From an uncultured Spirochaetaceae bacterium (GTDB lineage: Bacteria; Spirochaetota; Spirochaetia; Sphaerochaetales; Sphaerochaetaceae): a DNA stretch of 64,000 nt. The notes beneath the pieces are model-generated. The model did no database searches. It had not been told where the DNA came from and saw nothing but the letters and a program-made list of their open reading frames with translations. The position numbers and the translations under genes are program-made. Shown here piece by piece: positions 1 to 64,000 of this stretch (the stretch's first letter is position 1; the number at the start of each line of letters is the position of its first letter). The stretch lies in the NCBI GenBank assembly GCA_944389145.1, contig CALXLH010000003.1:1-64000 (forward strand), read 5' to 3'.

Positions 1-543
1 GTCGGATCGATTGACAGCGGCATAAGAAGCCTCATCGGCGGAAGGTGGACGCTGGGAGTGCTAAACGGCCAGCTCATCACATTCCCCAAGCTGATCATCC
101 CGGCAGTCATCGCGATCATAGTTGCCTGGATCATCTGGAACAAGACGACCTTCGGAAAGAACATGTACGCAGTCGGAGGAAACGCAGAGGCCGCGGCAGT
201 CTCCGGCATATCGGTGTTCTGGGTCACGCTCGGCGTGTTCATCATGGCCGGTGTGTTCTACGGCTGCGGCTCGTTCCTCGAGGCGTTCAGGGCGAATGCC
301 AGCGCGGGAACAGGGCAGGGCTATGAGATGGATGCCATCGCGGCTTGTGTCGTCGGAGGCATATCATTCAATGGCGGTATAGGAAAGATCGGAGGAGCGG
401 CGCTGGGCGTTGTCATCTTCACTTCCCTTACATACTGCCTCACGTTCCTTGGAATCGACACGAATCTCCAGTTCGTGTTCAAGGGCTTCATCATCCTTGC
501 TGCGGTCTCTCTCGACAGCATCAAGTATCTGAAGAAGAAATGA
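1..543 (+). CDS. mglC: Sugar ABC transporter permease, MglC-like (3' part)
   Basis: This is the C-terminal 180 residues of a membrane permease; the gene starts before the window and is open from base 1. Hydrophobic segments (around ITFPKLIIPAVIAIIVAWII, and the last 50 residues) alternate with the conserved loop 'TTFGKNMYAVGGNAEAA..SGI', typical of the BPD_transp_2 family that imports galactose, ribose or xylose. It would form the channel of an importer together with an ATPase and a periplasmic binding protein encoded upstream, outside the window. A strong hairpin follows the stop, so it is the last gene of its operon. The family is clear; the exact sugar cannot be read from this fragment. 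Confidence 0.9.
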   Translation, partial: VGSIDSGIRSLIGGRWTLGVLNGQLITFPKLIIPAVIAIIVAWIIWNKTTFGKNMYAVGGNAEAAAVSGISVFWVTLGVFIMAGVFYGCGSFLEAFRANASAGTGQGYEMDAIAACVVGGISFNGGIGKIGGAALGVVIFTSLTYCLTFLGIDTNLQFVFKGFIILAAVSLDSIKYLKKK

Positions 544-562
544 GATGATAAGGAATCCTTTC

Positions 563-594
563 AGGGCTGGGCTTCGGTCCAGCCCTTTCCTTTA
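563..594 (+). terminator. Intrinsic terminator after the sugar permease gene
   Basis: A perfect 8-bp stem (AGGGCTGG 563-570 with CCAGCCCT 579-586) is followed by TTTCCTTT. It overlaps the stop codon of the convergent WYL regulator gene. Confidence 0.8.
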
Positions 595-1554
595 CCTATA
601 CATCTCCAGTATTCCGGAGAGCATGTCCACGAGCTTGTCCCTATAGCTCTCAGGTTCTATTACCTTTACGCTCCGGCCGCACTGTATGATCCTGAGCATC
701 AGCTCTATCGAGTTCTCTGCCTCGAAGCGGCAGATATAGCTTCCATCCTCAAGCCTTGACAGCATCGGCTTGCCATGCACGAGAGTGGAGAAGGAGTTCA
801 GCGCGCTCTTCTCCTTTATCCTCAGCGTCAGCGGAATCATATCGATCGCATCGTATGACTCTGCCTCCTTATGGGAGAACGGCTTGAGGTTATCCGGGAT
901 GGTATAGGTCTCATCGAGCATCGAGGCGCTTGTAATAGAGGATATGTCGAGGGTGATGATATCCTTCGTGTGCCTCAGCCTTCCCGTGACGGTTATGGGA
1001 CGGCGGCCCTCCGTATCTTCCTTGAATCCGATGAAGTAGGGGGCTATCTCTATCTCCTCGTTATCCGGGATATCCGTACAGATGCGTGCGAGCCTTCCGG
1101 ATATCCAGCAATCAATGAGTACCTCAAGGACCTGGTTGTGCTTATCTACGGCGCTGCGGTTCTCCTGTATCGCCTTGTCAACCTGCTCTGCGATCCTGAG
1201 CGCGCTCTCGCTGATCTTCGGTGCGTATGTACGCATGTTCATCGCAAGCTTGCGGAGGGCTGATGCCAGATGAGGATTGGCGAATTCCTCTGTCGAGGCC
1301 AGTGCTTCCGCTCCCATATTGAATGCAAGGCTTTCATAGACCGACAGCTCCATAGGCGATGACTCTGAGTCGCTCTCCCTGAGCTTTATGAGATTATTCT
1401 CCTCGTATATGTCGATATGCTTGCCAAGATCCTCGACATATCTTGAGATCGTCGAGCGATGTACTCCCAGCCTTCTGGCTATCTCTGCCCGCCTTATACC
1501 CTCTGGATGCGAGCGGAGAAGAAGCTCAAGCTGGGCGATGCGTTCACCTTTCAT
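592..1554 (-). CDS. WYL-domain transcriptional regulator
   Basis: A 320-residue DNA-binding regulator. Residues 1-60 form a DeoR/HTH_11-type winged helix (RRAEIARRLGVHRSTISRYVEDL). The middle and C-terminal parts match the WYL architecture, a ligand- or nucleotide-sensing SH3-like beta-barrel, followed by a WCX-like C-terminal extension (CGRSVKVIEPESYRDKLV). Members of this family often control DNA damage, defence or stress genes, but the target here is unknown. The ATG has no Shine-Dalgarno and sits 7 nt after a TATAAT box, so the mRNA is probably leaderless. It is divergent from the SlyX-like gene and convergent with the sugar permease operon. Confidence 0.85.
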   Translation of the reverse strand: MKGERIAQLELLLRSHPEGIRRAEIARRLGVHRSTISRYVEDLGKHIDIYEENNLIKLRESDSESSPMELSVYESLAFNMGAEALASTEEFANPHLASALRKLAMNMRTYAPKISESALRIAEQVDKAIQENRSAVDKHNQVLEVLIDCWISGRLARICTDIPDNEEIEIAPYFIGFKEDTEGRRPITVTGRLRHTKDIITLDISSITSASMLDETYTIPDNLKPFSHKEAESYDAIDMIPLTLRIKEKSALNSFSTLVHGKPMLSRLEDGSYICRFEAENSIELMLRIIQCGRSVKVIEPESYRDKLVDMLSGILEMYR

Positions 1555-1561
1555 AGCAAGG

Positions 1562-1590
1562 ATTATAACGTAAAGAGATGGACTGTCACA
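1562..1590 (-). promoter_or_regulatory. Promoter giving a leaderless WYL regulator mRNA
   Basis: On the minus strand a -10 box TATAAT (1567-1562) lies 7 nt before ATG, with a -35-like TGTGACA (1590-1584) at 16-17 nt spacing. The predicted start of transcription falls on or next to the A of ATG. Confidence 0.65.
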
Positions 1591-1631
1591 CTCTTTTCGA
1601 CTTGCATTTGGAGCAGGGGGAATATAGACTC

Positions 1632-1835
1632 ATGCCCATGGAAGAGCTAGAAAGGCTTGAGATAAAGGCAAGCTATCTTGAGGATACGGTTGCCAAGCTG
1701 AACGAGGTAGTGATCGACCAGGAGAGGACGATCGGTTCGCTCCTGATGCGTATCGAGTCTCTTGAGAAGAAGGTGGAAGACCTGATTGAGGTATCAAGCG
1801 AGGCGAGGCCTAACAGGAGGCCTCCGCATTACTGA
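1632..1835 (+). CDS. slyX: SlyX-like coiled-coil protein
   Basis: A 67-residue protein with heptads from end to end (MEELERLEIKASYLEDTV, then LNEVVIDQERTIGSLLMRI) and the C-terminal signature 'RPPHY'. Length, coiled coil and the PPHY end fit the SlyX family, whose molecular role is unclear. I chose ATG 1632 over an upstream in-frame start at 1578 because a GGGGG-rich Shine-Dalgarno (1616-1620) precedes it at 11 nt. It overlaps the end of the convergent thioesterase gene by 7 nt. The gene is easily missed because of its size. Confidence 0.75.
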   Translation: MPMEELERLEIKASYLEDTVAKLNEVVIDQERTIGSLLMRIESLEKKVEDLIEVSSEARPNRRPPHY

Positions 1836-2617
1836 TCCTTCTTCCTCCATCTGGTATTGGCCTCGAATACGATCGTGCCGTCATCCTTCCTGATGCAGTG
1901 GACGAGCCTTGCCTCACTGCCATCATTGGAGACGACGCCTGTCTCCACATGGATCTTGTCGCCTCGGAAGGTCTGATGTTCCCATTGCACGTCGACGACC
2001 GCTGGCTCGTAGGACTTCAGGAACTCCTCATCCATCGCAGACACCATCCAACGGACATATACCACGTTATTGATGTGCCTGTTGTAGTCGATATCGAAAT
2101 ACGTAGGGACGGGAGTATGGACAGGCCATCGCTCCGTTATGGCGGCATCATCGAACCTTTCGATCTTTCCGATATCAGGATCCATCCAGTGCTTATCCTC
2201 AGGCGGTATCCTGAAGCTGGATTCGAGCTCCGATGGCCGCAGGGGCCTGTTCCTGCTAAGGTCTATAAGGGCCCAGAGCGTCATCGCCTCGAATGACAGG
2301 CTCCCATCCTTTCCATAGCCGTTGACGACACGGGGGCAGTATAGCTTATATCCCTTCTGCGGCCAGCTTTCCAGGCGTACCGTATCCTGCCACATGTCGA
2401 GATGATGGAAGATGGCACGTGTGCGCGTTATCACCCACGTCCAGTTCCTCTCCCTCATCAGGTCCGCGATCGCGACACCCATCCTCTCTGCGTGCTCGCC
2501 TCCCATCTCCTGCATCGCATCGAAGTAGAAGGGGAGGGCCGCGCTGTAGAACATATCGGTATCGCTTGCCCTTACGAAGTACTCATCATAAGCTACGTTG
2601 TCATTGTCGATCTGCAT
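1829..2617 (-). CDS. Acyl-ACP thioesterase
   Basis: A 262-residue double-hotdog acyl-ACP thioesterase (Acyl-ACP_TE family, related to plant FatA/FatB), which releases fatty acids from acyl carrier protein in the cytoplasm. The N-terminal hotdog starts at 'YDEYFVRASDTDMFYSAAL'. The second hotdog carries 'DIDYNRHINNVVYVRW', the Asn-x-His-x-Asn type catalytic patch of this family. The start is ATG 2617, one base after the rsmD stop, so translation is probably coupled. A longer open frame upstream only shadows rsmD. Many anaerobes and spirochaetes carry this enzyme, perhaps to tune membrane acyl chains. Confidence 0.9.
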   Translation of the reverse strand: MQIDNDNVAYDEYFVRASDTDMFYSAALPFYFDAMQEMGGEHAERMGVAIADLMRERNWTWVITRTRAIFHHLDMWQDTVRLESWPQKGYKLYCPRVVNGYGKDGSLSFEAMTLWALIDLSRNRPLRPSELESSFRIPPEDKHWMDPDIGKIERFDDAAITERWPVHTPVPTYFDIDYNRHINNVVYVRWMVSAMDEEFLKSYEPAVVDVQWEHQTFRGDKIHVETGVVSNDGSEARLVHCIRKDDGTIVFEANTRWRKKDQ

Positions 2618-2618
2618 A

Positions 2619-3164
2619 TCATTCCTCGCTATCGGGTCTGTAGAACAGGAGGATGCTCCTGCCGTATTTCCGCTCATCCGTGAGCCTGAGGCTGCCGATC
2701 CTCTCAGCCCAGAGCTTCCTTTCCTCTCTTGGAAGATGAATGATGAACAGACCTCCGTCCTTGACCACGGAATGCTCTGATACGAGCTCTGCGATCCGTG
2801 TCTTATCTTCCATCGGAAATGGAGGGTCGGCGTAAACGACGCTATAGCGCATCGGCGAGGATGCGAGGAAGCGCAGGGCATCCATCGTGAATATCCTCCA
2901 GTCTTCCTCTACGAATGAGAGGTTCTTCTCCATCGTGGGCTTCTTGCCCTTATCCATCTCTACCATATGGATAGGGGAGGCACCTCTGGAGGCAGCCTCT
3001 ATGGCTACGCATCCTGATCCTGAGAAGATATCCAGGAACGATGCGCCCTCCAGGTCTCCCAGGATGGCAAACATCGATTCCCTCATCATATCCATCGCCG
3101 GTCTTATCTCTCCGGGAGGGCAGGCTACCTGCCGTCTAAGATATTTTCCGCCAGTGATCCGCAT
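2619..3164 (-). CDS. rsmD: 16S rRNA (guanine-966-N2)-methyltransferase RsmD
   Basis: A 181-residue S-adenosylmethionine-dependent methyltransferase of the RsmD family. It has the SAM-binding motif 'FLDIFSGSGCVAIEAASRGA' and the catalytic N-methyltransferase motif 'YADPPF', and begins with the family's RNA-binding start 'MRITGGKYLRRQV'. It modifies the 30S subunit. It lies 27 nt after pyk and 1 nt before the thioesterase gene in a leftward operon. Confidence 0.93.
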   Translation of the reverse strand: MRITGGKYLRRQVACPPGEIRPAMDMMRESMFAILGDLEGASFLDIFSGSGCVAIEAASRGASPIHMVEMDKGKKPTMEKNLSFVEEDWRIFTMDALRFLASSPMRYSVVYADPPFPMEDKTRIAELVSEHSVVKDGGLFIIHLPREERKLWAERIGSLRLTDERKYGRSILLFYRPDSEE

Positions 3165-3191
3165 GACCTAAGCTTACACAAATCCAGAAGA

Positions 3192-4610
3192 TCAGGAAAG
3201 CCTTGCAAGCTGCAGCGAGTCAGCTGCCTGATAGCCGGTCTGTGTTCCGGTGATTATGACGGCAATGTCTCCTTTCCTGACGATTCCTGTCTTCTTCGCA
3301 AGCACGTTGGCAAGCTCCGCAAGCTCATCCCTGTCCTCCGTGTAAGGTGCTGCGATAGGGTATACGCCATAATCGAGCCTCAGCTGCCTTAATGCCTTGC
3401 TATCCGTGACGCACGCGATTATAGGCGCAGAAGGATGGTATGAGGATGTCATCCTGGCTGAGCGGCCCTTTGCCGTCATGCAGATTATCGCCTTTGCGCC
3501 AAGGGAGAATGAGGCATCTACGGCAGCGCTTGCGATCGTGTTCGGTATGTCAGTGATCGTTGATAGCTGCCTGTCAAAGTACTTCTTCCTGTAGTCTATC
3601 TGATTCTCCGTGTACTCTGCGATCTCAGCCATCGTCCTTACCGCTTCTATAGGATACTTCCCCGCCGCGGTCTCCCCAGAGAGCATCGTGCAGGTGGTAC
3701 CATCGTATATCGCATTCGCCACATCAGACACCTCCGCCCTTGTCGGCCTTGAGTGTTCCGTCATCGATTCAAGCATCTGTGTCGCCGTCACGACGATCTT
3801 TCCGCTCTCATAGCATTTCTGGATGATGCTCTTCTGGATTGCCGGCAGCTCCTTGAATGGGATCTCTACGCCGAGATCTCCCCTTGCTACCATGACGCCA
3901 TCGGATTCCCTGATGATTGCGTCGAGGTTGTCTATGCCGCTCTTGCTCTCTATCTTCGAGATGATCCTGATCGAATCGGCGCCATTGACGGAAAGGAGCT
4001 TCCTTATCCTCCTCACATCCTCTGCGCTCCTGACGAATGAGGCTGCGATGAAGTCGACATCCATCTCTATGCCGAAGAGGATATCCGATCTGTCCGTGTC
4101 GGAGATGAATGGCATGTCTATATCGACGCCGGGAACGTTTATCGACTTATGGTTCGATATCCTCGCGCTGTTGAGGACACGGCATATGACGTTTCCGTCG
4201 CGTATCTCTTCGACCGAGAGCGCGCATAGCCCGTCATCTATGAGTATGCGGGTGCCTTTCTCCACATCCTCCGCCAGGTATGGATAGGTGATGACGACTC
4301 CATTCTCATCGCCTTCCTCCTCTCCGCGTGCATACAAGGTGAACGATGAGCCTTCCTGAAGCATCGCCGCTCCATCCTTGAATACTGTCGTACGGATCTC
4401 AGGTCCCTTCGTGTCGAGGATTATCGGTATAGAGACGCCGAGCTTCTCGGAGATGCGCCTGATCCTCTCGATCCTCACCCTATGCTCCTCATGGGAGCCA
4501 TGGGAGAAGTTCATCCTTGCCGCATCCATGCCGCCCTTGATGAGGGCTTCGATCATCTCTTCGCTTTCGACAGCAGGGCCTATGGTGCATATTATCTTTG
4601 TCTTGCGCAT
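3192..4610 (-). CDS. pyk: Pyruvate kinase
   Basis: A 472-residue pyruvate kinase converting phosphoenolpyruvate and ADP to pyruvate and ATP, the last step of glycolysis. Visible motifs are 'RKTKIICTIGP' at the N-terminus, 'IILDTKGPEIRT', the active-site segment 'DGVMVARGDLGVEIP' and 'MLSGETAAGKYP', with a C-terminal regulatory domain. The start ATG 4610 is preferred over an in-frame start 24 nt upstream because it follows GGAGGAG with good spacing and begins exactly where family members begin. The start lies one base after the HD-domain gene stop (TAGGATG). Confidence 0.97.
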   Translation of the reverse strand: MRKTKIICTIGPAVESEEMIEALIKGGMDAARMNFSHGSHEEHRVRIERIRRISEKLGVSIPIILDTKGPEIRTTVFKDGAAMLQEGSSFTLYARGEEEGDENGVVITYPYLAEDVEKGTRILIDDGLCALSVEEIRDGNVICRVLNSARISNHKSINVPGVDIDMPFISDTDRSDILFGIEMDVDFIAASFVRSAEDVRRIRKLLSVNGADSIRIISKIESKSGIDNLDAIIRESDGVMVARGDLGVEIPFKELPAIQKSIIQKCYESGKIVVTATQMLESMTEHSRPTRAEVSDVANAIYDGTTCTMLSGETAAGKYPIEAVRTMAEIAEYTENQIDYRKKYFDRQLSTITDIPNTIASAAVDASFSLGAKAIICMTAKGRSARMTSSYHPSAPIIACVTDSKALRQLRLDYGVYPIAAPYTEDRDELAELANVLAKKTGIVRKGDIAVIITGTQTGYQAADSLQLARLS

Positions 4611-4611
4611 C

Positions 4612-5178
4612 CTACTCCTCCGGCCAGAGGCCAAGCTGAGGCGCGACCTTTGTCATCCCGTCTATCGTGGTCTGTATGATCTCGGAGATATCGAGGCCAA
4701 GCATCTCGGCCCCGCTTGAGATGAGATCCCTGTTCACGCCGGCAGCGAAGGACTTATCCTTCCACTTCTTCTTGATGGATTTTACGGATATCCCCTTCAT
4801 CTTCTCCGGTCTCATCAGTGCCGTTGCCGTCACGAGCCCGGTAAGCTCATCGATCGTGTATAGCACCTTCTCCATATAGCGCTCAGGCTTCACATCCGTG
4901 ACAAGTCCATATCCGTGGCTGCAGATGGCATGGGTCATATCGTCGGGCATATTTATCTCAGCAAGGAGTTCCGGAGCCTTCCTGCAATGCTCCTCCGGGA
5001 ACATCTCCCAGTCTATGTCATGGAGGAATCCCACGATGCCCCAGTATTCCGGATCTTCTCCGTTCTTCTCTGCGAACTCCCTCATCACAGCCTCGACTGA
5101 GAGCGCGTGGTGATAGAGGCTTTCCGTCTTGTTGTACTTCCTGAAGAGCCCTTCGGCCTGTTCTCTGCTTGGTTTCAT
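4612..5178 (-). CDS. HD-domain hydrolase
   Basis: A 188-residue HD-superfamily protein. Metal-ligand residues are visible in 'SLYHHALSVEAVMREF', 'GIVGFLHDIDWEMFPE' and 'ICSHGYG'. Such small HD proteins are metal-dependent phosphohydrolases, often annotated as hydrolases acting on nucleotides or phosphate esters; the substrate cannot be read here. It is the first gene of the HD-pyk-rsmD-thioesterase operon. It has no Shine-Dalgarno and a TATAAT box 6 nt before ATG, suggesting a leaderless start. Confidence 0.8.
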   Translation of the reverse strand: MKPSREQAEGLFRKYNKTESLYHHALSVEAVMREFAEKNGEDPEYWGIVGFLHDIDWEMFPEEHCRKAPELLAEINMPDDMTHAICSHGYGLVTDVKPERYMEKVLYTIDELTGLVTATALMRPEKMKGISVKSIKKKWKDKSFAAGVNRDLISSGAEMLGLDISEIIQTTIDGMTKVAPQLGLWPEE

Positions 5179-5184
5179 GCCGTG

Positions 5185-5190
5185 ATTATA
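5185..5190 (-). promoter_or_regulatory. -10 box giving a leaderless HD-pyk operon mRNA
   Basis: A consensus TATAAT reads 5190-5185 on the minus strand, exactly 6 nt before the ATG of the HD gene. The -35 region is weak. Confidence 0.6.
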
Positions 5191-5236
5191 CTTGAAAAGA
5201 GAAAATTAGACACTCCTGAAAGTATGGGAAGATATG

Positions 5237-7243
5237 CTAATCCTGCAGTGATTTCCTCAGCACTGCATTCTCAGCCTTCAGAAGGCCCCTGTCCTCTGTG
5301 ATTATCGCTTCTGCCTCTGTCCTGGCAAGCTCTACTAGCTCCGGGCTTTCCGTTATCGAGGCAAATCGCAGCCTCAGGAATCCTGACTGCCTGTCTCCCG
5401 CGATCTCTCCCGGGCCCCTTATCTCAAGATCCTTCTCCGCGATCCTGAAGCCGTCATTCGTGTCTCTCATGACGCGCAGGCGGGCCTTTGCATCCTCTGA
5501 GAGGCTGCGGCCATATACGAGGAAGCAGTAGGAAGGGAGCGTGCTTCTGCCGACACGGCCTCTGAGCTGGTGAAGGGCTGCCAGGCCGAACCTGTCCGCA
5601 TGCTCTATGACCATGCAGGTCGCGTTAGGGATATCTATGCCGACCTCTACGACCGATGTTGCCACCAGATAGCTTATCCTTCCGCTGCGGAAATCCCTCA
5701 GTATCCTCATCTTCTCATCCTCATCCAGCCTGGAGTGGATAAGGGCCGAGGGGACGCCGGGGAATACGGCCTTCAGGTTGTCATACATCGTAGTGACATC
5801 CCTCAGGTCGCTCTCTCCATCATCACCGATACGGGGATAGACGAAGTAGGCCTGATGGCCACGGCGGAACTCCACGCTTATCGCGCTGAACATCTTTTCA
5901 CGGCTGTCTTCCTTTACCAGATAGGTTGTTATAGGTATCCTGCCGGAAGGCATCGTATGGATCGTGGATACATCCAGATCGGCGAAGAGCGTGAGCGCGA
6001 GCGTCCGCGGGATAGGCGTTGCTGACATGGATAGCACGTCAGGATCCATTCCCTTGCCTCTGAGGGCTTCCCTCTGCTGCACTCCGAAGCGGTGCTGCTC
6101 ATCGATGATGGCGTATCGCAGGGCATGGAATTCCACATCCTCTGAGAAGAGCGCGTGAGTACCTATCACGAGATCGGTCGTTCCTTCCTTGAGGGAACGA
6201 AGCAGCAGCCTGCGTCCTTCTCCCCTGACGCTTCCTGTCAGGAAGGCTATCCTCACGCCCTGAGGGGCAAGGAGCTCGGCTGCTCCTTCTGCGTGCTGCC
6301 TAGCCAGAAGCTCCGTAGGAGCCATGAATGCGACCTGTCCGCCGCTATCTATCACATGCAGGGCGCTGAGCCAGGCAACGAGCGTCTTCCCTGAGCCTAC
6401 GTCTCCCTGAAGAAGCCGTGACATCGGGGCAGGGGAGTCGAGATCCTCCCTTATCTGCTGCAGGCAGCTTTCCTGGTCCGGGGTGAGCGAGAATGGCAGG
6501 CTTGATATAAGCGCCTTTTCCCTTCTCGATGGAAGGCTCCTGGCTCTCTGCCTGGGAGATTTATCACGCAGGGCCTTTATCTCAAGGAGAAGCAGCTCGG
6601 TAAACGATAAGGTCCTCTTGGCTTCCGACGCTTCCTCGAGGCTCTCCGGATAATGGATTGCCCTGTATGCCCTGTCATGATGCATGAGGCCAAGCCTGTC
6701 GTAGAGCTGGGACGGAAGCTCATCAGGAAGGGGAGAGAGCATGGTGAGCGCGAATGATGATGCCCTTCGCATCATCTTCTCCGTAAGCTCTCCTGAGAGA
6801 GGGTAGACCGGGAGTATCCTGCCTATGCCGGCCTCTTCCCTTGTCTTCTTGAGCTCGAATGATGCGGCCGAATACATACCCTTATAGCGCTCTACCGTCG
6901 CGACTATATACCATGAAGAGCCTATCGTCAGCTGTGATTTGAGGAAAGGCCTGTTGAAGCATAGCAGCTGCAGCCTTGTGCCATCCTCATCGATGGCGGT
7001 CACCTTCAGCGTCCGTCCTCGCCTGGAAGGGAATTCGGAGTGTGACAATACCGTTATGCGGCAGGAGATCGTGGCATCCTCCTGGCTCGTCATCCTGAGC
7101 GTGCGCTCCTCTCTCCTGTCATCATAGCCGCGAGGAGCGAAGAGGATCATATCATGCAGCGTTGAGATGCCAAGGCGGGCGAATTCGGTCCCTAGCTTGG
7201 GACCGACTCCCGGAACCATGGTGATCTTTTCGCTGCTGCCCAT
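5237..7243 (-). CDS. recG: ATP-dependent DNA helicase RecG
   Basis: A 668-residue RecG branch-migration helicase that remodels stalled replication forks and Holliday junctions. It has an N-terminal wedge OB-fold, Walker A 'GDVGSGKT' near residue 284, the DEQH box 'IIDEQHRFGVQQR' near 381, 'SATPIPRTLALTLF', and C-terminal motifs 'LVATSVVEVGIDIPNAT' and 'QLRGRVGRS'. It starts 1 base after the yggT stop (TGAGATG) and is the last gene of a dnaE-yggT-recG operon. Confidence 0.96.
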   Translation of the reverse strand: MGSSEKITMVPGVGPKLGTEFARLGISTLHDMILFAPRGYDDRREERTLRMTSQEDATISCRITVLSHSEFPSRRGRTLKVTAIDEDGTRLQLLCFNRPFLKSQLTIGSSWYIVATVERYKGMYSAASFELKKTREEAGIGRILPVYPLSGELTEKMMRRASSFALTMLSPLPDELPSQLYDRLGLMHHDRAYRAIHYPESLEEASEAKRTLSFTELLLLEIKALRDKSPRQRARSLPSRREKALISSLPFSLTPDQESCLQQIREDLDSPAPMSRLLQGDVGSGKTLVAWLSALHVIDSGGQVAFMAPTELLARQHAEGAAELLAPQGVRIAFLTGSVRGEGRRLLLRSLKEGTTDLVIGTHALFSEDVEFHALRYAIIDEQHRFGVQQREALRGKGMDPDVLSMSATPIPRTLALTLFADLDVSTIHTMPSGRIPITTYLVKEDSREKMFSAISVEFRRGHQAYFVYPRIGDDGESDLRDVTTMYDNLKAVFPGVPSALIHSRLDEDEKMRILRDFRSGRISYLVATSVVEVGIDIPNATCMVIEHADRFGLAALHQLRGRVGRSTLPSYCFLVYGRSLSEDAKARLRVMRDTNDGFRIAEKDLEIRGPGEIAGDRQSGFLRLRFASITESPELVELARTEAEAIITEDRGLLKAENAVLRKSLQD

Positions 7244-7244
7244 C

Positions 7245-7841
7245 TCAGAATGGTATTCTCAAGGCGTATGCGGCAAGCATCCCGAACACCCTCTTGAGGA
7301 CGAAGTAGAGCATGATGGCAACGATAAGCGATACGATGTTCAGCGTTCTGTCCTTGACGATACGCGGACCGAAGCAGCGCCGGACGAATGAGATTATCGG
7401 GTTGGTCATCATTCCCATGTTCTGCTGCATGTTGTAGAAGGCAGGGTTGGAGGAGAATGACGCGATGGTGCGGAAGATCAGCATGATTATCGAGATCCAG
7501 AGGAATATCGATACGCCATAGCCCCAGAATGCCGCGATTATCTGTGCCAGGATTATCCCGAATGTCACATAGCCGTTGTAGCCGAATACGTTGAGTATGG
7601 ACTCCGCGACGGACAGCACTCCCACGGCGATGACCGGGGAGAAGTCCAGCATCCCTATGCGGGCCTTCGAGGAGCGGAACGCGGAAAGGAACGGATCCAC
7701 TATCCTTGCGATGTAGTAGGTGAATGTGCCAGCCTGTGGATAGGGCGTTATCCAGGAGAGGAAGATCCTTATCCAGATCAGGAAAGAGTATAGTGCCAGC
7801 AGCCTGGATAGAAACAGCGCTGCCTTCATCAGTATCAGCAT
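7245..7841 (-). CDS. yggT: YggT family membrane protein
   Basis: A 198-residue integral membrane protein with two YGGT repeats. The first contains 'YSFLIWIRIFLSWITPYP' and 'ARIVDPFLSAFR', and the second 'MLIFRTIASFSSNPAF' and 'TNPIISFVRRCFGP'. YggT proteins sit in the cytoplasmic membrane; proposed roles include cell envelope or division functions and osmotic tolerance, none firmly proven. A good Shine-Dalgarno (TAGGAG) precedes ATG. It lies between dnaE (23 nt upstream) and recG. Confidence 0.88.
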   Translation of the reverse strand: MLILMKAALFLSRLLALYSFLIWIRIFLSWITPYPQAGTFTYYIARIVDPFLSAFRSSKARIGMLDFSPVIAVGVLSVAESILNVFGYNGYVTFGIILAQIIAAFWGYGVSIFLWISIIMLIFRTIASFSSNPAFYNMQQNMGMMTNPIISFVRRCFGPRIVKDRTLNIVSLIVAIMLYFVLKRVFGMLAAYALRIPF

Positions 7842-7863
7842 AATAGTTCTCCTACATCATAAG

Positions 7864-10800
7864 TTAAGAAATCCAGACCCTGCTGACCATATCCATATCC
7901 TTAAGTTCCTCAACAAGCCGTGTCGAGTACTCTACGGAGTATGTCCCGGCAGCCTTCAGCTCCTCTCCGGGCATTCCCTTTATTGACATGGCGACCTGCA
8001 CGAAGCCTTCATTGTCCCTCAGCTTCCTTGAAAGGGCCTTCAGGTTCTCCATCTCCACCGCATGTGGCTGGAGTACTATATGCATCAGGTTCACGGCCTC
8101 TGGCTTAAGCTCATATGGCGAACACACCTCGGAGATATGGAATGAGAGCTTGGATTCTGCATCACGCTTGCCGAATGTTCCCCTGAATCCATAGACGTGG
8201 TCCTTCTCTATCCTGTCGCGTATCACCTCATAGGTTGAGGGGAATGCCACGGCATCGACCTCTCCCTCCTTCGTCTGGAGCGTATAGATCCCCATCTTAT
8301 CCTTCGTCTTCTGCGTTACGACCATCCTTTCTGAAGTCACAAGGGCAATAAGCGAGGTCTCAGCTCCGAGCGTTATCGTGTTCGGATCCGAGAGATCGGT
8401 CCGCACGCATGCGGCAATCTGCTCGGAATAGGTGTCTAGCGGGTGGCCTGAGATGTAGAAGCCAAGATATTCCTTCTCCATCTGCAGCTTCTCGACAAGG
8501 CTGAATGGCTCGACCTGCCTCATCTCGAACTCTCCAAGCGCTTCAGTGTCATCTCCGAAGAGGGATAGCTGTCCATACGCCGTCGCTTCCCTTGCCGTCT
8601 TGTCGAACCTCATGGCCTCATCCAGGTTCGCAAGGAGCGTGGCGCCATCGGTGCCTAGGTCCGAGAATGCTCCCGCCTTTATAAGGGATTCAAGCGTCTT
8701 GGAGTTCATCACGCCATCCGCCTGCCTGGAAAGGAAGTCCATGAATGACTTGTATGGGCCGTTTGCCTCACGCTCCTTGACGATCTGTTCCACAACGCCC
8801 TCTCCTACGCCCTTTATTCCCGCAAGTCCGTATATGATATCCCCGTCGCTTACGTTGAAGTGCTTATCGGACTTGTTTATCGATGGCGGAAGTATCTTCA
8901 GTCCGTATCTGGGAGCAAGGTTGAGGTATTCTGAGAACTTGGCAGGATTGCCCATCTCATTGGTAAGGTTCGCAGCAAGGAACTCGGCAGGGAAGTTCGC
9001 CTTGAGGTATGCTGTCTGATATGCTACGACTGAGTATGCAACGGCATGGGATTTGTTGAATCCATATCCTGCGAATGGTTCCAGGATGTGGAATATCTCC
9101 TCGGCATGCTCCTCCGTGAAGCCGTTCTTGACTGCTCCAGCCTTGAACTTGACAAGCTCTGCGGCAAGCGCTTCCTTCTTCTTCTTGCCCATTATCCTGC
9201 GGAGGATATCGGCCTGTCCGAGCGTGTAGCCTGCGATGATCTGTGCGACCTTCATGACCTGTTCCTGATAGACTATGACGCCATAGGTCTCTTCAAGCAC
9301 GTCCTTAAGGCATGGATCAGGATACTCTATCTCCCTTCTTCCGAGCTTGGAATCGATGTACTGGTCGATGAACTGCATCGGACCTGGACGATATAGCGCG
9401 TTGAGGGCTACCAGTTCCTCTATGGTGGTCGGATGCTCTCGCTTGAGGATATTGGCCATCCCGTCGGATTCGAACTGGAACACGCACTTGGAATCGCCCC
9501 TGTCGAGCATGTCGAAGGTCTTTTTATCCGTATCATCGATCTTGTTGATATCGAAATCAGGGATCTTCTTGCGGATCAGCTCAACCGTGTGCTTTATAAG
9601 CGTCAGCGTCTTCAGCCCGAGGAAGTCCATCTTGACCAGTCCGCACTCCTCGATCTGGAGCATCGTGTACTGCGTTGATATGGCCCCGGTCTTCGGGTCT
9701 GCGTACAGCGGAACATACTTATCCAGCGGCTCCCTGCCTATGACGACGCCTGCCGCGTGTAGCGACGAGTGCCTGTTCAGCCCCTCCAGCCTCCTCGCGG
9801 TATCGAAAAGCTCTGCGTATACTCCGCCCTTATCCTCGATCTCCTTCAGCCTGGGCTCTGCGTCAAACGCCTTCTGCAGCGTCATCTTGGGGTCTTCCGG
9901 AATCAGCGAGCAGATCTTGTTCGATTCCTCATACGGAATGTCCAGGACGCGGGCGACATCCTTCACGACGGCCTTCGGCTTCAGGGTTCCGAACGTGATG
10001 ATCTGTCCGACCCTATCCTTGCCGTAATGCTCCGTGACATAGTCGATGACCTGGCTTCTTCCTTCGAAGCAGAAGTCGACATCGAAATCAGGGAGTGACA
10101 CACGCTCTGGATTGAGGAACCTTTCGAAGAGCAGGTTGTACTTGATAGGATCGACATCGGTTATCGTGATCGAATAGGCTACGAGCGATCCGGCTCCGCT
10201 TCCACGTCCCGGTCCTACCGGTATGCCATGCGTCTTTGCCCAGTGGATGTAGTCGCGGACTATGAGGAAGTAGGCAGGGAAGTCCATCTGTATGATGATG
10301 CCAAGCTCGTAATCGAGCCTCTTCTGCAGCTCTTCCGTCACTACGGGATAGCGCTTCCTCAGCCCTTCATTTGCAAGGAACGTGAGATACTCCGCATCGC
10401 TCTTGAACTCTGGCGGTATCTGGCACTTCGGGAGTATAGGACCCGGGAAGTTTATCTCGATCTGGCAGCGTTCCGCGATCTTTCCTGTATTCTCAAGAGC
10501 CTCCGGGCACCAGTCGAAAAGCTCTGCCATCTCCTCCGGCGTCCTGAAATAGAACTCGCCCTCCTTGTATCTCAGGCGGTTCTTGTCGCTTTTCTTTGCA
10601 GCGGTTCCGATGCATAGCAGGGTATCGTGGGCGTTCCAGTCATCCTTTTCTATATAGTGGATGTCATTGGTGCATACGAGGGGTACCTCGCATTCCTCCG
10701 AGAGCCTGGCCAGCAGGGGATTTATCATCTTCTGTTCCGGCAGGCCGTGATCCTGCAGCTCCAGGTAGTACCGATCACCGAACAGGTCCTTGAACCATAG

Positions 10801-11277
10801 TACCCTTTCCTTGGCCTTTGCCCAGTTGTTGTGCAGCAGGAGCTGAGGTATCTCCCCGGCTACGCATGCAGACAGGCAGATAAGGTCCTCGCTATGGGCG
10901 CTCAGCGTCTCATCATCGATCCTTGGCTTGTAGTAGAACCCCTCCTTGTAGGCTATTGAGTTGAGTTCCATCAGGTTATGGTAGCCTCTGTCTGACATCG
11001 CAAGGAGTATCAGATGATAGTATCTGTTGCCCTCTGATGATGGCGTCCTATCCCGCCTATCCTTCGGATTTATATACATCTCACAGCCGATGATCGGGTT
11101 GATGCCCGCTGCCTTGCATGCCTTATAGAAGGTTATCGCGCCGAACATGTTGCCATGATCGGTTATGGCGAGGCTTGTCATCCCGCATTCCTGAGCCTTC
11201 TTTATGTACCTAGGAATGGACGCAGCTCCATCGAGGAGCGAGAAATCGGTATGGTTGTGTAGATGAACGAAACTCAA
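7864..11277 (-). CDS. dnaE: DNA polymerase III alpha subunit
   Basis: A 1137-residue replicative polymerase. The N-terminal PHP domain starts with 'FVHLHNHTDFSLLDG' and 'ITDHGNMFGAITFYKA'. The catalytic aspartates lie in 'LPDFDVDFCFEGR' near residue 400. The C-terminal part has the helix-hairpin-helix and OB-fold regions ('YLGFYISGHPLDTY'). The start codon is TTG at 11277, preceded by GGAG with 7-nt spacing, and there is no in-frame ATG nearby. A TATAAT box about 21 nt upstream gives a short leader. Confidence 0.97.
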   Translation of the reverse strand: MSFVHLHNHTDFSLLDGAASIPRYIKKAQECGMTSLAITDHGNMFGAITFYKACKAAGINPIIGCEMYINPKDRRDRTPSSEGNRYYHLILLAMSDRGYHNLMELNSIAYKEGFYYKPRIDDETLSAHSEDLICLSACVAGEIPQLLLHNNWAKAKERVLWFKDLFGDRYYLELQDHGLPEQKMINPLLARLSEECEVPLVCTNDIHYIEKDDWNAHDTLLCIGTAAKKSDKNRLRYKEGEFYFRTPEEMAELFDWCPEALENTGKIAERCQIEINFPGPILPKCQIPPEFKSDAEYLTFLANEGLRKRYPVVTEELQKRLDYELGIIIQMDFPAYFLIVRDYIHWAKTHGIPVGPGRGSGAGSLVAYSITITDVDPIKYNLLFERFLNPERVSLPDFDVDFCFEGRSQVIDYVTEHYGKDRVGQIITFGTLKPKAVVKDVARVLDIPYEESNKICSLIPEDPKMTLQKAFDAEPRLKEIEDKGGVYAELFDTARRLEGLNRHSSLHAAGVVIGREPLDKYVPLYADPKTGAISTQYTMLQIEECGLVKMDFLGLKTLTLIKHTVELIRKKIPDFDINKIDDTDKKTFDMLDRGDSKCVFQFESDGMANILKREHPTTIEELVALNALYRPGPMQFIDQYIDSKLGRREIEYPDPCLKDVLEETYGVIVYQEQVMKVAQIIAGYTLGQADILRRIMGKKKKEALAAELVKFKAGAVKNGFTEEHAEEIFHILEPFAGYGFNKSHAVAYSVVAYQTAYLKANFPAEFLAANLTNEMGNPAKFSEYLNLAPRYGLKILPPSINKSDKHFNVSDGDIIYGLAGIKGVGEGVVEQIVKEREANGPYKSFMDFLSRQADGVMNSKTLESLIKAGAFSDLGTDGATLLANLDEAMRFDKTAREATAYGQLSLFGDDTEALGEFEMRQVEPFSLVEKLQMEKEYLGFYISGHPLDTYSEQIAACVRTDLSDPNTITLGAETSLIALVTSERMVVTQKTKDKMGIYTLQTKEGEVDAVAFPSTYEVIRDRIEKDHVYGFRGTFGKRDAESKLSFHISEVCSPYELKPEAVNLMHIVLQPHAVEMENLKALSRKLRDNEGFVQVAMSIKGMPGEELKAAGTYSVEYSTRLVEELKDMDMVSRVWIS

Positions 11278-11297
11278 GTCTTAACTCCGTGAGGGAG

Positions 11298-11303
11298 ATT
11301 ATA
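11298..11303 (-). promoter_or_regulatory. -10 box of the dnaE-yggT-recG operon
   Basis: TATAAT reads 11303-11298 on the minus strand. The predicted start is near 11291, which leaves a 14-nt leader containing the GGAG at 11288-11285 and a TTG start. The gene is therefore SD-led, unlike many of its neighbours. Confidence 0.6.
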
Positions 11304-11374
11304 CCCTAAGAGAGGCTTTGGAGAAACAGGGAAAGCGCATTGAGGGATGTGTGATATAGGGATAATATGAAGGT

Positions 11375-12856
11375 ATGAAAACGATCAGGAATATGCTTAT
11401 CGTGATATCGATCATCATGCTGGCTTCATGCGCGGCTCCCGGAAGCAATGGCAATGAGGGGACTGATACCATATCTGATATCGGTACGGAGCTTACCGTT
11501 ACGGCAAAGAGCATAGGAACGGTATCCCCTTATACCTATGGAGTGGCTGGGGCCAAGGCGGCCAACGGGCCATCATATCTTTCATTCAATACTCCTGACA
11601 GTACCGTTTTCCAGCCTCTTGTGTTCGAGTCAGGTAGTGGTACCAAGGTTGTATTTGAAAATGCGACAATTAATCAGATAGATGAGGATTTCTACTATAT
11701 AGACGGTACTCTCCAGACTATCAGGAAGGAACCTGTTGTACAGTATAAGGATAGCGGCGAAGATGATGCAGAAGACAATCCGATAATGGTAGCTTCCACT
11801 GTGGAGATGGATGTCATAAGATCCTATGGTGACTGTGAGGCCATCCTTGATATGCGCGATGGTTCAGTGTATCTTCTGACTCCTAGTGGCATTCTTGTTT
11901 TAGATACTGTCCTTGGTCCAGGCATCTGGGCAACCGATGACTATCTGTATTTCGAGGGCTATCCCGATACTGATCCTTCTGCATATGCGTTATACCGCAT
12001 AAGCAAGGATGGGCTTCCCCAAGGTACGATTAAACAGCTTACAAACGCTAAGCAAGGTTATCTGGCGGATGTCGCTATCGTAACCGATGACTATGCTCTC
12101 CTTGGGATTATACCTGATGGTAGCCAAGGCATATCTCCTTATCTTCTGGATATCAAGTCCGATAATCCTGCATTCGAAATAGTCCCTTCTGAATATAAGG
12201 ACGCTTTAGGTCTTTTCGCAGATAGAGGAAAATACTACTATAACGGAGGTTTCAATACATTCATTAATGGAGATCTGCTTTACGATTTCCATAAGAATGG
12301 AACAGATATCGTATGCAATATCCTACGTATCATGGATGGCTCCCTTTCCTTTGAGAGGCAAGTTACTATTACGGGCAAGGATTCAGATGGATTGGAACTG
12401 GAAAAGCTGTCATCTGCCGATGCAGAGACAGGATTGCTCTTGGCAACTCACTATGACACCAGGTGGCTTTCCGATAGCCTCATAAGGGTTAATCTGAACG
12501 GGACCAATGTGACTGTCGATGAGGTAGTGCTTGATGGCAATGATAAAACAGCTGCTCATTTCGAGACCGTTGGCGATAGGGTCTATTGGATTGCCGGAGC
12601 CAGCGATAATGATGGTTCCCTTATCTGCTACCATGATTTCGGTACTGGTTCAACGGTTCGTAAGCCGATTCCTGGTAAGTCCGTTGTTTCCTCTGATCTG
12701 AGCGTCTCCGAGGATGGGACCGTGGTCTACACCCAGTTCATGGATATAGTTGATACCGCTACATTCAGCTGGAATCCTGATAAGGAGGAAGAACCCACGC
12801 TCCTGATGCTGGAAGAGGCTGACGTGCATAGCATAGTGAGCATCAACAAGCTCTGA
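11375..12856 (+). CDS. Lipoprotein of unknown function
   Basis: A 493-residue secreted protein with a short signal peptide and lipobox 'LASC' (MKTIRNMLIVISIIMLASC), so probably lipid-anchored in the envelope. No family is recognised. The body is rich in beta-type segments with recurring 'DGSVYLL', 'DYLYFEG' and 'GDRVYWIAG', resembling DUF5050/beta-propeller style repeats of cell-surface proteins, but I cannot confirm this. The ATG lacks a clear Shine-Dalgarno; GATAAT (11361-11366) lies 8 nt upstream, suggesting a leaderless mRNA. Divergent from dnaE. Codon use is more AT-rich than in neighbours. Confidence 0.75.
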   Translation: MKTIRNMLIVISIIMLASCAAPGSNGNEGTDTISDIGTELTVTAKSIGTVSPYTYGVAGAKAANGPSYLSFNTPDSTVFQPLVFESGSGTKVVFENATINQIDEDFYYIDGTLQTIRKEPVVQYKDSGEDDAEDNPIMVASTVEMDVIRSYGDCEAILDMRDGSVYLLTPSGILVLDTVLGPGIWATDDYLYFEGYPDTDPSAYALYRISKDGLPQGTIKQLTNAKQGYLADVAIVTDDYALLGIIPDGSQGISPYLLDIKSDNPAFEIVPSEYKDALGLFADRGKYYYNGGFNTFINGDLLYDFHKNGTDIVCNILRIMDGSLSFERQVTITGKDSDGLELEKLSSADAETGLLLATHYDTRWLSDSLIRVNLNGTNVTVDEVVLDGNDKTAAHFETVGDRVYWIAGASDNDGSLICYHDFGTGSTVRKPIPGKSVVSSDLSVSEDGTVVYTQFMDIVDTATFSWNPDKEEEPTLLMLEEADVHSIVSINKL

Positions 12857-12864
12857 TCTGATGG

Positions 12865-12886
12865 ATGCCGCCTTTCGGGGCGGCAT
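12865..12886. terminator. Hairpin between convergent genes
   Basis: A perfect 8-bp stem (ATGCCGCC 12865-12872 with GGCGGCAT 12879-12886) has a 6-nt loop and no U-tract on either strand. It lies between two convergent stop codons and probably serves both. The same arms recur at 17907-17933. Confidence 0.5.
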
Positions 12887-12887
12887 A

Positions 12888-14492
12888 TCATTGCCTGATG
12901 ATCTCTTCCTTATATTCAGATATATTCCTCTTCTCCGATGAGAATGATACCCCTATGAGGTGGATGGTATAGCCTCTCTCTAGCTCTATCCTGAACTTCT
13001 CGTCGTAGCGTCTGTCCCTTATCTGGGAGAGGGCGTTATCAGCTGATTCATCCACCTTCAGCTCCAATAGGTATATGTGCCTTCCAACCCGCATCGAGTT
13101 GTCTATGCGTCCCAGCATCGTGCCTTCCTCGACGGCGGCCCTGCATCCTGCCGCGATGAAGAACATATGGGCAATGAGCTGGTAGGGCTGCTCGAAGCGG
13201 TGGCTGAGTATCTGGGAGGAGCATTGGGCGTAGAAGTCGCTGAGCCTCCTGATGAGTGCCTCCGTGTCTCCCTTCCTGGCGGCCATCTTTCCAGCCACCA
13301 CCACATTGATCGCCTCGTCCTCGTCTTCGCCGTACTTCCCTGCGAGGGAACTCGTGAATGATGATGAGATCTCGGTATTGGGGAAGGCGAGGGTAATGCC
13401 ATCCTCATTCCCATCCTTTATCGTGAGATATCCTGTGTAGTAGAGAAGGGCTAGTATGCTGTTCTTCAGGAGCCTGCCTGAGTAGATCTGGGAGATATCG
13501 AAGGAGGTGAAGGCTGATATGCTCACGATGCCTGTATCTTCTATGACCTTTGCAAGAGGTATCCTGCTTGCCAGCGTTACGGCAAGCGTAGAAACTCCGG
13601 TCATGTCCCAGTAGCTGCGGAAGCGGCACTCCTCGTTGAAGAAGTATCCTATAGACACCGGGTTGTATACCGTCACATCTGAGTCCGGCGAGAAGCGGTA
13701 GCCGTCATAGTATTCCCTGATCCTCGATGCGAACTCGTTCCTCGATGCATACTCATCGGGATGGGTCTCGCAGTACTCGTCCATCCCATCGCCGAAGTGC
13801 TCCATCAGCTCATCATCCGTATAGCCGAACGCAGCTGCGAAATGAGGATTCATGGAAAGGTCTATAAGATTGTTCATCCTGGAGAATATCGAGAGGTTGG
13901 AGAGCTTCACGACACCCGTTATGAAGAGGAACCGTATCCTCGGCGCGTTCATCTTGATCACTGCATAGAATGCGGAGAACACGTCCCTTATGGACCCTAT
14001 GAACTCCTTGTCCATCGCGCCCGTCATCGGCGAGTCGAACTCGTCTATGATGATGACGATGCGCTTCCCCTCCTTCTTCACCAGCTCATCTATGAGCTCG
14101 GTGAGCATCGCCGCAGGAGAGCCATCCGCTATCGCTATGCCGTTGTTGTCGGCCTGGATCCTCAGCATGAGGCGGAAGCTCGCGAGGAAGGACTCCATGT
14201 CGAGGGTATCGAGGGGACTGAGGTCGAAGTGCAGGACCGGGAACCTCTCGAAGGAGTAGTCGGTCCTTTCCGCTATGTAGAGCCCCTTGAAGAGATCCCT
14301 CCTCCCGTCGAATAGCGCATGGAGCGTGGAGCAGAAGAGCGACTTGCCGTACCGCCTCGGACGCGAGATGAAGAAGAAGTTCCTCCGAGGGTCCCTCACG
14401 AGACTGTATGCATACATAGTCTTATCCACATAGAGCGCATCCAGCTCTATGAAATCCTGGAATGATGACTGTGTCGTGGTGATCTCTCTCAT
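12888..14492 (-). CDS. AAA-ATPase-like / PD-(D/E)XK nuclease protein
   Basis: A 534-residue protein of the widespread AAA-ATPase_like plus PDDEXK_9 (DUF1703) family. N-terminal P-loop 'FISRPRRYGKSLFCSTL' near residues 40-55; Walker B 'IVIIIDEFDSPM' near 130-140; C-terminal nuclease-like 'YLLELKVDESADNALSQI', giving the E-x-K of a PD-(D/E)XK fold. These proteins are abundant and often multicopy in Bacteroidetes and spirochaetes of gut origin; their role is unknown, with mobility or defence suggested. I chose ATG 14492 (MREITTTQSSF) because family members begin there and a TGCTATAAT box lies 9 nt upstream. An in-frame start at 14513 lies upstream of that box. Confidence 0.88.
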   Translation of the reverse strand: MREITTTQSSFQDFIELDALYVDKTMYAYSLVRDPRRNFFFISRPRRYGKSLFCSTLHALFDGRRDLFKGLYIAERTDYSFERFPVLHFDLSPLDTLDMESFLASFRLMLRIQADNNGIAIADGSPAAMLTELIDELVKKEGKRIVIIIDEFDSPMTGAMDKEFIGSIRDVFSAFYAVIKMNAPRIRFLFITGVVKLSNLSIFSRMNNLIDLSMNPHFAAAFGYTDDELMEHFGDGMDEYCETHPDEYASRNEFASRIREYYDGYRFSPDSDVTVYNPVSIGYFFNEECRFRSYWDMTGVSTLAVTLASRIPLAKVIEDTGIVSISAFTSFDISQIYSGRLLKNSILALLYYTGYLTIKDGNEDGITLAFPNTEISSSFTSSLAGKYGEDEDEAINVVVAGKMAARKGDTEALIRRLSDFYAQCSSQILSHRFEQPYQLIAHMFFIAAGCRAAVEEGTMLGRIDNSMRVGRHIYLLELKVDESADNALSQIRDRRYDEKFRIELERGYTIHLIGVSFSSEKRNISEYKEEIIRQ

Positions 14493-14501
14493 ATCATCGG
14501 C

Positions 14502-14510
14502 ATTATAGCA
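14502..14510 (-). promoter_or_regulatory. Extended -10 promoter giving a leaderless mRNA
   Basis: TGCTATAAT (14510-14502, minus) is a consensus extended -10 element, 9 nt before ATG 14492. The predicted start leaves a leader of 2-3 nt. No Shine-Dalgarno is present. Confidence 0.65.
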
Positions 14511-14574
14511 CATGGGCGCATCTCCCTTGCCTTATATACGCCATGACCCCTGTTTTCCGCCAATTATGGTATCG

Positions 14575-15477
14575 TCATTCTTCCTGGAGCGGCATCGTCA
14601 GCGCCTTCTCGTTCAGATCGTCGATTATCTCACGCAGTATGCCTCTTGTCCGTACTCTCTGCAGGTTCGATAACCCCTGGAATGAGGAATCGATGAATGT
14701 GAATATGATCATCTCCAGCGACTTGTATTCCTCGTCATCCAAAGGAAAGCGCAATGAGGAGAAAACGTTGTCTATATCCCTTGAATAGAGGATTCCCATC
14801 TTCGGATAGGTGAGTGCGATCGTGGGGTTGAGAAGCACATCCTGATTGAGGGTTGCCGCGAACGCGATAGACACTGAATCTTCCGGATCCGTAAGGAACG
14901 ATCCGACAGAGGAGAAGTTCTGGTAATTCTTATCCGAGAAGGCGATCCTCACGCGGGATATCATACCCTGGGAGGGGATCACGATATGGCCGGAGCGATC
15001 CAGGAGCCTTGTCAGCTGTATCCACCTTGAATGGAGCCTGCGCTTCTTTATGTATTTTATCTCGACGTTGGTATCAAGGACGATCAGTGTTCCCGGAAAT
15101 GATGTAGTAAGCTCATTTGCGGCTATCGCTCCGCCGATCGTGGCGCGCCTGGTGATCAGCCTGCTTCCTATGTTCTCGATATTATCCATCAGAACCTTCG
15201 GAAGGACCGTCTTTCCCGTGCTGATTATCTCGTCGAGCGTTACCATCGACCCGAATTCCGCAAAGCGGTCGTTTCGCTGGAAGCGATGAAGCTCATCGAT
15301 CTCTCCGAGATATATGATCTCCTGATTCGGCTTGCGGGAAGGGTAGGCGTCAGGCCGTGACATGATGAATGTCCCTCCTGCCCAGAGCGTCGATTCAGGA
15401 TAGTGGAGGATGATCGTGGAATATTCCTGCATATTCCGCGGGGTATGTATATTAGGCGAACTGAGACCTTCGTACAT
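14575..15477 (-). CDS. FAD-binding subunit of an Xdh/CO dehydrogenase-like complex
   Basis: A 300-residue medium subunit of the molybdenum hydroxylase type (XdhB/CoxM). The FAD pyrophosphate loop appears as 'STLWAGGTFIMS', and the second FAD motif as 'TRRATIGGAIAANELTTSFPG', compared with the usual T-GG-N. The C-terminal CO_deh_flav_C region follows. It would pass electrons from 2Fe-2S clusters to FAD. It overlaps the 2Fe-2S gene by 26 nt and is last in the leftward trio. Confidence 0.85.
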   Translation of the reverse strand: MYEGLSSPNIHTPRNMQEYSTIILHYPESTLWAGGTFIMSRPDAYPSRKPNQEIIYLGEIDELHRFQRNDRFAEFGSMVTLDEIISTGKTVLPKVLMDNIENIGSRLITRRATIGGAIAANELTTSFPGTLIVLDTNVEIKYIKKRRLHSRWIQLTRLLDRSGHIVIPSQGMISRVRIAFSDKNYQNFSSVGSFLTDPEDSVSIAFAATLNQDVLLNPTIALTYPKMGILYSRDIDNVFSSLRFPLDDEEYKSLEMIIFTFIDSSFQGLSNLQRVRTRGILREIIDDLNEKALTMPLQEE

Positions 15478-15937
15478 TCCTCTTCCTCCTTATCTCTATT
15501 GCCTTCAGGACTACGTTGACCTCGTCGTCCGGAGTCATGCAGCGGCACTTTACCAATGACAGCTGCTTGAGTATCTCAGAACGGTCCGTTACGCCTTCCG
15601 CGATCAGGGATTCGAATATCATGGAGCGGGATGCGTAGCAGCTGTTGCAAGGCGTCGCCCCCGTCATCTCATATGCCTTCTCTATATCCTTCATGCCCCG
15701 TGTCCTCTGGAACGCCTCGAAGGTGATGACTTCCTTGCCGTTGAGCTCGAAGGCAGGAACGAGGCAGGATAGCACTGCCTTGCCGTCCAGCAGTACCGCG
15801 CAGAGTCCGCAGACCTTGCCGTTGCAGTGATTGATGCTGTCTATTCCGATGTTCTCCCTGAGTATCAGGGAAAGGGGCTTATCGGAATTGAGGGAGAGCG
15901 TCAGCGTCTTGCCATCTATCGTGCAGTCTATCTTCAT
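15452..15937 (-). CDS. 2Fe-2S subunit of an Xdh/CO dehydrogenase-like complex
   Basis: A 161-residue small subunit (XdhC/CoxS type). The N-terminal plant-ferredoxin cluster ligands lie in 'HCNGKVCGLCAVLLDGKAVLSC'. The helical [2Fe-2S]_2 domain has 'TPCNSCYASRSM' and 'VKCRCMTPDDEV', so all cluster cysteines appear present. The ATG overlaps the stop of the large-subunit gene (ATGA), indicating coupled translation. Intact cluster ligands contrast with the degenerate large subunit. Confidence 0.87.
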   Translation of the reverse strand: MKIDCTIDGKTLTLSLNSDKPLSLILRENIGIDSINHCNGKVCGLCAVLLDGKAVLSCLVPAFELNGKEVITFEAFQRTRGMKDIEKAYEMTGATPCNSCYASRSMIFESLIAEGVTDRSEILKQLSLVKCRCMTPDDEVNVVLKAIEIRRKRNVRRSQFA

Positions 15938-17862
15938 TTCCTGAAAAGCTCCTCTATGATCGAGCTGGATGTGGGAAGCGCTGCCGCTTCCTTACCCGCT
16001 GCCTGCATGAGCGCATCAGAGAGCGCTCCTATCGCAAGGCCCCTTGCAAGTTCCTGCGGCGATGACAGCGCGCCGCCGCTACCTGCTGAGGATATATCTA
16101 TGTTCATCTGGAAATCCATAGGAATCTCGGCCCCGAATTCGCTCAGCGTCATCATCAGCGTGCGCTTGAGCGAGTTGCGCAGCGATTCCGCCTCCAGGAT
16201 CGATGGAAAGGAGAAGGCTGCCCATAGCGCGGTGGCGACAGGCTTCATGTCACTCTGACGTATGCTGATCTCACATACGACGGTCCCGCATCCGGCATTC
16301 TCGAATTCGCACGGATAATAGGAATCCTCCGCATCGAATTTCAGTGATACGGGAAGAGCCTCCTCTTCCTTCAGGACCGCCAGCTTCTTGGCTGCGTTGT
16401 CCAGCTGGGATGAAAACGATGCTACGATCCTTGACAGCACATCCGGTCCTATGTCCATCGAGTCGTTGCCATGATCTGAGAAGGCGACCTTGTCAGGCAT
16501 CCCGTCCGTCAGCCTGTCTGCGATTGACTTCTTCCATCTCCTTACCGTTCCGGGGTGGTTTATGTATGAGGTGTTGACGATGACGTTATGCTTCTGCGTA
16601 TATGTCATCATTGCCCCGAATCCTGAGGACTTGCGGAAGGTAGTGCTGAATCCTGCAATGCCGGTGCCGCTTGCGAATCCTATGCCGCGAAGGTAGCCCA
16701 TTATGCCGAAATCACGCTTGTGGAAGGAATTCGCGGCCCATTTGCGGTTATATGAACTTCTGCTTGCTACCGTTTCCGCAGTCTTCTTCTGGTCATCCAG
16801 GTCGAATCCTGGAAGGTAGTCGGTGAATCGCCGCTTCTCCTTCTCGACGGAAGCCCTGTAGAGGTAAGGGGTCAGCTCCGTCTTCTCCGCAAGCCTTGAT
16901 ATATGATACTCAGTCGAGGCGAGGGCCTCGCTGTATCCGAGTGATAGCGCGAATGCGGCCGGAGCATTCAGCGATGTCGTGACCTTCACGGCTGCCTTGA
17001 ACGATTTGAGTGGGTAGGGAGGGATAAGGCCGGCGCATGCCTGCCTCTGATATTCCTCCGGAAGTATCGTGAAGGCTCCCTGATCTACAGTCATGACCAC
17101 CTTCTCCGAAGCAGGCTTGCCTTCATCATCGATCCAGGTCTCTCTCTTCACGCTTATGCCTGGATGGGAATAAAGCGTCTCTGTCCTCAGCTCGCAGGGA
17201 AGTCCTGTACGTATCGTCGCAGTAGCGCTTATCGCGGCAAGGGCCGCCGGTTCGAGCAGGAACTCATCGTTCCTTGCGGTATAGGGAACGAGATGCATGA
17301 CTATGTTCCTCTTTGGATATCCTGTTACATGCTCAACCGTGTCCCTTATCAGCTCAGGCCATTCGGATGGTGCCTCTATGTGCAGGTTAGCGCCTTCTAT
17401 CCATGCCGTCACGGTATAGAGCCGCATCCCTCTCGCTGCCGTATGCGCAAGGCTGAAGGAGCTTTCCACCTTCCTGTATTTTCCTTCTTCCTCCTCTTCC
17501 GGATTGAAATCACCCCATCCATATTCAAGCGGATAGGGTACGGAATCCTCGGTATCGGTTCCGGCTTCTTCCGTCTCGATCCTTATATCGTTGGCCATCA
17601 GCACCGCTGACTCGTAATCCGGAGCGAACAGCGCCGCGGCAACCTGGCCATTATATGCCACGGTTTCCTTCGCTATGATGGGAAATGAGCTTGAGAAGAT
17701 GGAGAATGAATCATCTCCAGGCATATCGTTACCGGTAAGGAGGAGGAATCTCGAATCCATCTCCGGAGCGTTTATCCTGGTTATCCTTACCCCTCCCTGC
17801 GGTACGTGGATAAGTATTCCGCATCGCATGTTATAGCGGGAGAAATTCTTGCGATCAGCCAT
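15934..17862 (-). CDS. Molybdopterin-type large subunit, apparently degenerate
   Basis: A 642-residue protein placed as the XdhA/CoxL-like large subunit by its operon and by its N-terminal region, which resembles the Ald_Xan_dh_C hammerhead domain ('FPIIAKETVAYNGQVAAALFAPDYESAVLMANDI'). It is shorter than the usual 750-800 residues. Where the family has the GGGFGGK cofactor loop I read 'VPYTARNDEFLLEPAALAA', and where the catalytic GxGE should be I read 'SAGSGGALSSPQELA', without Glu. It may therefore not bind molybdopterin in the usual way, or may not be a hydroxylase. First gene of the trio; a TGCTATCCT box lies 6 nt before ATG. Confidence 0.7.
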   Translation of the reverse strand: MADRKNFSRYNMRCGILIHVPQGGVRITRINAPEMDSRFLLLTGNDMPGDDSFSIFSSSFPIIAKETVAYNGQVAAALFAPDYESAVLMANDIRIETEEAGTDTEDSVPYPLEYGWGDFNPEEEEEGKYRKVESSFSLAHTAARGMRLYTVTAWIEGANLHIEAPSEWPELIRDTVEHVTGYPKRNIVMHLVPYTARNDEFLLEPAALAAISATATIRTGLPCELRTETLYSHPGISVKRETWIDDEGKPASEKVVMTVDQGAFTILPEEYQRQACAGLIPPYPLKSFKAAVKVTTSLNAPAAFALSLGYSEALASTEYHISRLAEKTELTPYLYRASVEKEKRRFTDYLPGFDLDDQKKTAETVASRSSYNRKWAANSFHKRDFGIMGYLRGIGFASGTGIAGFSTTFRKSSGFGAMMTYTQKHNVIVNTSYINHPGTVRRWKKSIADRLTDGMPDKVAFSDHGNDSMDIGPDVLSRIVASFSSQLDNAAKKLAVLKEEEALPVSLKFDAEDSYYPCEFENAGCGTVVCEISIRQSDMKPVATALWAAFSFPSILEAESLRNSLKRTLMMTLSEFGAEIPMDFQMNIDISSAGSGGALSSPQELARGLAIGALSDALMQAAGKEAAALPTSSSIIEELFRK

Positions 17863-17868
17863 ACGAAG

Positions 17869-17877
17869 AGGATAGCA
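17869..17877 (-). promoter_or_regulatory. Extended -10 promoter of the Xdh-like operon
   Basis: TGCTATCCT (17877-17869) stands 6 nt before ATG 17862 with no Shine-Dalgarno. The segment from TATCCTCT to ATG matches the layout before the NUDIX and vsr genes (TATCCTCT-N4-ATG). Confidence 0.55.
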
Positions 17878-17906
17878 TCTCTACCACGCTCGCGCAATGA
17901 TGGAGG

Positions 17907-17933
17907 ATGCCGCCAGGCTTTCTCTGGCGGCAT
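17907..17933 (-). terminator. Hairpin after the 5'-nucleotidase gene
   Basis: A 10-bp perfect stem (ATGCCGCCAG 17907-17916 with CTGGCGGCAT 17924-17933) follows the nucleotidase stop on the minus strand, with no U-tract. Confidence 0.5.
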
Positions 17934-17942
17934 ATATGGCGA

Positions 17943-19730
17943 TCAGACGTTCTCTCCGGCTTCCATGCTTGCCTTTGCCTCCGCCATCAGCTCCTCATAG
18001 TCGGCGAGGTTGTAGCTTTCCGCGTATGGCGAGGGAAGGTATCCTTCGTTGATCATATCGATAAGCTCTGTTCTCCTTGGGTCATCTTCTGAGAGATCGA
18101 CTCCCGTGATCCTCCAGTTATCGGTAACGAACGGAGTGACTGGGGAGTTTTCCTCGAAGTAGGTGACGATCATATCGCGGATGGATGAGGAGCTTTCCCA
18201 GTCGCGCTTTCCGCTGATCAGTCCCTGAGCCTTGAGCGCTGATGAGTAGCGGTAGTTGTTAACCGCGAGCGTGAGCGTATCATCATCCTCCAATGGCTCT
18301 CCGTGGAACATGACGTTCCTGATCCTCTCGCCCTTCGGCTGAGACAGGTCGATCTCGTAGTCCACTCCTTCGAACATATCGTAGAGGTAGTCCGGATACT
18401 CAGGATCGAATGATATGCTTATGTCCCCTGGCTTCCACTGATTATAGCACTCAGCGCTCCATTCCATATAGGCCTTGAGCTCTGCCCCCGTGACCGTCAC
18501 GCGGTAGAGCGTGTTGTCGAACTTGTAGATATTGAAGATATTGCCGTAGTTTATATCGCCTTCCGGAAGATCGCTCGTATCACGGAAGAGGGCAGCTGCG
18601 GATACATCAGCCCCTGATGCCTCGAGCTGGATCATGTTGATCAGATCCATGACCGCGGTATCTCTGATCCTGCCCTCAGGAATGCCGCGTATCTCATTCT
18701 CTGGCTGGAAGCGTGCAGTGGTAGAGCCAAGCGCGACTCCTCCTTCCTCTCCCTCTCCGCCGCCTCCGGAGACATAGGCGATCGTCTTCTCATGGGCCTC
18801 AGCCACGAGGGGTATGCTCCTTATCTCCTGTGACGGCTCCGTTCCTGCCATGTCGATGATCTCCACGGTACTGTCCACGACATTCATATCATCGTCAAGG
18901 TAGAGATCGAAGCGTGCTATATCGCGTCCAGCGTTCCTGACGCCTCCAATCACGGTGTGTCCCTGCTTCTCGCATACCACTACATGGTTATGCGCGACCT
19001 GCAGCACATCTATCTCCGGATTGTCATCCAGTATCTTCTGTGCCGAATCAGAGCCATTGTCCTCGTCGAATTCCGCATACATTCCCATGTGTGCCGACAC
19101 GATGATCACGTCTGCCTGGCTTCCTATCTCATCGATTGCCTCGGATACCGCCTCATTGGCAGGAAGGAAGGTAAGTCCGTCTATGCCCTCCTTTCCTCCG
19201 TCCCAGATCGGTACATCGGGCGTTACCGTTCCTATGATGGCGATCCTGGCTCCGCCGACTTCCTTGATGATCCAGCCAAGGCCTGTGGCATAGGATCCAT
19301 CGGCATTGCGTACATTGGCCGCGAGTATCGGGAAATCAGCCTGGCCGAGTATGCGCCTTGCGGTGTCTGTTCCCCAGTTGAACTCATGGTTGCCAAGCGT
19401 CATCGCATCGTATTCCATATAGTTCATCGCCTCGATGACCGGATGGGGCTCATCCGGAGTGTCGTTGTAGATATCATCGGTCATGATCGTGCCCTGTATG
19501 TCATCACCGGCATCGATAAGGAGGGTATCCGGGTTCTCTTCCCTCACGCCTTCGATGTATGCGTATAGGCGGGCCATGCCATTGTTCGCGGTTTCCGCGT
19601 TATCCTCGTAGGAATAACCCCAGATGTTCCCATGCAGATCCGATGTCCCCAGGATCGTGATGTGAGTCCCTGCCGATAGCGGGCCCAGGACCAGCAGCGC
19701 CATAAGAGCGATAACAGTCAGTTTCCTCAT
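17943..19730 (-). CDS. Secreted 5'-nucleotidase / 2',3'-cyclic phosphodiesterase
   Basis: A 595-residue exported metallophosphoesterase of the UshA/CpdB/YfkN type. A signal peptide (MRKLTVIALMALLVLGPLSAG) is followed by the metal motifs 'ILGTSDLHGNIWGY', 'DAGDDIQGT', 'TLGNHEFNWG', 'VSAHMG' and 'VAHNHVV'. The C-terminal 5_nucleotid_C domain includes 'INYGNIFNIYKFDNTLYRV'. It releases nucleosides and phosphate outside the cytoplasm. I chose ATG 19730, with AAGGAG 8 nt upstream and an immediate signal peptide, rather than an upstream in-frame start. Confidence 0.92.
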   Translation of the reverse strand: MRKLTVIALMALLVLGPLSAGTHITILGTSDLHGNIWGYSYEDNAETANNGMARLYAYIEGVREENPDTLLIDAGDDIQGTIMTDDIYNDTPDEPHPVIEAMNYMEYDAMTLGNHEFNWGTDTARRILGQADFPILAANVRNADGSYATGLGWIIKEVGGARIAIIGTVTPDVPIWDGGKEGIDGLTFLPANEAVSEAIDEIGSQADVIIVSAHMGMYAEFDEDNGSDSAQKILDDNPEIDVLQVAHNHVVVCEKQGHTVIGGVRNAGRDIARFDLYLDDDMNVVDSTVEIIDMAGTEPSQEIRSIPLVAEAHEKTIAYVSGGGGEGEEGGVALGSTTARFQPENEIRGIPEGRIRDTAVMDLINMIQLEASGADVSAAALFRDTSDLPEGDINYGNIFNIYKFDNTLYRVTVTGAELKAYMEWSAECYNQWKPGDISISFDPEYPDYLYDMFEGVDYEIDLSQPKGERIRNVMFHGEPLEDDDTLTLAVNNYRYSSALKAQGLISGKRDWESSSSIRDMIVTYFEENSPVTPFVTDNWRITGVDLSEDDPRRTELIDMINEGYLPSPYAESYNLADYEELMAEAKASMEAGENV

Positions 19731-19911
19731 AGCTTTTCTCCTTACATCAATCATAGCTGGCTTATGTGCATTCTGTGTTATCTTAATATTGTTACAATGC
19801 GATCCAGGATGTTGCAGGGATCCTCTTCGCAGCTTGGTGCCGCTTCCTTCCTGATGCTTGCTATCTGTGGGCTTTTTTACCGCATCAGCTGGGGGCAAGT
19901 CCGGCTCTTTA

Positions 19912-19920
19912 TGCTATATT
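19912..19920 (+). promoter_or_regulatory. Extended -10 promoter giving a leaderless ligA mRNA
   Basis: TGCTATATT (19912-19920) ends 8 nt before the ligA ATG at 19929 and no Shine-Dalgarno lies between. The predicted leader is 1-2 nt. Confidence 0.6.
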
Positions 19921-19928
19921 TGTAGCAT

Positions 19929-22031
19929 ATGAACGCTAGGGAAGAGATAGATCGGCTGACTGCTGAGCTTAAGGAGTATCAGGATAAGTATTATAAGGAA
20001 GGTGTCTCTCTTGTCTCGGATAGTGAGTATGACAGGCTTTCTGATAGGCTTCAGGCTCTGGAGAGGGAGTATCCGGAGTATATGCATCCTGACTCTCCGA
20101 CGCTGAGGGTAGGCTCTGACCTCACCAATGATTTCCCGGAGGTCCGCCATACCATTCCTGTCCTTTCTCTCGATAAGGCATATTCCAATCAGGCTGTCCT
20201 TGATTTCTTCTCGAAGTCCATCGATAAGGAAGGGGGGGCGCTGTCATTCGCGGCGGAGGAAAAGATCGATGGGATCTCGATGGTGCTTTACTATGAGGGA
20301 GGGCTTCTTGTCCGTGCCGTGACACGCGGAAACGGTGAGGTAGGGAATGATGTGACTCCTAACATCATGACTATCCCGACTGTCCCGCTACGCCTTTCAG
20401 AGCCCGTTGATATCGCGGTGAGGGGGGAGGTCTTCATAAGGCGGGAGGACTTCCTCCGCCTGAATGCGGAGGAGCCTGATGAGTCGAAGAGGGCAGCGAA
20501 TCCGCGCAATCTGGCGGCTGGTGCGGTAAGGCGGCAGAAGAGCAGCGAGGCCCGTATGATCCCCATGGATATCTTCTGCTATGAAGGCTTCTGGAGCGAC
20601 AGGGATAAGACGCCGAAGGATCATATCGCGATCCTGTCCACCCTCCGTCGCCTCGGCTTCCAGATAAATCCCCATCTCGCATTCTTCGCTGAGACTGAAG
20701 AGGAGGCTGGGAGGAAGCTGGCAGCTGCTGGTCTTGAGGGTACGGCTTATGCTTTTTCCGGAATCGATGACTTCATCAAGGCCAAGACGGAGGAAAGATC
20801 CTCGCTTGGCTATGAGATAGATGGCCTTGTGTTCAAGATAAACGAGCTTGATGTGCGTGACCGCTTCGGCTATACCGAGCATCATCCGCGCTGGGCCATC
20901 GCGTATAAGTTCGAGTCTCCTCAGGCGGAGGCGGTCCTCAAGGGCATAACCGTCCAGGTCGGGCGTACAGGACGCATCACCCCTGTCGCCGAGATAACCC
21001 CGACGAAGCTTGGCGGCTCCACGATAAGAAGGGCCACGCTGCATAATCAGGAGTATATAAATGAGCTTGAGCTGGCGATAGGGGATACCGTTTCCATATC
21101 CAAGAGGGGAGATGTGATTCCCGCCGTTGATTCCGTCATCGAGAAGAATGATGAAGGTAATACTACCTACAAGCTTCCTTCCAAGTGCCCATGCTGCGGG
21201 AGCAGCATCATACAGGTGGGGGGATTGCAGTATTGTCCGGACTACTCATGCCCGGATCAGGCCAAGGGACGCATATCCTACTTCGCCTCATCTGACCAGA
21301 TGGATATAGAGGGGCTGGGACCGAAGACCGTCGCCGTGCTTTATGATGCGGGGCTCATCCGTAGCATCGAGGATATATACACCTCAGACCTTTCCAGGGC
21401 TGTGGGACTCGCTGGCCTTGGGGAGAAGAGCGTCAAGGCGCTTATCGATGGAGTAGAGGAAAGCCGTAAGCGTCCGTTTGCGGTGGTTCTTTCCTCGCTG
21501 GGTATCGCGGAGATCGGCAAGAAGGGCGCGGAGAGCCTTATCTCTGGCGGCTTTGATGATATGGATAAGCTTCTTACAGCCGTTGATAAGGGAGACGTGG
21601 AGGCATTCACGGCCATTCCAGGCATCGGTGAGGTGACTGCTGAGAATATCATACGGGCCTTCCGCTCACCGCAGCTGCGGACGACGATCGCGATCCTCCG
21701 TGAGAAGGGACTCCGCCTTGAGTCATCTTCGGAGGAACGCCCTGATGATATCCCTCAGGCATTCGCAGGCCAGGTCTGGTGCGTGACCGGCTCATTCGAG
21801 CATTTCAATCCGCGCTCCAAGGCGATGGAGGAGGTAGAGAGGCGGGGTGGCCGTACCGTATCCTCAGTGACGTCGAAGACTACGCACCTCCTTGCCGGAA
21901 GAGGCGGAGGATCGAAGAGGGCGACAGCTGAGAGGCTTGGCGTGAGGATCGTCACGGAGGATGAGTTCATGAAGATGCTTGGCATGGAGGAGCGGGAAGT
22001 GGCAGGAGGAGGCCAGCTGACCTTTCTCTGA
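19929..22031 (+). CDS. ligA: NAD-dependent DNA ligase LigA
   Basis: A 700-residue NAD+-dependent ligase that seals nicks in replication and repair. The Ia domain is at the N-terminus ('YYKEGVSLVSDSEYDRL'), the adenylated lysine in 'AEEKIDGISM' near residue 112, the four-cysteine zinc finger ('CPCCGSSI' and 'CPDYSCPDQ') near 420-445, then helix-hairpin-helix repeats and a C-terminal BRCT domain ('FAGQVWCVTGSFEHFNPR'). It starts a rightward run of closely spaced genes (aminotransferase 33 nt downstream). Confidence 0.97.
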   Translation: MNAREEIDRLTAELKEYQDKYYKEGVSLVSDSEYDRLSDRLQALEREYPEYMHPDSPTLRVGSDLTNDFPEVRHTIPVLSLDKAYSNQAVLDFFSKSIDKEGGALSFAAEEKIDGISMVLYYEGGLLVRAVTRGNGEVGNDVTPNIMTIPTVPLRLSEPVDIAVRGEVFIRREDFLRLNAEEPDESKRAANPRNLAAGAVRRQKSSEARMIPMDIFCYEGFWSDRDKTPKDHIAILSTLRRLGFQINPHLAFFAETEEEAGRKLAAAGLEGTAYAFSGIDDFIKAKTEERSSLGYEIDGLVFKINELDVRDRFGYTEHHPRWAIAYKFESPQAEAVLKGITVQVGRTGRITPVAEITPTKLGGSTIRRATLHNQEYINELELAIGDTVSISKRGDVIPAVDSVIEKNDEGNTTYKLPSKCPCCGSSIIQVGGLQYCPDYSCPDQAKGRISYFASSDQMDIEGLGPKTVAVLYDAGLIRSIEDIYTSDLSRAVGLAGLGEKSVKALIDGVEESRKRPFAVVLSSLGIAEIGKKGAESLISGGFDDMDKLLTAVDKGDVEAFTAIPGIGEVTAENIIRAFRSPQLRTTIAILREKGLRLESSSEERPDDIPQAFAGQVWCVTGSFEHFNPRSKAMEEVERRGGRTVSSVTSKTTHLLAGRGGGSKRATAERLGVRIVTEDEFMKMLGMEEREVAGGGQLTFL

Positions 22032-22064
22032 AAATGAGTTATAAGGGGATTCAGGAGAAAGAAG

Positions 22065-23366
22065 ATGAATGAACTTGCTGTACAGTTGAATGCTGCGCTT
22101 GAGGATTCCTGCGCTTATCCTTTCCTTTCAGAGGTTGGGAAGAGAATGTACTTCCCTAAGGGTATCGTCGCACAGAGCGATGAGGCTAAGGAGAAGGCGA
22201 AGAGATACAATGCCACCGTAGGCCTTGCGACAAGGAGCGGGGAGCCTTTCTATCTCAGTGATATCTATTCATCGTTCAAGGATGGCGTCTTCAAGCCATC
22301 ACAGCTCTTCTCATATGCTCCCGGCGGTGGAGATAAGGAGCTGAGGGCGATATGGAAGGCCCAGATGGAGGAGAAGAATCCTTCGCTTAAGGGGAAGAAG
22401 ACCTCGACGCCTATAGTCACGGGTGGCCTTACCCATACGATCAGCCTTATCGCCGAACTTTTCGTCTCTGCCGGAGATGAGGTGGTATGTCCGGATCTCT
22501 TCTGGGATAACTATGATCTCATATTCTCCGACCTGGCAGGCGCGAGGCTGCGGCTGTTCCGCTTCTACGACGGCAATGGCCATTTCAATACGGAGGGCAT
22601 GAGGGAAGCTCTCCTTGCATGCAAGGGAAACACTGCCCGCATAATCCTCAATTTCCCTAACAATCCTACGGGGTATACTCCTTCTCGCTCTGAGGCATTG
22701 GCGATAGTTGATGCGATCAAGAGCGTGGCAGATACGGGCAAGAAGGTCATGGTGATATCCGATGATGCATACTTCGGCCTTTTCTTCGAGGATGAGACGG
22801 AGAAGGAATCTCTCTTCTCGTTCCTTGCCGATGCCCATGATAACGTATTCGCCGTCAAGGGCGATGCGGCAACGAAGGAGGAGATGGTCTGGGGCTTCAG
22901 GATCGGCTTCATCACGTATGCCTCTCGTTCATTTACCGATGCGCATATCGATGCGCTTACCAAGAAGACCTTGGGGGCGATACGATGCACTGTCTCCAAC
23001 TGCGATCGTCCTGGACAGAGCCTCCTGCTGAAGGCCATGAAGGATGGCAGCAGCTATGCAAGGGACAAGGCAGGGCTCTTCGAGGAGATGAAGAGGCGCT
23101 ATGATGCCGTCCATAAGGCTGTCTCAAGGCATGCCGGGGATAAGGTGCTGACTCCCTATCCGTTCAACTCCGGATATTTCATGGCATTCGATACGAACGG
23201 CCATGATGCGGAGGAGCTGAGGCGCTATCTCCTTGATAGATATCAGATAGGCGCGATCAACATAATGGGAAGGACGCTCAGGCTTGCCTATTGTTCAGTT
23301 GAGCTTGGCGGGCTTGATGAGGTCGTCGATACCGTTTATCAGGCAGCAGGAGAGCTATGGAACTAA
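22065..23366 (+). CDS. PLP-dependent class I/II aminotransferase
   Basis: A 433-residue fold-type I aminotransferase. It shows 'VTGGLTHTISLIAELF', 'ILNFPNNPTGYTPSR', 'VISDDAYFGLFFED' and the lysine/arginine region 'FAVKGDAATKEEMVWGFRIGF', which should contain the Schiff-base lysine. The substrate is not evident; aspartate/aromatic-type or biosynthetic use is possible. It overlaps the following ModE-like gene by 10 nt. AGGAG precedes the ATG at suitable spacing. Confidence 0.88.
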   Translation: MNELAVQLNAALEDSCAYPFLSEVGKRMYFPKGIVAQSDEAKEKAKRYNATVGLATRSGEPFYLSDIYSSFKDGVFKPSQLFSYAPGGGDKELRAIWKAQMEEKNPSLKGKKTSTPIVTGGLTHTISLIAELFVSAGDEVVCPDLFWDNYDLIFSDLAGARLRLFRFYDGNGHFNTEGMREALLACKGNTARIILNFPNNPTGYTPSRSEALAIVDAIKSVADTGKKVMVISDDAYFGLFFEDETEKESLFSFLADAHDNVFAVKGDAATKEEMVWGFRIGFITYASRSFTDAHIDALTKKTLGAIRCTVSNCDRPGQSLLLKAMKDGSSYARDKAGLFEEMKRRYDAVHKAVSRHAGDKVLTPYPFNSGYFMAFDTNGHDAEELRRYLLDRYQIGAINIMGRTLRLAYCSVELGGLDEVVDTVYQAAGELWN

Positions 23367-23719
23367 GCACTAAGCTCTACATCCTTGATGATGACGGTGA
23401 GAAGTTCATGGGTGCCGGCGTGCTGTGGCTGCTCGATGGCATAAGGGAGACAGGTTCCCTTCTCGCTGCCTCTTCCAGGATGGGGCTTTCCTATACTAAG
23501 GCCAGAGGAATGCTTGAAAGGCTTGAAAAGGCGCTTGGTCGTGCGATGATAGAGAGGAAGAAAGGCGGAGCGGAGCATAAGGGTGCTGTGCTTACGCCAT
23601 TCGCGATAGAGTATATCGAGCTTTACAGACGGTTCCAGGATGATGTGAAGGCTGAAGCTGAGGATCGGTTCAGGAAGTTCGAGGAAGAAAGCCAGGGATT
23701 AATGGAGGCTGAGATATGA
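23357..23719 (+). CDS. ModE-like winged-helix regulator
   Basis: A 120-residue LysR/ModE N-terminal type HTH protein ('GIRETGSLLAASSRMGLSYTKARGMLERLEKALG', then 'GGAEHKGAVLTPFAIEYIELYRRF'). It matches the DNA-binding domain of the molybdate regulator ModE but lacks the C-terminal molybdate-binding (TOBE) domains. One-domain forms occur in anaerobes and can regulate molybdenum-related or other genes. The Xdh-like set lies about 6 kb away, but no molybdate transporter is in the window. It overlaps both neighbours (10 nt and ATGA), so it is translated within the operon. Confidence 0.82.
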   Translation: MELSTKLYILDDDGEKFMGAGVLWLLDGIRETGSLLAASSRMGLSYTKARGMLERLEKALGRAMIERKKGGAEHKGAVLTPFAIEYIELYRRFQDDVKAEAEDRFRKFEEESQGLMEAEI

Positions 23720-25044
23720 GCGGCAAGATGCAATACGATTTCACGATCGACAGGCTTGGGGAGGCGAAGCTCAATTCCCCGATCCGCATGTCTAAGAAAG
23801 GGGGCGATGGCCTCGCCGATTACGTGAAGGATACCGACAGGATCCTTTATTCGATACAGGCTGAGGAGGTGGATGGGAATGTCCGTCCGGTACAGTCCGA
23901 TGCCCTTGAGCTTGCAGGACCGAGGGAGAAGATCTACTTCAACCCTGCTCATGTCCATGCCGCGATCTGCACATGCGGCGGTATCTGCCCGGGACTGAAC
24001 AACGTAGTAAGGGCTGTCGTCCGCTGCTTCTGGTATCGCTATGGCGTAAGGAGGATCTCCGGCATACAGTATGGCTATCTCGGCCTTCTTGAGAATTCAC
24101 CATGGCCCCTGATGCCGCTTGATCCGGATGTCGTCGATGATATCCAGGAGAAGGGTGGTACGATCCTTGGCTCTGCCCGCGGAGGCGGTAAGCAGGTCGA
24201 GGAGATCGTGGATAGCCTTGAGCGCCTGAATATAAACATCCTTATCGCGATCGGTGGCGATGGAACGCTCCGCGGCGCTTATGATATCGGAGAGGAGATT
24301 AAGAGAAGGGGACTGAAGATCGCGGTGGTAGGCGTTCCCAAGACCATAGATAACGATCTGTCGTTCATCGATTCATCCTTCGGATTCGACACCGCTGTCT
24401 CTACGGCTGTGCCTGTCGTGCGCGGCGCGCATGTCGAGGCAAAGGGCGCGATAAATGGAATCGGCCTGGTAAAGGTCATGGGAAGGGAGTCTGGCTTCAT
24501 CGCGGCAGAGACGACGCTGGCCCAGTCCGATGTGAACTTCTGCCTCATCCCGGAGTCTCCGTTTGACCTTGAGGGACCGAATGGCCTTCTTGAGAACGTG
24601 AAGAGGAGGCTTCAGGAGCGCGGTCATGCCGTTATACTCGTGGCAGAGGGTGCTGGCCAGGAGTTCGCTCCGCCTACAGGAGAGGTCGATGCCTCTGGCA
24701 ACGTGAAGTATCATGATATCGGAATATTCCTCAAGAATAAGATGAAGGAGTTCTTCAGCGAGCAGGGTATCACGACCTCGATAAAGTACATCGATCCTTC
24801 GTATATCATCAGATCATCACCGGCCAACAGCTATGATTCGATCTATTGCGCGAGGATCGGTGCCCATGCGGTTCATGCGGCCATGGCTGGCAAGACACAG
24901 TGCATCGCATCCCTTGTGAACAACCAGTATGTCTATGTGCCTATCAAGGTAGCCGTCTCCAAGCGCAGCCATGTCGATACCGAAGGCTCGCTCTGGAGGG
25001 ATGTCCTGGAGAACACCAGACAGCCGTTCTCGATGAAGAACTGA
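23716..25044 (+). CDS. pfk: 6-phosphofructokinase, group III type
   Basis: A 442-residue phosphofructokinase with an N-terminal extension of about 80 residues before 'AAICTCGGICPGLNNVV'. The phosphate-donor motif 'IGGDGTLRGAY' has Gly at the position that is Asp in PPi-dependent enzymes and favours ATP. 'VPKTIDNDLSF' has the Lys typical of PPi and group-III enzymes. The mix fits the plant/spirochaete group III that is usually ATP-dependent. It phosphorylates fructose-6-phosphate in glycolysis. It overlaps the ModE-like gene by 4 nt. Confidence 0.9.
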   Translation: MSGKMQYDFTIDRLGEAKLNSPIRMSKKGGDGLADYVKDTDRILYSIQAEEVDGNVRPVQSDALELAGPREKIYFNPAHVHAAICTCGGICPGLNNVVRAVVRCFWYRYGVRRISGIQYGYLGLLENSPWPLMPLDPDVVDDIQEKGGTILGSARGGGKQVEEIVDSLERLNINILIAIGGDGTLRGAYDIGEEIKRRGLKIAVVGVPKTIDNDLSFIDSSFGFDTAVSTAVPVVRGAHVEAKGAINGIGLVKVMGRESGFIAAETTLAQSDVNFCLIPESPFDLEGPNGLLENVKRRLQERGHAVILVAEGAGQEFAPPTGEVDASGNVKYHDIGIFLKNKMKEFFSEQGITTSIKYIDPSYIIRSSPANSYDSIYCARIGAHAVHAAMAGKTQCIASLVNNQYVYVPIKVAVSKRSHVDTEGSLWRDVLENTRQPFSMKN

Positions 25045-25045
25045 C

Positions 25046-26116
25046 GTGATAAGGGAGCCCGTATTCAATATCAGGCTGTCGCAGCTTGATAAGGTCCTGC
25101 TGGACTCCAGCCCATTCTTCAGAATCGATGTCCTGAGGGTCGTGATGGCCTTCAGGACTCTTGATCATGACACGCTTTCCTCCCTGGCAGAGTATGCCGA
25201 TGCGCAAGGTGGCAGGATAGAGCGCTGGCTCATGGTCCCGTCCTCCATGCCGCTCTCTGTACTGGCTTATGTGATAGACAGGGCCTTCGGCCTCGTTCCT
25301 TCTCCAGATACGTCTTCATTCCTGCTTCCGGAGGATCGGTTCCGTGCCTATGCTCCTGACATGGCCTCGTTCCTGAAGCGTTCAGGCAGGCTCTTCTTCA
25401 ATCCTATCCAGGATGACTACCTGGATGCTGTCGCTTCAGAGAGTGCCTTGCGCCGCACGTTCATCATGGATCCTCCATATGATCTGCCTCATCTTTCTTA
25501 TGAGGCCTGTCAGGAGATCCTTGAGGGATATATCAGCCATTTCCCGTCTGAAGGCATCATGATAGGGGGAAGGCGATGCGCGATGGATGATATCGAACCG
25601 ACAGAGGAAGCCCTCCTTGCGGTGACCCATGCGGTTGGGGAGCCTTTTGTCAGGGATATATCACCATATATACCGTTCCCGTATATCCTAGGCAGGGAAG
25701 GGGCCTCGCTTGCATCCGCATCAGAGGCTGATAAGGCCCTATCCCGTAAGTCATTTGATATCCGCAGCCGCGGTGCAAGGCCGCTTACCCATGAGCTTAT
25801 TTATGAGCATCTTTCATATGAGCAGCCAGATGATGGGTTCCGTTTCTCGATAACCAGGCCCAAGGATGTCCGCAGCATCATCGAGGATGGCTACCTTGAT
25901 CTGGAAGCGTATATCGATTCGGCAAGATACGTCTCATCCACGCTCATGCCTGATTGCATAGCCAAGATAGGCTACGATCTCTTCGGTGAGACTGAGCATG
26001 AATACGCCTCGTTTATCATGCGCCTCCATAGTTCAGATGCCCAGGCATACCGAGCGTATGCGGAAGAGGCAGGGTGGAGAGAGCCTTATATCGATAAGAG
26101 GAAGGTACTTAGATAG
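25046..26116 (+). CDS. Protein of unknown function, possibly pRiA4b ORF-3-like
   Basis: A 356-residue cytoplasmic protein with GTG start, 1 nt after pfk, so co-transcribed and probably coupled. I do not recognise it with certainty. The N-terminal part ('FFRIDVLRVVMAFRTL', then 'IERWLMVPSSMPLSVLAYVIDRAFGLVP') resembles the start of the plasmid pRiA4b ORF-3 family fold, where a short beta segment leads to 'W/R..VP....L..L..VI..AfGw'. The remainder shows no motif I can name. No signal peptide or membrane segment. Confidence 0.6.
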   Translation: MIREPVFNIRLSQLDKVLLDSSPFFRIDVLRVVMAFRTLDHDTLSSLAEYADAQGGRIERWLMVPSSMPLSVLAYVIDRAFGLVPSPDTSSFLLPEDRFRAYAPDMASFLKRSGRLFFNPIQDDYLDAVASESALRRTFIMDPPYDLPHLSYEACQEILEGYISHFPSEGIMIGGRRCAMDDIEPTEEALLAVTHAVGEPFVRDISPYIPFPYILGREGASLASASEADKALSRKSFDIRSRGARPLTHELIYEHLSYEQPDDGFRFSITRPKDVRSIIEDGYLDLEAYIDSARYVSSTLMPDCIAKIGYDLFGETEHEYASFIMRLHSSDAQAYRAYAEEAGWREPYIDKRKVLR

Positions 26117-26174
26117 CAATTTCTCTAAAATCGGAATGATGTTTCAAAAATTTTGAAATTTTTTCGAAAAGTAC

Positions 26175-26203
26175 TTTTCATTCTTTTCCTAATTCGCTAT
26201 ATT
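26175..26203 (+). promoter_or_regulatory. Sigma-70 type promoter of the 26.2-kb small RNA
   Basis: TTTTCA (26175-26180) and TATATT (26198-26203) are separated by exactly 17 nt in an AT-rich region. The predicted start, about 26210, coincides with the 5' arm of the first hairpin of the RNA. Confidence 0.6.
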
Positions 26204-26209
26204 GGCATC

Positions 26210-26300
26210 AGAAAGTGGAAGCAATAGCACTTCCATTCTAACCTCCTTTTGTTCCCCACAAACCGTTTACCTCCTTTTACCGGGTGTGGGGTTTTTTTTT
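26210..26300 (+). ncRNA. Candidate small RNA A with two anti-Shine-Dalgarno motifs
   Basis: About 91 nt, without any open frame. It folds as: a 5' hairpin (AGAA 210-213 with TTCT 236-239, TGGAAG 216-221 with CTTCCA 230-235); a linker carrying ACCTCCTTTT (26241-26250); and a terminator hairpin (CCCCACA 254-260 with TGTGGGG 285-291, CCG 263-265 with CGG 281-283) followed by nine T. A second ACCTCCTTTT (26269-26278) lies in the apical loop of the terminator. CCUCCUUU equals the 3' tail of 16S rRNA, so the RNA could pair with Shine-Dalgarno sequences. Seen: promoter, motifs, folds. Inferred: function in translation control. Confidence 0.65.
26254..26300 (+). terminator. Intrinsic terminator of small RNA A
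   Basis: Stem of 7 bp (26254-26260 with 26285-26291) plus 3 bp (263-265 with 281-283), 15-nt loop, then nine consecutive T. The strongest plus-strand terminator in the window. Confidence 0.85.
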
Positions 26301-26409
26301 CCTTGCCCTTGTAGAAAAATGGCGTGCCAAGCTGTCTGCTGATTCTTACTTTGAGATCGGGAAGGGGAACTGATAGTTGAAGCTTGCACTTGATAGCTCA
26401 TGGTGCATC

Positions 26410-26438
26410 GCAGGAGCCGCCTGAGGGACTGCTCCTGC
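26410..26438 (-). terminator. Hairpin after the 26.5-kb lipoprotein gene
   Basis: GCAGGAG (26410-26416) pairs with CTCCTGC (26432-26438) just beyond the stop of the leftward lipoprotein gene; no U-tract. I see nothing else in 26301-26449. Confidence 0.4.
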
Positions 26439-26449
26439 ATTCATCTGGA

Positions 26450-27775
26450 TTACGTTAGGCTCTGATCTCTCATGAAGAACGGTATGAGATTCGCCTCATC
26501 GAACGTTTCGGTTCCTGAAATTGCCCCATCGCTGGTTCTTGTCATGGTTACTTCCCAGCTATGCGGCTTCCCATCGTTGCCAAGAGCGTTCAGGACGAAG
26601 GATGATTCCATCTCATCCTGCAAGATCGTCCCTGCTTTTATGAGAAGGCCATCACTGGCAGCTATATAGTTGCTTATATCTGCCCTGAGCGATGAGAAAG
26701 GAAGCGGATAGCCATCTTCTGCTGATGAGGATGTAAGGGTAGCCTCTCCTTCTAGGGTGTAACTCCCCTTGTCATTCGTTCCTTCGATCCTGTATGAGGT
26801 TATGGTCGCTTCCCATGCCGTAGGTCCGTTGTGTGATAAAGAGCCTCTTACTGAGGAGTTTCCATCAGAGTACTCTATGTTTTCATCCTGCGCTGATCCT
26901 ATCGCGGCCAGTATCGTCTCCTGTATCTCTTGTCCTGCTTCTGCCATAGATAGGCCTATCGCTGACATCAGATCTGATTCATCTGTCGTAGGTATCCTCA
27001 ATGGCTCAGAGCTTGGGGTTGAATTCTCAAGGCCGAAGATCACATATTCTATATTCTCATCATCAAGGATGCATAGTGCGCCTTCATCCATCTCTCCTGT
27101 TTCCTGGTCTATCAGCCTTGGTTCCTGCCTGTAGTACAAGGTATGCTTATGGCCATCGTCCATGAAGTCTGCCGTGATTATGACCTTCTGCAAGGTACTA
27201 TCCATGTTCTGATAGATGAAGCCATTGCTGATGCTCTCTACCGTATTCTCACCGCTTGGAACGTAGCTGGATATATCCATCGCGAAGATAATGCTCTCTT
27301 CAGTGAGGCTCATCGTAACGCAGCCTTCAGCCTTTCCTGAATCTGAGTCGACTGAGAAGCTGACGTCCATTGGGGCAGCCTCGAACGGGGTCGTTATCGG
27401 ACCTTCGGATGGAATCGTGAACCATCCTGATATGGTAGCATCTCCATAGGTATAGCTCTCTATTTCCCTCAGCCTATCATCATCGTTCCTCGCAGGATTT
27501 TCCTTTGCATATTCCCATATGGCCCAGGCGATGTCTCCGGAATATTCCGCCAAGGCCTCGTTTCCTAGAGAGTTCGTGATTCTTTCCATTAGAGCTGCCT
27601 GAGTCTCAGAAGGAGCCGAGACAGGAGTAGTTACAGCAGGTTCTTCGGGAAGAATGATCTCATAATCCTGATCAGCCTGATTTCCGCCATCTCCCCCCAG
27701 GATGTTACCATCATTTGGCATCTGGCAGCCTGCCAGCAGGCAAAGCAGCAACGAAAATGCGATGAATTGTCTCAT
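26450..27775 (-). CDS. Lipoprotein of unknown function
   Basis: A 441-residue exported protein with lipobox 'LLAGC' (MRQFIAFSLLLCLLAGC), probably envelope-anchored. After an acidic, proline-containing linker (to about residue 60) there are two similar halves: 'ITNSLGNEALAEYSGDIAWAI' and 'GLSMAEAGQEIQETILAAI' each precede a beta-rich stretch describing 'ATISGWFTIP..' and 'NSSVRGSLSHNG..', which suggests an internal duplication. No known domain. TATAGT lies 6 nt before ATG without a Shine-Dalgarno, so the mRNA is probably leaderless. Confidence 0.72.
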   Translation of the reverse strand: MRQFIAFSLLLCLLAGCQMPNDGNILGGDGGNQADQDYEIILPEEPAVTTPVSAPSETQAALMERITNSLGNEALAEYSGDIAWAIWEYAKENPARNDDDRLREIESYTYGDATISGWFTIPSEGPITTPFEAAPMDVSFSVDSDSGKAEGCVTMSLTEESIIFAMDISSYVPSGENTVESISNGFIYQNMDSTLQKVIITADFMDDGHKHTLYYRQEPRLIDQETGEMDEGALCILDDENIEYVIFGLENSTPSSEPLRIPTTDESDLMSAIGLSMAEAGQEIQETILAAIGSAQDENIEYSDGNSSVRGSLSHNGPTAWEATITSYRIEGTNDKGSYTLEGEATLTSSSAEDGYPLPFSSLRADISNYIAASDGLLIKAGTILQDEMESSFVLNALGNDGKPHSWEVTMTRTSDGAISGTETFDEANLIPFFMRDQSLT

Positions 27776-27781
27776 GATCCA

Positions 27782-27787
27782 ACTATA
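27782..27787 (-). promoter_or_regulatory. -10 box giving a leaderless lipoprotein mRNA
   Basis: TATAGT (27787-27782) is 6 nt before ATG 27775; no Shine-Dalgarno is seen. Confidence 0.5.
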
Positions 27788-27893
27788 TCCGCGTTGGTTG
27801 CCATAGCATAGTGGTTATACGACCGATCTAGATCCTTCTTCTTGCCAATGACCCGCCGTTGATGCCACCATTCCTGTGGAGGATTTGTTGATT

Positions 27894-28937
27894 ATGGAAT
27901 ACGGTGTCGGAATCATCGGAACGGGTAATATAGCGGAAACGCACGCTAATGCGGTACTGGCTGCCAATGGGGCGAGGCTTGTCGCCTGCTACAATCATAA
28001 TGCTGCGAAGGGGGATGCGTTTGCCTCGCGCTTCGGTATCAGGAGCTATCATGAGCTTGATTCATTCCTGTCTGATGGTGATGTTGATATCGTGATGATC
28101 GCAACTCCCTCCGGGGCTCATCTTGAGCCTGCGCTGGCAGCGATCGGGAGCGGGAAGAAGGCTGTGATCGTGGAGAAGCCCCTGGAGATTACCACCGCGC
28201 GCTGCGATATGATGATACATGCGGCAGAGGAGAAGGGAGTCCTTCTCGCCGGAATATTCCAGTCAAGGTATTTCGAGGCCGTGAGGCTGATGAGGAAGGC
28301 CCTCGATGAAGAACGCTTCGGACGTGTGACGATGATCAGCGCCCAGTTCAACTGGTATCGCACGCAGGAATACTACGATGATGTTCCCTGGCATGGCACG
28401 AAGGCGCTTGATGGCGGCGGGGTGCTTATCAATCAGGGGATCCATACTATCGATCTCCTGCGATGGTTCGGCGGTGATGTGGATAGCGTATCGGCATTCT
28501 GCGGGGCGCTCGGTCATGAGAGGATAGAGGTAGAGGACTCAGGTGTTGCCGCGATACGCTTCAGAAGCGGAGCACTGGGGATTATCGAGGGAACGACAGC
28601 TTCCTATCCTGGTTCCATGCGACGTGTGGAGATATGCGGTACGGACGGTTCCGCGCTTCTTTCAGGAGATAGCATCGGCGCCTGGGATTTCAGGGACGAG
28701 CGTCCTGAGGATGCCGCTATCAAGGCATCGATCGCGAATGCCTCGGTCCCTACCTGGGGAGCGTCGACTCCGACCGTGGCGGATGCCAGCGCTCACGCTG
28801 AGAACATCGAGGATGTGGTCAGGGCTCTTGAAGAGGGCAGGGATCCGATGGTCTCCGGACGCGAGGCACGCAAGGCAGTAGAGCTTGTAGAGGCCATCTA
28901 TGACAGCGCGTATGGAGGTAATGTCGTAAGGCTCTGA
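27894..28937 (+). CDS. Gfo/Idh/MocA family oxidoreductase
   Basis: A 347-residue NAD(P)-dependent sugar or inositol dehydrogenase-type enzyme. The Rossmann motif is 'VGIIGTGNIAETHANAVLAA', the conserved 'EKPLEI' lies near residue 95, and the C-terminal alpha/beta domain includes 'WHGTKALDGGGVLINQGIHTIDLLRWFGG' with the usual catalytic D and H. It oxidises or reduces a sugar-derived substrate that cannot be named from sequence. ATG 27894 was chosen because the Rossmann fold starts there and GGAGG lies 11 nt upstream; in-frame GTG 27876 and TTG 27888 are alternatives. Convergent with the MATE gene, 2 nt between stops. Confidence 0.9.
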   Translation: MEYGVGIIGTGNIAETHANAVLAANGARLVACYNHNAAKGDAFASRFGIRSYHELDSFLSDGDVDIVMIATPSGAHLEPALAAIGSGKKAVIVEKPLEITTARCDMMIHAAEEKGVLLAGIFQSRYFEAVRLMRKALDEERFGRVTMISAQFNWYRTQEYYDDVPWHGTKALDGGGVLINQGIHTIDLLRWFGGDVDSVSAFCGALGHERIEVEDSGVAAIRFRSGALGIIEGTTASYPGSMRRVEICGTDGSALLSGDSIGAWDFRDERPEDAAIKASIANASVPTWGASTPTVADASAHAENIEDVVRALEEGRDPMVSGREARKAVELVEAIYDSAYGGNVVRL

Positions 28938-28939
28938 TC

Positions 28940-30316
28940 TCAGAGCCGGAAACCCTTTTCTTCACGCTGCCTGAGTATCTTGGGAAGCTCTTTCCACATG
29001 ATCAAGGATGAGACGGCTCCGGCTATAAGATCACAGATGGGTTCGGCGAAGAATGCCGCGTCCGCCACCGTGATTGCCGGCAGCAGCAGCGTGGATATGA
29101 AGAATACGATCTTACGCTCAAGCGATAGGGGCAGCGAGAAGCGGACCTGCCCGAGGGCTGTCATCATATCCACGTTCGTGTATTGGAATGAAAGCGGTAT
29201 TATCATTGACTCGAAGATGATCATGTAACGGGCAGCTGTGAACTGTATCGACTCATCCGGAGTGAAGAATGAGGCGAAGGCCTTTGATCCGAGGATGGTG
29301 AGGAGGAACATCACGACCGTATAGGCTGTCGCGACTACCTGTACCCGTCTTATGCTTCCTCTGACCCTTGCGGAATCTCCCGCTCCATAGTTGTAGCTTA
29401 CCAGCCCCTGACAGCCTGCCGTGATGCCTCCAAGGGGATTCATGACCAGCAGATGGTAGCTCTGTATTATAGTGGAGCAGGTTATCAGCATATCTCCGCG
29501 TTCCGGACCGCCATAGCGCTGAAGCACCGAGTTCAGGACGATCATCAAGGCACTGTCTGTGGCGATTATGATGAAAGGGGAGAGCCCGAATGTCAGGATC
29601 TTTGCTATCCTGCTCCTGTCAAATGAATGGAAACGCAGCCTTATCTGGGCATTATGGGAGATCAGCACGCCGATGACGATAGCGGCAGAGGCCATCTGGG
29701 ATATCACGGTGGCGATTGCCGCCCCCTTCACGCCCATCCCGAAGATGAATATGAATATCGGGTCAAGTATGATGTTGAGAGCTGCTCCTATCAGTACCGA
29801 TACCATGCCTTTCTTGCTCTGTCCCTGGTTTATCACATAGCTGTTCAGGCCTGATGCAAGAAGAGCGAACGGAGTGCCCAGCACATACCATCCTAGGTAT
29901 TCGCTGGCGTATGGAAGCGTCATTTCCGAAGCTCCGAATGCCATGAGGATCGGGTGGCGGAATATGAATGCGAGAGGTGTCAGGATCGCGGATGCTGCCA
30001 GCAGGAGATAGAATGCCGTCGAGAGTATGCTCTCCGCGCTCTCATGCTCCCCATGCCCTTCCTTCATTGCCATGATGGGAGCTCCGCCCATCCCTATCAG
30101 GACCGCGAAGGAGGAGATCAGCGTTGTGATAGGTGCTGCGATGCCTACGCCTGCGAGAGCCATGTCTCCATATCCTGCGATATGTCCGATGAACATCCTG
30201 TCTACAATCGCGTATAGCACGTTCACAGCCTGTGCAAGAGCTGTCGGAAGCGCCAGATGGAGCGTCAGGAACCAGAGCCCATCCTTGCCCAGATCGTAAT
30301 TTCCGTTCTTTCTCAT
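28940..30316 (-). CDS. MATE family efflux transporter
   Basis: A 458-residue multidrug and toxin extrusion antiporter with 12 predicted membrane segments in two homologous halves. The N-terminal half has 'ALPTALAQAVNVLYAIVDRMFIGHIAG' and 'GMGGAPIMAMKEGHGE'; the second half has 'NPLGGITAGCQGLVSYNYGAGDSARV'. It exports cationic compounds using an ion gradient. The open frame extends 113 codons upstream, but that part only shadows the NUDIX gene. ATG 30316 is preceded by TATAAT 9 nt away and no Shine-Dalgarno. It is divergent from the NUDIX gene with 48 bp between starts. Confidence 0.9.
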   Translation of the reverse strand: MRKNGNYDLGKDGLWFLTLHLALPTALAQAVNVLYAIVDRMFIGHIAGYGDMALAGVGIAAPITTLISSFAVLIGMGGAPIMAMKEGHGEHESAESILSTAFYLLLAASAILTPLAFIFRHPILMAFGASEMTLPYASEYLGWYVLGTPFALLASGLNSYVINQGQSKKGMVSVLIGAALNIILDPIFIFIFGMGVKGAAIATVISQMASAAIVIGVLISHNAQIRLRFHSFDRSRIAKILTFGLSPFIIIATDSALMIVLNSVLQRYGGPERGDMLITCSTIIQSYHLLVMNPLGGITAGCQGLVSYNYGAGDSARVRGSIRRVQVVATAYTVVMFLLTILGSKAFASFFTPDESIQFTAARYMIIFESMIIPLSFQYTNVDMMTALGQVRFSLPLSLERKIVFFISTLLLPAITVADAAFFAEPICDLIAGAVSSLIMWKELPKILRQREEKGFRL

Positions 30317-30325
30317 GGCGGTTGG

Positions 30326-30331
30326 ATTATA
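30326..30331 (-). promoter_or_regulatory. -10 box giving a leaderless MATE mRNA
   Basis: TATAAT (30331-30326) lies 9 nt before ATG 30316. It is 21 bp from the divergent NUDIX -10 box, so the two promoters overlap. Confidence 0.6.
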
Positions 30332-30352
30332 GCCTTGGCCGGCCTTTTGTTC

Positions 30353-30358
30353 TATCCT
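30353..30358 (+). promoter_or_regulatory. -10 box giving a leaderless NUDIX operon mRNA
   Basis: TATCCT (30353-30358) ends 6 nt before ATG 30365. The layout TATCCTCT-N4-ATG is shared with the Xdh-like operon and vsr. Confidence 0.5.
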
Positions 30359-30364
30359 CTTTGC

Positions 30365-30757
30365 ATGAGGGCGATAAGGGTAAGCGCGGCTATCATAAGG
30401 AGAGGTGGCAGGATCCTTGCGGCCGAGCGTGGATACGGCGATTACAAGGGTTACTGGGAATTCCCCGGGGGCAAGCGGGAGGAAGGGGAGAGCGGCGAGG
30501 AAGCCGTTATCCGCGAGATCTGGGAAGAGCTTGGCGTCCATGTCGCTGTCGATAGCCTGCTGGGCACGATCGAGCATGAGTATCATGACTTCCGCCTCAT
30601 AATGGATTGCTACATCTGCCATATCACAGGCGGGGCCGTAACGCTTATGGAGCATGACGCGATGAGATGGCTATCTTCCGAGGAGCTTGGAAGCGTAAGC
30701 TGGCTCCCTGCGGATATGGCTGTCGTCGAGCTTATCAGAGGGGGTGGTGCCATATAG
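30365..30757 (+). CDS. NUDIX hydrolase, MutT-like
   Basis: A 130-residue NUDIX protein with an intact box 'GGKREEGESGEEAVIREIWEELGV' (GX5EX7REUXEEXGU). The start 'MRAIRVSAAIIRRGGRILAAERGYGDYKGYWEFPGG' is like MutT/NudG enzymes, which hydrolyse oxidised or non-canonical nucleotides such as 8-oxo-dGTP or dCTP derivatives. I chose ATG 30365 because the fold begins there; the longer frame upstream shadows the MATE gene. First in an operon with the SNF2 and SWIM genes (2-nt gap to SNF2). Confidence 0.88.
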   Translation: MRAIRVSAAIIRRGGRILAAERGYGDYKGYWEFPGGKREEGESGEEAVIREIWEELGVHVAVDSLLGTIEHEYHDFRLIMDCYICHITGGAVTLMEHDAMRWLSSEELGSVSWLPADMAVVELIRGGGAI

Positions 30758-30759
30758 CC

Positions 30760-33309
30760 ATGCCAGGCCTTGCCTTTCTCATCACGGAAGATTCCTTCAT
30801 CCCTGATTATCTACAGATGACCGATGGCACCGATCATGCATCATTGCATGAGGCATTCCGGAAGGACAGATATAAGGCTCTCTATGACCTTGCGTTCTCC
30901 CATGGCAGCAATGATTCGCCATCCCTTGCTTTCCTGCGCTCCCTGTCGTCCCTGTTCATCGATGGCCTGCTACGCATCCCCGGACTTGAGCTCCTGCGCG
31001 ATAAGGCCGTGGCGGATGTGGCTGATGATGATATCCAGCGGCTGCTGGATGATGCGCCCTATATGATAGGAAGCGGATATCTCTCCATTCATTGGGCAAG
31101 GCTGCAGCTCGAGAGGCTTTCCGCGGTTTATGCGCGGGAGATAGCATCATTCGCCGGCAGCGTCGATCTCTATTTTTCCGGTAAGCGGAGGGACCTTGTC
31201 GTGCCTTCCCGCGTCTTCTTCCATCTCGTTGAGTATCCTGAAGGGCGCAGGCCGTTCGCATTCATGGCCACATATTCCACGCTTGATGGCAATGGGGATG
31301 TGAGGCACTATCCTCTCCGATACGCCAGGACGGAGTATGGCAGCGATAAGGAGAAGCTTGCTTCGCTGATAGCGGTGATACAGAGGCTTTCGAAAGAGAG
31401 CCGCTTCATCGCAGCGCTTGTCGAATCCGGAGATATCTTCTATCCATTGATGCTTGATGCCGATGAGGCCTATTCATTCCTGCGCGATGTGCCTCTTTAC
31501 GAGGCGGCAGGAGTCATATGCCGTACTCCTTCATGGTGGAAAGGCAGAGGTGAATCGCTGATAAGGCTTGGGGTGAGGCATGAAGGCTATTTCTCCCGTT
31601 CCGTCCTTCTTTCCCTTGTCCCTGATATGGTCTATGAAGGCTTGAGGATAAGCGAGGAAGAGGCTCATGAGCTGCTTTCGGAAGCTGAGGGGCTCCGTCT
31701 CTTCAGGGGTAGGTGGATCGAGGTTGATCACAAGAGGCTTAGGACGCTTATCGCGGATTTCGAGCGCCTTCGGGAAAGAAAGGCGGATCCCGTTACGCTT
31801 GTCAGGGAGGAAGCCTCGATCGAAAAGGGCGTCATCGGTACCGCCGTGCGCTTCGATTCCCGTTCCTGGCTGACAGAGTGTGCCTTATCGGTCCTTGATG
31901 ATAGGCAGGTACCACGGTCATTCAAAGGTACTCTCAGAAGGTATCAGGAGGATGGGTATCTATGGCTCACGGCCATGGCCAGGATGGGGCTCGGGGTGTG
32001 CCTTGCCGATGATATGGGCTTAGGGAAGACCGTTGAGATGCTTGCCTTCCTTCTGAGGATGAAGGAAGAGGGAATGAAGCGCATCCTCCTGATAGTCCCT
32101 CTCTCGCTGCTTGCGAACTGGGAGCATGAGATACGCCGCTTTGTCCCTTCGCTGGATTATCTCATCCTCTATGGGCGGAATCGATCCCGCGCGGATTTCC
32201 CTTTCCTTACCGTATCGACCTATCAGATGGCCGCTAGGAACGAGGCTGTCGCGGATAACGAGTGGGATGTGATAGTTCTGGATGAGGCACAGGCGATAAA
32301 GAATGCCGGAACGGCGCAGGCGAAGAGGATAAAGGCTCTTAGGAAGAGAGTCGGGATCGCGATGACCGGAACGCCTATAGAGAATGACCTGATGAATCTC
32401 CATTCGATCTTCAGCTTCCTCAATCCCGGCCTCCTTGGCCCTGCCGAATCCTTCCGGCGTCTTGCCCGAGGTGACGGAAGCAGCCATTTCTCAGAGCTTA
32501 GGAGAGCCATATCCCCATTCATCCTCAGACGGGTGAAGACCGATAAGAGCATAATCCCCGATCTTCCGGAAAAGCTGGAGAACGATGTGATGGTATCGCT
32601 GGGGAAGGAGCAGATCGTCCTCTATCGGAATATCGTGTCAGGCATTGAGGGGGCACCTTCCGCATCCTCCTCTTTCGAGGAGAAGGGTATGCTGCTGCGT
32701 ACGCTCCTTCGTCTCAAGCAGGTATGCAACCATCCTGCCCTGCTCCTGGGTGATGGCGACTACTCTGTGGAAAGGAGCGGTAAGTTCCTTGTCCTCCGTG
32801 ATCTCGCGAGGACGCTTGCGGATAACAGGGAGAGGGTGCTGGTCTTCACGCAGTTCAGGACGATGATTCCACCTCTCGATGACCTTCTTTATCCTGTCTT
32901 CGGCAAGAGGGGACTCACTATAAGCGGTGAGACGAGCGAGCGGCAGAGGGCTGAGCGTGTTGAGCTTTTCCAGGGTGGGGAGATCCCGTATATGGTACTG
33001 TCACTCAGGGCTGCAGGCGTCGGCCTCAACCTTACGGCAGCCTCTTCTGTCATTCATTTCGACAGATGGTGGAATCCCGCGGTGGAGAATCAGGCTACTG
33101 ACCGTGCTTTCAGGATAGGACAGGAGAGGAATGTCTCGGTATATCGCTTCGTGACTGCTGATACGATCGAGGAACGTATCTCTGAGATGCTGTCAGATAA
33201 GCAGGAGCTTGCAGATGGCATCATCGGGGATGCCTCTTCCTCCATACTTTCCAAGCTTTCCCCTGATCAGATCATCGCCGCCATGCGCTTCACGGGAGGC
33301 CAGCGATGA
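30760..33309 (+). CDS. SNF2-family DNA helicase/translocase
   Basis: An 849-residue Swi2/Snf2 ATPase. A roughly 370-residue N-terminal region (SNF2_assoc/HelicaseBsu-like) precedes the motor. Walker A is 'LADDMGLGKTVEML' near residue 415, the DEAQ box 'VLDEAQAIKNAGT', motif III 'MTGTPIENDL'. The C-terminal helicase lobe has 'RVLVFTQFRTMI', 'LRAAGVGLNLTAASSVIHFDRWW' and 'QATDRAFRIGQ'. It translocates on double-stranded DNA to remodel protein-DNA complexes. Its 3' end overlaps the SWIM gene (ATGA), a common bacterial pairing. Confidence 0.93.
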   Translation: MPGLAFLITEDSFIPDYLQMTDGTDHASLHEAFRKDRYKALYDLAFSHGSNDSPSLAFLRSLSSLFIDGLLRIPGLELLRDKAVADVADDDIQRLLDDAPYMIGSGYLSIHWARLQLERLSAVYAREIASFAGSVDLYFSGKRRDLVVPSRVFFHLVEYPEGRRPFAFMATYSTLDGNGDVRHYPLRYARTEYGSDKEKLASLIAVIQRLSKESRFIAALVESGDIFYPLMLDADEAYSFLRDVPLYEAAGVICRTPSWWKGRGESLIRLGVRHEGYFSRSVLLSLVPDMVYEGLRISEEEAHELLSEAEGLRLFRGRWIEVDHKRLRTLIADFERLRERKADPVTLVREEASIEKGVIGTAVRFDSRSWLTECALSVLDDRQVPRSFKGTLRRYQEDGYLWLTAMARMGLGVCLADDMGLGKTVEMLAFLLRMKEEGMKRILLIVPLSLLANWEHEIRRFVPSLDYLILYGRNRSRADFPFLTVSTYQMAARNEAVADNEWDVIVLDEAQAIKNAGTAQAKRIKALRKRVGIAMTGTPIENDLMNLHSIFSFLNPGLLGPAESFRRLARGDGSSHFSELRRAISPFILRRVKTDKSIIPDLPEKLENDVMVSLGKEQIVLYRNIVSGIEGAPSASSSFEEKGMLLRTLLRLKQVCNHPALLLGDGDYSVERSGKFLVLRDLARTLADNRERVLVFTQFRTMIPPLDDLLYPVFGKRGLTISGETSERQRAERVELFQGGEIPYMVLSLRAAGVGLNLTAASSVIHFDRWWNPAVENQATDRAFRIGQERNVSVYRFVTADTIEERISEMLSDKQELADGIIGDASSSILSKLSPDQIIAAMRFTGGQR

Positions 33310-34325
33310 AGGGCGTTGAGATCAGGGGGAGGAATATCGCATCCACATGGTGGGGCAGGAAGTGGTGCGAGAATATAGAGCGATTCGCTGATTGGTCGAA
33401 TCGCCTGCCTAGAGGACGGGCATATTGCAAGGATGGCCATATCAAGGACCTGGATCTGGAGCATCATGGCAGCGTGAGGGCGCTCGTGGCAGGAAGCCAT
33501 GGATCACCGTACCGCGTGACGGTCCAGATAGCTCCTCTCTCCGTCGGTTCCTTCTCCGAGCTTGTGTCACGATGCTCTGACAGGATGGAGAATATCTCAG
33601 AACTCCTAGAAGGACGGTTTCCCCGAGATCTTGAAGAGCTGTTCATAAAGACCCTCTTTCCTTCTAGGGATGAGATACGTTATTCCTGCTCCTGCCCTGA
33701 CTGGGCATCGCTGTGCAAGCATATCGCGGCAGCCATGTATGGCATAGGCCGCAGGCTCGACGATGATCCTGGCCTCATATTCTCTCTCAGGGGCATCGAT
33801 CTTGATCTTTTCTCTGAGAGGATAATAGGACGGGGGGCTGACCGGCTATGGGATAAGCTTTCCCTTCCCCATGATAGCGGCAGGATAATCCCGGATAGCG
33901 AGCTTTGCCGGCTCTTCGGTGTCGATATGGCAGAGGAGACTGACCTATGCTTGCCTGCTGCTGCATCTGCTTCAAGGTCAGCCTTGCGCCTTGACAGGCA
34001 GACATTCATATACTCTGATTCCCAGTATCATGCCTCGGCCTTCCTCCGGGATGGCCGGATTGTCCTTTCAACCGGTGCTAAGGTGTCGCGCATCTCTAAG
34101 AGGAGATGTCCGGAGCATATCGCGCTCATGCGCAGGGAAAGCGGGGTAGAGGAGCCAGGCAGCGATGGCCGTCTGTCCGGTCCGGTCATGCTGGACAGCA
34201 TCGATGATGCCACCTCATTCATCCGCGGGACCGAAGGAGATCCCTCGCCGTGGCATACGGTCTTCGGGGTTTCCTACGAAGAGACCATGCGGCAGCAGGC
34301 CTTGCTCGATGAGTCATCTTCCTGA
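33306..34325 (+). CDS. SWIM zinc-finger protein, partner of the SNF2 protein
   Basis: A 339-residue protein beginning with a conserved 'STWWGRKWCENIERFADWSNRLPRGRAY' segment, typical of proteins encoded next to bacterial SNF2 ATPases. The SWIM zinc finger is 'SCSCPDWASLCKHIAAAMYGIG' (CxCx6CxH) near residues 120-140. SWIM domains bind DNA or protein, so it probably helps target the ATPase. The C-terminal 180 residues have no motif I recognise. Its stop overlaps the convergent vsr gene by 12 nt. Confidence 0.88.
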   Translation: MKGVEIRGRNIASTWWGRKWCENIERFADWSNRLPRGRAYCKDGHIKDLDLEHHGSVRALVAGSHGSPYRVTVQIAPLSVGSFSELVSRCSDRMENISELLEGRFPRDLEELFIKTLFPSRDEIRYSCSCPDWASLCKHIAAAMYGIGRRLDDDPGLIFSLRGIDLDLFSERIIGRGADRLWDKLSLPHDSGRIIPDSELCRLFGVDMAEETDLCLPAAASASRSALRLDRQTFIYSDSQYHASAFLRDGRIVLSTGAKVSRISKRRCPEHIALMRRESGVEEPGSDGRLSGPVMLDSIDDATSFIRGTEGDPSPWHTVFGVSYEETMRQQALLDESSS

Positions 34326-34733
34326 GGCCTTTGCCTCCTCTATGGCTCGTATTATCATATCTACGGAATCATCGAGATCCTTCCTGATCTCATGTTCCCA
34401 GAGCCTTATCACATGCCATCCCATCGCCGTGAGGATATGATTCACCTCCTCATCCTTCGCGATGTTCCTCTCGATCTTCAGTATCCAGTATTCCCTGTGC
34501 GTCCTGATGGACTGGCGCCTGTTCTCCCAGTCATAGCCATGCCAGAAGTCACCGTCGCAGAAGATGGCGATGCGGTATTTCCGTATTGAGATATCAGGGC
34601 GGCCGTATATAGCGGAGGAGTTCTTCCTGAATCGGATCCCACGATGCCAGAGAGCCTTGGAAAGGGCTGTCTCTATCGAGGTCCCCTTGCCCTTGTTCCG
34701 TGACATGCAGTAGCTTCTCTGGCTTTCCGTCAT
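34314..34733 (-). CDS. vsr: Very short patch repair endonuclease
   Basis: A 139-residue Vsr-type mismatch endonuclease. Conserved features are 'SRNKGKGTSIETALSKALWHRGIRFRKNSSAIYGRPDI', the catalytic 'DGDFWHGYDW' and the C-terminal 'GWHVIRLWEHEI'. Vsr nicks 5' of the T in T:G mismatches caused by deamination of 5-methylcytosine. No cytosine methyltransferase lies beside it, which is unusual. TATCCT lies 6 nt before ATG with no Shine-Dalgarno. Confidence 0.93.
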   Translation of the reverse strand: MTESQRSYCMSRNKGKGTSIETALSKALWHRGIRFRKNSSAIYGRPDISIRKYRIAIFCDGDFWHGYDWENRRQSIRTHREYWILKIERNIAKDEEVNHILTAMGWHVIRLWEHEIRKDLDDSVDMIIRAIEEAKASGR

Positions 34734-34739
34734 AGACAG

Positions 34740-34745
34740 AGGATA
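34740..34745 (-). promoter_or_regulatory. -10 box giving a leaderless vsr mRNA
   Basis: TATCCT (34745-34740) lies 6 nt before ATG 34733. Confidence 0.5.
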
Positions 34746-34817
34746 CGATTACTTCAGGCTATCTGCAACTTCTGGCTCGCTGAGGATAAAAGACAATCAT
34801 TGCTATCAAATCTTAAT

Positions 34818-34852
34818 AAATGGGAAAAATAGGCATAAGGAAATGGGAAAAA
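34818..34852. repeat. Short direct repeat in AT-rich spacer
   Basis: AAATGGGAAAAA occurs at 34818-34829 and 34841-34852, 23 bp apart (about two helical turns), in an AT-rich stretch upstream of vsr. It could be curved DNA or a binding site; function unknown. Confidence 0.4.
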
Positions 34853-34924
34853 CATTGAAAATGGTGTTTGTGAAGACAATTTGTTGGATTTTGTATCGAA
34901 TGAGCCTTATTGTTTAAAAAAATA

Positions 34925-34953
34925 TTGACAAATTAGTCAAAGTGTGCGGTAAT
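34925..34953 (+). promoter_or_regulatory. Promoter with palindromic -35 operator
   Basis: TTGACA (34925-34930) and GGTAAT (34948-34953) are 17 nt apart. The -35 box is one arm of the palindrome TTGAC-N6-GTCAA (34925-34940), so a dimeric regulator could occlude it. It points at the structured segment that follows, not at any open frame. Confidence 0.6.
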
Positions 34954-34959
34954 TCAGAT

Positions 34960-35092
34960 ATGTTCGGCATCTCAGGGTAGTGACGAGAGGATCGGCGTTT
35001 GGGATCATGCTAAGCGAATCCCCCCTGATGACCTAGCTGAGCGCACACCTACCCGGTGTCGGTCCTCTCTTCAGTACCCCGTCAGATGCCTT
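34960..35092 (+). ncRNA. Candidate structured RNA of unknown class
   Basis: No open frame runs rightward here, but complementary arms nest over 125 nt: GGCATCT 34966-34972 with AGATGCC 35084-35090; GGGTA 34975-34979 with TACCC 35075-35079; GAGAGGA 34985-34991 with TCCTCTC 35063-35069. Inside are two hairpins (GGGAT 35001-35005 with ATCCC 35018-35022; ACACC 35045-35049 with GGTGT 35055-35059). This is a closing stem with internal loops and a multi-branch head. The 3' arm overlaps the stop of the convergent esterase gene. It does not match SRP, RNase P, tmRNA or a riboswitch I know; 6S RNA cannot be excluded but it is short. The opposite strand could form the same fold. Confidence 0.5.
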
Positions 35093-36098
35093 TCTGATTC
35101 CTCTGCAGTTCCCTTTTCGTGCAGAGCTGTATGTTCTCGATGGAACGGCCTGATACGAACTGCGCGATCGCGCATTCAGCTTCCTTCCTTCCTGTCCCAT
35201 CCTTATACGGCATGAAGCCATGGAATGATCCTTTTGCCATCAGCGCGTTCGCCTTGGAGCCTGCGGCATTGAGCGCGTCTGCATAAAGCTTCCCATCATC
35301 CGAAAGAGGATCTGACTCTGCCGTGATTATCAATGCAGGCGGCAGGCGGGAGAGATCCTGGGCCAGGAGAGGGGAGAACATCGGGGAGAGCATGTCCTTA
35401 GGCTCTCTGGCGTAGTTCTTCACATAGAAGGCCAGCATGTTCTCGTTGAGCATCGGACTGTCACGATACTCTACCATGGAATTCGTGCGCAGCCGCCCAT
35501 CCGTTATCGGATACAGCAGTATCTGTCCGGCAAGCTGCGGGCCCTTCCTGTCGCGTGCGAGTATCGCAGTGACCGCGGCAAGGGCACCTCCTGCGCTGTC
35601 TCCTGCGATGAACATCCTGTCCGGATCCGTCTTCCAGTACTTGGCTCCTTCCGCAGCCCAAAGGAGCGCGTCATAGCAGTCCTCGACGGCCGTGGGGAAC
35701 CTGTATTGCGGGGAAAGCCTGTAATCAATGAGAAGGATCGAGCATTCCGTTACCTCGGCCAGGTGGCGGAGGAATATGGAATAGAACTCCATGTTGCCGA
35801 ATACCCAGCCGCCTCCATGGCAGAAGACCATCAGGGGAACCAGCCCGGTAAGCTCTGCGACACGGGGATTGGTGAAGTAATACCCAGTGACGGCGCCTTC
35901 CGTCACTGGTATCACGAACGTCGATGTGGCTATATGCTTTGACGGGCACAGGAAGCGGCGTGCGTCACGCCTTGATATGCTCATCTTGTTTATATTGCTT
36001 ATGAGGTCGTCATTGAGGGTTTCCGGGTCCCTTGCCTGAAAGCGGCTGGACATCTCTATCATCCTCTTGTCACGCCTCGAAATCTTATATTCCGGCAT
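35082..36098 (-). CDS. Alpha/beta hydrolase, HSL-type esterase/lipase
   Basis: A 338-residue serine esterase of the hormone-sensitive lipase (Aes) family. The oxyanion motif 'VFCHGGGWVFGN', the nucleophile 'FIAGDSAGGALAAV', the acid in 'ITAESDPLSDDGKLYADAL' and the histidine in 'GSFHGFMPYKD' are all present. It hydrolyses short acyl or acetyl esters in the cytoplasm. ATG 36098 was chosen because a TTGCTC-N17-TACGAT promoter ends 6 nt before it; in-frame ATGs at 36125 and 36137 would need transcription from further upstream. Confidence 0.85.
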   Translation of the reverse strand: MPEYKISRRDKRMIEMSSRFQARDPETLNDDLISNINKMSISRRDARRFLCPSKHIATSTFVIPVTEGAVTGYYFTNPRVAELTGLVPLMVFCHGGGWVFGNMEFYSIFLRHLAEVTECSILLIDYRLSPQYRFPTAVEDCYDALLWAAEGAKYWKTDPDRMFIAGDSAGGALAAVTAILARDRKGPQLAGQILLYPITDGRLRTNSMVEYRDSPMLNENMLAFYVKNYAREPKDMLSPMFSPLLAQDLSRLPPALIITAESDPLSDDGKLYADALNAAGSKANALMAKGSFHGFMPYKDGTGRKEAECAIAQFVSGRSIENIQLCTKRELQRNQKGI

Positions 36099-36104
36099 GG
36101 CTTT

Positions 36105-36133
36105 ATCGTAAACATCATTCCTCATAGGAGCAA
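36105..36133 (-). promoter_or_regulatory. Promoter giving a leaderless esterase mRNA
   Basis: On the minus strand TTGCTC (36133-36128), 17 nt, then TACGAT (36110-36105), 6 nt before ATG 36098. Confidence 0.5.
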
Positions 36134-36140
36134 GCAATTC

Positions 36141-37499
36141 TTAGCGATAATAGGCTCCATTGGCCAAGATATGCCTGTGAGTTGCCATGAATGTGATGAA
36201 TACGGAGATCGCTGAGATCGAGTCCGCGAGTGATTCCGCGAGGAAGACGCCGCGGTCTCCAAGGGCGGATGATGAGAGCAGATAGACGAATGGGATTAGG
36301 AGGATGATCTTCCTGAAGCAGGCGAAGAAGAGGGATATCCCTGCCTGGCCGAGACCTACGAATGTGTTCTGGCTGGTTGACTGCATCGCGAATATCATGA
36401 AGCCGGTGATATAGTATCTCATCATTCCGGAAGCGTAGTCCGCGAGCTGCGGCGATGACGTGAAGAGCGATATGAACGCCTGGGGAAAGAGGTTGCATGT
36501 CAGCGATACCAGCATCGTGTAGCAGAGCGTTATCCCGAATGCCATCCAGAATGCTTCCATGACCCTCCTTTCCTTCCTTGCGCCGAAATTATAGCTGACG
36601 ATCGGCACAAGCGCCTGATTAAGGCCAGTCACAGGCATCATCGCGAAGTTGAGTATCGAGGAGAGTATCGTCATGGCTCCGACTGCGAGATCTCCAGATA
36701 TGGCCTGAAGGCGTGATGTGAAGACGAATGACATCGTCGCTTCCGTTATTCCCATCGTGAACGGAGAGAGGCCTAGCGATATGACAGGACGGAGAGTTGA
36801 CGGCTTCAGTGTCGATCCCTTCAGCCTGAAGGAGAGAGAGCTTCTCCTTCCAGAGAGGAACCACAGCACATATGCGGCGGAGGCTCCCTGGGATATGACC
36901 GTGGCAAGCGCGGCTCCCTTTGCTCCCATGGAGAATGCGAATATGAGGATCGGATCGAGGATGATGTTCAGGGCGGCGCCTATGACTACGGTCATCATGC
37001 TCATCGTCGTCCTTCCCTGCATCGATATAAAAGGGTTCAGACCGAGGGTCAGGAGCACGAAAGGCGTTCCGGCAAGGTAGATTGAGAGATAGTCATCGCC
37101 CGGCAGGATCGTCCTGTCAGAGGCTCCGAAGAGGAAAAGCAGTGGCCTCTTGAAGGCGTAGAAGAAGGCCATTAGCGCGACAGAGAGGATAAGGAGCGCT
37201 AACGTGCTGGCAGACAGTATCTCTTCTGCCTTCTCCTTGCGGCCCTGGCCAAGGAAGGTCGCGGCGCGGGGAGCGCCTCCGTTTCCGATGAGGCTTGAGA
37301 ACGCGGAGATGATGAGTATTACAGGGTATGCCAGCCCGACGCCTGTGAGGATCTCCGCTCCTCCTTCTGCGATATGTCCGAGGAATACCCGGTCGACCAG
37401 GTTGTACATCCCGTTGACTATCTGGGCTATCACCAGCGGAAGCGCCATCGATGGCAGTAGCTTCCTGATGCCCAGCGTCCCGAGTTCTTCCTGTCTCAT
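36141..37499 (-). CDS. MATE family efflux transporter
   Basis: A 452-residue MATE antiporter with about 12 membrane segments, related to the one at 28.9 kb ('SMALPLVIAQIVNGMYNLVDRVFLGHIAEGG' at the N-terminus, 'LIGNGGAPRAATFLGQGRKEKAEEIL', and 'MPVTGLNQALVPIVSYNFGARKERRV' in the second half). It exports organic cations or drugs. TATATA stands 7 nt before ATG with no convincing Shine-Dalgarno. It ends 42 nt before the esterase start, so the two may be co-transcribed in part. Confidence 0.9.
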   Translation of the reverse strand: MRQEELGTLGIRKLLPSMALPLVIAQIVNGMYNLVDRVFLGHIAEGGAEILTGVGLAYPVILIISAFSSLIGNGGAPRAATFLGQGRKEKAEEILSASTLALLILSVALMAFFYAFKRPLLFLFGASDRTILPGDDYLSIYLAGTPFVLLTLGLNPFISMQGRTTMSMMTVVIGAALNIILDPILIFAFSMGAKGAALATVISQGASAAYVLWFLSGRRSSLSFRLKGSTLKPSTLRPVISLGLSPFTMGITEATMSFVFTSRLQAISGDLAVGAMTILSSILNFAMMPVTGLNQALVPIVSYNFGARKERRVMEAFWMAFGITLCYTMLVSLTCNLFPQAFISLFTSSPQLADYASGMMRYYITGFMIFAMQSTSQNTFVGLGQAGISLFFACFRKIILLIPFVYLLSSSALGDRGVFLAESLADSISAISVFITFMATHRHILANGAYYR

Positions 37500-37652
37500 G
37501 CCTCACTATATATACCTCAGCCGTGGTATTATCAATCAGGATTACGATTCCATTTTATGCAAAGTCATATATAATGTTTATTGTTTGTGGGATTTCTTAC
37601 AGCCTGTGGCCTTTGCAGTGGATTATCTGGGGATATCGGGGTAACATCAGGT

Positions 37653-38510
37653 ATGATGAGAAAGGCTAAGGAAGGTCGAAGGATAAGGACGCTGACTCCT
37701 TATAACACCATCATACCGTATATCATGGTTCATCGCCATGACAGCCAGAACTCAATCAAGATGAGCATGGATGTCGCCGGGGCTGAGAGCCTTATCCGCC
37801 GTCTTCGCTCCGAAGGCTATGACTCGATAGGAATCCTTCATATAGTCATCGCGTCCTATATCCGTACCGTAAGCCAGAGACCGGGAATCAACAGGTTCAT
37901 CAGGGGACAGAAGATCTGGGCACGCAGCAGCATCGTGGTCAATATCGTGGCAAAGACGAAGATGAGGCTTGATGCTGATGATACGACGCTCAAGATGGTG
38001 TTCTCTCCTTCTGATACCCTACTGGACGTATACAGGAAGTTCAGTGATGCATATGCCCGGGTCGAGGCGGGGGGAGAGGGGAATGCCAATAAGACTGCGC
38101 GCATCATCTGCTATATTCCTGGCTTTCTCAAGGCTCTTGCGGTAGGGCTGCTGCGTTCGCTTGATTACTTCGGCATGCTTCCTCGCCCTATAGTGGAGCT
38201 TTCTCCATTCCATGGCTCGCTCTTCATAACGAACATGGCCTCGCTCAATATCCCTCCGATCGTCCATCATCTCTACAACTTCGGCAACGTGCCCGTCTTC
38301 ATCGCCTTTGGTGCCAAGCGCTATGAGATCGTGCTTGATGAGGAGGGCAACGCATCGAAGAAGAGGGTGATCGATTTCGTGGCCAATCTTGATGAGCGTA
38401 TCTGCGATGGCTATTACTACGCATCTGCGATGAAGCTCTTCCTGCGATACTTCAAGGATCCTGAAGAATTGATGAATCCTCCTGAAAACGTCATCAGCGA
38501 TATTCCCTGA
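37653..38510 (+). CDS. 2-oxoacid dehydrogenase acyltransferase-like protein without catalytic His
   Basis: A 285-residue protein with the fold of the E2/chloramphenicol acetyltransferase catalytic domain and no lipoyl domain. Supporting segments are 'NRFIRGQKIWARSSIVVNIVAKTK' and the C-terminal 'FVANLDERICDGYYYASAMKLFLRYFKDPEELM', which lines up with the family's 'DHRVxDGAxAxxFL..LK..LEDPE'. The catalytic His is Glu here (ERICDG), so standard acyl transfer is unlikely. No E1 or E3 genes are nearby. Start ATG 37653 (or 37656) is uncertain; CAGG is a weak Shine-Dalgarno. Confidence 0.72.
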   Translation: MMRKAKEGRRIRTLTPYNTIIPYIMVHRHDSQNSIKMSMDVAGAESLIRRLRSEGYDSIGILHIVIASYIRTVSQRPGINRFIRGQKIWARSSIVVNIVAKTKMRLDADDTTLKMVFSPSDTLLDVYRKFSDAYARVEAGGEGNANKTARIICYIPGFLKALAVGLLRSLDYFGMLPRPIVELSPFHGSLFITNMASLNIPPIVHHLYNFGNVPVFIAFGAKRYEIVLDEEGNASKKRVIDFVANLDERICDGYYYASAMKLFLRYFKDPEELMNPPENVISDIP

Positions 38511-38526
38511 AAGGTATCAGAAGCAA

Positions 38527-38532
38527 TAGAAT
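38527..38532 (+). promoter_or_regulatory. -10 box giving a leaderless metY mRNA
   Basis: TAGAAT (38527-38532) ends 6 nt before the metY ATG at 38539; no Shine-Dalgarno is seen. Confidence 0.5.
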
Positions 38533-38538
38533 CCGGGT

Positions 38539-39831
38539 ATGGAAAACAGGAGATGGAATAAGGCTACGCTCTGCGTACAGGGCGGTTATGTTCCCGGAAA
38601 TGGGGAGCCAAGGGTGCTCCCGATCTATCAAAGCACCACATATAAGTATGATTCATCGGAGGAGCTGGCCCGCCTCTTCGATCTTGAGACACCTGGACAT
38701 ATGTACACCAGGATATCAAATCCGACGGTGGAGATGGTGGAGAAGAAGATAAGCCAGCTTGAGGGGGGTGTCGGCGCGATGCTTACCTCCTCTGGCCAGG
38801 CTGCCTCATTGATAGCCGTGCTGAACATAGCATCATCCGGCGATAACTTCCTGATGATGGGGAATCTCTACGGCGGCACGACCAATCTCTTCCTGGTGAC
38901 GCTCCGCCGCATGGGTATAGAGGCCCGTGTCGTCAATGCCTCGATGAGCGATGATGAGATCCTTTCGGCCATCGATGGACGCACTAGGCTCTTCTTCTGC
39001 GAGACGATCGCGAATCCTTCCCTTGAGGTCTTTGACTTCGATCGCTTCATTCCGCTTATGCATGGTGCAGGGATTCCTGTGATCATAGATAATACCTTTG
39101 CGACTCCGATCCTCTGCAATCCTATCGCCTTGGGTGCGGATGTGGTCATACATTCGACGACGAAGTACATGGACGGACATGCCATGGTCGTCGGCGGCGT
39201 TATAGTCGATGGCGGTTCGTTCGATTGGGAGAAGGATGATCGATACCCAGAGCTCTCTGAGCCCGATGAATCCTATCATGGAGTGGTATATACAAGGCAG
39301 TTCGGACGCGCGGCATACATAACGAAGGCAAGGACGCAGCTGATGAGGGATCTGGGATCGACACCGCAGCCTATAGCGGCATTCCTGCTTAATGTCGGCC
39401 TTGAGACGCTTGACCTGAGGATCCGCCGGCACAGCGAGAATGCGCTTCGCGTAGCGCGGTATCTTGAGTCTCGTACCGATCTGATAGCAAGCGTAAGCTA
39501 TCCAGGGCTGGAAAGCTCTCCGGAGCATGAGAAGGCGATGCGCTATCTTGAGGGAGGAATGGCTTCCGGTGTCGTATCGTTCTCGATGAAGGGCGGAAGG
39601 GAGAAGGCTATGCTCTTCATGGATTCGCTCAGCCTTGCCGAGATAGTGGTACATGTCGCAGATGCCAGGACCTGTGTCCTCAATCCAGCTTCCACGACCC
39701 ATCGCCAGCTATCTGATGAGATGCTCCGCGAGGCTGGCATCGATCCGGGATTCGTACGCTTCTCCGTGGGCATTGAGGATCCGGATGATATCATCAGGGA
39801 TATCGAAGAGGCGCTTTCGAAATGCCTATAA
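38539..39831 (+). CDS. metY: O-acetylhomoserine sulfhydrylase (Cys/Met metabolism PLP enzyme)
   Basis: A 430-residue gamma-family PLP enzyme that makes homocysteine from O-acetylhomoserine and sulfide. It has '[21 protein letters not shown]', '[15 protein letters not shown]', the PLP lysine in '[19 protein letters not shown]' and '[18 protein letters not shown]'. Length and an insert after the lysine motif ('[21 protein letters not shown]') favour MetY over methionine gamma-lyase or MetB. It overlaps metA by 10 nt, whose product supplies its substrate. Confidence 0.9.
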
Positions 39832-40739
39832 AGATTCCTGACCGGCTCCCTGCGAGGGCTACGCTTGAGAGCGAGAACATCTTCGTGATGACTGAGAACA
39901 GGGCGCTTTCCCAGGATATGAGGCCGCTCCGCATAGCTCTCCTCAATCTCATGCCGACGAAGATAGAGACAGAGACGCAGCTCTCAAGGCTTCTGGGAAA
40001 CACTCCGCTGCAGGTGGAGCTGACCCTCGTGCAGGTGGAGAGCCATGTCTCCAAGAATGTCTCTCCTGAGCATATGCTATCGTTCTATCATTCATTCGGG
40101 GAGATAGAAGGAGAGAACTTCGATGGCATGGTCATAACCGGCGCGCCCGTCGAGAAGCTTGAGTATGAGGATGTGGAGTACTGGGATGAGCTTTGCAGGA
40201 TAATGGAGTGGACTAAGGCCCATGTCCATTCCACCTTCCATATCTGCTGGGCATCACAGGCGGCGCTTTATTATCATTTCGGCATTCCTAAGCATATGCT
40301 TCCTCAGAAGCTCTTCGGGGTATTCCCCCATAGGGTCGTCTATCGAAATCCTGTGCTTCTGCGTGGCTTTGATGATGAGTTCTACGTCCCGCATTCACGC
40401 TATACCACATGTTCTCTCGATGACATGCTGGCGGAGAAGCGGCTGAAGATCCTTGCCTGCTCCGATGAGGCAGGAGTGTATGCTGCGATGACGCAGGATG
40501 GCCGGCAGGTGTTCATATCAGGCCACAGCGAGTATGACAGGGATACGCTGAAGCTGGAGTATCTCAGGGATATCTCCCGCGGCCTCGATACGCCTGTCCC
40601 GAAGAACTACTTTCCCGATGACGACCCTGAAGGCGTACCTATGATGAGGTGGAGAAGCCATGCGAATCTCCTTTATTCCAACTGGCTGAACTATCTTGTC
40701 TATCAGACAACGCCGTATGATCTTTCAGAGCTGCATTGA
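39822..40739 (+). CDS. metA: Homoserine O-acetyltransferase (MetA family)
   Basis: A 305-residue MetA-family acyltransferase activating homoserine for methionine synthesis. The catalytic Cys is in '[17 protein letters not shown]' and His in '[13 protein letters not shown]'. In '[17 protein letters not shown]' the residue after GAPV is Glu; in this family Glu there favours acetyl-CoA and Gly favours succinyl-CoA, so acetyl transfer is predicted. This agrees with the adjacent O-acetylhomoserine sulfhydrylase. The name MetAA would also fit. Confidence 0.93.
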
Positions 40740-40795
40740 TATTCAGAATTTTTAAATATTTATGCATAAGAGCTAGTCGTTGTGCGGTAATTGTG

Positions 40796-40801
40796 TATAA
40801 T
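40796..40801 (+). promoter_or_regulatory. -10 box of the argCJBD operon
   Basis: TATAAT (40796-40801) gives a predicted start near 40808 and a 16-nt leader with GGAGGG (40815-40820). The -35 region is weak, which suggests an activator or an upstream element. An AT-rich stretch (40741-40762) lies before it; I cannot identify an ARG box with confidence. Confidence 0.5.
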
Positions 40802-40823
40802 TATGCCATATTCTGGAGGGAAT

Positions 40824-41858
40824 ATGATAAAAGCTGCAGTTCTAGGCGCTACAGGATATGCCGGGGCGGAGCTGGTAAGGCTGCTTGCCGGACATCCTGA
40901 TGCAGAAATCGCATACCTTGCATCCCATTCATATGCCGGCAGGCGATTCTCCGATATATATCCCGGTATGCGCGGCGTCGTTGATACCGTGCTTTCAGAG
41001 GACAGCATAGAGAAGGCAAGCGAATGCGCTGATGTGATCTTCCTTGCACTCCCTGCCGGTCTTGCTTCCTCTTCCGTTACCCCTGAGATCCTCTCGCATT
41101 CTGCCGTGATAGACCTTGGCGCGGATTTCCGCCTGCATGATAAGGACACCTATGAGAAGTGGTACAAGACCGAGCATCATAGCCCTGAGCTGCTGGCTCA
41201 GGCTGTCTATGGACTGCCGGAGATCCATCGCAGAAGCATAGCGGGCAAGCGCCTGGTCGCGAATCCCGGTTGCTATACCACCTGTTCGATCCTGACGCTG
41301 TATCCTCTTCTCAAGCATGGGCTCATCCGGAAGGATACGATCATCATAGATGCCAAGTCCGGTACCTCTGGAGCCGGAAGGTCGGAGAAGGTTACGTCGC
41401 TCTTCTGTGAGGTCGATGAATCGATAAAGCCTTATGGCGTGGCTTCCCATAGGCATACGCCGGAGATCGAGCAGGAACTTTCCGAGGCGGCAGGCGAGGA
41501 GGTCGTAGTGCAGTTCACGCCCCATCTCGTGCCGATGAACCGCGGGATACTCTCGACATGCTATGCCCGCCTCAAGGATGGGGTGACCGAGGCGGACGTT
41601 GCAGCCGCTTACGGCATTTATGATGGCGAGCCGTTCATCCGCATCATCGATACATTGCCGGAGACCCGATATGTGAAGGGTAGCAATACCGTTGATATAA
41701 GCTACCGGATCGACGGGCGTACGGGTAATATCATCGCCATGGGTGCGATAGATAATCTTGTGAAGGGCGCGGCGGGACAGGCCGTGCAGAATATGAATAT
41801 CATCTTCTCTCTTGAGGAGACGACGGGTCTCAGCGTTGGCGCTGGCTCTCCATTCTGA
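40824..41858 (+). CDS. argC: N-acetyl-gamma-glutamyl-phosphate reductase
   Basis: A 344-residue NADPH-dependent reductase, third step of arginine synthesis. The Rossmann motif 'KAAVLGATGYAGAELVRLLAGHP' is at the N-terminus and the catalytic Cys in 'VANPGCYTTCSILTLYPLL'. 'AKSGTSGAGR' and 'HRHTPEIEQEL' are further family motifs. The start follows GGAGGG with 3-nt spacing to ATG 40824; an upstream in-frame start lies within the promoter. First gene of argCJBD. Confidence 0.96.
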   Translation: MIKAAVLGATGYAGAELVRLLAGHPDAEIAYLASHSYAGRRFSDIYPGMRGVVDTVLSEDSIEKASECADVIFLALPAGLASSSVTPEILSHSAVIDLGADFRLHDKDTYEKWYKTEHHSPELLAQAVYGLPEIHRRSIAGKRLVANPGCYTTCSILTLYPLLKHGLIRKDTIIIDAKSGTSGAGRSEKVTSLFCEVDESIKPYGVASHRHTPEIEQELSEAAGEEVVVQFTPHLVPMNRGILSTCYARLKDGVTEADVAAAYGIYDGEPFIRIIDTLPETRYVKGSNTVDISYRIDGRTGNIIAMGAIDNLVKGAAGQAVQNMNIIFSLEETTGLSVGAGSPF

Positions 41859-41868
41859 GGAATATGCA

Positions 41869-43077
41869 ATGAGGATCATCAATGGCGGGGTCGTTTCCCC
41901 GAAGGGTTATAAGGCGGCAGGCGTCCATGCCGGATTGAAGAAGGTTAAGAAGGATATGGCGCTGATCGTATCCGAGGTTCCTGCTGTATCGGCCGCTGCG
42001 TTCACGACTAACAAGGTCAAGGCAGCTCCGGTCATCTGGGACATGAAGGTGCTGAAGGGAGGGACGGCCCGGGCTGTCGTGGTCAATAGCGGCAACGCCA
42101 ATGCCTGCACGGGAGGGCAGGGGCTGAAGGATGCCGAGGAGACTGCCGCTTATGCAGCCTTGCTCCTTTCCGTGCCAAAGGAAGAGGTCTATGTCTCTTC
42201 CACCGGAGTCATCGGCGTTCCCTTGGATATGGAGAAGATAAAGGGCGGCATCGATAAGCTCGTGCCGCTTCTATCAGAGAATGATGAGGATGCCGCTGAG
42301 GCAATCCTCACCACCGATACGTTCCGCAAGACCGCTGCGGCTTCTGTCGATATCGATGGCTGCGTGGTAACGGTGGCCGGAATGGCGAAGGGATCCGGCA
42401 TGATCCATCCCAACATGGCCACGATGCTCTCATATATCACTACGGATGCCGCTATCTCCCAGCCTCTGCTACAGAAGATGCTCGGAGCAACCGTCGAGGA
42501 TACCTTCAATATGATATCCGTAGATGGCGATACTTCCACCAATGATTCCGTGATCGTCCTTGCCAACGGGATGTCCGGCTGCGCAGAGATCAGGGAGGGG
42601 ACGGCAGCCGCGGAGGCTTTCGAGGAGGCATTCCGTTATGTGCTGGGGGAGCTTGCCAAGCTCATCGTCAAGGATGGCGAGGGAGCCGGCCGCTTCATAG
42701 AGATGCATGTCGTAGGGGCCCCCTCTAGGAAGGATGCCAAGGTGCTTGCCCGTTCCGTGATATCCTCATCGCTCGTGAAGGCGGCATTCTTCGGTTCTGA
42801 CGCGAACTGGGGACGCATACTCTGCGCCATGGGATATTCCGGTGCTGATTTCGATCCTTCTCTGGTCGATCTGTCCTTCTCATCTCCCGCGGGATCGCTG
42901 CAGGTGGTGAAGGGCGGGGAGCCTGTGCCATTTGATGAGGATACGGCGAAGAAGATCCTCCTTGAGAAGGAGGTCGCGGTGATTGCTGACTGCCATCAGG
43001 GTGCAGCGGAGGCCACTGCATGGGGTTGTGACCTTACATATGACTATGTGAGGATCAACGGGGATTACAGGAGCTAG
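41869..43077 (+). CDS. argJ: Bifunctional ornithine acetyltransferase / N-acetylglutamate synthase
   Basis: A 402-residue ArgJ. It transfers the acetyl group from N-acetylornithine to glutamate and, in bifunctional forms, also makes N-acetylglutamate from acetyl-CoA. The autoprocessing site is 'GMIHPNMATMLSYITTDA' (cleavage between Ala and Thr, with Thr as nucleophile), plus 'SVDGDTSTNDSV' and 'GSDANWGRI'. Presence of argJ makes a separate argE or argA less necessary. ATG 41869 lies 10 nt after the argC stop; an upstream frame overlapping argC was rejected. Confidence 0.96.
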   Translation: MRIINGGVVSPKGYKAAGVHAGLKKVKKDMALIVSEVPAVSAAAFTTNKVKAAPVIWDMKVLKGGTARAVVVNSGNANACTGGQGLKDAEETAAYAALLLSVPKEEVYVSSTGVIGVPLDMEKIKGGIDKLVPLLSENDEDAAEAILTTDTFRKTAAASVDIDGCVVTVAGMAKGSGMIHPNMATMLSYITTDAAISQPLLQKMLGATVEDTFNMISVDGDTSTNDSVIVLANGMSGCAEIREGTAAAEAFEEAFRYVLGELAKLIVKDGEGAGRFIEMHVVGAPSRKDAKVLARSVISSSLVKAAFFGSDANWGRILCAMGYSGADFDPSLVDLSFSSPAGSLQVVKGGEPVPFDEDTAKKILLEKEVAVIADCHQGAAEATAWGCDLTYDYVRINGDYRS

Positions 43078-43078
43078 C

Positions 43079-43951
43079 ATGTACGAGAAGGAAAGGGCCA
43101 AGGCGGATGTGCTCATCGAAGCCATCCCTTATATGAGGAAGTTCGCAGGGACCATCGTAGTCGTGAAGTACGGTGGGTCTGCCATGGTCGATGAGAAGCT
43201 TAAGAAGTCTGTCATCAAGGATATCGCGCTCCTGAAGTATATAGGCTTCAAGCCGGTGGTCATCCATGGCGGCGGCAAGGAGATAACATCGCTCCTGGAC
43301 AGGCTGGGAAAGAAGACGGAGTTCGTGGATGGCCTCCGCGTCACCGATGGCGAGACTGCGGCTGTGGCCGAGATGGTCCTATCCGGATCGATCGGAAAGA
43401 GCCTCGTGGAGAACCTGGAGGCTGTCGGCATAGAGGCCTGCGGCATAAACGGAAAGGATGGCCATACGCTCCAGGCAAGGAAGAAGGTCTATAAGAATGG
43501 CAGCGATCTGGGATTCGTTGGGGAGATAGAGAAGGTAGATACCCATCTGATAGAGACGCTTATACATTCAGGTTATGTCCCTGTGATAAGCCCTGTCGGC
43601 GTCGATATGTTTTCCCAGACATACAACATAAATGCTGATTATGCCGCTTCCGCGATCGCAGGCGCCCTTTCTGCCCAGAAGCTTGTCTTCCTGACCGATG
43701 TCGAGGGAATCCTCCGTGACAAGGATGACCCTTCGACGATAATACGGCGCATGAGCGCTGAGGAAGCCAGGGCGCTCATAGCTGATGGAACGATAAAGGG
43801 TGGGATGATCCCTAAGGTCGAATGCTGCCTTGATGCCTTGGATAAGGGGGTTAGATCTGTCCATGTGCTGGATGGAAGGCTTCCGCATTCGATGCTTCTT
43901 GAGATATTCACGGCCAGCGGAATAGGCACTATGGTCACTTCGGAGGTTTGA
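43079..43951 (+). CDS. argB: Acetylglutamate kinase
   Basis: A 290-residue amino-acid kinase phosphorylating N-acetylglutamate. Motifs are 'TIVVVKYGGSAM', 'KPVVIHGGGKEITSLLDRLG', 'TDGETAAVAEMVL' near the substrate pocket, and 'GGMIPKVECCLDAL' near the C-terminus. An N-terminal helix of about 20 residues precedes the kinase core, a feature of arginine-inhibited hexameric forms, so feedback control by arginine is plausible. It starts 1 nt after the argJ stop. Confidence 0.96.
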   Translation: MYEKERAKADVLIEAIPYMRKFAGTIVVVKYGGSAMVDEKLKKSVIKDIALLKYIGFKPVVIHGGGKEITSLLDRLGKKTEFVDGLRVTDGETAAVAEMVLSGSIGKSLVENLEAVGIEACGINGKDGHTLQARKKVYKNGSDLGFVGEIEKVDTHLIETLIHSGYVPVISPVGVDMFSQTYNINADYAASAIAGALSAQKLVFLTDVEGILRDKDDPSTIIRRMSAEEARALIADGTIKGGMIPKVECCLDALDKGVRSVHVLDGRLPHSMLLEIFTASGIGTMVTSEV

Positions 43952-43952
43952 T

Positions 43953-45134
43953 ATGTCGAATAGCGTAACGGTAAGGCTGGGTCATGAGAACTATATGTCC
44001 AACTACTCCCAGTTCCCCATATCGATAAAGAGCGGAAAGGGGATGATCCTCACCGATGAGGATGGAAAGGAGTATCTTGATTTCGTGGCCGGCATCGCAG
44101 TCAATGCGCTGGGGTATGGCGATGAGGATGAGCGGAAGGCCCTTCTTTCCGTGATCGAGGAAGGCGTGCTTCATACTTCCAACCTTTATTACAACAGCCA
44201 TGCCGTCAATGCGGCCGTGGCTCTCAACAAGCTTGCCGGTTCCAAGGAGGTCTTCTTCTGCAATAGCGGTGCCGAAGCTAACGAGGCTGCGCTGAAGATG
44301 GCGAGGAAGAGAGGTTCGGAGAAGGGAAAGAGCGAGATCATCTCCTTCCAGCATTCATTCCATGGCCGCACATATGGAGCGATAACGGTAACGGGGCAGG
44401 AGAAGTACCATAAGGGCTTTGCTCCCATGCTCCCAGGCGTCGTCTACGCTGATTACAATGACCTTGATTCCGTAAAGGCGCTCATGAATGAGAAGACTGC
44501 AGCGGTCATAGTCGAGCCGTTGCAGGGGGAGGGTGGCATCATACCGGCTACGGAGGAATTCCTCGCCGGACTCCGTGATCTCTGCGATAGCCATGATGCG
44601 CTCCTGATCTTCGATGAGGTGCAGTGCGGCATGGGGCGCACGGGAAAGCCGTTCTGCTTCCAGAACTACGCCGTAAAGCCTGACATAATGACGCTTGCCA
44701 AGGCTCTCGGAGGCGGACTTCCGATGGGAGCCGCCGTGGCATTCGAGCGTGCTGCCGGCATATTCGCTCCCGGCGATCATGCCGCCACGTTCGGCGGAAA
44801 CGTAGCTGCCGCAGCCCTTGCCGAGGTCGTGCTTTCCAAGCTGCCAAGGCTCTCTGAGGAAGTCGCGGTCAGGGGAAGATACCTTCATGACAAGCTTGAG
44901 GATCTGATCTCGAAGCATCCTGACAAGGCCATCGAGGCCAGGGGGATGGGATTCATGCAGGGCCTTGATCTGAAGATCCCTCCTCGCGATGTCATAGCCA
45001 AGTGCATGGAGAAGGGGCTTCTCGTATGCTCTGCCGGCTACACCGTGCTGCGCTTCGTACCTCCTCTTATCGCTACCGAGGATGATATAGACAGGGCCGT
45101 GTCTATAGTGGACTCTGCGCTTTCAGAGCTTTGA
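43953..45134 (+). CDS. argD: Acetylornithine aminotransferase
   Basis: A 393-residue class-III PLP aminotransferase converting N-acetylglutamate semialdehyde to N-acetylornithine. It shows 'FCNSGAEANEAALKMARK', 'SFHGRTYGAITVTGQEKYHKGF', 'LLIFDEVQCGMGRTGKPFCFQ' and the PLP lysine in 'TLAKALGGGLPMGAAVAF'. It begins 1 nt after argB and ends the operon before a hairpin. Genes argF, argG and argH are not in the window. Confidence 0.95.
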   Translation: MSNSVTVRLGHENYMSNYSQFPISIKSGKGMILTDEDGKEYLDFVAGIAVNALGYGDEDERKALLSVIEEGVLHTSNLYYNSHAVNAAVALNKLAGSKEVFFCNSGAEANEAALKMARKRGSEKGKSEIISFQHSFHGRTYGAITVTGQEKYHKGFAPMLPGVVYADYNDLDSVKALMNEKTAAVIVEPLQGEGGIIPATEEFLAGLRDLCDSHDALLIFDEVQCGMGRTGKPFCFQNYAVKPDIMTLAKALGGGLPMGAAVAFERAAGIFAPGDHAATFGGNVAAAALAEVVLSKLPRLSEEVAVRGRYLHDKLEDLISKHPDKAIEARGMGFMQGLDLKIPPRDVIAKCMEKGLLVCSAGYTVLRFVPPLIATEDDIDRAVSIVDSALSEL

Positions 45135-45143
45135 GCGAGATCC

Positions 45144-45169
45144 GGGCATCTGCTGCGGATGCCCTTCTA
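45144..45169 (+). terminator. Terminator of argCJBD
   Basis: GGGCATC (45144-45150) pairs with GATGCCC (45158-45164), followed by TTCT only; a weak U-tract. Confidence 0.55.
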
Positions 45170-45196
45170 AAGGGAAGATCCGATGATGTGACAGGG

Positions 45197-45571
45197 CTAT
45201 AGATAGCTTATTGTCATGTCATCGTAGACAGTGACAGAGAAGGCCTCTGTGTCCCCTATGCCGCCTCCCTGCCATGGCTGGCGTGATGAGAAGGTGAGCG
45301 TGACGTGCCCGGGCTTCGTCCCGACGAATGTGAATATATGAGTTCCTGGTATTCCGACGCCATCTCCATCTCCAGGGATGAAGGCTTCATCTATCATCTC
45401 TATATGGCCGGTTCCCATCTGTCCCCAGATCCAGGAGTATCCTGTCGAAGGATTCTCTGCAAGCGTTATGATCATCCTCGAGCTATCATCCGCGGTACTG
45501 TTCTCCGTCGTGCTGCATGAGGGGAAGAGCAGCGCAAGCAGGATAAGCGGAAGAATCAGCTTCCGCATCAT
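45197..45571 (-). CDS. Chagasin-like (I42) protease inhibitor lipoprotein
   Basis: A 124-residue exported protein with lipobox 'FPSC'. The mature part has the three loops of the chagasin/inhibitor_I42 family: 'NPSTGYSW', the central 'GIPGTHIFTFVGTKPG' and 'SSRQPWQG' (the RPW loop). Such proteins block papain-type cysteine proteases. A lipid-anchored form in the envelope could protect the cell against host, protozoan or self cysteine proteases. ATG overlaps the stop of the upstream gene (ATGA) after GGGAG. Confidence 0.82.
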   Translation of the reverse strand: MMRKLILPLILLALLFPSCSTTENSTADDSSRMIITLAENPSTGYSWIWGQMGTGHIEMIDEAFIPGDGDGVGIPGTHIFTFVGTKPGHVTLTFSSRQPWQGGGIGDTEAFSVTVYDDMTISYL

Positions 45572-45906
45572 TCCTCTCCCTCAAGGATCGATGCTATTGA
45601 TATATACAGCGACCTGAGTGGGATGTAGGCGCCTTCAAGTCCATCCGCATCGCTTTTCTCTACCTTGGAACATTCCTCAGCAAGCCTTGTGAGACAGAGC
45701 TTCTCGGCACTCTTGCGCAGGGCCCTTGCGGCCTTGTGGGCCGTCTCGGCATCCTTGCTGTCGACTGCCGCCTCAAGGGTGCCTATGCCGTTATCTTCTG
45801 GGAAGGAAAGCAGCTTTGAGCTTATCGCGGAGACATCCCCGCAGAAATCTTCCAGGGCCGCATCATAATCCATGCCTATCTTGTCTGCTATAGACCTAAT
45901 GTTCAT
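45568..45906 (-). CDS. Hpt-like helical protein lacking the phospho-acceptor His
   Basis: A 112-residue all-helical protein. The segment 'DAETAHKAARALRKSAEKLCLTRLAEECSKVEKS' aligns with Hpt domains ('A-H-t-L-K-G-s-a...l...c..lE') but the His position reads Arg (ARALRKSA); a nearby His is four residues too early. It may be a pseudo-phosphotransfer or unrelated helical protein. The start is uncertain: ATG 45906 (MNIRSIADKIG) has GATATT 7 nt upstream, while in-frame starts extend to 45993. Translationally coupled to the I42 inhibitor. Confidence 0.5.
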   Translation of the reverse strand: MNIRSIADKIGMDYDAALEDFCGDVSAISSKLLSFPEDNGIGTLEAAVDSKDAETAHKAARALRKSAEKLCLTRLAEECSKVEKSDADGLEGAYIPLRSLYISIASILEGEE

Positions 45907-46038
45907 ACCATGAAATATCATAGATAAGGTTCCTGCAGTCAACAACAACGTATGGAGAATAGCTGAATTCCGCTTTCCGCTTTTCCCTTTCACGGAAATA
46001 ATGTAACAATACCATGCATAGGGTGTTTTTAGAGTTAC

Positions 46039-46848
46039 ATGAAGAGGGCGTTGCTATCGGTCATCTTAATAACCTTCCTCCTATCCTCCTGCATTACAGG
46101 AGGCAATGTCTTCTCTGCAGGAGGGAGCAACGGTTCCAGGCTGATTGATGCCCTCTCAGAGAGACCTGGGCGCAGGACTGAGGAACGTCCCATAGAAGAA
46201 GTCTTATCCTCCGTTGCGGAAGTGCCTGAGGAAGATGTAATGCTGGAGGTTCCTGTGGAAAAGGAGCAGGAGCCTGTAGCGGAAGAGCCGGCTGAAGAGG
46301 AGAGCGTTGCGGCAGAGCCCGCCATCGTTCCTGTTATTGACGAGGAGACGAAGGCTGAGCCGCTGCCTGCAGAGACAGAGGCGCCTGCCGTTAGCTCAGA
46401 GCCTCCGGTGGCTGTGGCTGGGCCTGTGGAGGAGGATATCGCGGCCGAGGATGTCCCAGAGGAGCCGGCGCCGGCTTCCGAGGAGCCTGTGGCGATCGTG
46501 GAGGAAGAGAGCATGGAGGAACCTCCCGTAGCCGAGGCAGAGCCTGCCTCAGAGCCACAGATCATAACAGTGGAGGCCGAGCCCGAGCTGATCCATTATG
46601 GCATGGATGGCTGGATGCTGAGGCTTCTTGTGGTATCAGTGGCTGCCATCATCCTATTCACGGCTGCCACGGCTATCCGCAGCGGTGCCCGGAGACCCCT
46701 ATCGAAGGCTGTATCGGCGCTCCTGGCCGTAGCCTTCACTGCCGTGCCTTGGATCATCACGGTCATTGCAGCAGGTACATCGTGGTTCTGGTGCATCTAT
46801 CTTGTGATGCTTCTCTCCTATATCATATTCCGTTCTGGAAATCGCTAG
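46039..46848 (+). CDS. Lipoprotein with acidic Pro/Glu-rich stalk and C-terminal membrane segments
   Basis: A 269-residue protein of unusual build. The N-terminus is a lipoprotein signal with lipobox 'LSSC'. About residues 55-185 are low-complexity and acidic, rich in Glu, Pro, Val and Ala ('EEPAEEESVAAEPAIVP' type repeats). Residues 195-265 hold two or three hydrophobic segments ('LLVVSVAAIILFTAATAI', 'FTAVPWIITVIAAG', 'CIYLVMLLSYIIF'). A lipid anchor at one end and membrane helices at the other, joined by an extended stalk, could span the periplasm. Function unknown. Confidence 0.65.
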   Translation: MKRALLSVILITFLLSSCITGGNVFSAGGSNGSRLIDALSERPGRRTEERPIEEVLSSVAEVPEEDVMLEVPVEKEQEPVAEEPAEEESVAAEPAIVPVIDEETKAEPLPAETEAPAVSSEPPVAVAGPVEEDIAAEDVPEEPAPASEEPVAIVEEESMEEPPVAEAEPASEPQIITVEAEPELIHYGMDGWMLRLLVVSVAAIILFTAATAIRSGARRPLSKAVSALLAVAFTAVPWIITVIAAGTSWFWCIYLVMLLSYIIFRSGNR

Positions 46849-47884
46849 ACATTCGTTCTATGACGCTGAGCCTGGAAAGCAGGTTCGTATGGTAGAAGAA
46901 CTCATCCAGGGCAGCTATCGCAGCACCTTCCCTTGCTCCCTTATCCTTGTTCTGCGAGCGGAATATCCTTACGTCCTTCCTCTTTGGCGGCAGGGCCGAG
47001 GAGAGAAGGGCCTGCAGATGCCCGAGTGCCTCATCGCTGATGCCTGCCATCTCTCCCGTGATCATCACGGCTTTTGCAGACAGGGCCTGCACTGCCATCG
47101 ACAGCGTGGCTGCCATAGGTCTCAACGCATCTTTCCATAAGGGGAAGAGCGCGGGGTTTGTCAGCAGATCCCTGTATCCCTTGGCTCCTGTTGCGGCGAT
47201 AAGTGCCTTGCCTGAGGCTACGGCCCCGATGCATCCTCTGCCTCCGCAGCTGCACTCTCCCTCACGCTGTGCCCTTATATGGGCGAACTGAGGCAGCGTT
47301 ATGATGCCATCATGGTAGATAGCAGCCTCTATCTCGTCGGCCCAGGAGACGAAGAGCATGTCTTCGGGATTCTCCATCCTGTCAAGCTCGCTTGAGGTCT
47401 CGGCGTATATCTTAGAGATATTGATGATAGGGGCATCGATCATTGACGATAGATCTATCTTCTCGTCTGATACCACCGCCGCTCCGTATAGCCTGGCATC
47501 GTCGCCTCTCATCTTCGCGATCGTCCTTTCCAGGTCTTCCATCATGCTCTCTGTACGCGGGAAGCGTTCGAAGCGGAGTATCCTGCCCTTGGCATCAGAG
47601 ACTGAGACCGATACGGCCTTGCTCCTTATCTCTATGGCCAGCGAACGGCCCGATGATGGCTTTATGCCAAGGAGCGTCGCAGGCCGGCCTGATGGAGCGG
47701 CTGTCCTGCCTACCTCCTCTATAAGGCCTTCTTCAAGCATCCTGTCTATGATCTCTCCGATCGATACCTTGTTGATGCCTAGTTCCCGGGAGAGGTCCGC
47801 CTTCGACAAATTCTCATGCCTGAGTGCCGCCAGCACCTTCAGCCTGTTGATCTTCCTAGCGTTATCGGGTCTTGAGAAATCCAT
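46823..47884 (-). CDS. ROK-family transcriptional regulator
   Basis: A 353-residue NagC/XylR-type regulator. The N-terminal winged helix is 'LRHENLSKADLSRELGINKVSIGEIIDRMLEEGLIEE', and the ROK part has the zinc motif 'CSCGGRGCIGAVASG'. The ATP-binding DxGxT motif of sugar kinases is absent, as in regulators. It would sense a sugar or amino sugar; no target operon is adjacent. TAATAT lies 6 nt before ATG with no Shine-Dalgarno. Convergent with and overlapping the preceding gene by 26 nt. Confidence 0.85.
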   Translation of the reverse strand: MDFSRPDNARKINRLKVLAALRHENLSKADLSRELGINKVSIGEIIDRMLEEGLIEEVGRTAAPSGRPATLLGIKPSSGRSLAIEIRSKAVSVSVSDAKGRILRFERFPRTESMMEDLERTIAKMRGDDARLYGAAVVSDEKIDLSSMIDAPIINISKIYAETSSELDRMENPEDMLFVSWADEIEAAIYHDGIITLPQFAHIRAQREGECSCGGRGCIGAVASGKALIAATGAKGYRDLLTNPALFPLWKDALRPMAATLSMAVQALSAKAVMITGEMAGISDEALGHLQALLSSALPPKRKDVRIFRSQNKDKGAREGAAIAALDEFFYHTNLLSRLSVIERMSSDFQNGI

Positions 47885-47890
47885 GATTGA

Positions 47891-47896
47891 ATATTA
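47891..47896 (-). promoter_or_regulatory. -10 box giving a leaderless ROK regulator mRNA
   Basis: TAATAT (47896-47891) lies 6 nt before ATG 47884. Confidence 0.5.
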
Positions 47897-47935
47897 AGCC
47901 TCTCTCTGATGATTTGCCATATCCCTCAGGATAAG

Positions 47936-47964
47936 TTGCCGATTTTGCTTGTCGTTTGTATGTT
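47936..47964 (+). promoter_or_regulatory. Promoter of htpG
   Basis: TTGCCG (47936-47941), 17 nt, TATGTT (47959-47964). The predicted start near 47971 leaves a short leader with AGGGAG (47971-47976). No CIRCE element is seen. Confidence 0.5.
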
Positions 47965-47983
47965 CATGAGAGGGAGAAATGAA

Positions 47984-49867
47984 ATGTCATCAAGCAGGAA
48001 GTTCAAGACAGAGGTAGCAGATCTGCTGCACCTCATCATACATTCGCTATACTCAAACAAGGAGATATTCCTCAGGGAGCTTATATCAAACGCATCGGAC
48101 GCGATCGATAAGCTGAGGTATCTTACGCTCACGGATGATTCGCTCAAGGGATTCTCGTTCGAGCCCCAGATCGATATCTCATTCACGGAAGGCGATAAGC
48201 GTACCCTTACCATCTCCGATAACGGCATCGGAATGGATGAGGATGACCTGAACAACAACCTCGGAACGATTGCCAGTTCAGGCACGAGGAAGTTCCTCCA
48301 GTCCCTTACCGAGGATCAGAAGAAGGATTCGAACCTCATCGGACAGTTCGGAGTCGGCTTCTATTCCGCATTCATGGTGGCAAGCCGTATCACGGTAGTG
48401 ACGAGGAAGGCCGGTACCGATAAGGCCTATAGGTGGACAAGCACCGGCGAGAGCTCTTACACCATCGATGAGGCGGAGAGAGACGGGCAGGGGACGACGA
48501 TCACTCTTGAGCTTAATGAGGAAGGCGAGCAGTTCGCGAACCGCTGGATCCTCGATAACCTCATCAAGAAGTACTCGGATAACATTGCATATCCTATCTT
48601 CCTCTCCTATGATCAGACACATTACGACAATGAGAAGAAGGATGCGGATGGCAACAGCCTCAAGACCGTCGAGCATAAGAGGGAACAGGTCAATAGCGCG
48701 TCTGCGCTGTGGAAGAGGCCGAAGAGCAGCATCAAGGATGAGGAGTATAAGGAGTACTATAAGAACACCTTCTACGATAGCGATGATCCTCTCTTCTACA
48801 TACACACGCAGGCTGAGGGCGCTACCGAGTACACGACGCTCTTCTTCATTCCCGCGAAGGCTCCGTTCGATATGTACTATGCGGATTATCGTCCAGGCGT
48901 GAAGCTGTATGTGAAGCGCGTATACATCACCGATGATGATAAGGAGCTTCTGCCGACCTATCTCAGGTTTGTCCGTGGCGTGATAGACAGCGAGGATCTT
49001 CCTCTCAACGTCTCCAGGGAGATACTTCAGGAGAACAGGGTGATGATGAGCATCCGCAATGCCTCCGTGAAGAAGCTCCTGGGCGAGTTCAAGAAGATTT
49101 CCGAGAATAATCCTGAGCTTTATGAGAAGTTCATAGCCGAGTATGGCCGCCCGCTGAAGGAAGGGCTCTACTCCGATTACGCGAACAGGGATACCCTCCT
49201 TGATCTCGTGCGCTACAAGTCGAGCGAAGGGGATGGCTATGTCTCGCTGAAGCAGTACAAGGAAAGGATGAAGGAAGGGCAGAAGGCCATCTATTACATC
49301 ACCGGAGGCAAGGAAGAGATCCTGCGTACCTCGCCGCTCGTGGCTGCATATAAGGAGAAGGGCTATGAGGTCCTGCTGATGTGCGATGATATCGATGAGA
49401 TCATCGTCGGCACGATCGGAACCTATCAGGATATGCCATTGAAGGCCATCAACAAGGAAGAGTCGATAGATGACCTCAAGAGCGAGGAGGATAAGAAGAA
49501 GGAGGAGGATAAGAAGGGCGTGGCTGAGAAGATCAAGGCGGCCCTTGGCGATAAGGTCAAGGATGTGCGCGTATCCTCACGCCTCTCAGACGCTCCTGCT
49601 GCGGTTATCCTCAGCAATGACGATCTCTCGATCCAGATGCAGAGGATGATGAGGCAGCTTGGCCATGATGAGACGCCAGAGATCAAGCCTCTTCTGGAAA
49701 TCAATCCCGATTCCGCGGTCATACGGAAGATCGAAGAGAGCCAGGATGATGGATTCGTTAAGGCCTTGAGCGCTGTCATCCTCGATCAGGCACTGCTTGC
49801 TGAGGGTGTCATGCCTTCCGATTCCTCCCAGTTCGTGAAGAATCTCACGAGCATCCTTTCCGTGTAA
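47984..49867 (+). CDS. htpG: Molecular chaperone HtpG (Hsp90)
   Basis: A 627-residue Hsp90. The GHKL ATPase domain includes 'LRELISNASDAIDKLRYL', 'LTISDNGIGMDEDDL' and 'LIGQFGVGFYSAFMVA'. The middle domain has 'LPLNVSREILQENRVM', and the C-terminal dimerisation domain follows a Lys/Glu-rich linker near residue 500. It folds and remodels client proteins under stress. ATG 47984 was chosen for its AGGGAG at 7 nt and because family members start there; the longer frame upstream is not conserved. Confidence 0.96.
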   Translation: MSSSRKFKTEVADLLHLIIHSLYSNKEIFLRELISNASDAIDKLRYLTLTDDSLKGFSFEPQIDISFTEGDKRTLTISDNGIGMDEDDLNNNLGTIASSGTRKFLQSLTEDQKKDSNLIGQFGVGFYSAFMVASRITVVTRKAGTDKAYRWTSTGESSYTIDEAERDGQGTTITLELNEEGEQFANRWILDNLIKKYSDNIAYPIFLSYDQTHYDNEKKDADGNSLKTVEHKREQVNSASALWKRPKSSIKDEEYKEYYKNTFYDSDDPLFYIHTQAEGATEYTTLFFIPAKAPFDMYYADYRPGVKLYVKRVYITDDDKELLPTYLRFVRGVIDSEDLPLNVSREILQENRVMMSIRNASVKKLLGEFKKISENNPELYEKFIAEYGRPLKEGLYSDYANRDTLLDLVRYKSSEGDGYVSLKQYKERMKEGQKAIYYITGGKEEILRTSPLVAAYKEKGYEVLLMCDDIDEIIVGTIGTYQDMPLKAINKEESIDDLKSEEDKKKEEDKKGVAEKIKAALGDKVKDVRVSSRLSDAPAAVILSNDDLSIQMQRMMRQLGHDETPEIKPLLEINPDSAVIRKIEESQDDGFVKALSAVILDQALLAEGVMPSDSSQFVKNLTSILSV

Positions 49868-49888
49868 GGCGGTTTGATGATATCGTAT

Positions 49889-49918
49889 GATGGACGGCTT
49901 AGGCCGCCCATCTTTTTC
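49889..49918 (+). terminator. Terminator of htpG
   Basis: GATGG-A-CGGC (49889-49898) pairs with GCCG-C-CCATC (49903-49912) around TTAG, with one A/C mismatch, followed by TTTTTC. Confidence 0.8.
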
Positions 49919-49930
49919 ATGGAGTAGCAT

Positions 49931-50812
49931 ATGATACCATTGACCGCTGCGGCTGCGTCCGATGCCGTCGGATCCGATATCCAGAACATCGAGGGGCTCG
50001 TGAATGAGCTATCGACCGGACTTCATATCCCGGAGCTCGTGATTTCCCTCATATTGACAGTGGTCGCGTTCATTGCGGCCAAGATCATTTCCTTCGTGAT
50101 CCGCAAGGGATTCAAGAGGCTGGCAGGAAAGGACAACAAGTTCACGCCGCTCATGGCATCGCTCATGTGGAGGATATGCTCTGTCCTCGTGTGGATAGTC
50201 GCCATACTATCGATACTGGCCTTCTGGGGCATCGATCTGACACCCGTGCTCGCAGGCCTCGGAGTTACTGGTATCGTTTTAGGCTTCGCGCTGCAGGAAT
50301 CGATAAGCTCGCTATTCAGCGGCATCATGATCGCGATCAATAATCCCTTCCGAGTGGGTGACTGGGTCGAGATAGGGCAGGATGGGGTGGCCGGTACCGT
50401 CAAGGCCATGGATATGATGTGCGTGACGCTCAGCACCGCTGATAACAAGAAGTATACGGTCAGCAATAAGTATGTCTGGAACAATACGATCCTGAATTAT
50501 TCGTATATCGAGAAGAGACGCATCGACATGAGCATCGATGTAGGCTATGACATGGATACCGATAAGGCTAAGAGCGTGCTGCTGTCGCTCATAAGGTCGT
50601 ATCCTGAGGTTCTTCCTGATCCTGAGCCGATCGTGGAGGTCAACGCCTATGGCGCATCCGGCATCACGATCATCGTACGGCCATGGGTGAGCCCTGCAGA
50701 CTACTGGAAGGTATACTGGCGCTTCAATGGCGACGTGCTCCGCATCCTCAGGGATAATCAGCTAGATATGCCGTTCAGCCAGATCGTGGTGCATATGGCA
50801 AAGGATGAGTGA
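49931..50812 (+). CDS. mscS: Small-conductance mechanosensitive channel MscS
   Basis: A 293-residue MscS channel that opens on membrane tension and protects against osmotic downshock. Three membrane segments precede the pore helix 'LAGLGVTGIVLGFALQESISSLFSGIMI'; the beta domain follows with 'INNPFRVGDWVEIGQDGVAGTVKAMDMM'. GGAG (49921-49924) lies 6 nt before ATG. It follows htpG after a terminator and converges with rlmE, 2 nt between stops. Confidence 0.94.
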   Translation: MIPLTAAAASDAVGSDIQNIEGLVNELSTGLHIPELVISLILTVVAFIAAKIISFVIRKGFKRLAGKDNKFTPLMASLMWRICSVLVWIVAILSILAFWGIDLTPVLAGLGVTGIVLGFALQESISSLFSGIMIAINNPFRVGDWVEIGQDGVAGTVKAMDMMCVTLSTADNKKYTVSNKYVWNNTILNYSYIEKRRIDMSIDVGYDMDTDKAKSVLLSLIRSYPEVLPDPEPIVEVNAYGASGITIIVRPWVSPADYWKVYWRFNGDVLRILRDNQLDMPFSQIVVHMAKDE

Positions 50813-50814
50813 TC

Positions 50815-51414
50815 TCAGTACTTATCCAGTCCGATGAGGAATATCTCGAAGGAATCGTCCCGTGAGGCCTTCGGCTTGAAGGCCTTTGCCTTCCTGAAGA
50901 GTCCTCTCATTGTCTTCAGGACCTCCTGCTCGCCGCCTCCCTGGAATATCTTTATCACGAGATTGCCATGCGGCTTGAGCTGCTCCTCTGACAGCATCAC
51001 GACCTGCTCCGCAAGGTATTCCGATCGCGTGGTATCCACGATCCTGTTGCCCGTCGTCATGGGAGCAGCGTCCGAGATTATCGCATCGTAAGGACCTTCC
51101 GCCACGAGCCTTGCCCTTATTTCCCTGGAGAATGCATCCCCTGTGATTTCCGTTACGGTAGGCGGTATCGGATCCAGCGATAGCGGATTGAGGTCGCAGG
51201 AGACGATCCTTCCTCTTCCCTTCAGGAGCTCGCGGTGCGTGTAGAGCGTCCAGGAGCCGGGAGCTGCGCCGACATCAAGCACCGTATCACCTGGCTTGAT
51301 TATCCTGTGAGCCGCATTGATCTCCTCAAGCTTATATACCGACCTGGCCGGATAGCCTTCGCTGTGTGCCTTCTTCGTGAAGAAGTCCGCCTTATCCCTT
51401 CTTGAAACAGCCAT
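50815..51414 (-). CDS. rlmE: 23S rRNA (uridine-2552-2'-O)-methyltransferase RlmE
   Basis: A 199-residue FtsJ/RrmJ methyltransferase. 'FFTKKAHSEGYPARSVYKLEEINAAHRII' holds the catalytic Lys, 'VLDVGAAPGSWTLYTHREL' binds SAM, 'AIISDAAPMTTGNR' has the Asp, and 'GNLVIKIFQGGG' the second Lys. It methylates U2552 in the A-loop of the 50S subunit and is often heat-inducible. The region upstream carries a small RNA terminator (51444-51492) on the same strand. Confidence 0.95.
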   Translation of the reverse strand: MAVSRRDKADFFTKKAHSEGYPARSVYKLEEINAAHRIIKPGDTVLDVGAAPGSWTLYTHRELLKGRGRIVSCDLNPLSLDPIPPTVTEITGDAFSREIRARLVAEGPYDAIISDAAPMTTGNRIVDTTRSEYLAEQVVMLSEEQLKPHGNLVIKIFQGGGEQEVLKTMRGLFRKAKAFKPKASRDDSFEIFLIGLDKY

Positions 51415-51443
51415 GCTCAGAGTCTAGAGCATTTCACGATATG

Positions 51444-51492
51444 AAAAAAGACGCCGGACGGATGAAAATGGGGTGGGAGAGTCCGTCCGGCG
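51444..51492 (-). terminator. Intrinsic terminator of small RNA C
   Basis: CGCCGGACGGA (minus, 51492-51482) pairs perfectly with TCCGTCCGGCG (51462-51452), followed by TCTTTTTT (51451-51444). Confidence 0.85.
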
Positions 51493-51530
51493 AATGTTTC
51501 ACGCAAAGGAGGTGAAAACTGTTGCTCTTT
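51444..51530 (-). ncRNA. Candidate small RNA C: sigma-54 promoter, anti-SD loop
   Basis: A predicted 87-nt leftward RNA starting at 51530 with AAAGAGCAACAG. Its first hairpin (TTTCAC 51517-51512 with GTGAAA 51502-51497) exposes CTCCTTTGC in the loop. The stretch UCACCUCCUUU (51515-51505) is identical to the universal 3' end of 16S rRNA. The second hairpin is an 11-bp GC-rich terminator stem whose loop is C-rich (CTCCCACCCC). No open frame. It is paralogous to RNA B, sharing the promoter, the 5' end and the motif. Inferred role: pairing with Shine-Dalgarno sequences. Confidence 0.7.
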
Positions 51531-51541
51531 ACCTAGTATTG

Positions 51542-51556
51542 GCAATACCCGTGCCA
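51542..51556 (-). promoter_or_regulatory. Sigma-54 (-24/-12) promoter of small RNA C
   Basis: TGGCACGGGTATTGC (51556-51542, minus) matches the RpoN consensus TGGCACG-N4-TTGC, with GG and GC exactly 10 nt apart. The predicted +1 is 51530. Confidence 0.75.
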
Positions 51557-51593
51557 AAGTCGATAGGCTACACGATAACTACATCTGCTACAG

Positions 51594-51627
51594 AAAAAAA
51601 ACAAAGACAGCTGAGCAGCTGTCTTTG
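51594..51627 (-). terminator. Intrinsic terminator of small RNA B
   Basis: CAAAGACAGCT pairs with AGCTGTCTTTG (11 bp, 51627-51602, loop of 4), followed by eight T (51601-51594, minus). Confidence 0.9.
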
Positions 51628-51669
51628 AATACACTAAAAAGGAGGATTGTTGAAAAAACTGTTTGCTCT
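51594..51669 (-). ncRNA. Candidate small RNA B: sigma-54 promoter, anti-SD motif
   Basis: A predicted 76-nt leftward RNA starting at 51669 with AGAGCAAACAGTTTT, nearly the same 5' end as RNA C. CCTCCTTTTT (51645-51636) lies in what should be an unpaired linker, directly before the terminator hairpin. No Shine-Dalgarno or open frame on this strand. It lies 139 nt upstream of RNA C in the same direction, each with its own promoter and terminator, so the two look like a tandem duplication. Function in translation control is inferred. Confidence 0.7.
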
Positions 51670-51680
51670 ACACACCCTAT

Positions 51681-51695
51681 GCAGGAAGCGTGCCA
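51681..51695 (-). promoter_or_regulatory. Sigma-54 (-24/-12) promoter of small RNA B
   Basis: TGGCACGCTTCCTGC (51695-51681, minus) matches TGGCACG-N4-TTGC with one change (CTGC); GG and GC are exactly 10 nt apart. The predicted +1 is 51669. Confidence 0.72.
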
Positions 51696-51780
51696 ACTTC
51701 GTTTTCTGGTACAAATTGCCGCGTCTGCGATACTTTTCCTATAAGATTGCTGTGAAAAAATGTAACAGTGTGAAGATCTT

Positions 51781-51815
51781 TGCCTAGCTGCAGGCAGGTA
51801 TCTTGGCCAAAGGCC
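51781..51815. promoter_or_regulatory. Candidate enhancer (activator) sites for the sigma-54 promoters
   Basis: Two dyads, TGCCT-N6-AGGCA (51781-51796) and GGCC-AAA-GGCC (51805-51815), lie about 112-146 bp upstream of the RNA B start. That is the usual range for sigma-54 enhancer-binding proteins. The activator is unknown. Confidence 0.4.
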
Positions 51816-51820
51816 GCTGG

Positions 51821-51849
51821 TTGACCTCTGCCTTTGCTCTTTGTACCTT
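51821..51849 (+). promoter_or_regulatory. Promoter giving a leaderless rhomboid mRNA
   Basis: TTGACC (51821-51826), 17 nt, TACCTT (51844-51849), then 6 nt to ATG 51856. No Shine-Dalgarno. Confidence 0.5.
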
Positions 51850-51855
51850 TTGGTA

Positions 51856-52482
51856 ATGCGCAACAGCATCATAAACAGGCAGTTCAGATATACGTTTTCG
51901 AATGCGGCTGTAGGGATCATCGCGGCTAATGTCGTGGTGTTCGGATTGACGTATTTTCTCTTTCCTCGTCTGATGTACGTCTTCTCCATGATTCCCTCCA
52001 TGATCATATATAGGCATTGGTATTGGCAGTTCGTCACCTATATGTTCATGCATGGGGGCATCTGGCATCTCTTGTTCAACATGCTGGCGCTCTACATGTT
52101 CGGATCTCCTGTGGAGCGGAAGATCGGGACAAGGGAGTTCCTGCTTTTCTACTTCCTCGTGGGCGTGCTTTCCGGTATTGCCAGCTTCATCGTCTACTAT
52201 CTTACGGGACGTAATGCGATACTCCTTGGAGCCTCTGGAGCGATCTACGGGGTGCTTCTGCTGTTCTCCGTGTTCTTTCCGTCCGCGGTGGTCCTTCTAT
52301 TTGGCGTGATACCGATGCGCGCGCCGATGCTCGTGCTTCTTTACTTCTGCATAGAGTTCTTCGGCTCGATGCTCTCCTCTGGCGGGGTGGGGCATGCCAC
52401 GCATCTCTTCGGGCTTGTCTTCGCGCTTCTTTATGTCACCATCCGCATGAGGATCAATCCTCTCAGGGCCTGGGGGCTATAG
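51856..52482 (+). CDS. Rhomboid family intramembrane serine protease
   Basis: A 208-residue membrane protease with six predicted segments. 'HGGIWHLLFNMLALYMFGSPVER' carries the conserved HxxxN, 'ILLGASGAIYGVLLLF' the catalytic Ser (GASG), and 'GVGHATHLFGLVFALLY' the catalytic His. It cleaves membrane proteins within the bilayer; the substrate is unknown. ATG 51856 is chosen over a TTG at 51841, which lies inside the promoter. The end overlaps the convergent adenosine deaminase gene by 6 nt. Confidence 0.92.
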   Translation: MRNSIINRQFRYTFSNAAVGIIAANVVVFGLTYFLFPRLMYVFSMIPSMIIYRHWYWQFVTYMFMHGGIWHLLFNMLALYMFGSPVERKIGTREFLLFYFLVGVLSGIASFIVYYLTGRNAILLGASGAIYGVLLLFSVFFPSAVVLLFGVIPMRAPMLVLLYFCIEFFGSMLSSGGVGHATHLFGLVFALLYVTIRMRINPLRAWGL

Positions 52483-53550
52483 CCCGGCCCGGATCTGTGC
52501 ATAGCGTCTCTTTATCGTATCGTAGATGAGCGAGAGCTTCCTATCGTGATGGCAGAACGCGCTCTTGGCTGCGTTTATGGTCAGCTTCTCGATATCATCA
52601 ATGTCGAGGTCATAGCATTCAGAGGCGATGGAAAGCTCCTTTGAGAGGGATGTTCCGCTCATGAGCCTGTTATCGGTGCATAGGAATACGCGGAAGCTGC
52701 TGCGGAAGAAGAGCGGGAACGGATGCGTCTCGTAGGTTTCGGCTGCGCCTGTCCCGACGTTGGAGGTAAGGCACATCTCCAGCGGTATGCGCTTATCGAG
52801 AACGAAGTGAGCGAGCGAACCCATCTTGACGATGCGTCCGCCATCGGTGACCATGTCATCAAGCAGCCTTGTCCCATGGCCTATCCTGTGCGCTCCGCAT
52901 ATCTGTATCGCCTGCCAGATCGATTCGGTCCCGAAGGCCTCTCCTGCATGGATAGTGATGTTGAAGTTCTTGCGCCTTATGTACTGGAATGCCTCGATAT
53001 GCTCCTTCGCTGGATGTCCGGCCTCATCTCCTGCGAGGTCGAAGCCGACAACGCCCCTGTCGGCATACGCCGTGGCGAGTTCCGCGACCTTCAGCGACAT
53101 TGCCGGAGGCTCATGCCGCATTGCGCAGAGTATCAGTCCGAATTCCGTGCCGGTACTCATCCGCCCTTCCGAGAGCCCATCAAGCACTGCCCGGACCACC
53201 TGATCAATCGTGAGCCCTCCTCTCGTATGGAGCGATGGCGCGAAGCGTATCTCCGCATATACCACGCCATCCGAGGCAAGATCCTCGATCTCCTCCCTGG
53301 CTATCCTCCTCAGCGCCTCCTCGTCCTGCATGATTGCGGTCGTGACGCTGAAGCTCTCAAGATAGAGGCTCAGGGACCTTCTCTCAGACCCTGCCCTGAA
53401 CCAGGCTGCGAGCCTTTCCGGCTCGGTTTCCGGCAGCTCTACGCCCCTTGCCGCGGCCAGGCTGATGATTGTCTCAGGCCGGATGGATCCGTCAAGATGC
53501 TCGTGCAGCTCCACCTTCGGAAGCCTTCTGATAAGTTCATAGGCGATCAT
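52477..53550 (-). CDS. add: Adenosine deaminase
   Basis: A 357-residue purine deaminase converting adenosine to inosine. Zinc and catalytic residues lie in 'LPKVELHEHLDGSIRPETI', 'ITIHAGEAFG', 'AHRIGHGTRLLDD' and 'FLCTDNRLMSGTSLSKEL'. It would salvage nucleosides, for example those released by the secreted 5'-nucleotidase at 18 kb. ATG 53550 is preferred because the fold starts there and CAGAAT lies 6 nt upstream; an in-frame ATG at 53565 and one at 53634 are alternatives. Confidence 0.93.
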   Translation of the reverse strand: MIAYELIRRLPKVELHEHLDGSIRPETIISLAAARGVELPETEPERLAAWFRAGSERRSLSLYLESFSVTTAIMQDEEALRRIAREEIEDLASDGVVYAEIRFAPSLHTRGGLTIDQVVRAVLDGLSEGRMSTGTEFGLILCAMRHEPPAMSLKVAELATAYADRGVVGFDLAGDEAGHPAKEHIEAFQYIRRKNFNITIHAGEAFGTESIWQAIQICGAHRIGHGTRLLDDMVTDGGRIVKMGSLAHFVLDKRIPLEMCLTSNVGTGAAETYETHPFPLFFRSSFRVFLCTDNRLMSGTSLSKELSIASECYDLDIDDIEKLTINAAKSAFCHHDRKLSLIYDTIKRRYAQIRAGL

Positions 53551-53644
53551 AAGAAGATTCTGCATTCTCTCTGCCGGGAACGCAAGAGCCGGCCTGAAAG
53601 GGGCAATATTGCACATATTGTGTAAGAAATGCATAGGTAACTTT

Positions 53645-53673
53645 TTGACATTGTTGCAGTTATCTGTGATAAA
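53645..53673 (+). promoter_or_regulatory. Promoter of the ankyrin-repeat gene
   Basis: TTGACA (53645-53650), 17 nt, GATAAA (53668-53673). It gives a leader of about 66 nt ending with GGAGG (53735-53739) 6 nt before ATG, a classical SD-led gene. Confidence 0.6.
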
Positions 53674-53745
53674 AAGCCTAATTCCGATATTATTTCACTT
53701 TACATTCCTTGCTATTCGGTGTGAAATCAGTAATGGAGGATTAAT

Positions 53746-54258
53746 ATGGCAAAGACTGCTGATTCCATCAATAAGAAGCTTCTCGCTGCCGCTATCAGCG
53801 CAACGAAGGCAAGGGATATCAAGGATCTTGTGGACAAGGGAGCTGATATCAACGCACACAACGAGTGGGGACTTACCCCAGTGATGCTTGCTGCGCAGTA
53901 CAATCATTCTGTCGCAGTGCTCAACGCGCTTATTGCCGCAGGTGCTGACATCCATGAGGCAGAGCCTAAGTACAGGTCGAATGCGCTTCATCTTGCTGCC
54001 AACAGCTCCAAGAACCCGAAGGTCATCGAGGCTCTTCTTGCTGCCGGTGCCAACATCGACGCAAGGAACTATCTTGGCGAGACTGCGCTCATCATGGCTG
54101 TGAACAGCAACGACGAGACGAAGATCTCCACGCAGCTCATCAAGAGCGGTGCAGATATCAACGCGCGTGATTATCAGGGACATTCCGTCCTTGACTATGC
54201 AAAGGCCGCAAAGAGGACCTATCTCGTAAATCTTCTCAAGGAGAAGGGCGCTATCTGA
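53746..54258 (+). CDS. Ankyrin-repeat protein
   Basis: A 170-residue cytoplasmic protein made almost wholly of ankyrin repeats: 'GADINAHNEWGLTPVMLAAQYN', 'GADIHEAEPKYRSNALHLAAN', 'GANIDARNYLGETALIMAVNS' and 'GADINARDYQGHSVLDYAK', four to five units with caps. Ankyrin repeats bind other proteins; no partner is evident. It has its own TTGACA promoter, strong GGAGG and a hairpin at its end, so it is probably well expressed and monocistronic. Confidence 0.9.
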   Translation: MAKTADSINKKLLAAAISATKARDIKDLVDKGADINAHNEWGLTPVMLAAQYNHSVAVLNALIAAGADIHEAEPKYRSNALHLAANSSKNPKVIEALLAAGANIDARNYLGETALIMAVNSNDETKISTQLIKSGADINARDYQGHSVLDYAKAAKRTYLVNLLKEKGAI

Positions 54259-54276
54259 GAAGGAGCGCTAAGCAGC

Positions 54277-55497
54277 ATGAAAGGCGCCTGCATGGCGCCT
54301 TTCCTGATTAGTGCCTTTAAGGTCATCAACATGATCATAAACCTCTTCGTCGGCATTTCCGTCGGAGCGAATGTCGTGGTATCGAACTGCATCGGATCCG
54401 GAAACGAGGAGAAGGCCCGCTCCGCTGCGCATAGCTCGATGCTGCTTGCCGCGATATGCGGCATCCTGATCCTATTCATCGGGCTGGCGGTGTCGGAGCC
54501 GGTGCTTACGCTGATGGATACGCCGGAGGATGTGCTCCCGTATGCCGTGCAGTACCTGAGGATCTACTCCATTGGCATGCCATTCATCATGATCTACAAC
54601 TTCGGAGCGTCGCTTCTGAGATGCATCGGGGACACAAAGCGACCTCTGATGTGCCTCATATTCTCCGGAGTCCTCAATGCCGGACTGAACATATTCCTCG
54701 TTGTCGTGTTCCATCTGGATGTGGCAGGAGTTGCGATCGCGACGGTCATCTCAAATGCCCTCAGCACTGCGATGGTCATCGTCTTCCTCCTTCGTGAGAA
54801 GAGCTATGTCCGCATCGAGATGAGAAGGCTGGCAATCAGGAGGCAGGACCTTTCCCGCATCCTCCGCGTCGGGGTTCCTGCAGGGCTCCAGAGCATGGTC
54901 TTCTCATTCTCCAATGTCTTCATCCAGTCCGAGCTGAACGGCTTCGGTACAGCTGCCGTGGCAGGTTCTGCCGTAGCGCTGAACTACGAGAACTTCTCCT
55001 ATTTCGTGATATCCGCATTCTCCCAGGCCGCGGTGACGTTCACAAGCCAGAACTATGGAGCAAGACGCTATGGCAGATGCCGCAGCGTTTTCCGCATCTG
55101 CATGTCCATGGCGGCGGTCTCGACGTTCATCATGAGCTGGGTGTTCATCCTCGGAAGGGGCTTCTTCTCCTCGATCTTCACATCAGACCCCGATGTGCTT
55201 GCCTATTCGGTCGAGAGGCTATCGATCGTGCTTCCGCTCTATATCCTCATCGTAACGTATGATACAGGCGGAGCTGCCCTCAGGGGATTGGGATACTCGA
55301 TGACGCCTGCTCTCTTCACGATCTTCGGCACCTGCGTCTTCAGGCTCTTCTGGGTCTATGTCATATGCCGCATATATCCGCGCTTCTCGATGCTCATGGC
55401 GGTCTATCCGATATCCTGGGCCATGACAGGAGCTGCGGTGCTGACAGCATATTTCATCCTTCGGAGGAAGGCATTCGCAAGGCCTTCAGCCTCATGA
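54277..55497 (+). CDS. 5'-truncated MATE family transporter gene
   Basis: 406 codons that match MATE transporters from the end of the first membrane segment onward ('VINMIINLFVGISVGANVVVSN' corresponds to the second helix). Complete family members have about 50-60 residues before this point with 'P..L....Y..vD...vG', and these are missing. The first codons (MKGACMAP) read through the hairpin that ends the ankyrin gene, so they are not native. The rest is open and undamaged ('GVPAGLQSMVFSFSNVFIQSELN' in the second half). It may be a recent 5' deletion or a pseudogene; GGAG lies 11 nt before ATG, so expression is possible. Confidence 0.75.
   Translation: MKGACMAPFLISAFKVINMIINLFVGISVGANVVVSNCIGSGNEEKARSAAHSSMLLAAICGILILFIGLAVSEPVLTLMDTPEDVLPYAVQYLRIYSIGMPFIMIYNFGASLLRCIGDTKRPLMCLIFSGVLNAGLNIFLVVVFHLDVAGVAIATVISNALSTAMVIVFLLREKSYVRIEMRRLAIRRQDLSRILRVGVPAGLQSMVFSFSNVFIQSELNGFGTAAVAGSAVALNYENFSYFVISAFSQAAVTFTSQNYGARRYGRCRSVFRICMSMAAVSTFIMSWVFILGRGFFSSIFTSDPDVLAYSVERLSIVLPLYILIVTYDTGGAALRGLGYSMTPALFTIFGTCVFRLFWVYVICRIYPRFSMLMAVYPISWAMTGAAVLTAYFILRRKAFARPSAS
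54279..54303 (+). terminator. Terminator hairpin of the ankyrin gene
   Basis: GAAAGGCGCC (54279-54288) pairs perfectly with GGCGCCTTTC (54294-54303); loop TGCAT. It underlies the apparent start of the truncated MATE gene. Confidence 0.7.
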
Positions 55498-56178
55498 ATG
55501 GGATTTCTTCTTCATCCTCCTGCCAATGATTGCAGGCAGGCTGTAGTAGGAAAGCTTCCTTGGCCCCGCCCAATTCTTGTCAGCTCCCTTTGAGATTGCA
55601 TCCATTGCGTTCTTGATATCTCCGATTGTCTTCTTGTCGATCATGTATGCCGATGATGAACTTATGTAGAGATAGAGGTATCTCTCATCCTCTCCTAGAT
55701 GCACAAGGCGGTCATATGGGATGGTCTCCTTATCATCGGCAAGGATCGTGAAACCATTGGCGGTGAAGAGATAATCGGTCTTTGGGAAATTTCCTTTCAT
55801 GGCAGCGATGACCTTGTTCGCACGATGCCTTGGTTGAAGATTGAGGCCTGTGGCCAAAAGGCATCCGAAGAGTATGCAGAGCGAGGCTACCACTAGCGAT
55901 GATTTCATTATAAAGCCGATGTAGATCAATATCAGGCCGCAGGCAAGTTGTGCTATTTTCTGCTTTATGCAGAACGTATCGTATTGCATCTTCGATAGCC
56001 TCTGAATAGTTTCTGCAGTATGCTGCATTGATCCCTTGATTGAATTCATAGTCTTATTTTTATATTCTCCCACCTTGTTTTCTGAGGTTTCGTATGCTGC
56101 TAGTATTTTGTAATAAAAGCAATTATCCGGCTCAATATTATAATCATTTGAATTGGATTTGGAATCCCGTAAGAACAT
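55492..56178 (-). CDS. YcxB-like membrane protein
   Basis: A 228-residue protein with two membrane segments near the middle ('IAQLACGLILIYIGFIM', 'VVASLCILFGCLLATGL') and a C-terminal 'PYDRLVHLGEDERYLYLYISSSSAYMIDKKTI', the signature of the YcxB-like family. Function unknown. Base composition is clearly more AT-rich than neighbours, so it may be acquired. The start is uncertain: ATG 56178 lacks a Shine-Dalgarno. It overlaps the end of the MATE remnant by 6 nt. Confidence 0.68.
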   Translation of the reverse strand: MFLRDSKSNSNDYNIEPDNCFYYKILAAYETSENKVGEYKNKTMNSIKGSMQHTAETIQRLSKMQYDTFCIKQKIAQLACGLILIYIGFIMKSSLVVASLCILFGCLLATGLNLQPRHRANKVIAAMKGNFPKTDYLFTANGFTILADDKETIPYDRLVHLGEDERYLYLYISSSSAYMIDKKTIGDIKNAMDAISKGADKNWAGPRKLSYYSLPAIIGRRMKKKSHS

Positions 56179-56225
56179 AGTATCTGTTTTTCATATAATC
56201 ATATGAGATTTTTGAGGATACTATC

Positions 56226-56242
56226 CTACAATTTTCGTAGGT
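56226..56242. promoter_or_regulatory. Inverted repeat before the catabolic operon
   Basis: CCTAC-N7-GTAGG lies just upstream of the first gene. It could be an operator or a small leader hairpin that touches the ribosome site. Confidence 0.35.
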
Positions 56243-56249
56243 GAGGAAG

Positions 56250-57476
56250 ATGGATAGCCGAACTAGACAATATTCCAATGGATCGATGTACGTAGAGGAA
56301 GCCAGGAAGCTGATTGTCAGGCCTGGTTCCTATGATGTCATCGTCGCGGGAGGCGGGGTTGCTGGAATCGCAGCTGCCGTCTCCGCAGCAAGGGCTGGAA
56401 GCAAAGTGCTTCTCGTCGAGCGCATGTATGCCGTCGGCGGCTTGGCGACGCTTGGGCTGATTACGATCTTCCTCCCGCTCTGCGATGGCAATGGCCATCA
56501 GCTGTGCTATGGGCTGGCGGAGGAGCTCCTGAGGCTCTCCATCAGCCATGGCTGGGAGCGGGATTACCCCGCGACATGGATGGAGGAATCCGAGCATGGA
56601 GAGGAGCGCTTCCAGGTGCGCTACAATGCACAGGTCTTCGCCCTTCTTGCAGAAAGGCTTCTGAGGAAATCCGGTGTGCAGATCCTCTATGGAACGCAGA
56701 TCTGCTCCGTCATCCGGAAGGATGACCGGGTTGAGGCCATAGTCGTCGAGAACAAGAGCGGCAGGAGCGCAATACCAGCGCGCATGTTCGTTGATGCGAC
56801 AGGCGATGCCGATCTCTTCTCCCTTGCAGGGGCTCCGACTGCGCTCTATGGAAAAGGGAACATACTGGCTGCATGGTATTACGAGACCCTGAACGGCCGG
56901 ACGACGCTCCATATGGTCGGAGCTGCCGACGTGCTTCCGAACGAGAAGGATACAATCGTTCCCGATGCCATCGAGATCGAGCGCATCTCCGGATTGGACG
57001 CGGCAGAGGTTTCGGAAGCGATCCAGCATGGACATGGCGTCATACTCGAGAAGTTCCTCGAGAAGGGCGGGGTGTCCGAAGAGCATAGCCTTGCGACGAT
57101 CGCAACGATTCCCCAGCTGCGGATGACCAGACGGATCATCGGAGCCTGCACGCTCGATGAAGCAGATGACCACAAAACCTTTGGTGATTCCATTGGAATG
57201 ACAGGGGATTGGAGGAAGCGCGGACCGGCATTCGAGATTCCCTTCGGAACGCTTCATGCACCATCGCTTTCGAACGTGCTTGCAGCTGGCAGATGCATCT
57301 CCGTCACCGATGCGATGTGGGATGTGGCAAGAGTCATACCACCAGCTATCGTCACGGGCGAGGCCGCAGGGCTTGCGGCGGCGCTCTTCGATGATCTCGG
57401 CAATGCTGATGTCGAGAAACTTCAGAAAAGACTATGCGGCCAGCATGTACGTCTTCACCTGGAAGATGTTCTTTGA
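56250..57476 (+). CDS. FAD-dependent oxidoreductase (FAD_oxidored family)
   Basis: A 408-residue flavoprotein. The dinucleotide motif 'YDVIVAGGGVAGIAAAVSAARAGSKVLLVER' is followed by 'MYAVGGLATLGLIT', typical of the PF12831 group, and a C-terminal 'NVLAAGRCISVTDAMWDVARVIPPAIVTGEAAGLAAAL' that closes the FAD site. Members oxidise hydroxylated or sugar-type substrates. First gene of the TRAP operon, which suggests it acts on the imported compound. Start: ATG 56250 after AGGTGAGG; GTG 56241 is an alternative. Confidence 0.88.
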   Translation: MDSRTRQYSNGSMYVEEARKLIVRPGSYDVIVAGGGVAGIAAAVSAARAGSKVLLVERMYAVGGLATLGLITIFLPLCDGNGHQLCYGLAEELLRLSISHGWERDYPATWMEESEHGEERFQVRYNAQVFALLAERLLRKSGVQILYGTQICSVIRKDDRVEAIVVENKSGRSAIPARMFVDATGDADLFSLAGAPTALYGKGNILAAWYYETLNGRTTLHMVGAADVLPNEKDTIVPDAIEIERISGLDAAEVSEAIQHGHGVILEKFLEKGGVSEEHSLATIATIPQLRMTRRIIGACTLDEADDHKTFGDSIGMTGDWRKRGPAFEIPFGTLHAPSLSNVLAAGRCISVTDAMWDVARVIPPAIVTGEAAGLAAALFDDLGNADVEKLQKRLCGQHVRLHLEDVL

Positions 57477-57522
57477 AGCAAAATGGATCTGCTGTAGCAG
57501 ATGCAATATAAAGGAGGAAAGG

Positions 57523-58530
57523 ATGAAGAGATTCTTCACATTGCTGTTGGTTGCAATGCTTACGCTTTCTGCTGTATTCGCCGGTGGCAGCAAGGAGGGT
57601 TCCGGCGATGGATCTGTGGTTCTCAGAGTCAGCATGGCTGAGGCCGCGAGCGATAACAAGGCTGTTGCCATCGAATCCGTCAAGGCGAAGATCGAAGAGC
57701 GCACAGAAGGACGTGTCAGGCTCGAAATCTACTGCAATGGAGAGCTTGGAACATTCCAGGAGGATGTCGAAGCCATCACGCAGGGTGCCAACATCGTTGA
57801 TGGAACCTCGCCTTCTGCATACTGCGACTATGGCTGCTATGACATGATGGCGTTGGATCTCATGAGGATGATCAAGAGCCCTGAGGAGTGCGACATCCTG
57901 AACGATTCAGAGCTGTTCAAGGAGATGTGCGACCAGATCGAGGCTGCTTCAGGAATCAAGGTCATTGCCATCAACTGGCCTAACCAGCCGAGGTGCATCC
58001 TCTCTGCGAAGCCAATCAACTCAGTAGCGGACATCAATGGGCTCATCATCCGCGTGCCATCCGCTCCATATGTAGCCTTCTTCACAAGGCTTGGTGCAGC
58101 TCCGGTGTCGATGAGTATGGCAGATACATATACAGCTATGCAGCAGGGATCTGCCGATGCCTGTGAATTCCCGCTTACGACTATCTATACCAATTCCCTC
58201 TATGAAGTCGGAAAGTACTGCTATCTTTCGGAGCATACCTATGCGCCTAGCATGTGGTGCATGAATGCCAACATCTTCAATTCGCTCTCCGAGGCTGATC
58301 AGCAGGTAATCCTAGAGGAATTCGAAGCCGGCGGAAAGGAATTCGCAGCTCTCAACGAGTCCAACCTTGCTGAGTATCGCCAGATGCTTGAAGCGCAGGG
58401 CGTTGCATTCGTTGAGCCTTCCGCAGAGGATATCGCGATAATGGACCAGGCCGCTGTCGATTCAGCTGCCGATTTCCCGGGACTCAGCGATGGAATCATC
58501 GAGAAGGTGGAGGCAGCGCTCGGTCGCTGA
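57523..58530 (+). CDS. dctP: TRAP transporter solute-binding protein (DctP type)
   Basis: A 335-residue periplasmic receptor with a signal peptide (MKRFFTLLLVAMLTLSAVFAG). Family features include 'VAIESVKAKIEERTEGRVRLEIYCNGELG' and the substrate-carboxylate Arg region 'SVADINGLIIRVPSAPYVAFFTRLGAAPVSMSMADTYTAMQQGSADACE'. It binds an organic acid, probably a sugar acid in this context. A full AAGGAGG (57511-57517) precedes ATG; the upstream in-frame part overlapping the previous gene was rejected. Confidence 0.95.
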   Translation: MKRFFTLLLVAMLTLSAVFAGGSKEGSGDGSVVLRVSMAEAASDNKAVAIESVKAKIEERTEGRVRLEIYCNGELGTFQEDVEAITQGANIVDGTSPSAYCDYGCYDMMALDLMRMIKSPEECDILNDSELFKEMCDQIEAASGIKVIAINWPNQPRCILSAKPINSVADINGLIIRVPSAPYVAFFTRLGAAPVSMSMADTYTAMQQGSADACEFPLTTIYTNSLYEVGKYCYLSEHTYAPSMWCMNANIFNSLSEADQQVILEEFEAGGKEFAALNESNLAEYRQMLEAQGVAFVEPSAEDIAIMDQAAVDSAADFPGLSDGIIEKVEAALGR

Positions 58531-58545
58531 AGCACTTCTTGCCAA

Positions 58546-58570
58546 TGCCCTGGAGAGTTCCTTCAGGGCC
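58546..58570 (+). promoter_or_regulatory. Intercistronic hairpin between dctP and dctQ
   Basis: GCCCTG (58547-58552) can pair with CAGGGC (58564-58569). No U-tract. It may protect the dctP message or lower permease expression relative to the binding protein. Confidence 0.4.
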
Positions 58571-58591
58571 TCCTAAGAAGGGAGGGACATC

Positions 58592-59116
58592 TTGAATACC
58601 AAGAAGAATCCGGTTCTTTTCATCATAATGAACTGGGAAGAGATTTTCTGCGCGCTTGCGATGGCTGCAATGCTTGTCGTATGCTGCCTGTACGTACTTG
58701 CGCGTTATGTACTTACTTTCTCCATAGTCTGGGGGCAGGAATTCTGCACGATCTGCCTGATCTACGTCACATTCGTCGGCAGTGCCGCCGCATACAAGCG
58801 CAACCAGCACTACGGCATGGACTTCATCGTCTCCCATCTGCCGGAGAAGATCAACTTCATCATAAAGATGATCATCAACTTCGTGCTCATCATACTCTTT
58901 GCCGTTCTCACGGTACTGAGCTTCCAGTATACGATGGCGGCCCAGAAAACAATGCCGGTATCGCTCATACCATATAAGTACATCGATTTTGCTGCAGTGC
59001 TTGGCTTCGGCAGCATGACGATATATTCAGCGATCTTCTTCGTCTCCGGAATCAGGACCCCCGAGGGATACAAGAAGAGATTCCTCACCAGTGAAGGTGG
59101 AGGAGAGACGGAATGA
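58592..59116 (+). CDS. dctQ: TRAP transporter small permease (DctQ type)
   Basis: A 174-residue membrane protein with four predicted segments ('EEIFCALAMAAMLVVCCLYVLARYVLTF', 'QEFCTICLIYVTFVGSAAAYKRNQHYGMDFIV'). It joins the large permease to form the TRAP channel. The start is TTG 58592, with GGGAGGG (58580-58586) 5 nt upstream and no usable ATG near. It overlaps dctM by 4 nt (ATGA). Confidence 0.92.
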   Translation: MNTKKNPVLFIIMNWEEIFCALAMAAMLVVCCLYVLARYVLTFSIVWGQEFCTICLIYVTFVGSAAAYKRNQHYGMDFIVSHLPEKINFIIKMIINFVLIILFAVLTVLSFQYTMAAQKTMPVSLIPYKYIDFAAVLGFGSMTIYSAIFFVSGIRTPEGYKKRFLTSEGGGETE

Positions 59117-60402
59117 TATTCTATCCAATAATCATAGTTCTGATCTGCTTTGCCGTTGGCATGCCGGTTGCATTCGCAATGATGATCGCATGCCTGCCAT
59201 ACTTCATCAACGATCAGTATGCGACAGGCCTCATGGTCATCCAGCAGCTCATTGGCGGTGCTGAGAGCTTCTCGCTTGCTGCAATCCCGTTCTTCATCGT
59301 CGCAGGATCAATCATGAACTATTCGGGAATCACTGAGAAGCTGATGGCTCTTGCCGATGCCCTCGTCGGCCATTTTACAGGCGGACTGGGACATGTGAAT
59401 ATCCTTCTCTCGACGATGATGGGAGGAATCTCCGGGTCGGGAGCCGCTGATGCAGCCTCTGACTGCAAGATCCTCGTTCCTGAGATGACGAAGCATGGCT
59501 ATCCCACTGAATATGCTGCAGCCGTCACTGCTGCTTCGGCCTGCATCACACCCATCATCCCTCCTGGTGTCGGACTTGTCGTGTACGCATGCGTAATGGA
59601 GATTTCCGTTGGAAAGCTCTTCAGCGCAGGATATATCCCCGGTGCGATGATGTGCATTGGGATGCTGCTTGCGAACTATTTCATCTCCAAGAAGCGTGGC
59701 TATAAGGCCAACAGGGATCACATGGTTCCGATCAAGCAGATAGTCGGGCTTGCCCTCAGTTCTCTCTGGGCTCTGCTGCTGCCGTTCGGATTCATCTTGG
59801 CGCTTCGCGTCGGCGTCTGCACCCCGACCGAGGGCGGTGCGCTCATGGCTCTGTATTCCCTCATCGTCGGCAAGTTCATCTACAAGAAGCTGGAGTGGAA
59901 GAATCTTCCAGCAATCATGCTCGATGGTGCACTCAGCACAGCCAGCGTCATGCTCATCATGGCAGCAGCCAATGTCCTGAGCCACTACATGAGCTGGGAG
60001 AGGATTCCGTATCTTCTTACAGGATTCATCATCGATGCAGCGCCCAGCAGAGCACTCTTCCTCGCGCTTTCGATGCTTCTGCTTCTTGTCATGGGCATGT
60101 TCATGGATGGAATCGCAGCGATGATCATCATCGCACCCCTCCTTGCTCCTGTCGGCACGGAACTCGGCGTGAATATGCTTCATTTCGGTCTCATCATGGT
60201 GCTGAACTGTGCTATCGGAGCAATCACCCCGCCATTCGGCAACTATCTCTTCCTCGTCTCGGGTACGCTGCACTGCAGCCTCACCAAGGTCGTCAAGGAG
60301 ATCATTCCATATATCGGAGTATGCCTCACCGTGCTTGTGCTCTGCACATACATTCCTGATATCGTTCTCATAGTACCGAAGCTTCTCTACGGAAGCGTAT
60401 GA
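59113..60402 (+). CDS. dctM: TRAP transporter large permease (DctM type)
   Basis: A 429-residue integral membrane protein with about 12 segments, the ion-coupled transporter of the TRAP system. Family motifs are 'GAESFSLAAIPFFIVAGSIMNYSGI', 'LLSTMMGGISGSGAADAASDCKIL', 'ASACITPIIPPGVGLVVYA' and 'MDGIAAMIIIAPLLAPVGTELG'. Imports with the DctP protein driven by a Na+ gradient. It overlaps the esterase gene (ATGA). Confidence 0.96.
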   Translation: MIFYPIIIVLICFAVGMPVAFAMMIACLPYFINDQYATGLMVIQQLIGGAESFSLAAIPFFIVAGSIMNYSGITEKLMALADALVGHFTGGLGHVNILLSTMMGGISGSGAADAASDCKILVPEMTKHGYPTEYAAAVTAASACITPIIPPGVGLVVYACVMEISVGKLFSAGYIPGAMMCIGMLLANYFISKKRGYKANRDHMVPIKQIVGLALSSLWALLLPFGFILALRVGVCTPTEGGALMALYSLIVGKFIYKKLEWKNLPAIMLDGALSTASVMLIMAAANVLSHYMSWERIPYLLTGFIIDAAPSRALFLALSMLLLLVMGMFMDGIAAMIIIAPLLAPVGTELGVNMLHFGLIMVLNCAIGAITPPFGNYLFLVSGTLHCSLTKVVKEIIPYIGVCLTVLVLCTYIPDIVLIVPKLLYGSV

Positions 60403-61328
60403 GGTGGATGATGGATTGGGAAAAGGCCTTTTCGTTCTATCCCTCAAGGGCGGAAGTCGATGCCTGGGCTGAGAGGCTGGCTGCAGAAGGATGCAGCCGT
60501 CGCCTCTCAGCCGAGATGCTCGACTCATCCCCGATCAGGAGGGGATTCGGAAACAGTCCCGAGACGCTGTCGAACCGCTATGTGAGGTTCGAGTCCAAGG
60601 ATCATACCTTCTATGGCTACTGGCAGCCTTCTCCGGTCCAGCCTGCACCGCTTCTGGTGCACCTGCCGGGATACGGTGGATACATTACGATGCATCCGTC
60701 GATTTCATCCGATGGATTCAATATCCTCCATGTATCACCGCTCGGATATGTGACGCCTTCCGGGCTTTCCGAAGGAGTCATGGGGGAAGATGGAAAGCTC
60801 CCTGTGCTGCGCAATACTGCAGAGGGGAAGCGAGGTGGATACGAGGATTGGTTTCGCGACTGCGTCTCTGCAGCTTCTTGGGCGATAAAGCGCCCCGAGG
60901 TGCTTCCCGGAAGGCTTTCGTTCTTCGGTACAAGCCAAGGCGGGGGTGCTGCACTGCTTCTTGCTTCGATCATGAAGGGGCAAGTGAGATCAGTAGCAGC
61001 GGATCTTCCATTCCTGACGGCCTTTCCTCTTACGGATTTGGAGGGAGAGGCATATTCGATGCTCAAGCCTTCATATGGTGAGGTTCGTGAGGAGGTTTTC
61101 TGGAATCGGCTTGGATATGTCGATACGCTATCGCATGCCCATCGGATTTCAGTACCGGTGATGCTTACAGCTGGAGGCAGGGATGATGTGTGCTTCCCGA
61201 GGACTGTGGAGAGGCTTTTCTCTATGCTTTCCGGAACGAAGCAATATACTTATCTCAAAGACAATGGCCATGGCCATTCAAGGGAGGGGAATGCTCTCTT
61301 CCGTGCCTGGTTCTCGCTGTACGCATAA
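60399..61328 (+). CDS. Acetyl-xylan esterase-like alpha/beta hydrolase
   Basis: A 309-residue CE7/AXE1-type hydrolase. 'LLVHLPGYGGYITMH' is the oxyanion loop, 'LSFFGTSQGGGAALLLASI' the nucleophile Ser, 'TAGGRDDVCFPRTVERLF' the acid and 'DNGHGHSREG' the His. Such enzymes remove acetyl groups from short sugar esters after uptake. Its place in a sugar-acid TRAP operon suggests deacetylation of an imported acetylated sugar. ATG overlaps the dctM stop. Confidence 0.82.
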   Translation: MRWMMDWEKAFSFYPSRAEVDAWAERLAAEGCSRRLSAEMLDSSPIRRGFGNSPETLSNRYVRFESKDHTFYGYWQPSPVQPAPLLVHLPGYGGYITMHPSISSDGFNILHVSPLGYVTPSGLSEGVMGEDGKLPVLRNTAEGKRGGYEDWFRDCVSAASWAIKRPEVLPGRLSFFGTSQGGGAALLLASIMKGQVRSVAADLPFLTAFPLTDLEGEAYSMLKPSYGEVREEVFWNRLGYVDTLSHAHRISVPVMLTAGGRDDVCFPRTVERLFSMLSGTKQYTYLKDNGHGHSREGNALFRAWFSLYA

Positions 61329-61348
61329 GGCCGTTGAAAGGAGGAAGG

Positions 61349-62266
61349 ATGGCTTTCGCAAACAGGATCGTCGTACGCTCCAGCTCTGACAACCATGTGC
61401 TCTTCAAGGTCTTCAGGGCCGTTTACAATACAAGCGGCGATGAATTGAGGCCTTATTTCGAGCACCGCCACTCAGAGCTTGAGATCTCCGTGATTGCAAC
61501 AGGCAGCGGAACCTATACATGCTCAGGGGTGGATTATGACTTCAGTTCCGGCGATGTCTTCCTCCATTGCGGCAATGATGAGCACTGCATAAAGTACATC
61601 GCGGCGGGCGAGCGGCTCTCGATGCTTGTCTTCCAGTTCGATCCCCGCCTGATATGGACCCACGGAGGGGAGTGGTTCGATACCAAATATCTGCAGATAT
61701 TCACGGGAAACAGCATGAACAGCCGGCATATGCCGAATACGGCATCGGAGGCGAAGGCGATTGCAAAGCTGATGGAGGAGAGCCTTGAGGAATGCTGCAG
61801 CCGCAGGCCAGCATATGAGATGGTCGTCAAGGCGAAGCTCCTGCTGATGCTCTCCATCCTCATACGCTATTTCTACGACTACTTCCCAGAGCGTGCGACT
61901 GATCTGGATTCCAGAAACATCGGCCATATCGAGAGGTCCATGGACTATATTCTTGCGCATCTGTCATCGCCGTTGACGCTTCAGGATATCGCCAAGGAAG
62001 CTCATATGAGCCGAAGCTACTACTCCGCGACATTCAAGCAACTCAATGGAGTCTCCGTTTGGGGGTATATAACCGCCCAGCGCATAGACAGGGCCCAGCA
62101 TCTGCTCGAATCTACTTCGCTTCCCGTGATGGAGATCAGCGAGCATTGCGGCTTCAACAACATCGCGAATTTCAATCGTTCATTCAAGAAGATAACAGGC
62201 AAGACGCCGCGAGGATACCGCAAGGATGTCCAAGGACGCCTCTCTAGCGATAGATTGCCTGATTAG
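61349..62266 (+). CDS. AraC-family transcriptional regulator
   Basis: A 305-residue regulator with an N-terminal cupin-like sensing domain ('FEHRHSELEISVIATGSGTYTCSGVDYDFSSGDVFLHCGND') and a C-terminal pair of HTH motifs ('LTLQDIAKEAHMSRSYYSATFKQLNG' and 'LPVMEISEHCGFNNIANFNRSFKKITGKTPRGYRKD'). It probably senses the operon's substrate and activates transcription of this cluster. A strong AAAGGAGG (61337-61344) precedes ATG 61349 at 4 nt. Confidence 0.92.
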   Translation: MAFANRIVVRSSSDNHVLFKVFRAVYNTSGDELRPYFEHRHSELEISVIATGSGTYTCSGVDYDFSSGDVFLHCGNDEHCIKYIAAGERLSMLVFQFDPRLIWTHGGEWFDTKYLQIFTGNSMNSRHMPNTASEAKAIAKLMEESLEECCSRRPAYEMVVKAKLLLMLSILIRYFYDYFPERATDLDSRNIGHIERSMDYILAHLSSPLTLQDIAKEAHMSRSYYSATFKQLNGVSVWGYITAQRIDRAQHLLESTSLPVMEISEHCGFNNIANFNRSFKKITGKTPRGYRKDVQGRLSSDRLPD

Positions 62267-62276
62267 GAGGAATTTG

Positions 62277-63617
62277 ATGAGGCAGGGTATCGATCCAAGT
62301 ACGCTGAAGATAACGGACATCCGCTTTGCGGATATCGATGGAGCACCGAAACGGTGCACTCTTCTGAAGATATATACGAATCAGGGGCTTGTGGGCTTCG
62401 GTGAGGTGAGGGATGCGTCGAGCAAGACGTATGCGCTTATGCTCAAGAGCAGGCTTCTCGGAGAGAATCCCTGTAATGTCGATAGACTCTTCCATAAGAT
62501 CAAGCAGTTCGGCGGTCCTTCGAGGCAGGGTGGAGGCGTCTCAGGCATAGAGATCGCGCTCTGGGACCTTGCGGGAAAGGCCTGGGGCGTTCCTGCATAT
62601 CAGCTTCTTGGCGGCAAGTTCCGCGACAGAATCCGCGTCTATTGCGATACGGACGCAGATGGCAAGGACAACAGCGGCCATGCCATGGGACTGGCTCTGA
62701 AGAAGCGCATGGAGATGGGCTTCACATTCCTCAAGATGGATCTTGGGATTGGCCTTCTCATGGATGTTCCTGGAACGCTATGTGCCCCTCTTGGATTCAT
62801 CGACGAGATGAAGCAGTATGCTCCGCATCTGCTGAATGTCCAGGGAGGATCCGTCACTGCGGATATGGTCAGGAGGCAGCATAGTTACGACATAGTGACG
62901 ACAGCGCATCCATTTACGGGCATCCATATCACAGAGAAGGGGTTGGATATCCTCGAGCAGTATGTGCACGATGTAAGGGAGGTCATCGGATACGAGGTTC
63001 CCCTCGCCATCGATCACTTCGGGCATGTGTGCGTCGAGGATGGCATTCGCTTTGCGAAGAGGATGGAGAAGTACGGCATAGCCTGGATAGAGGATATGAT
63101 TCCATGGATTTACCCTGACCAGTACAGGAGGCTGCGCAATGCAACGACCGTTCCTGTATGCACTGGGGAGGATATCTATCTCAAGGAGGATTTCAGGAAG
63201 ATCATCGAGGGCGGCTGCGTCTCCATCATCCATCCGGATATCCTCACGTGCGGCGGTGCGTTGGAGCTGAAGAAGATTGCTGATATCGCGGACGAGAATG
63301 GCGTTGCGGTTGCAATCCATATGGCCGAGAGCCCTGTTGCATGCATGGCGGCGGTCCATGCAGCGGCGGCGATGCACAATATTCTGGCCATGGAGTTGCA
63401 CTCCGTGGATGTCCCATGGTGGCAGGATATCGCGAAGGGACTTGATAAGCCGCTGATCAAGGATGGCTACATCAGGGTTCCCGATGCTCCCGGACTTGGA
63501 ATCGAGTCGCTCGATGACAGCGTAATCGAGACGCATCTGAATAAAGACATCCCCGGCCTTTGGGAGCCTACGGATCAGTGGAATACGGAATTCGCCAACG
63601 ACAGGATTTGGAGCTGA
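62277..63617 (+). CDS. Enolase-superfamily sugar-acid dehydratase (mandelate racemase family)
   Basis: A 446-residue MR_MLE enzyme. The N-terminal cap ends at 'GGVSGIEIALWDLAGKAWGVPAYQLLGGKFRDRIRVY'. In the barrel, 'FTFLKMDLGIGL' holds the second-strand Lys, metal ligands are Asp in 'LAIDHFGHV', Glu in 'AWIEDMIPW' and Glu in 'VCTGEDIY', and His is in 'VAIHMAES'. Members dehydrate aldonic or uronic acids or racemise acids; the exact substrate is not clear. AGGAGG (62265-62270) precedes ATG 62277 by 6 nt; the longer frame overlaps araC. Confidence 0.88.
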   Translation: MRQGIDPSTLKITDIRFADIDGAPKRCTLLKIYTNQGLVGFGEVRDASSKTYALMLKSRLLGENPCNVDRLFHKIKQFGGPSRQGGGVSGIEIALWDLAGKAWGVPAYQLLGGKFRDRIRVYCDTDADGKDNSGHAMGLALKKRMEMGFTFLKMDLGIGLLMDVPGTLCAPLGFIDEMKQYAPHLLNVQGGSVTADMVRRQHSYDIVTTAHPFTGIHITEKGLDILEQYVHDVREVIGYEVPLAIDHFGHVCVEDGIRFAKRMEKYGIAWIEDMIPWIYPDQYRRLRNATTVPVCTGEDIYLKEDFRKIIEGGCVSIIHPDILTCGGALELKKIADIADENGVAVAIHMAESPVACMAAVHAAAAMHNILAMELHSVDVPWWQDIAKGLDKPLIKDGYIRVPDAPGLGIESLDDSVIETHLNKDIPGLWEPTDQWNTEFANDRIWS

Positions 63618-63620
63618 TGT

Positions 63621-64000
63621 ATGAAATTCGATGATAGGGACAGCATTATGGCCATCACTCCGGAATGGAAGGGGGAGAGATTCCCCGATGGCAGGCCGAA
63701 GGTTGCGGACAAGTACCTCGATGCCCTCTACGGCATGACGCTTGAGGAGCTTTGGAAGCCTATCTTCACTAGGGGCTATGAGAATCAGTTCATAGCCATG
63801 GATTCGGTATTCCCCGAATTCAATGAGGATGGAGATGTGCTTCATAAGATGGTAGGACGTGCGGTCACTGCCGTGTATGCTCCTACGAGGCCGGACTACT
63901 ATGCCGCTTCATGCGCCATAGCAGCTTCGCAGGGATGGCATGGCACCCCTAACCAGTGGGTGCTGGACAGCCTTGTCGACAGGGATGTACTGGTCGTGGA
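63621..64000 (+). CDS. RraA family protein (5' part)
   Basis: The first 126 residues of a gene running out of the window, 3 nt after the enolase-family gene. 'MVGRAVTAVYAPTRPDYYAA' and 'LDSLVDRDVLVV' match the RraA / 4-hydroxy-4-methyl-2-oxoglutarate aldolase-like fold ('GRAvTv..P.D......l....pGdvlVvD'). In catabolic operons such proteins are often aldolases or decarboxylases of 2-oxo acids, the kind of product a sugar-acid dehydratase would make. An N-terminal extension of about 60 residues is unusual for short RraA. Confidence 0.72.
   Translation, partial: MKFDDRDSIMAITPEWKGERFPDGRPKVADKYLDALYGMTLEELWKPIFTRGYENQFIAMDSVFPEFNEDGDVLHKMVGRAVTAVYAPTRPDYYAASCAIAASQGWHGTPNQWVLDSLVDRDVLVV

Follow-up and report, generated by a model that had tools for sequence, protein, structure and literature searches.

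Does the gap between rlmE and a divergent rhomboid gene in a Sphaerochaetaceae contig hold small RNA genes and, if so, how might they be controlled and on what might they act? Within the window, the whole 64-kb stretch of DNA that was analysed, 441 bp separate the rlmE start (51414) from the rhomboid ATG (51856), and a preliminary description had placed here two leftward units in a stretch free of genes, each with a sigma-54 promoter and the anti-Shine-Dalgarno sequence. Both units are present on the minus strand (51695-51594, unit A; 51556-51444, unit B), and no plausible gene was found inside the gap. The RpoN-type promoters are as described, with exactly 10 nt from GG to GC in each, the motif CCTCCTTT occurs in both units, and the intrinsic terminators have the reported 11-bp stem and run of T residues (Table 1). 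In the 2.13-Mb genome we counted 12 exact matches to the promoter pattern, compared with 7 to a reversed control; because the pattern is this rare, two such matches on one strand, 139 bp apart, are already unlikely by chance.

One claim stood only in part. The shared 5′ end had been set 12 nt from the promoter: AGAGCAA is common to the two units and the distance is 12 nt in A, but it is 13 nt in B (51528) and is not fixed in the family, where the -12 GC lies 11-24 nt from AGAGCAA, mostly 12 or 14. For unit B the sigma-54 rule puts +1 at 51530, and AGAGCAACAG begins at 51528. The second copy had also been said to match the 3′ tail of 16S rRNA, and UCACCUCCUUU (51515-51505, minus strand), an 11-nt stretch that includes the seed, does equal what we take to be the usual 3′ end, the comparison being with the general 16S tail and not with this genome's own 16S. 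Folding backs both terminators and, in B, the predicted hairpin whose loop holds the motif; the folding z-score for 51444-51533 is -3.2. Rfam release 15 gave no family at gathering score anywhere in the window (0 matches). Each unit is short and independent, ends in an intrinsic terminator and lacks an ORF, as would a trans-acting small RNA at the sequence level, the transcript being predicted.

Table 1. Positions of the two small RNA units, their control elements and the flanking genes in the 64-kb window
Feature	Position	Strand	Basis
rlmE, FtsJ-family rRNA methyltransferase gene	50815..51414	-	PF01728 E=1.3e-41; downstream neighbour; synteny
Rhomboid-family membrane protease gene	51841..52482, likely ATG 51856	+	PF01694 E=6.2e-33; divergent upstream neighbour; synteny
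Putative enhancer (UAS) CACTGTTACATTTTTTCACAGC for sigma-54 activator	51749..51770	-	Family motif cAgTGTGAAAatTTTTCACAcc; PWM
Sigma-54 -24/-12 promoter of RNA A, TGGCACGCTTCCTGC	51681..51695	-	Kept in 105 aligned copies; rpoN in genome
sRNA A, ~76 nt, predicted 5′ end AGAGCAAACAG from 51669	51594..51669	-	Promoter geometry, conserved 5′ end, terminator
Anti-Shine-Dalgarno seed CCUCCUUU of RNA A (DNA CCTCCTTT)	51638..51645	-	Conserved core; predicted unpaired
Intrinsic terminator of RNA A, 11-bp stem CAAAGACAGCT/AGCTGTCTTTG + 8 T	51594..51627	-	Sequence, folding
Sigma-54 -24/-12 promoter of RNA B, TGGCACGGGTATTGC	51542..51556	-	Pattern; alignment of copies
sRNA B, ~87 nt; AGAGCAACAG from 51528, predicted +1 near 51530	51444..51530	-	Folding, conservation
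Anti-Shine-Dalgarno seed CCUCCUUU of RNA B (DNA CCTCCTTT)	51505..51512	-	Direct reading; conserved
Seed hairpin of RNA B, UUUCAC/GUGAAA, CUCCUUU in loop	51497..51517	-	MFE; stem variants across family
Second conserved C-rich loop CUCUCCCACCCC in terminator hairpin of RNA B	51470..51481	-	Near-invariance in 29 B copies
Intrinsic terminator hairpin of RNA B, CGCCGGACGGA/TCCGTCCGGCG, 11-bp stem + 6 T	51444..51492	-	Sequence, folding, covariation

Distribution and structure of the RNA family

Joint conservation of promoter, 5′ end and motif in relatives had been set as the test of the two units, and it was found well beyond the genus. A blastn search of the region against 40 relatives gave matches in 19, all within the genus, and a model of the promoter and 5′-end sequence matched 84 of the 92 genomes sampled from the contig's own GTDB family at E<=0.01 (81 of them at E<=1e-3 or better), including Sphaerochaeta, Pleomorphochaeta, Candidatus Ornithospirochaeta and relatives. 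The same A/B pair recurs in Candidatus Ornithospirochaeta species (L087, L101), and the contig itself is probably of that genus. Among cultured strains, Sphaerochaeta halotolerans 4-11 (L095) carries the RNA. Across 105 aligned divergent copies, TTGGCA, TGC, AGAGCAA, the U-run and CCUCCUU are retained; these copies were selected by promoter and AGAGCAA, so that the invariance of those two, including the GG-N10-GC spacing of the TGGCAC-N5-TTGC element in all 105, is partly by choice. Genomes usually carry one to three copies, and up to four in tandem. The four-copy case, in genome G275 (locus L208, G275:C1:2226000-2231000), has a separate promoter and a CTGTTACTTTTTTTCACAG-type enhancer for each tandem RNA.

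A pattern scan of public genomes returned mostly Sphaerochaetales-type spirochaetes among the matches listed, and almost all of these listed spirochaete matches have a -24/-12 element upstream; copies retrieved without demanding the element mostly carry one too. The listed matches in Clostridia, Bacteroidales and similar groups are without the promoter, and most of those that we read look antisense to a Shine-Dalgarno sequence followed by a lysine-rich start. In L039, L047, L076, L077 and other Clostridia-type matches the pattern lies antisense to Shine-Dalgarno plus ATGAAAAAACTG starts. The lesson of these matches is that short anti-Shine-Dalgarno patterns are believable only together with the promoter.

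Beyond the family, remote homologues extend to at least two other families of Spirochaetia: we found them in f17, f4 and, as one clear copy, f3. These forms have a different 5′ end (TGCAACTAG, ACAATGCAG) and retain TTTTTTCATACCTCC and the promoter, and those of f17 and f4 also retain the C-rich terminator loop. Among 296 genomes of the phylum there was no full-length match outside the RNAs' own family, nor, in the same sample, outside the class Spirochaetia. Weak matches elsewhere in the class and phylum, with E about 1e-3, were taken as chance; several were partial and lacked the promoter columns. The sequence observation is thus confirmed and had been understated by the preliminary description: RNAs A and B belong to a real and new family of predicted small RNAs, vertically inherited in Sphaerochaetaceae, and we found no anti-Shine-Dalgarno small RNA family for spirochaetes or Sphaerochaetaceae in the open-access literature. 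The family is nearly universal in the sampled Sphaerochaetaceae, a large group of spirochaetes of gut, rumen and environment, with the regulatory wiring of enhancer and sigma-54 promoter intact.

The copies, of which 114 of 130 proved to have a terminator, fall into two subtypes. In subtype A the motif has no hairpin and is predicted to be simply unpaired; in the longer subtype B, CUCCUUU sits in a hairpin loop, so that the earlier placing of the motif on a loop in the second copy holds within that subtype. The seed has a mean predicted unpaired probability of 0.85 in A and B alike, and the C-rich loop one of 0.98. For the two-helix structure of B, 88.4% of cells pair across 29 divergent copies compared with 76.2% after shuffling and at most 49% when slid, the structure having been derived partly from the tested sequences, a bias in its favour relative to the slid version. 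Cells with double changes number 65, where 18.6 were expected from shuffling. Compensation was seen in all nine pairs of the terminator stem of B, and the core of its loop CUCUCCCACCCC is near-invariant in the 29 copies while the enclosing stem changes. Helix 1 is less variable, with 87% of cells paired, double changes at two pairs only, and the variants UUUUUCAUAC/GUGUGAAAAA, UUUUUCAC/GUGAAAAA and GUUUUUCAUGC/GUAUGAAAAAU. The CUCUCCCACCCC loop of RNA B is conserved as strongly as the anti-Shine-Dalgarno seed.

Sigma-54 promoters, enhancer and candidate activators

The proposed control by sigma-54 gains strength from an rpoN gene in the genome and from a conserved palindromic enhancer upstream of the promoters. 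An EM motif search of 84 non-redundant upstream regions converged on the palindrome cAgTGTGAAAatTTTTCACAcc, which is present in about 79 of these 84 independent regions, roughly 50-165 nt upstream of the promoter. A search for the simple palindrome GTGAA-N3-8-TTCAC gave matches in 28 of 132 upstream regions and in none of 411 controls. The scan of the window and of further loci of the same genome gave a single PWM match above 14, at 51749-51770, and by its position this one enhancer could serve both units. We regard TGTGAAAatTTTTCACA as a putative enhancer sequence for a sigma-54 activator. An exact 17-nt enhancer pattern gave three sites only in 14 genomes and is too strict for defining a regulon. 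In most f1 loci the gap that bears the enhancer is bordered by the rhomboid protease gene.

The genome holds activator-domain genes as well (four strong matches and one weak), so that, at the level of sequence, a -24/-12 element, an upstream palindrome, rpoN and activator genes, the features of a sigma-54-dependent gene, are all in place. The leading candidate for the activator of the small RNAs is the NtrC-type regulator of L154, which has a linked histidine kinase, a lead suggested by presence, as orthologs occur in all nine RNA-bearing genomes examined, including those of f17 and f4. PrpR_N-type and PspF-like activators were not detected in every RNA-bearing genome examined, and the enhancer motif was not found next to any activator gene. 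L157 (G000:C39) is a 348-aa ORF with the AAA+ domain of a sigma-54 activator and without a recognisable DNA-binding domain.

Elsewhere in the genome, exact or near-exact sigma-54 sites precede hsp20 (L010), an alternative sigma factor of the sigma-70 family (L009), an HTH protein (L007) and, next to a gene for a PspF-like activator (L156), two pspA genes. Together these sites look like a stress regulon; they are without the palindrome, and a different activator is therefore likely there.

Proposed Shine-Dalgarno pairing and alternative explanations

What the RNAs do is, in our view, quite probably best explained as a whole by sigma-54- and enhancer-activated small RNAs that act in trans and block translation by pairing with Shine-Dalgarno sequences. 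Each gene would be read from its own sigma-54 promoter to its own intrinsic terminator, most of them downstream of one palindromic enhancer, and with this arrangement the RNAs should not be made unless a sigma-54 activator protein has been turned on. The RNAs of ~75-100 nt would then expose CCUCCUUU, unpaired in A and in a hairpin loop in B, which would add a second C-rich loop. Pairing of CCUCCUUU with Shine-Dalgarno sequences, the likely mode of action, would block ribosome binding and probably hasten mRNA decay, and genes with the perfect 8-nt match (AAAGGAGG), here largely those for solute-binding proteins and permeases, would be hit hardest. Translation of many mRNAs would thus probably be shut off together, with those encoding nutrient-uptake proteins perhaps the main ones affected, and we infer, as had been proposed, that expression of A and B may be stress- or nutrient-induced.

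Candidate targets were sought by pattern. AAAGGAGG-N3-11-ATG occurs 76 times in the genome and its reversed control 21 times; the target set comprised 57 strong-SD gene starts from the pattern search, and the background 213 genes from 264 kb. An N-terminal hydrophobic segment is encoded at 27 of the 57 AAAGGAGG starts with an ORF; among 212 other genes with a Shine-Dalgarno sequence the number is 39 (p=2e-5). Pfam assignments among 53 AAAGGAGG genes include SBP_bac_1 (6), DctP (4), BPD_transp_1 (4), DctM (2), TctC (2), NMT1_3 (2) and SSF (1), counts that are not additive as the solute-binding families overlap, and in a background of 112 genes no solute-binding or permease family reached 2 (for SBP_bac_1, 6/53 versus at most 1/112). 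The perfect AAAGGAGG starts, rich in solute-binding proteins and permeases, suggest a regulon; the enrichment is no proof of regulation, because strongly expressed uptake genes typically have a strong Shine-Dalgarno sequence in any case, and its strength may simply track expression. The solute-binding proteins of L218, L223, L247, L256, L258, L269 and L279-L283, all with perfect AAAGGAGG, have no obvious lipobox cysteine and signal peptides with A[GS]GS.E-like ends.

A role in cis is possible given the conserved synteny, since most f1 loci (L013-L152) have the order rhomboid ← sRNA(s) → rlmE, with rlmE directly downstream of the last copy. The units would then be attenuator-like leaders that control read-through into rlmE, CCUCCUUU masking or mimicking a Shine-Dalgarno sequence in cis. 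We consider this unlikely, as two to four tandem copies each have their own promoter and terminator, the loop sequences are conserved and the distance to rlmE is not, and several rumen lineages (e.g. L037, L053, L056, L091) have the RNA at sites where neither rlmE nor the rhomboid gene was detected close by. The location elsewhere in the rumen lineage and the four tandem copies of G275 argue for trans-acting genes at an ancestral site and not for an rlmE leader.

The 5′ region might alternatively be antisense to whole secretory-gene starts (SD+AUG+AAA-AAA-CTG), with specificity for MKKL-type proteins. Its reverse complement does read AAAGGAGG-UAUGAAAAAACUG, and where the same pattern matches outside the spirochaetes it appears to lie antisense to starts of this kind. 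Against this, no GGAG Shine-Dalgarno sequence in the genome is followed by a ATGAAAAAACTG start, and all 11 MKKL starts begin with AAG; beyond the Shine-Dalgarno sequence the RNAs pair hardly better than versions with shuffled 5′ parts, the advantage being very small (-0.43 +/- 0.18 kcal/mol; the mean rank was 14.2 of 30); and the UUUUUCAU run of B-type copies is explained by pairing with GUGUGAAAAA. We rejected this reading on these three grounds as very unlikely. Equally hard to sustain, and highly improbable, is a decoy that mimics the 16S 3′ tail and titrates a tail-binding protein or RNA instead of silencing mRNAs: the 11 nt of copy B and the invariance of the motif speak for it, but the family retains only CCUCCUU and not the preceding UCA of the tail (CAUACCUCC, CAACCUCC, CAUGCCUCC), and titration would demand very high abundance. 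Finally, short exact motifs such as CCTCCTTT are common, but a chance arrangement or non-functional repeat has practically no probability left and is refuted, because promoter, 5′ end, motif and terminator are conserved together across genera, with covarying stems and a shared enhancer.

Comparison with known small RNAs

Silencing by Shine-Dalgarno pairing would place the spirochaete RNAs beside several alphaproteobacterial small RNAs. The ar14/cuckoo RNAs, as described in papers that cite their definition, have an ultraconserved CCUCC-type motif in hairpin loops with hypervariable stems, occur in multiple copies and are stress-linked, and ar14 itself has three hairpins, each with CCUCCUCCC (PMC10746234, PMC7143759). 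The likeness drawn earlier to these RNAs is apt as an analogy: the spirochaete family shares the anti-Shine-Dalgarno motif in a loop (in the B type), conserved loops on varying, covarying stems, multiple copies and transporter-rich candidate targets. Set against the same accounts, it has one CCUCCUUU seed, in a hairpin only in B, and a second loop, CUCUCCCACCCC, in the terminator hairpin, in place of the three hairpins with CCUCCUCCC; it was found only in Spirochaetia and not in alphaproteobacteria, and has no Rfam match. The spirochaete RNAs are therefore analogues and not members of ar14/cuckoo.

NfeR1 of Sinorhizobium meliloti, one of the ar14/cuckoo RNAs, is Hfq-independent and has a sigma-70 promoter, unlike the sigma-54 promoters and enhancer found here, and its targets, predicted and in some cases confirmed, are transporter mRNAs (PMC10746234, PMC7143759). 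AbcR1 and AbcR2 (ar15) of rhizobia and relatives are tandem siblings with three stem loops and unpaired CU-rich anti-Shine-Dalgarno motifs, bind Hfq, and have targets enriched in ABC transporter mRNAs (PMC7143759). The tandem sibling RNAs, unpaired motif and uptake-gene candidate targets of the spirochaetes resemble AbcR1/AbcR2, and the uptake-rich AAAGGAGG genes match the transporter-rich target lists of both NfeR1 and AbcR (PMC10746234, PMC7143759). Unlike the situation for Hfq-binding AbcR, Hfq (PF17209), which an Hfq-dependent small RNA would need in its host, had no match in any of 25 genomes, drawn from the RNAs' own genus and ten other families of the class, and did match in five control genomes. 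U-rich small RNAs are present despite the lack of an Hfq match in these 25 genomes.

Chances seem about even that the whole forms an Hfq-free riboregulon across the lineage, in which one sigma-54 enhancer-binding protein would drive a bank of RNAs mimicking the ribosomal tail and so shut down nutrient-uptake and other strong-SD proteins in envelope or nutrient stress, an independent invention of the alphaproteobacterial strategy wired to sigma-54. If true, multi-copy anti-Shine-Dalgarno RNAs would have arisen a second time, apparently independently, and one could ask what selects for regulators that look so unspecific. As the seed contains little besides anti-Shine-Dalgarno sequence, selective action on many matching leaders without Hfq becomes a testable question, and practical experiments are possible because cultured Sphaerochaeta strains, such as S. 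halotolerans 4-11, carry the RNA. New here are the enhancer in about 79 of 84 copies, the CUCCUUU loop in the longer subtype, the invariant CUCUCCCACCCC loop in a covarying stem, the conserved rhomboid/rlmE setting and the lack of an Hfq match.

The CrcZ small RNA is under sigma-54 control, and to our knowledge an anti-Shine-Dalgarno seed is not a defining trait of Qrr, GlmY/GlmZ or CrcZ. The Qrr and GlmY/GlmZ genes are driven by sigma-54 and enhancer-binding proteins, often as several siblings (PMC10162802, PMC3162934), and CrcZ is grouped with such RNAs for comparison (PMC4063720). Unlike these proteobacterial RNAs, with their other targets or protein partners, the spirochaete RNAs carry an anti-Shine-Dalgarno seed; like them, they are encoded by several sibling genes with a sigma-54 promoter and an enhancer.
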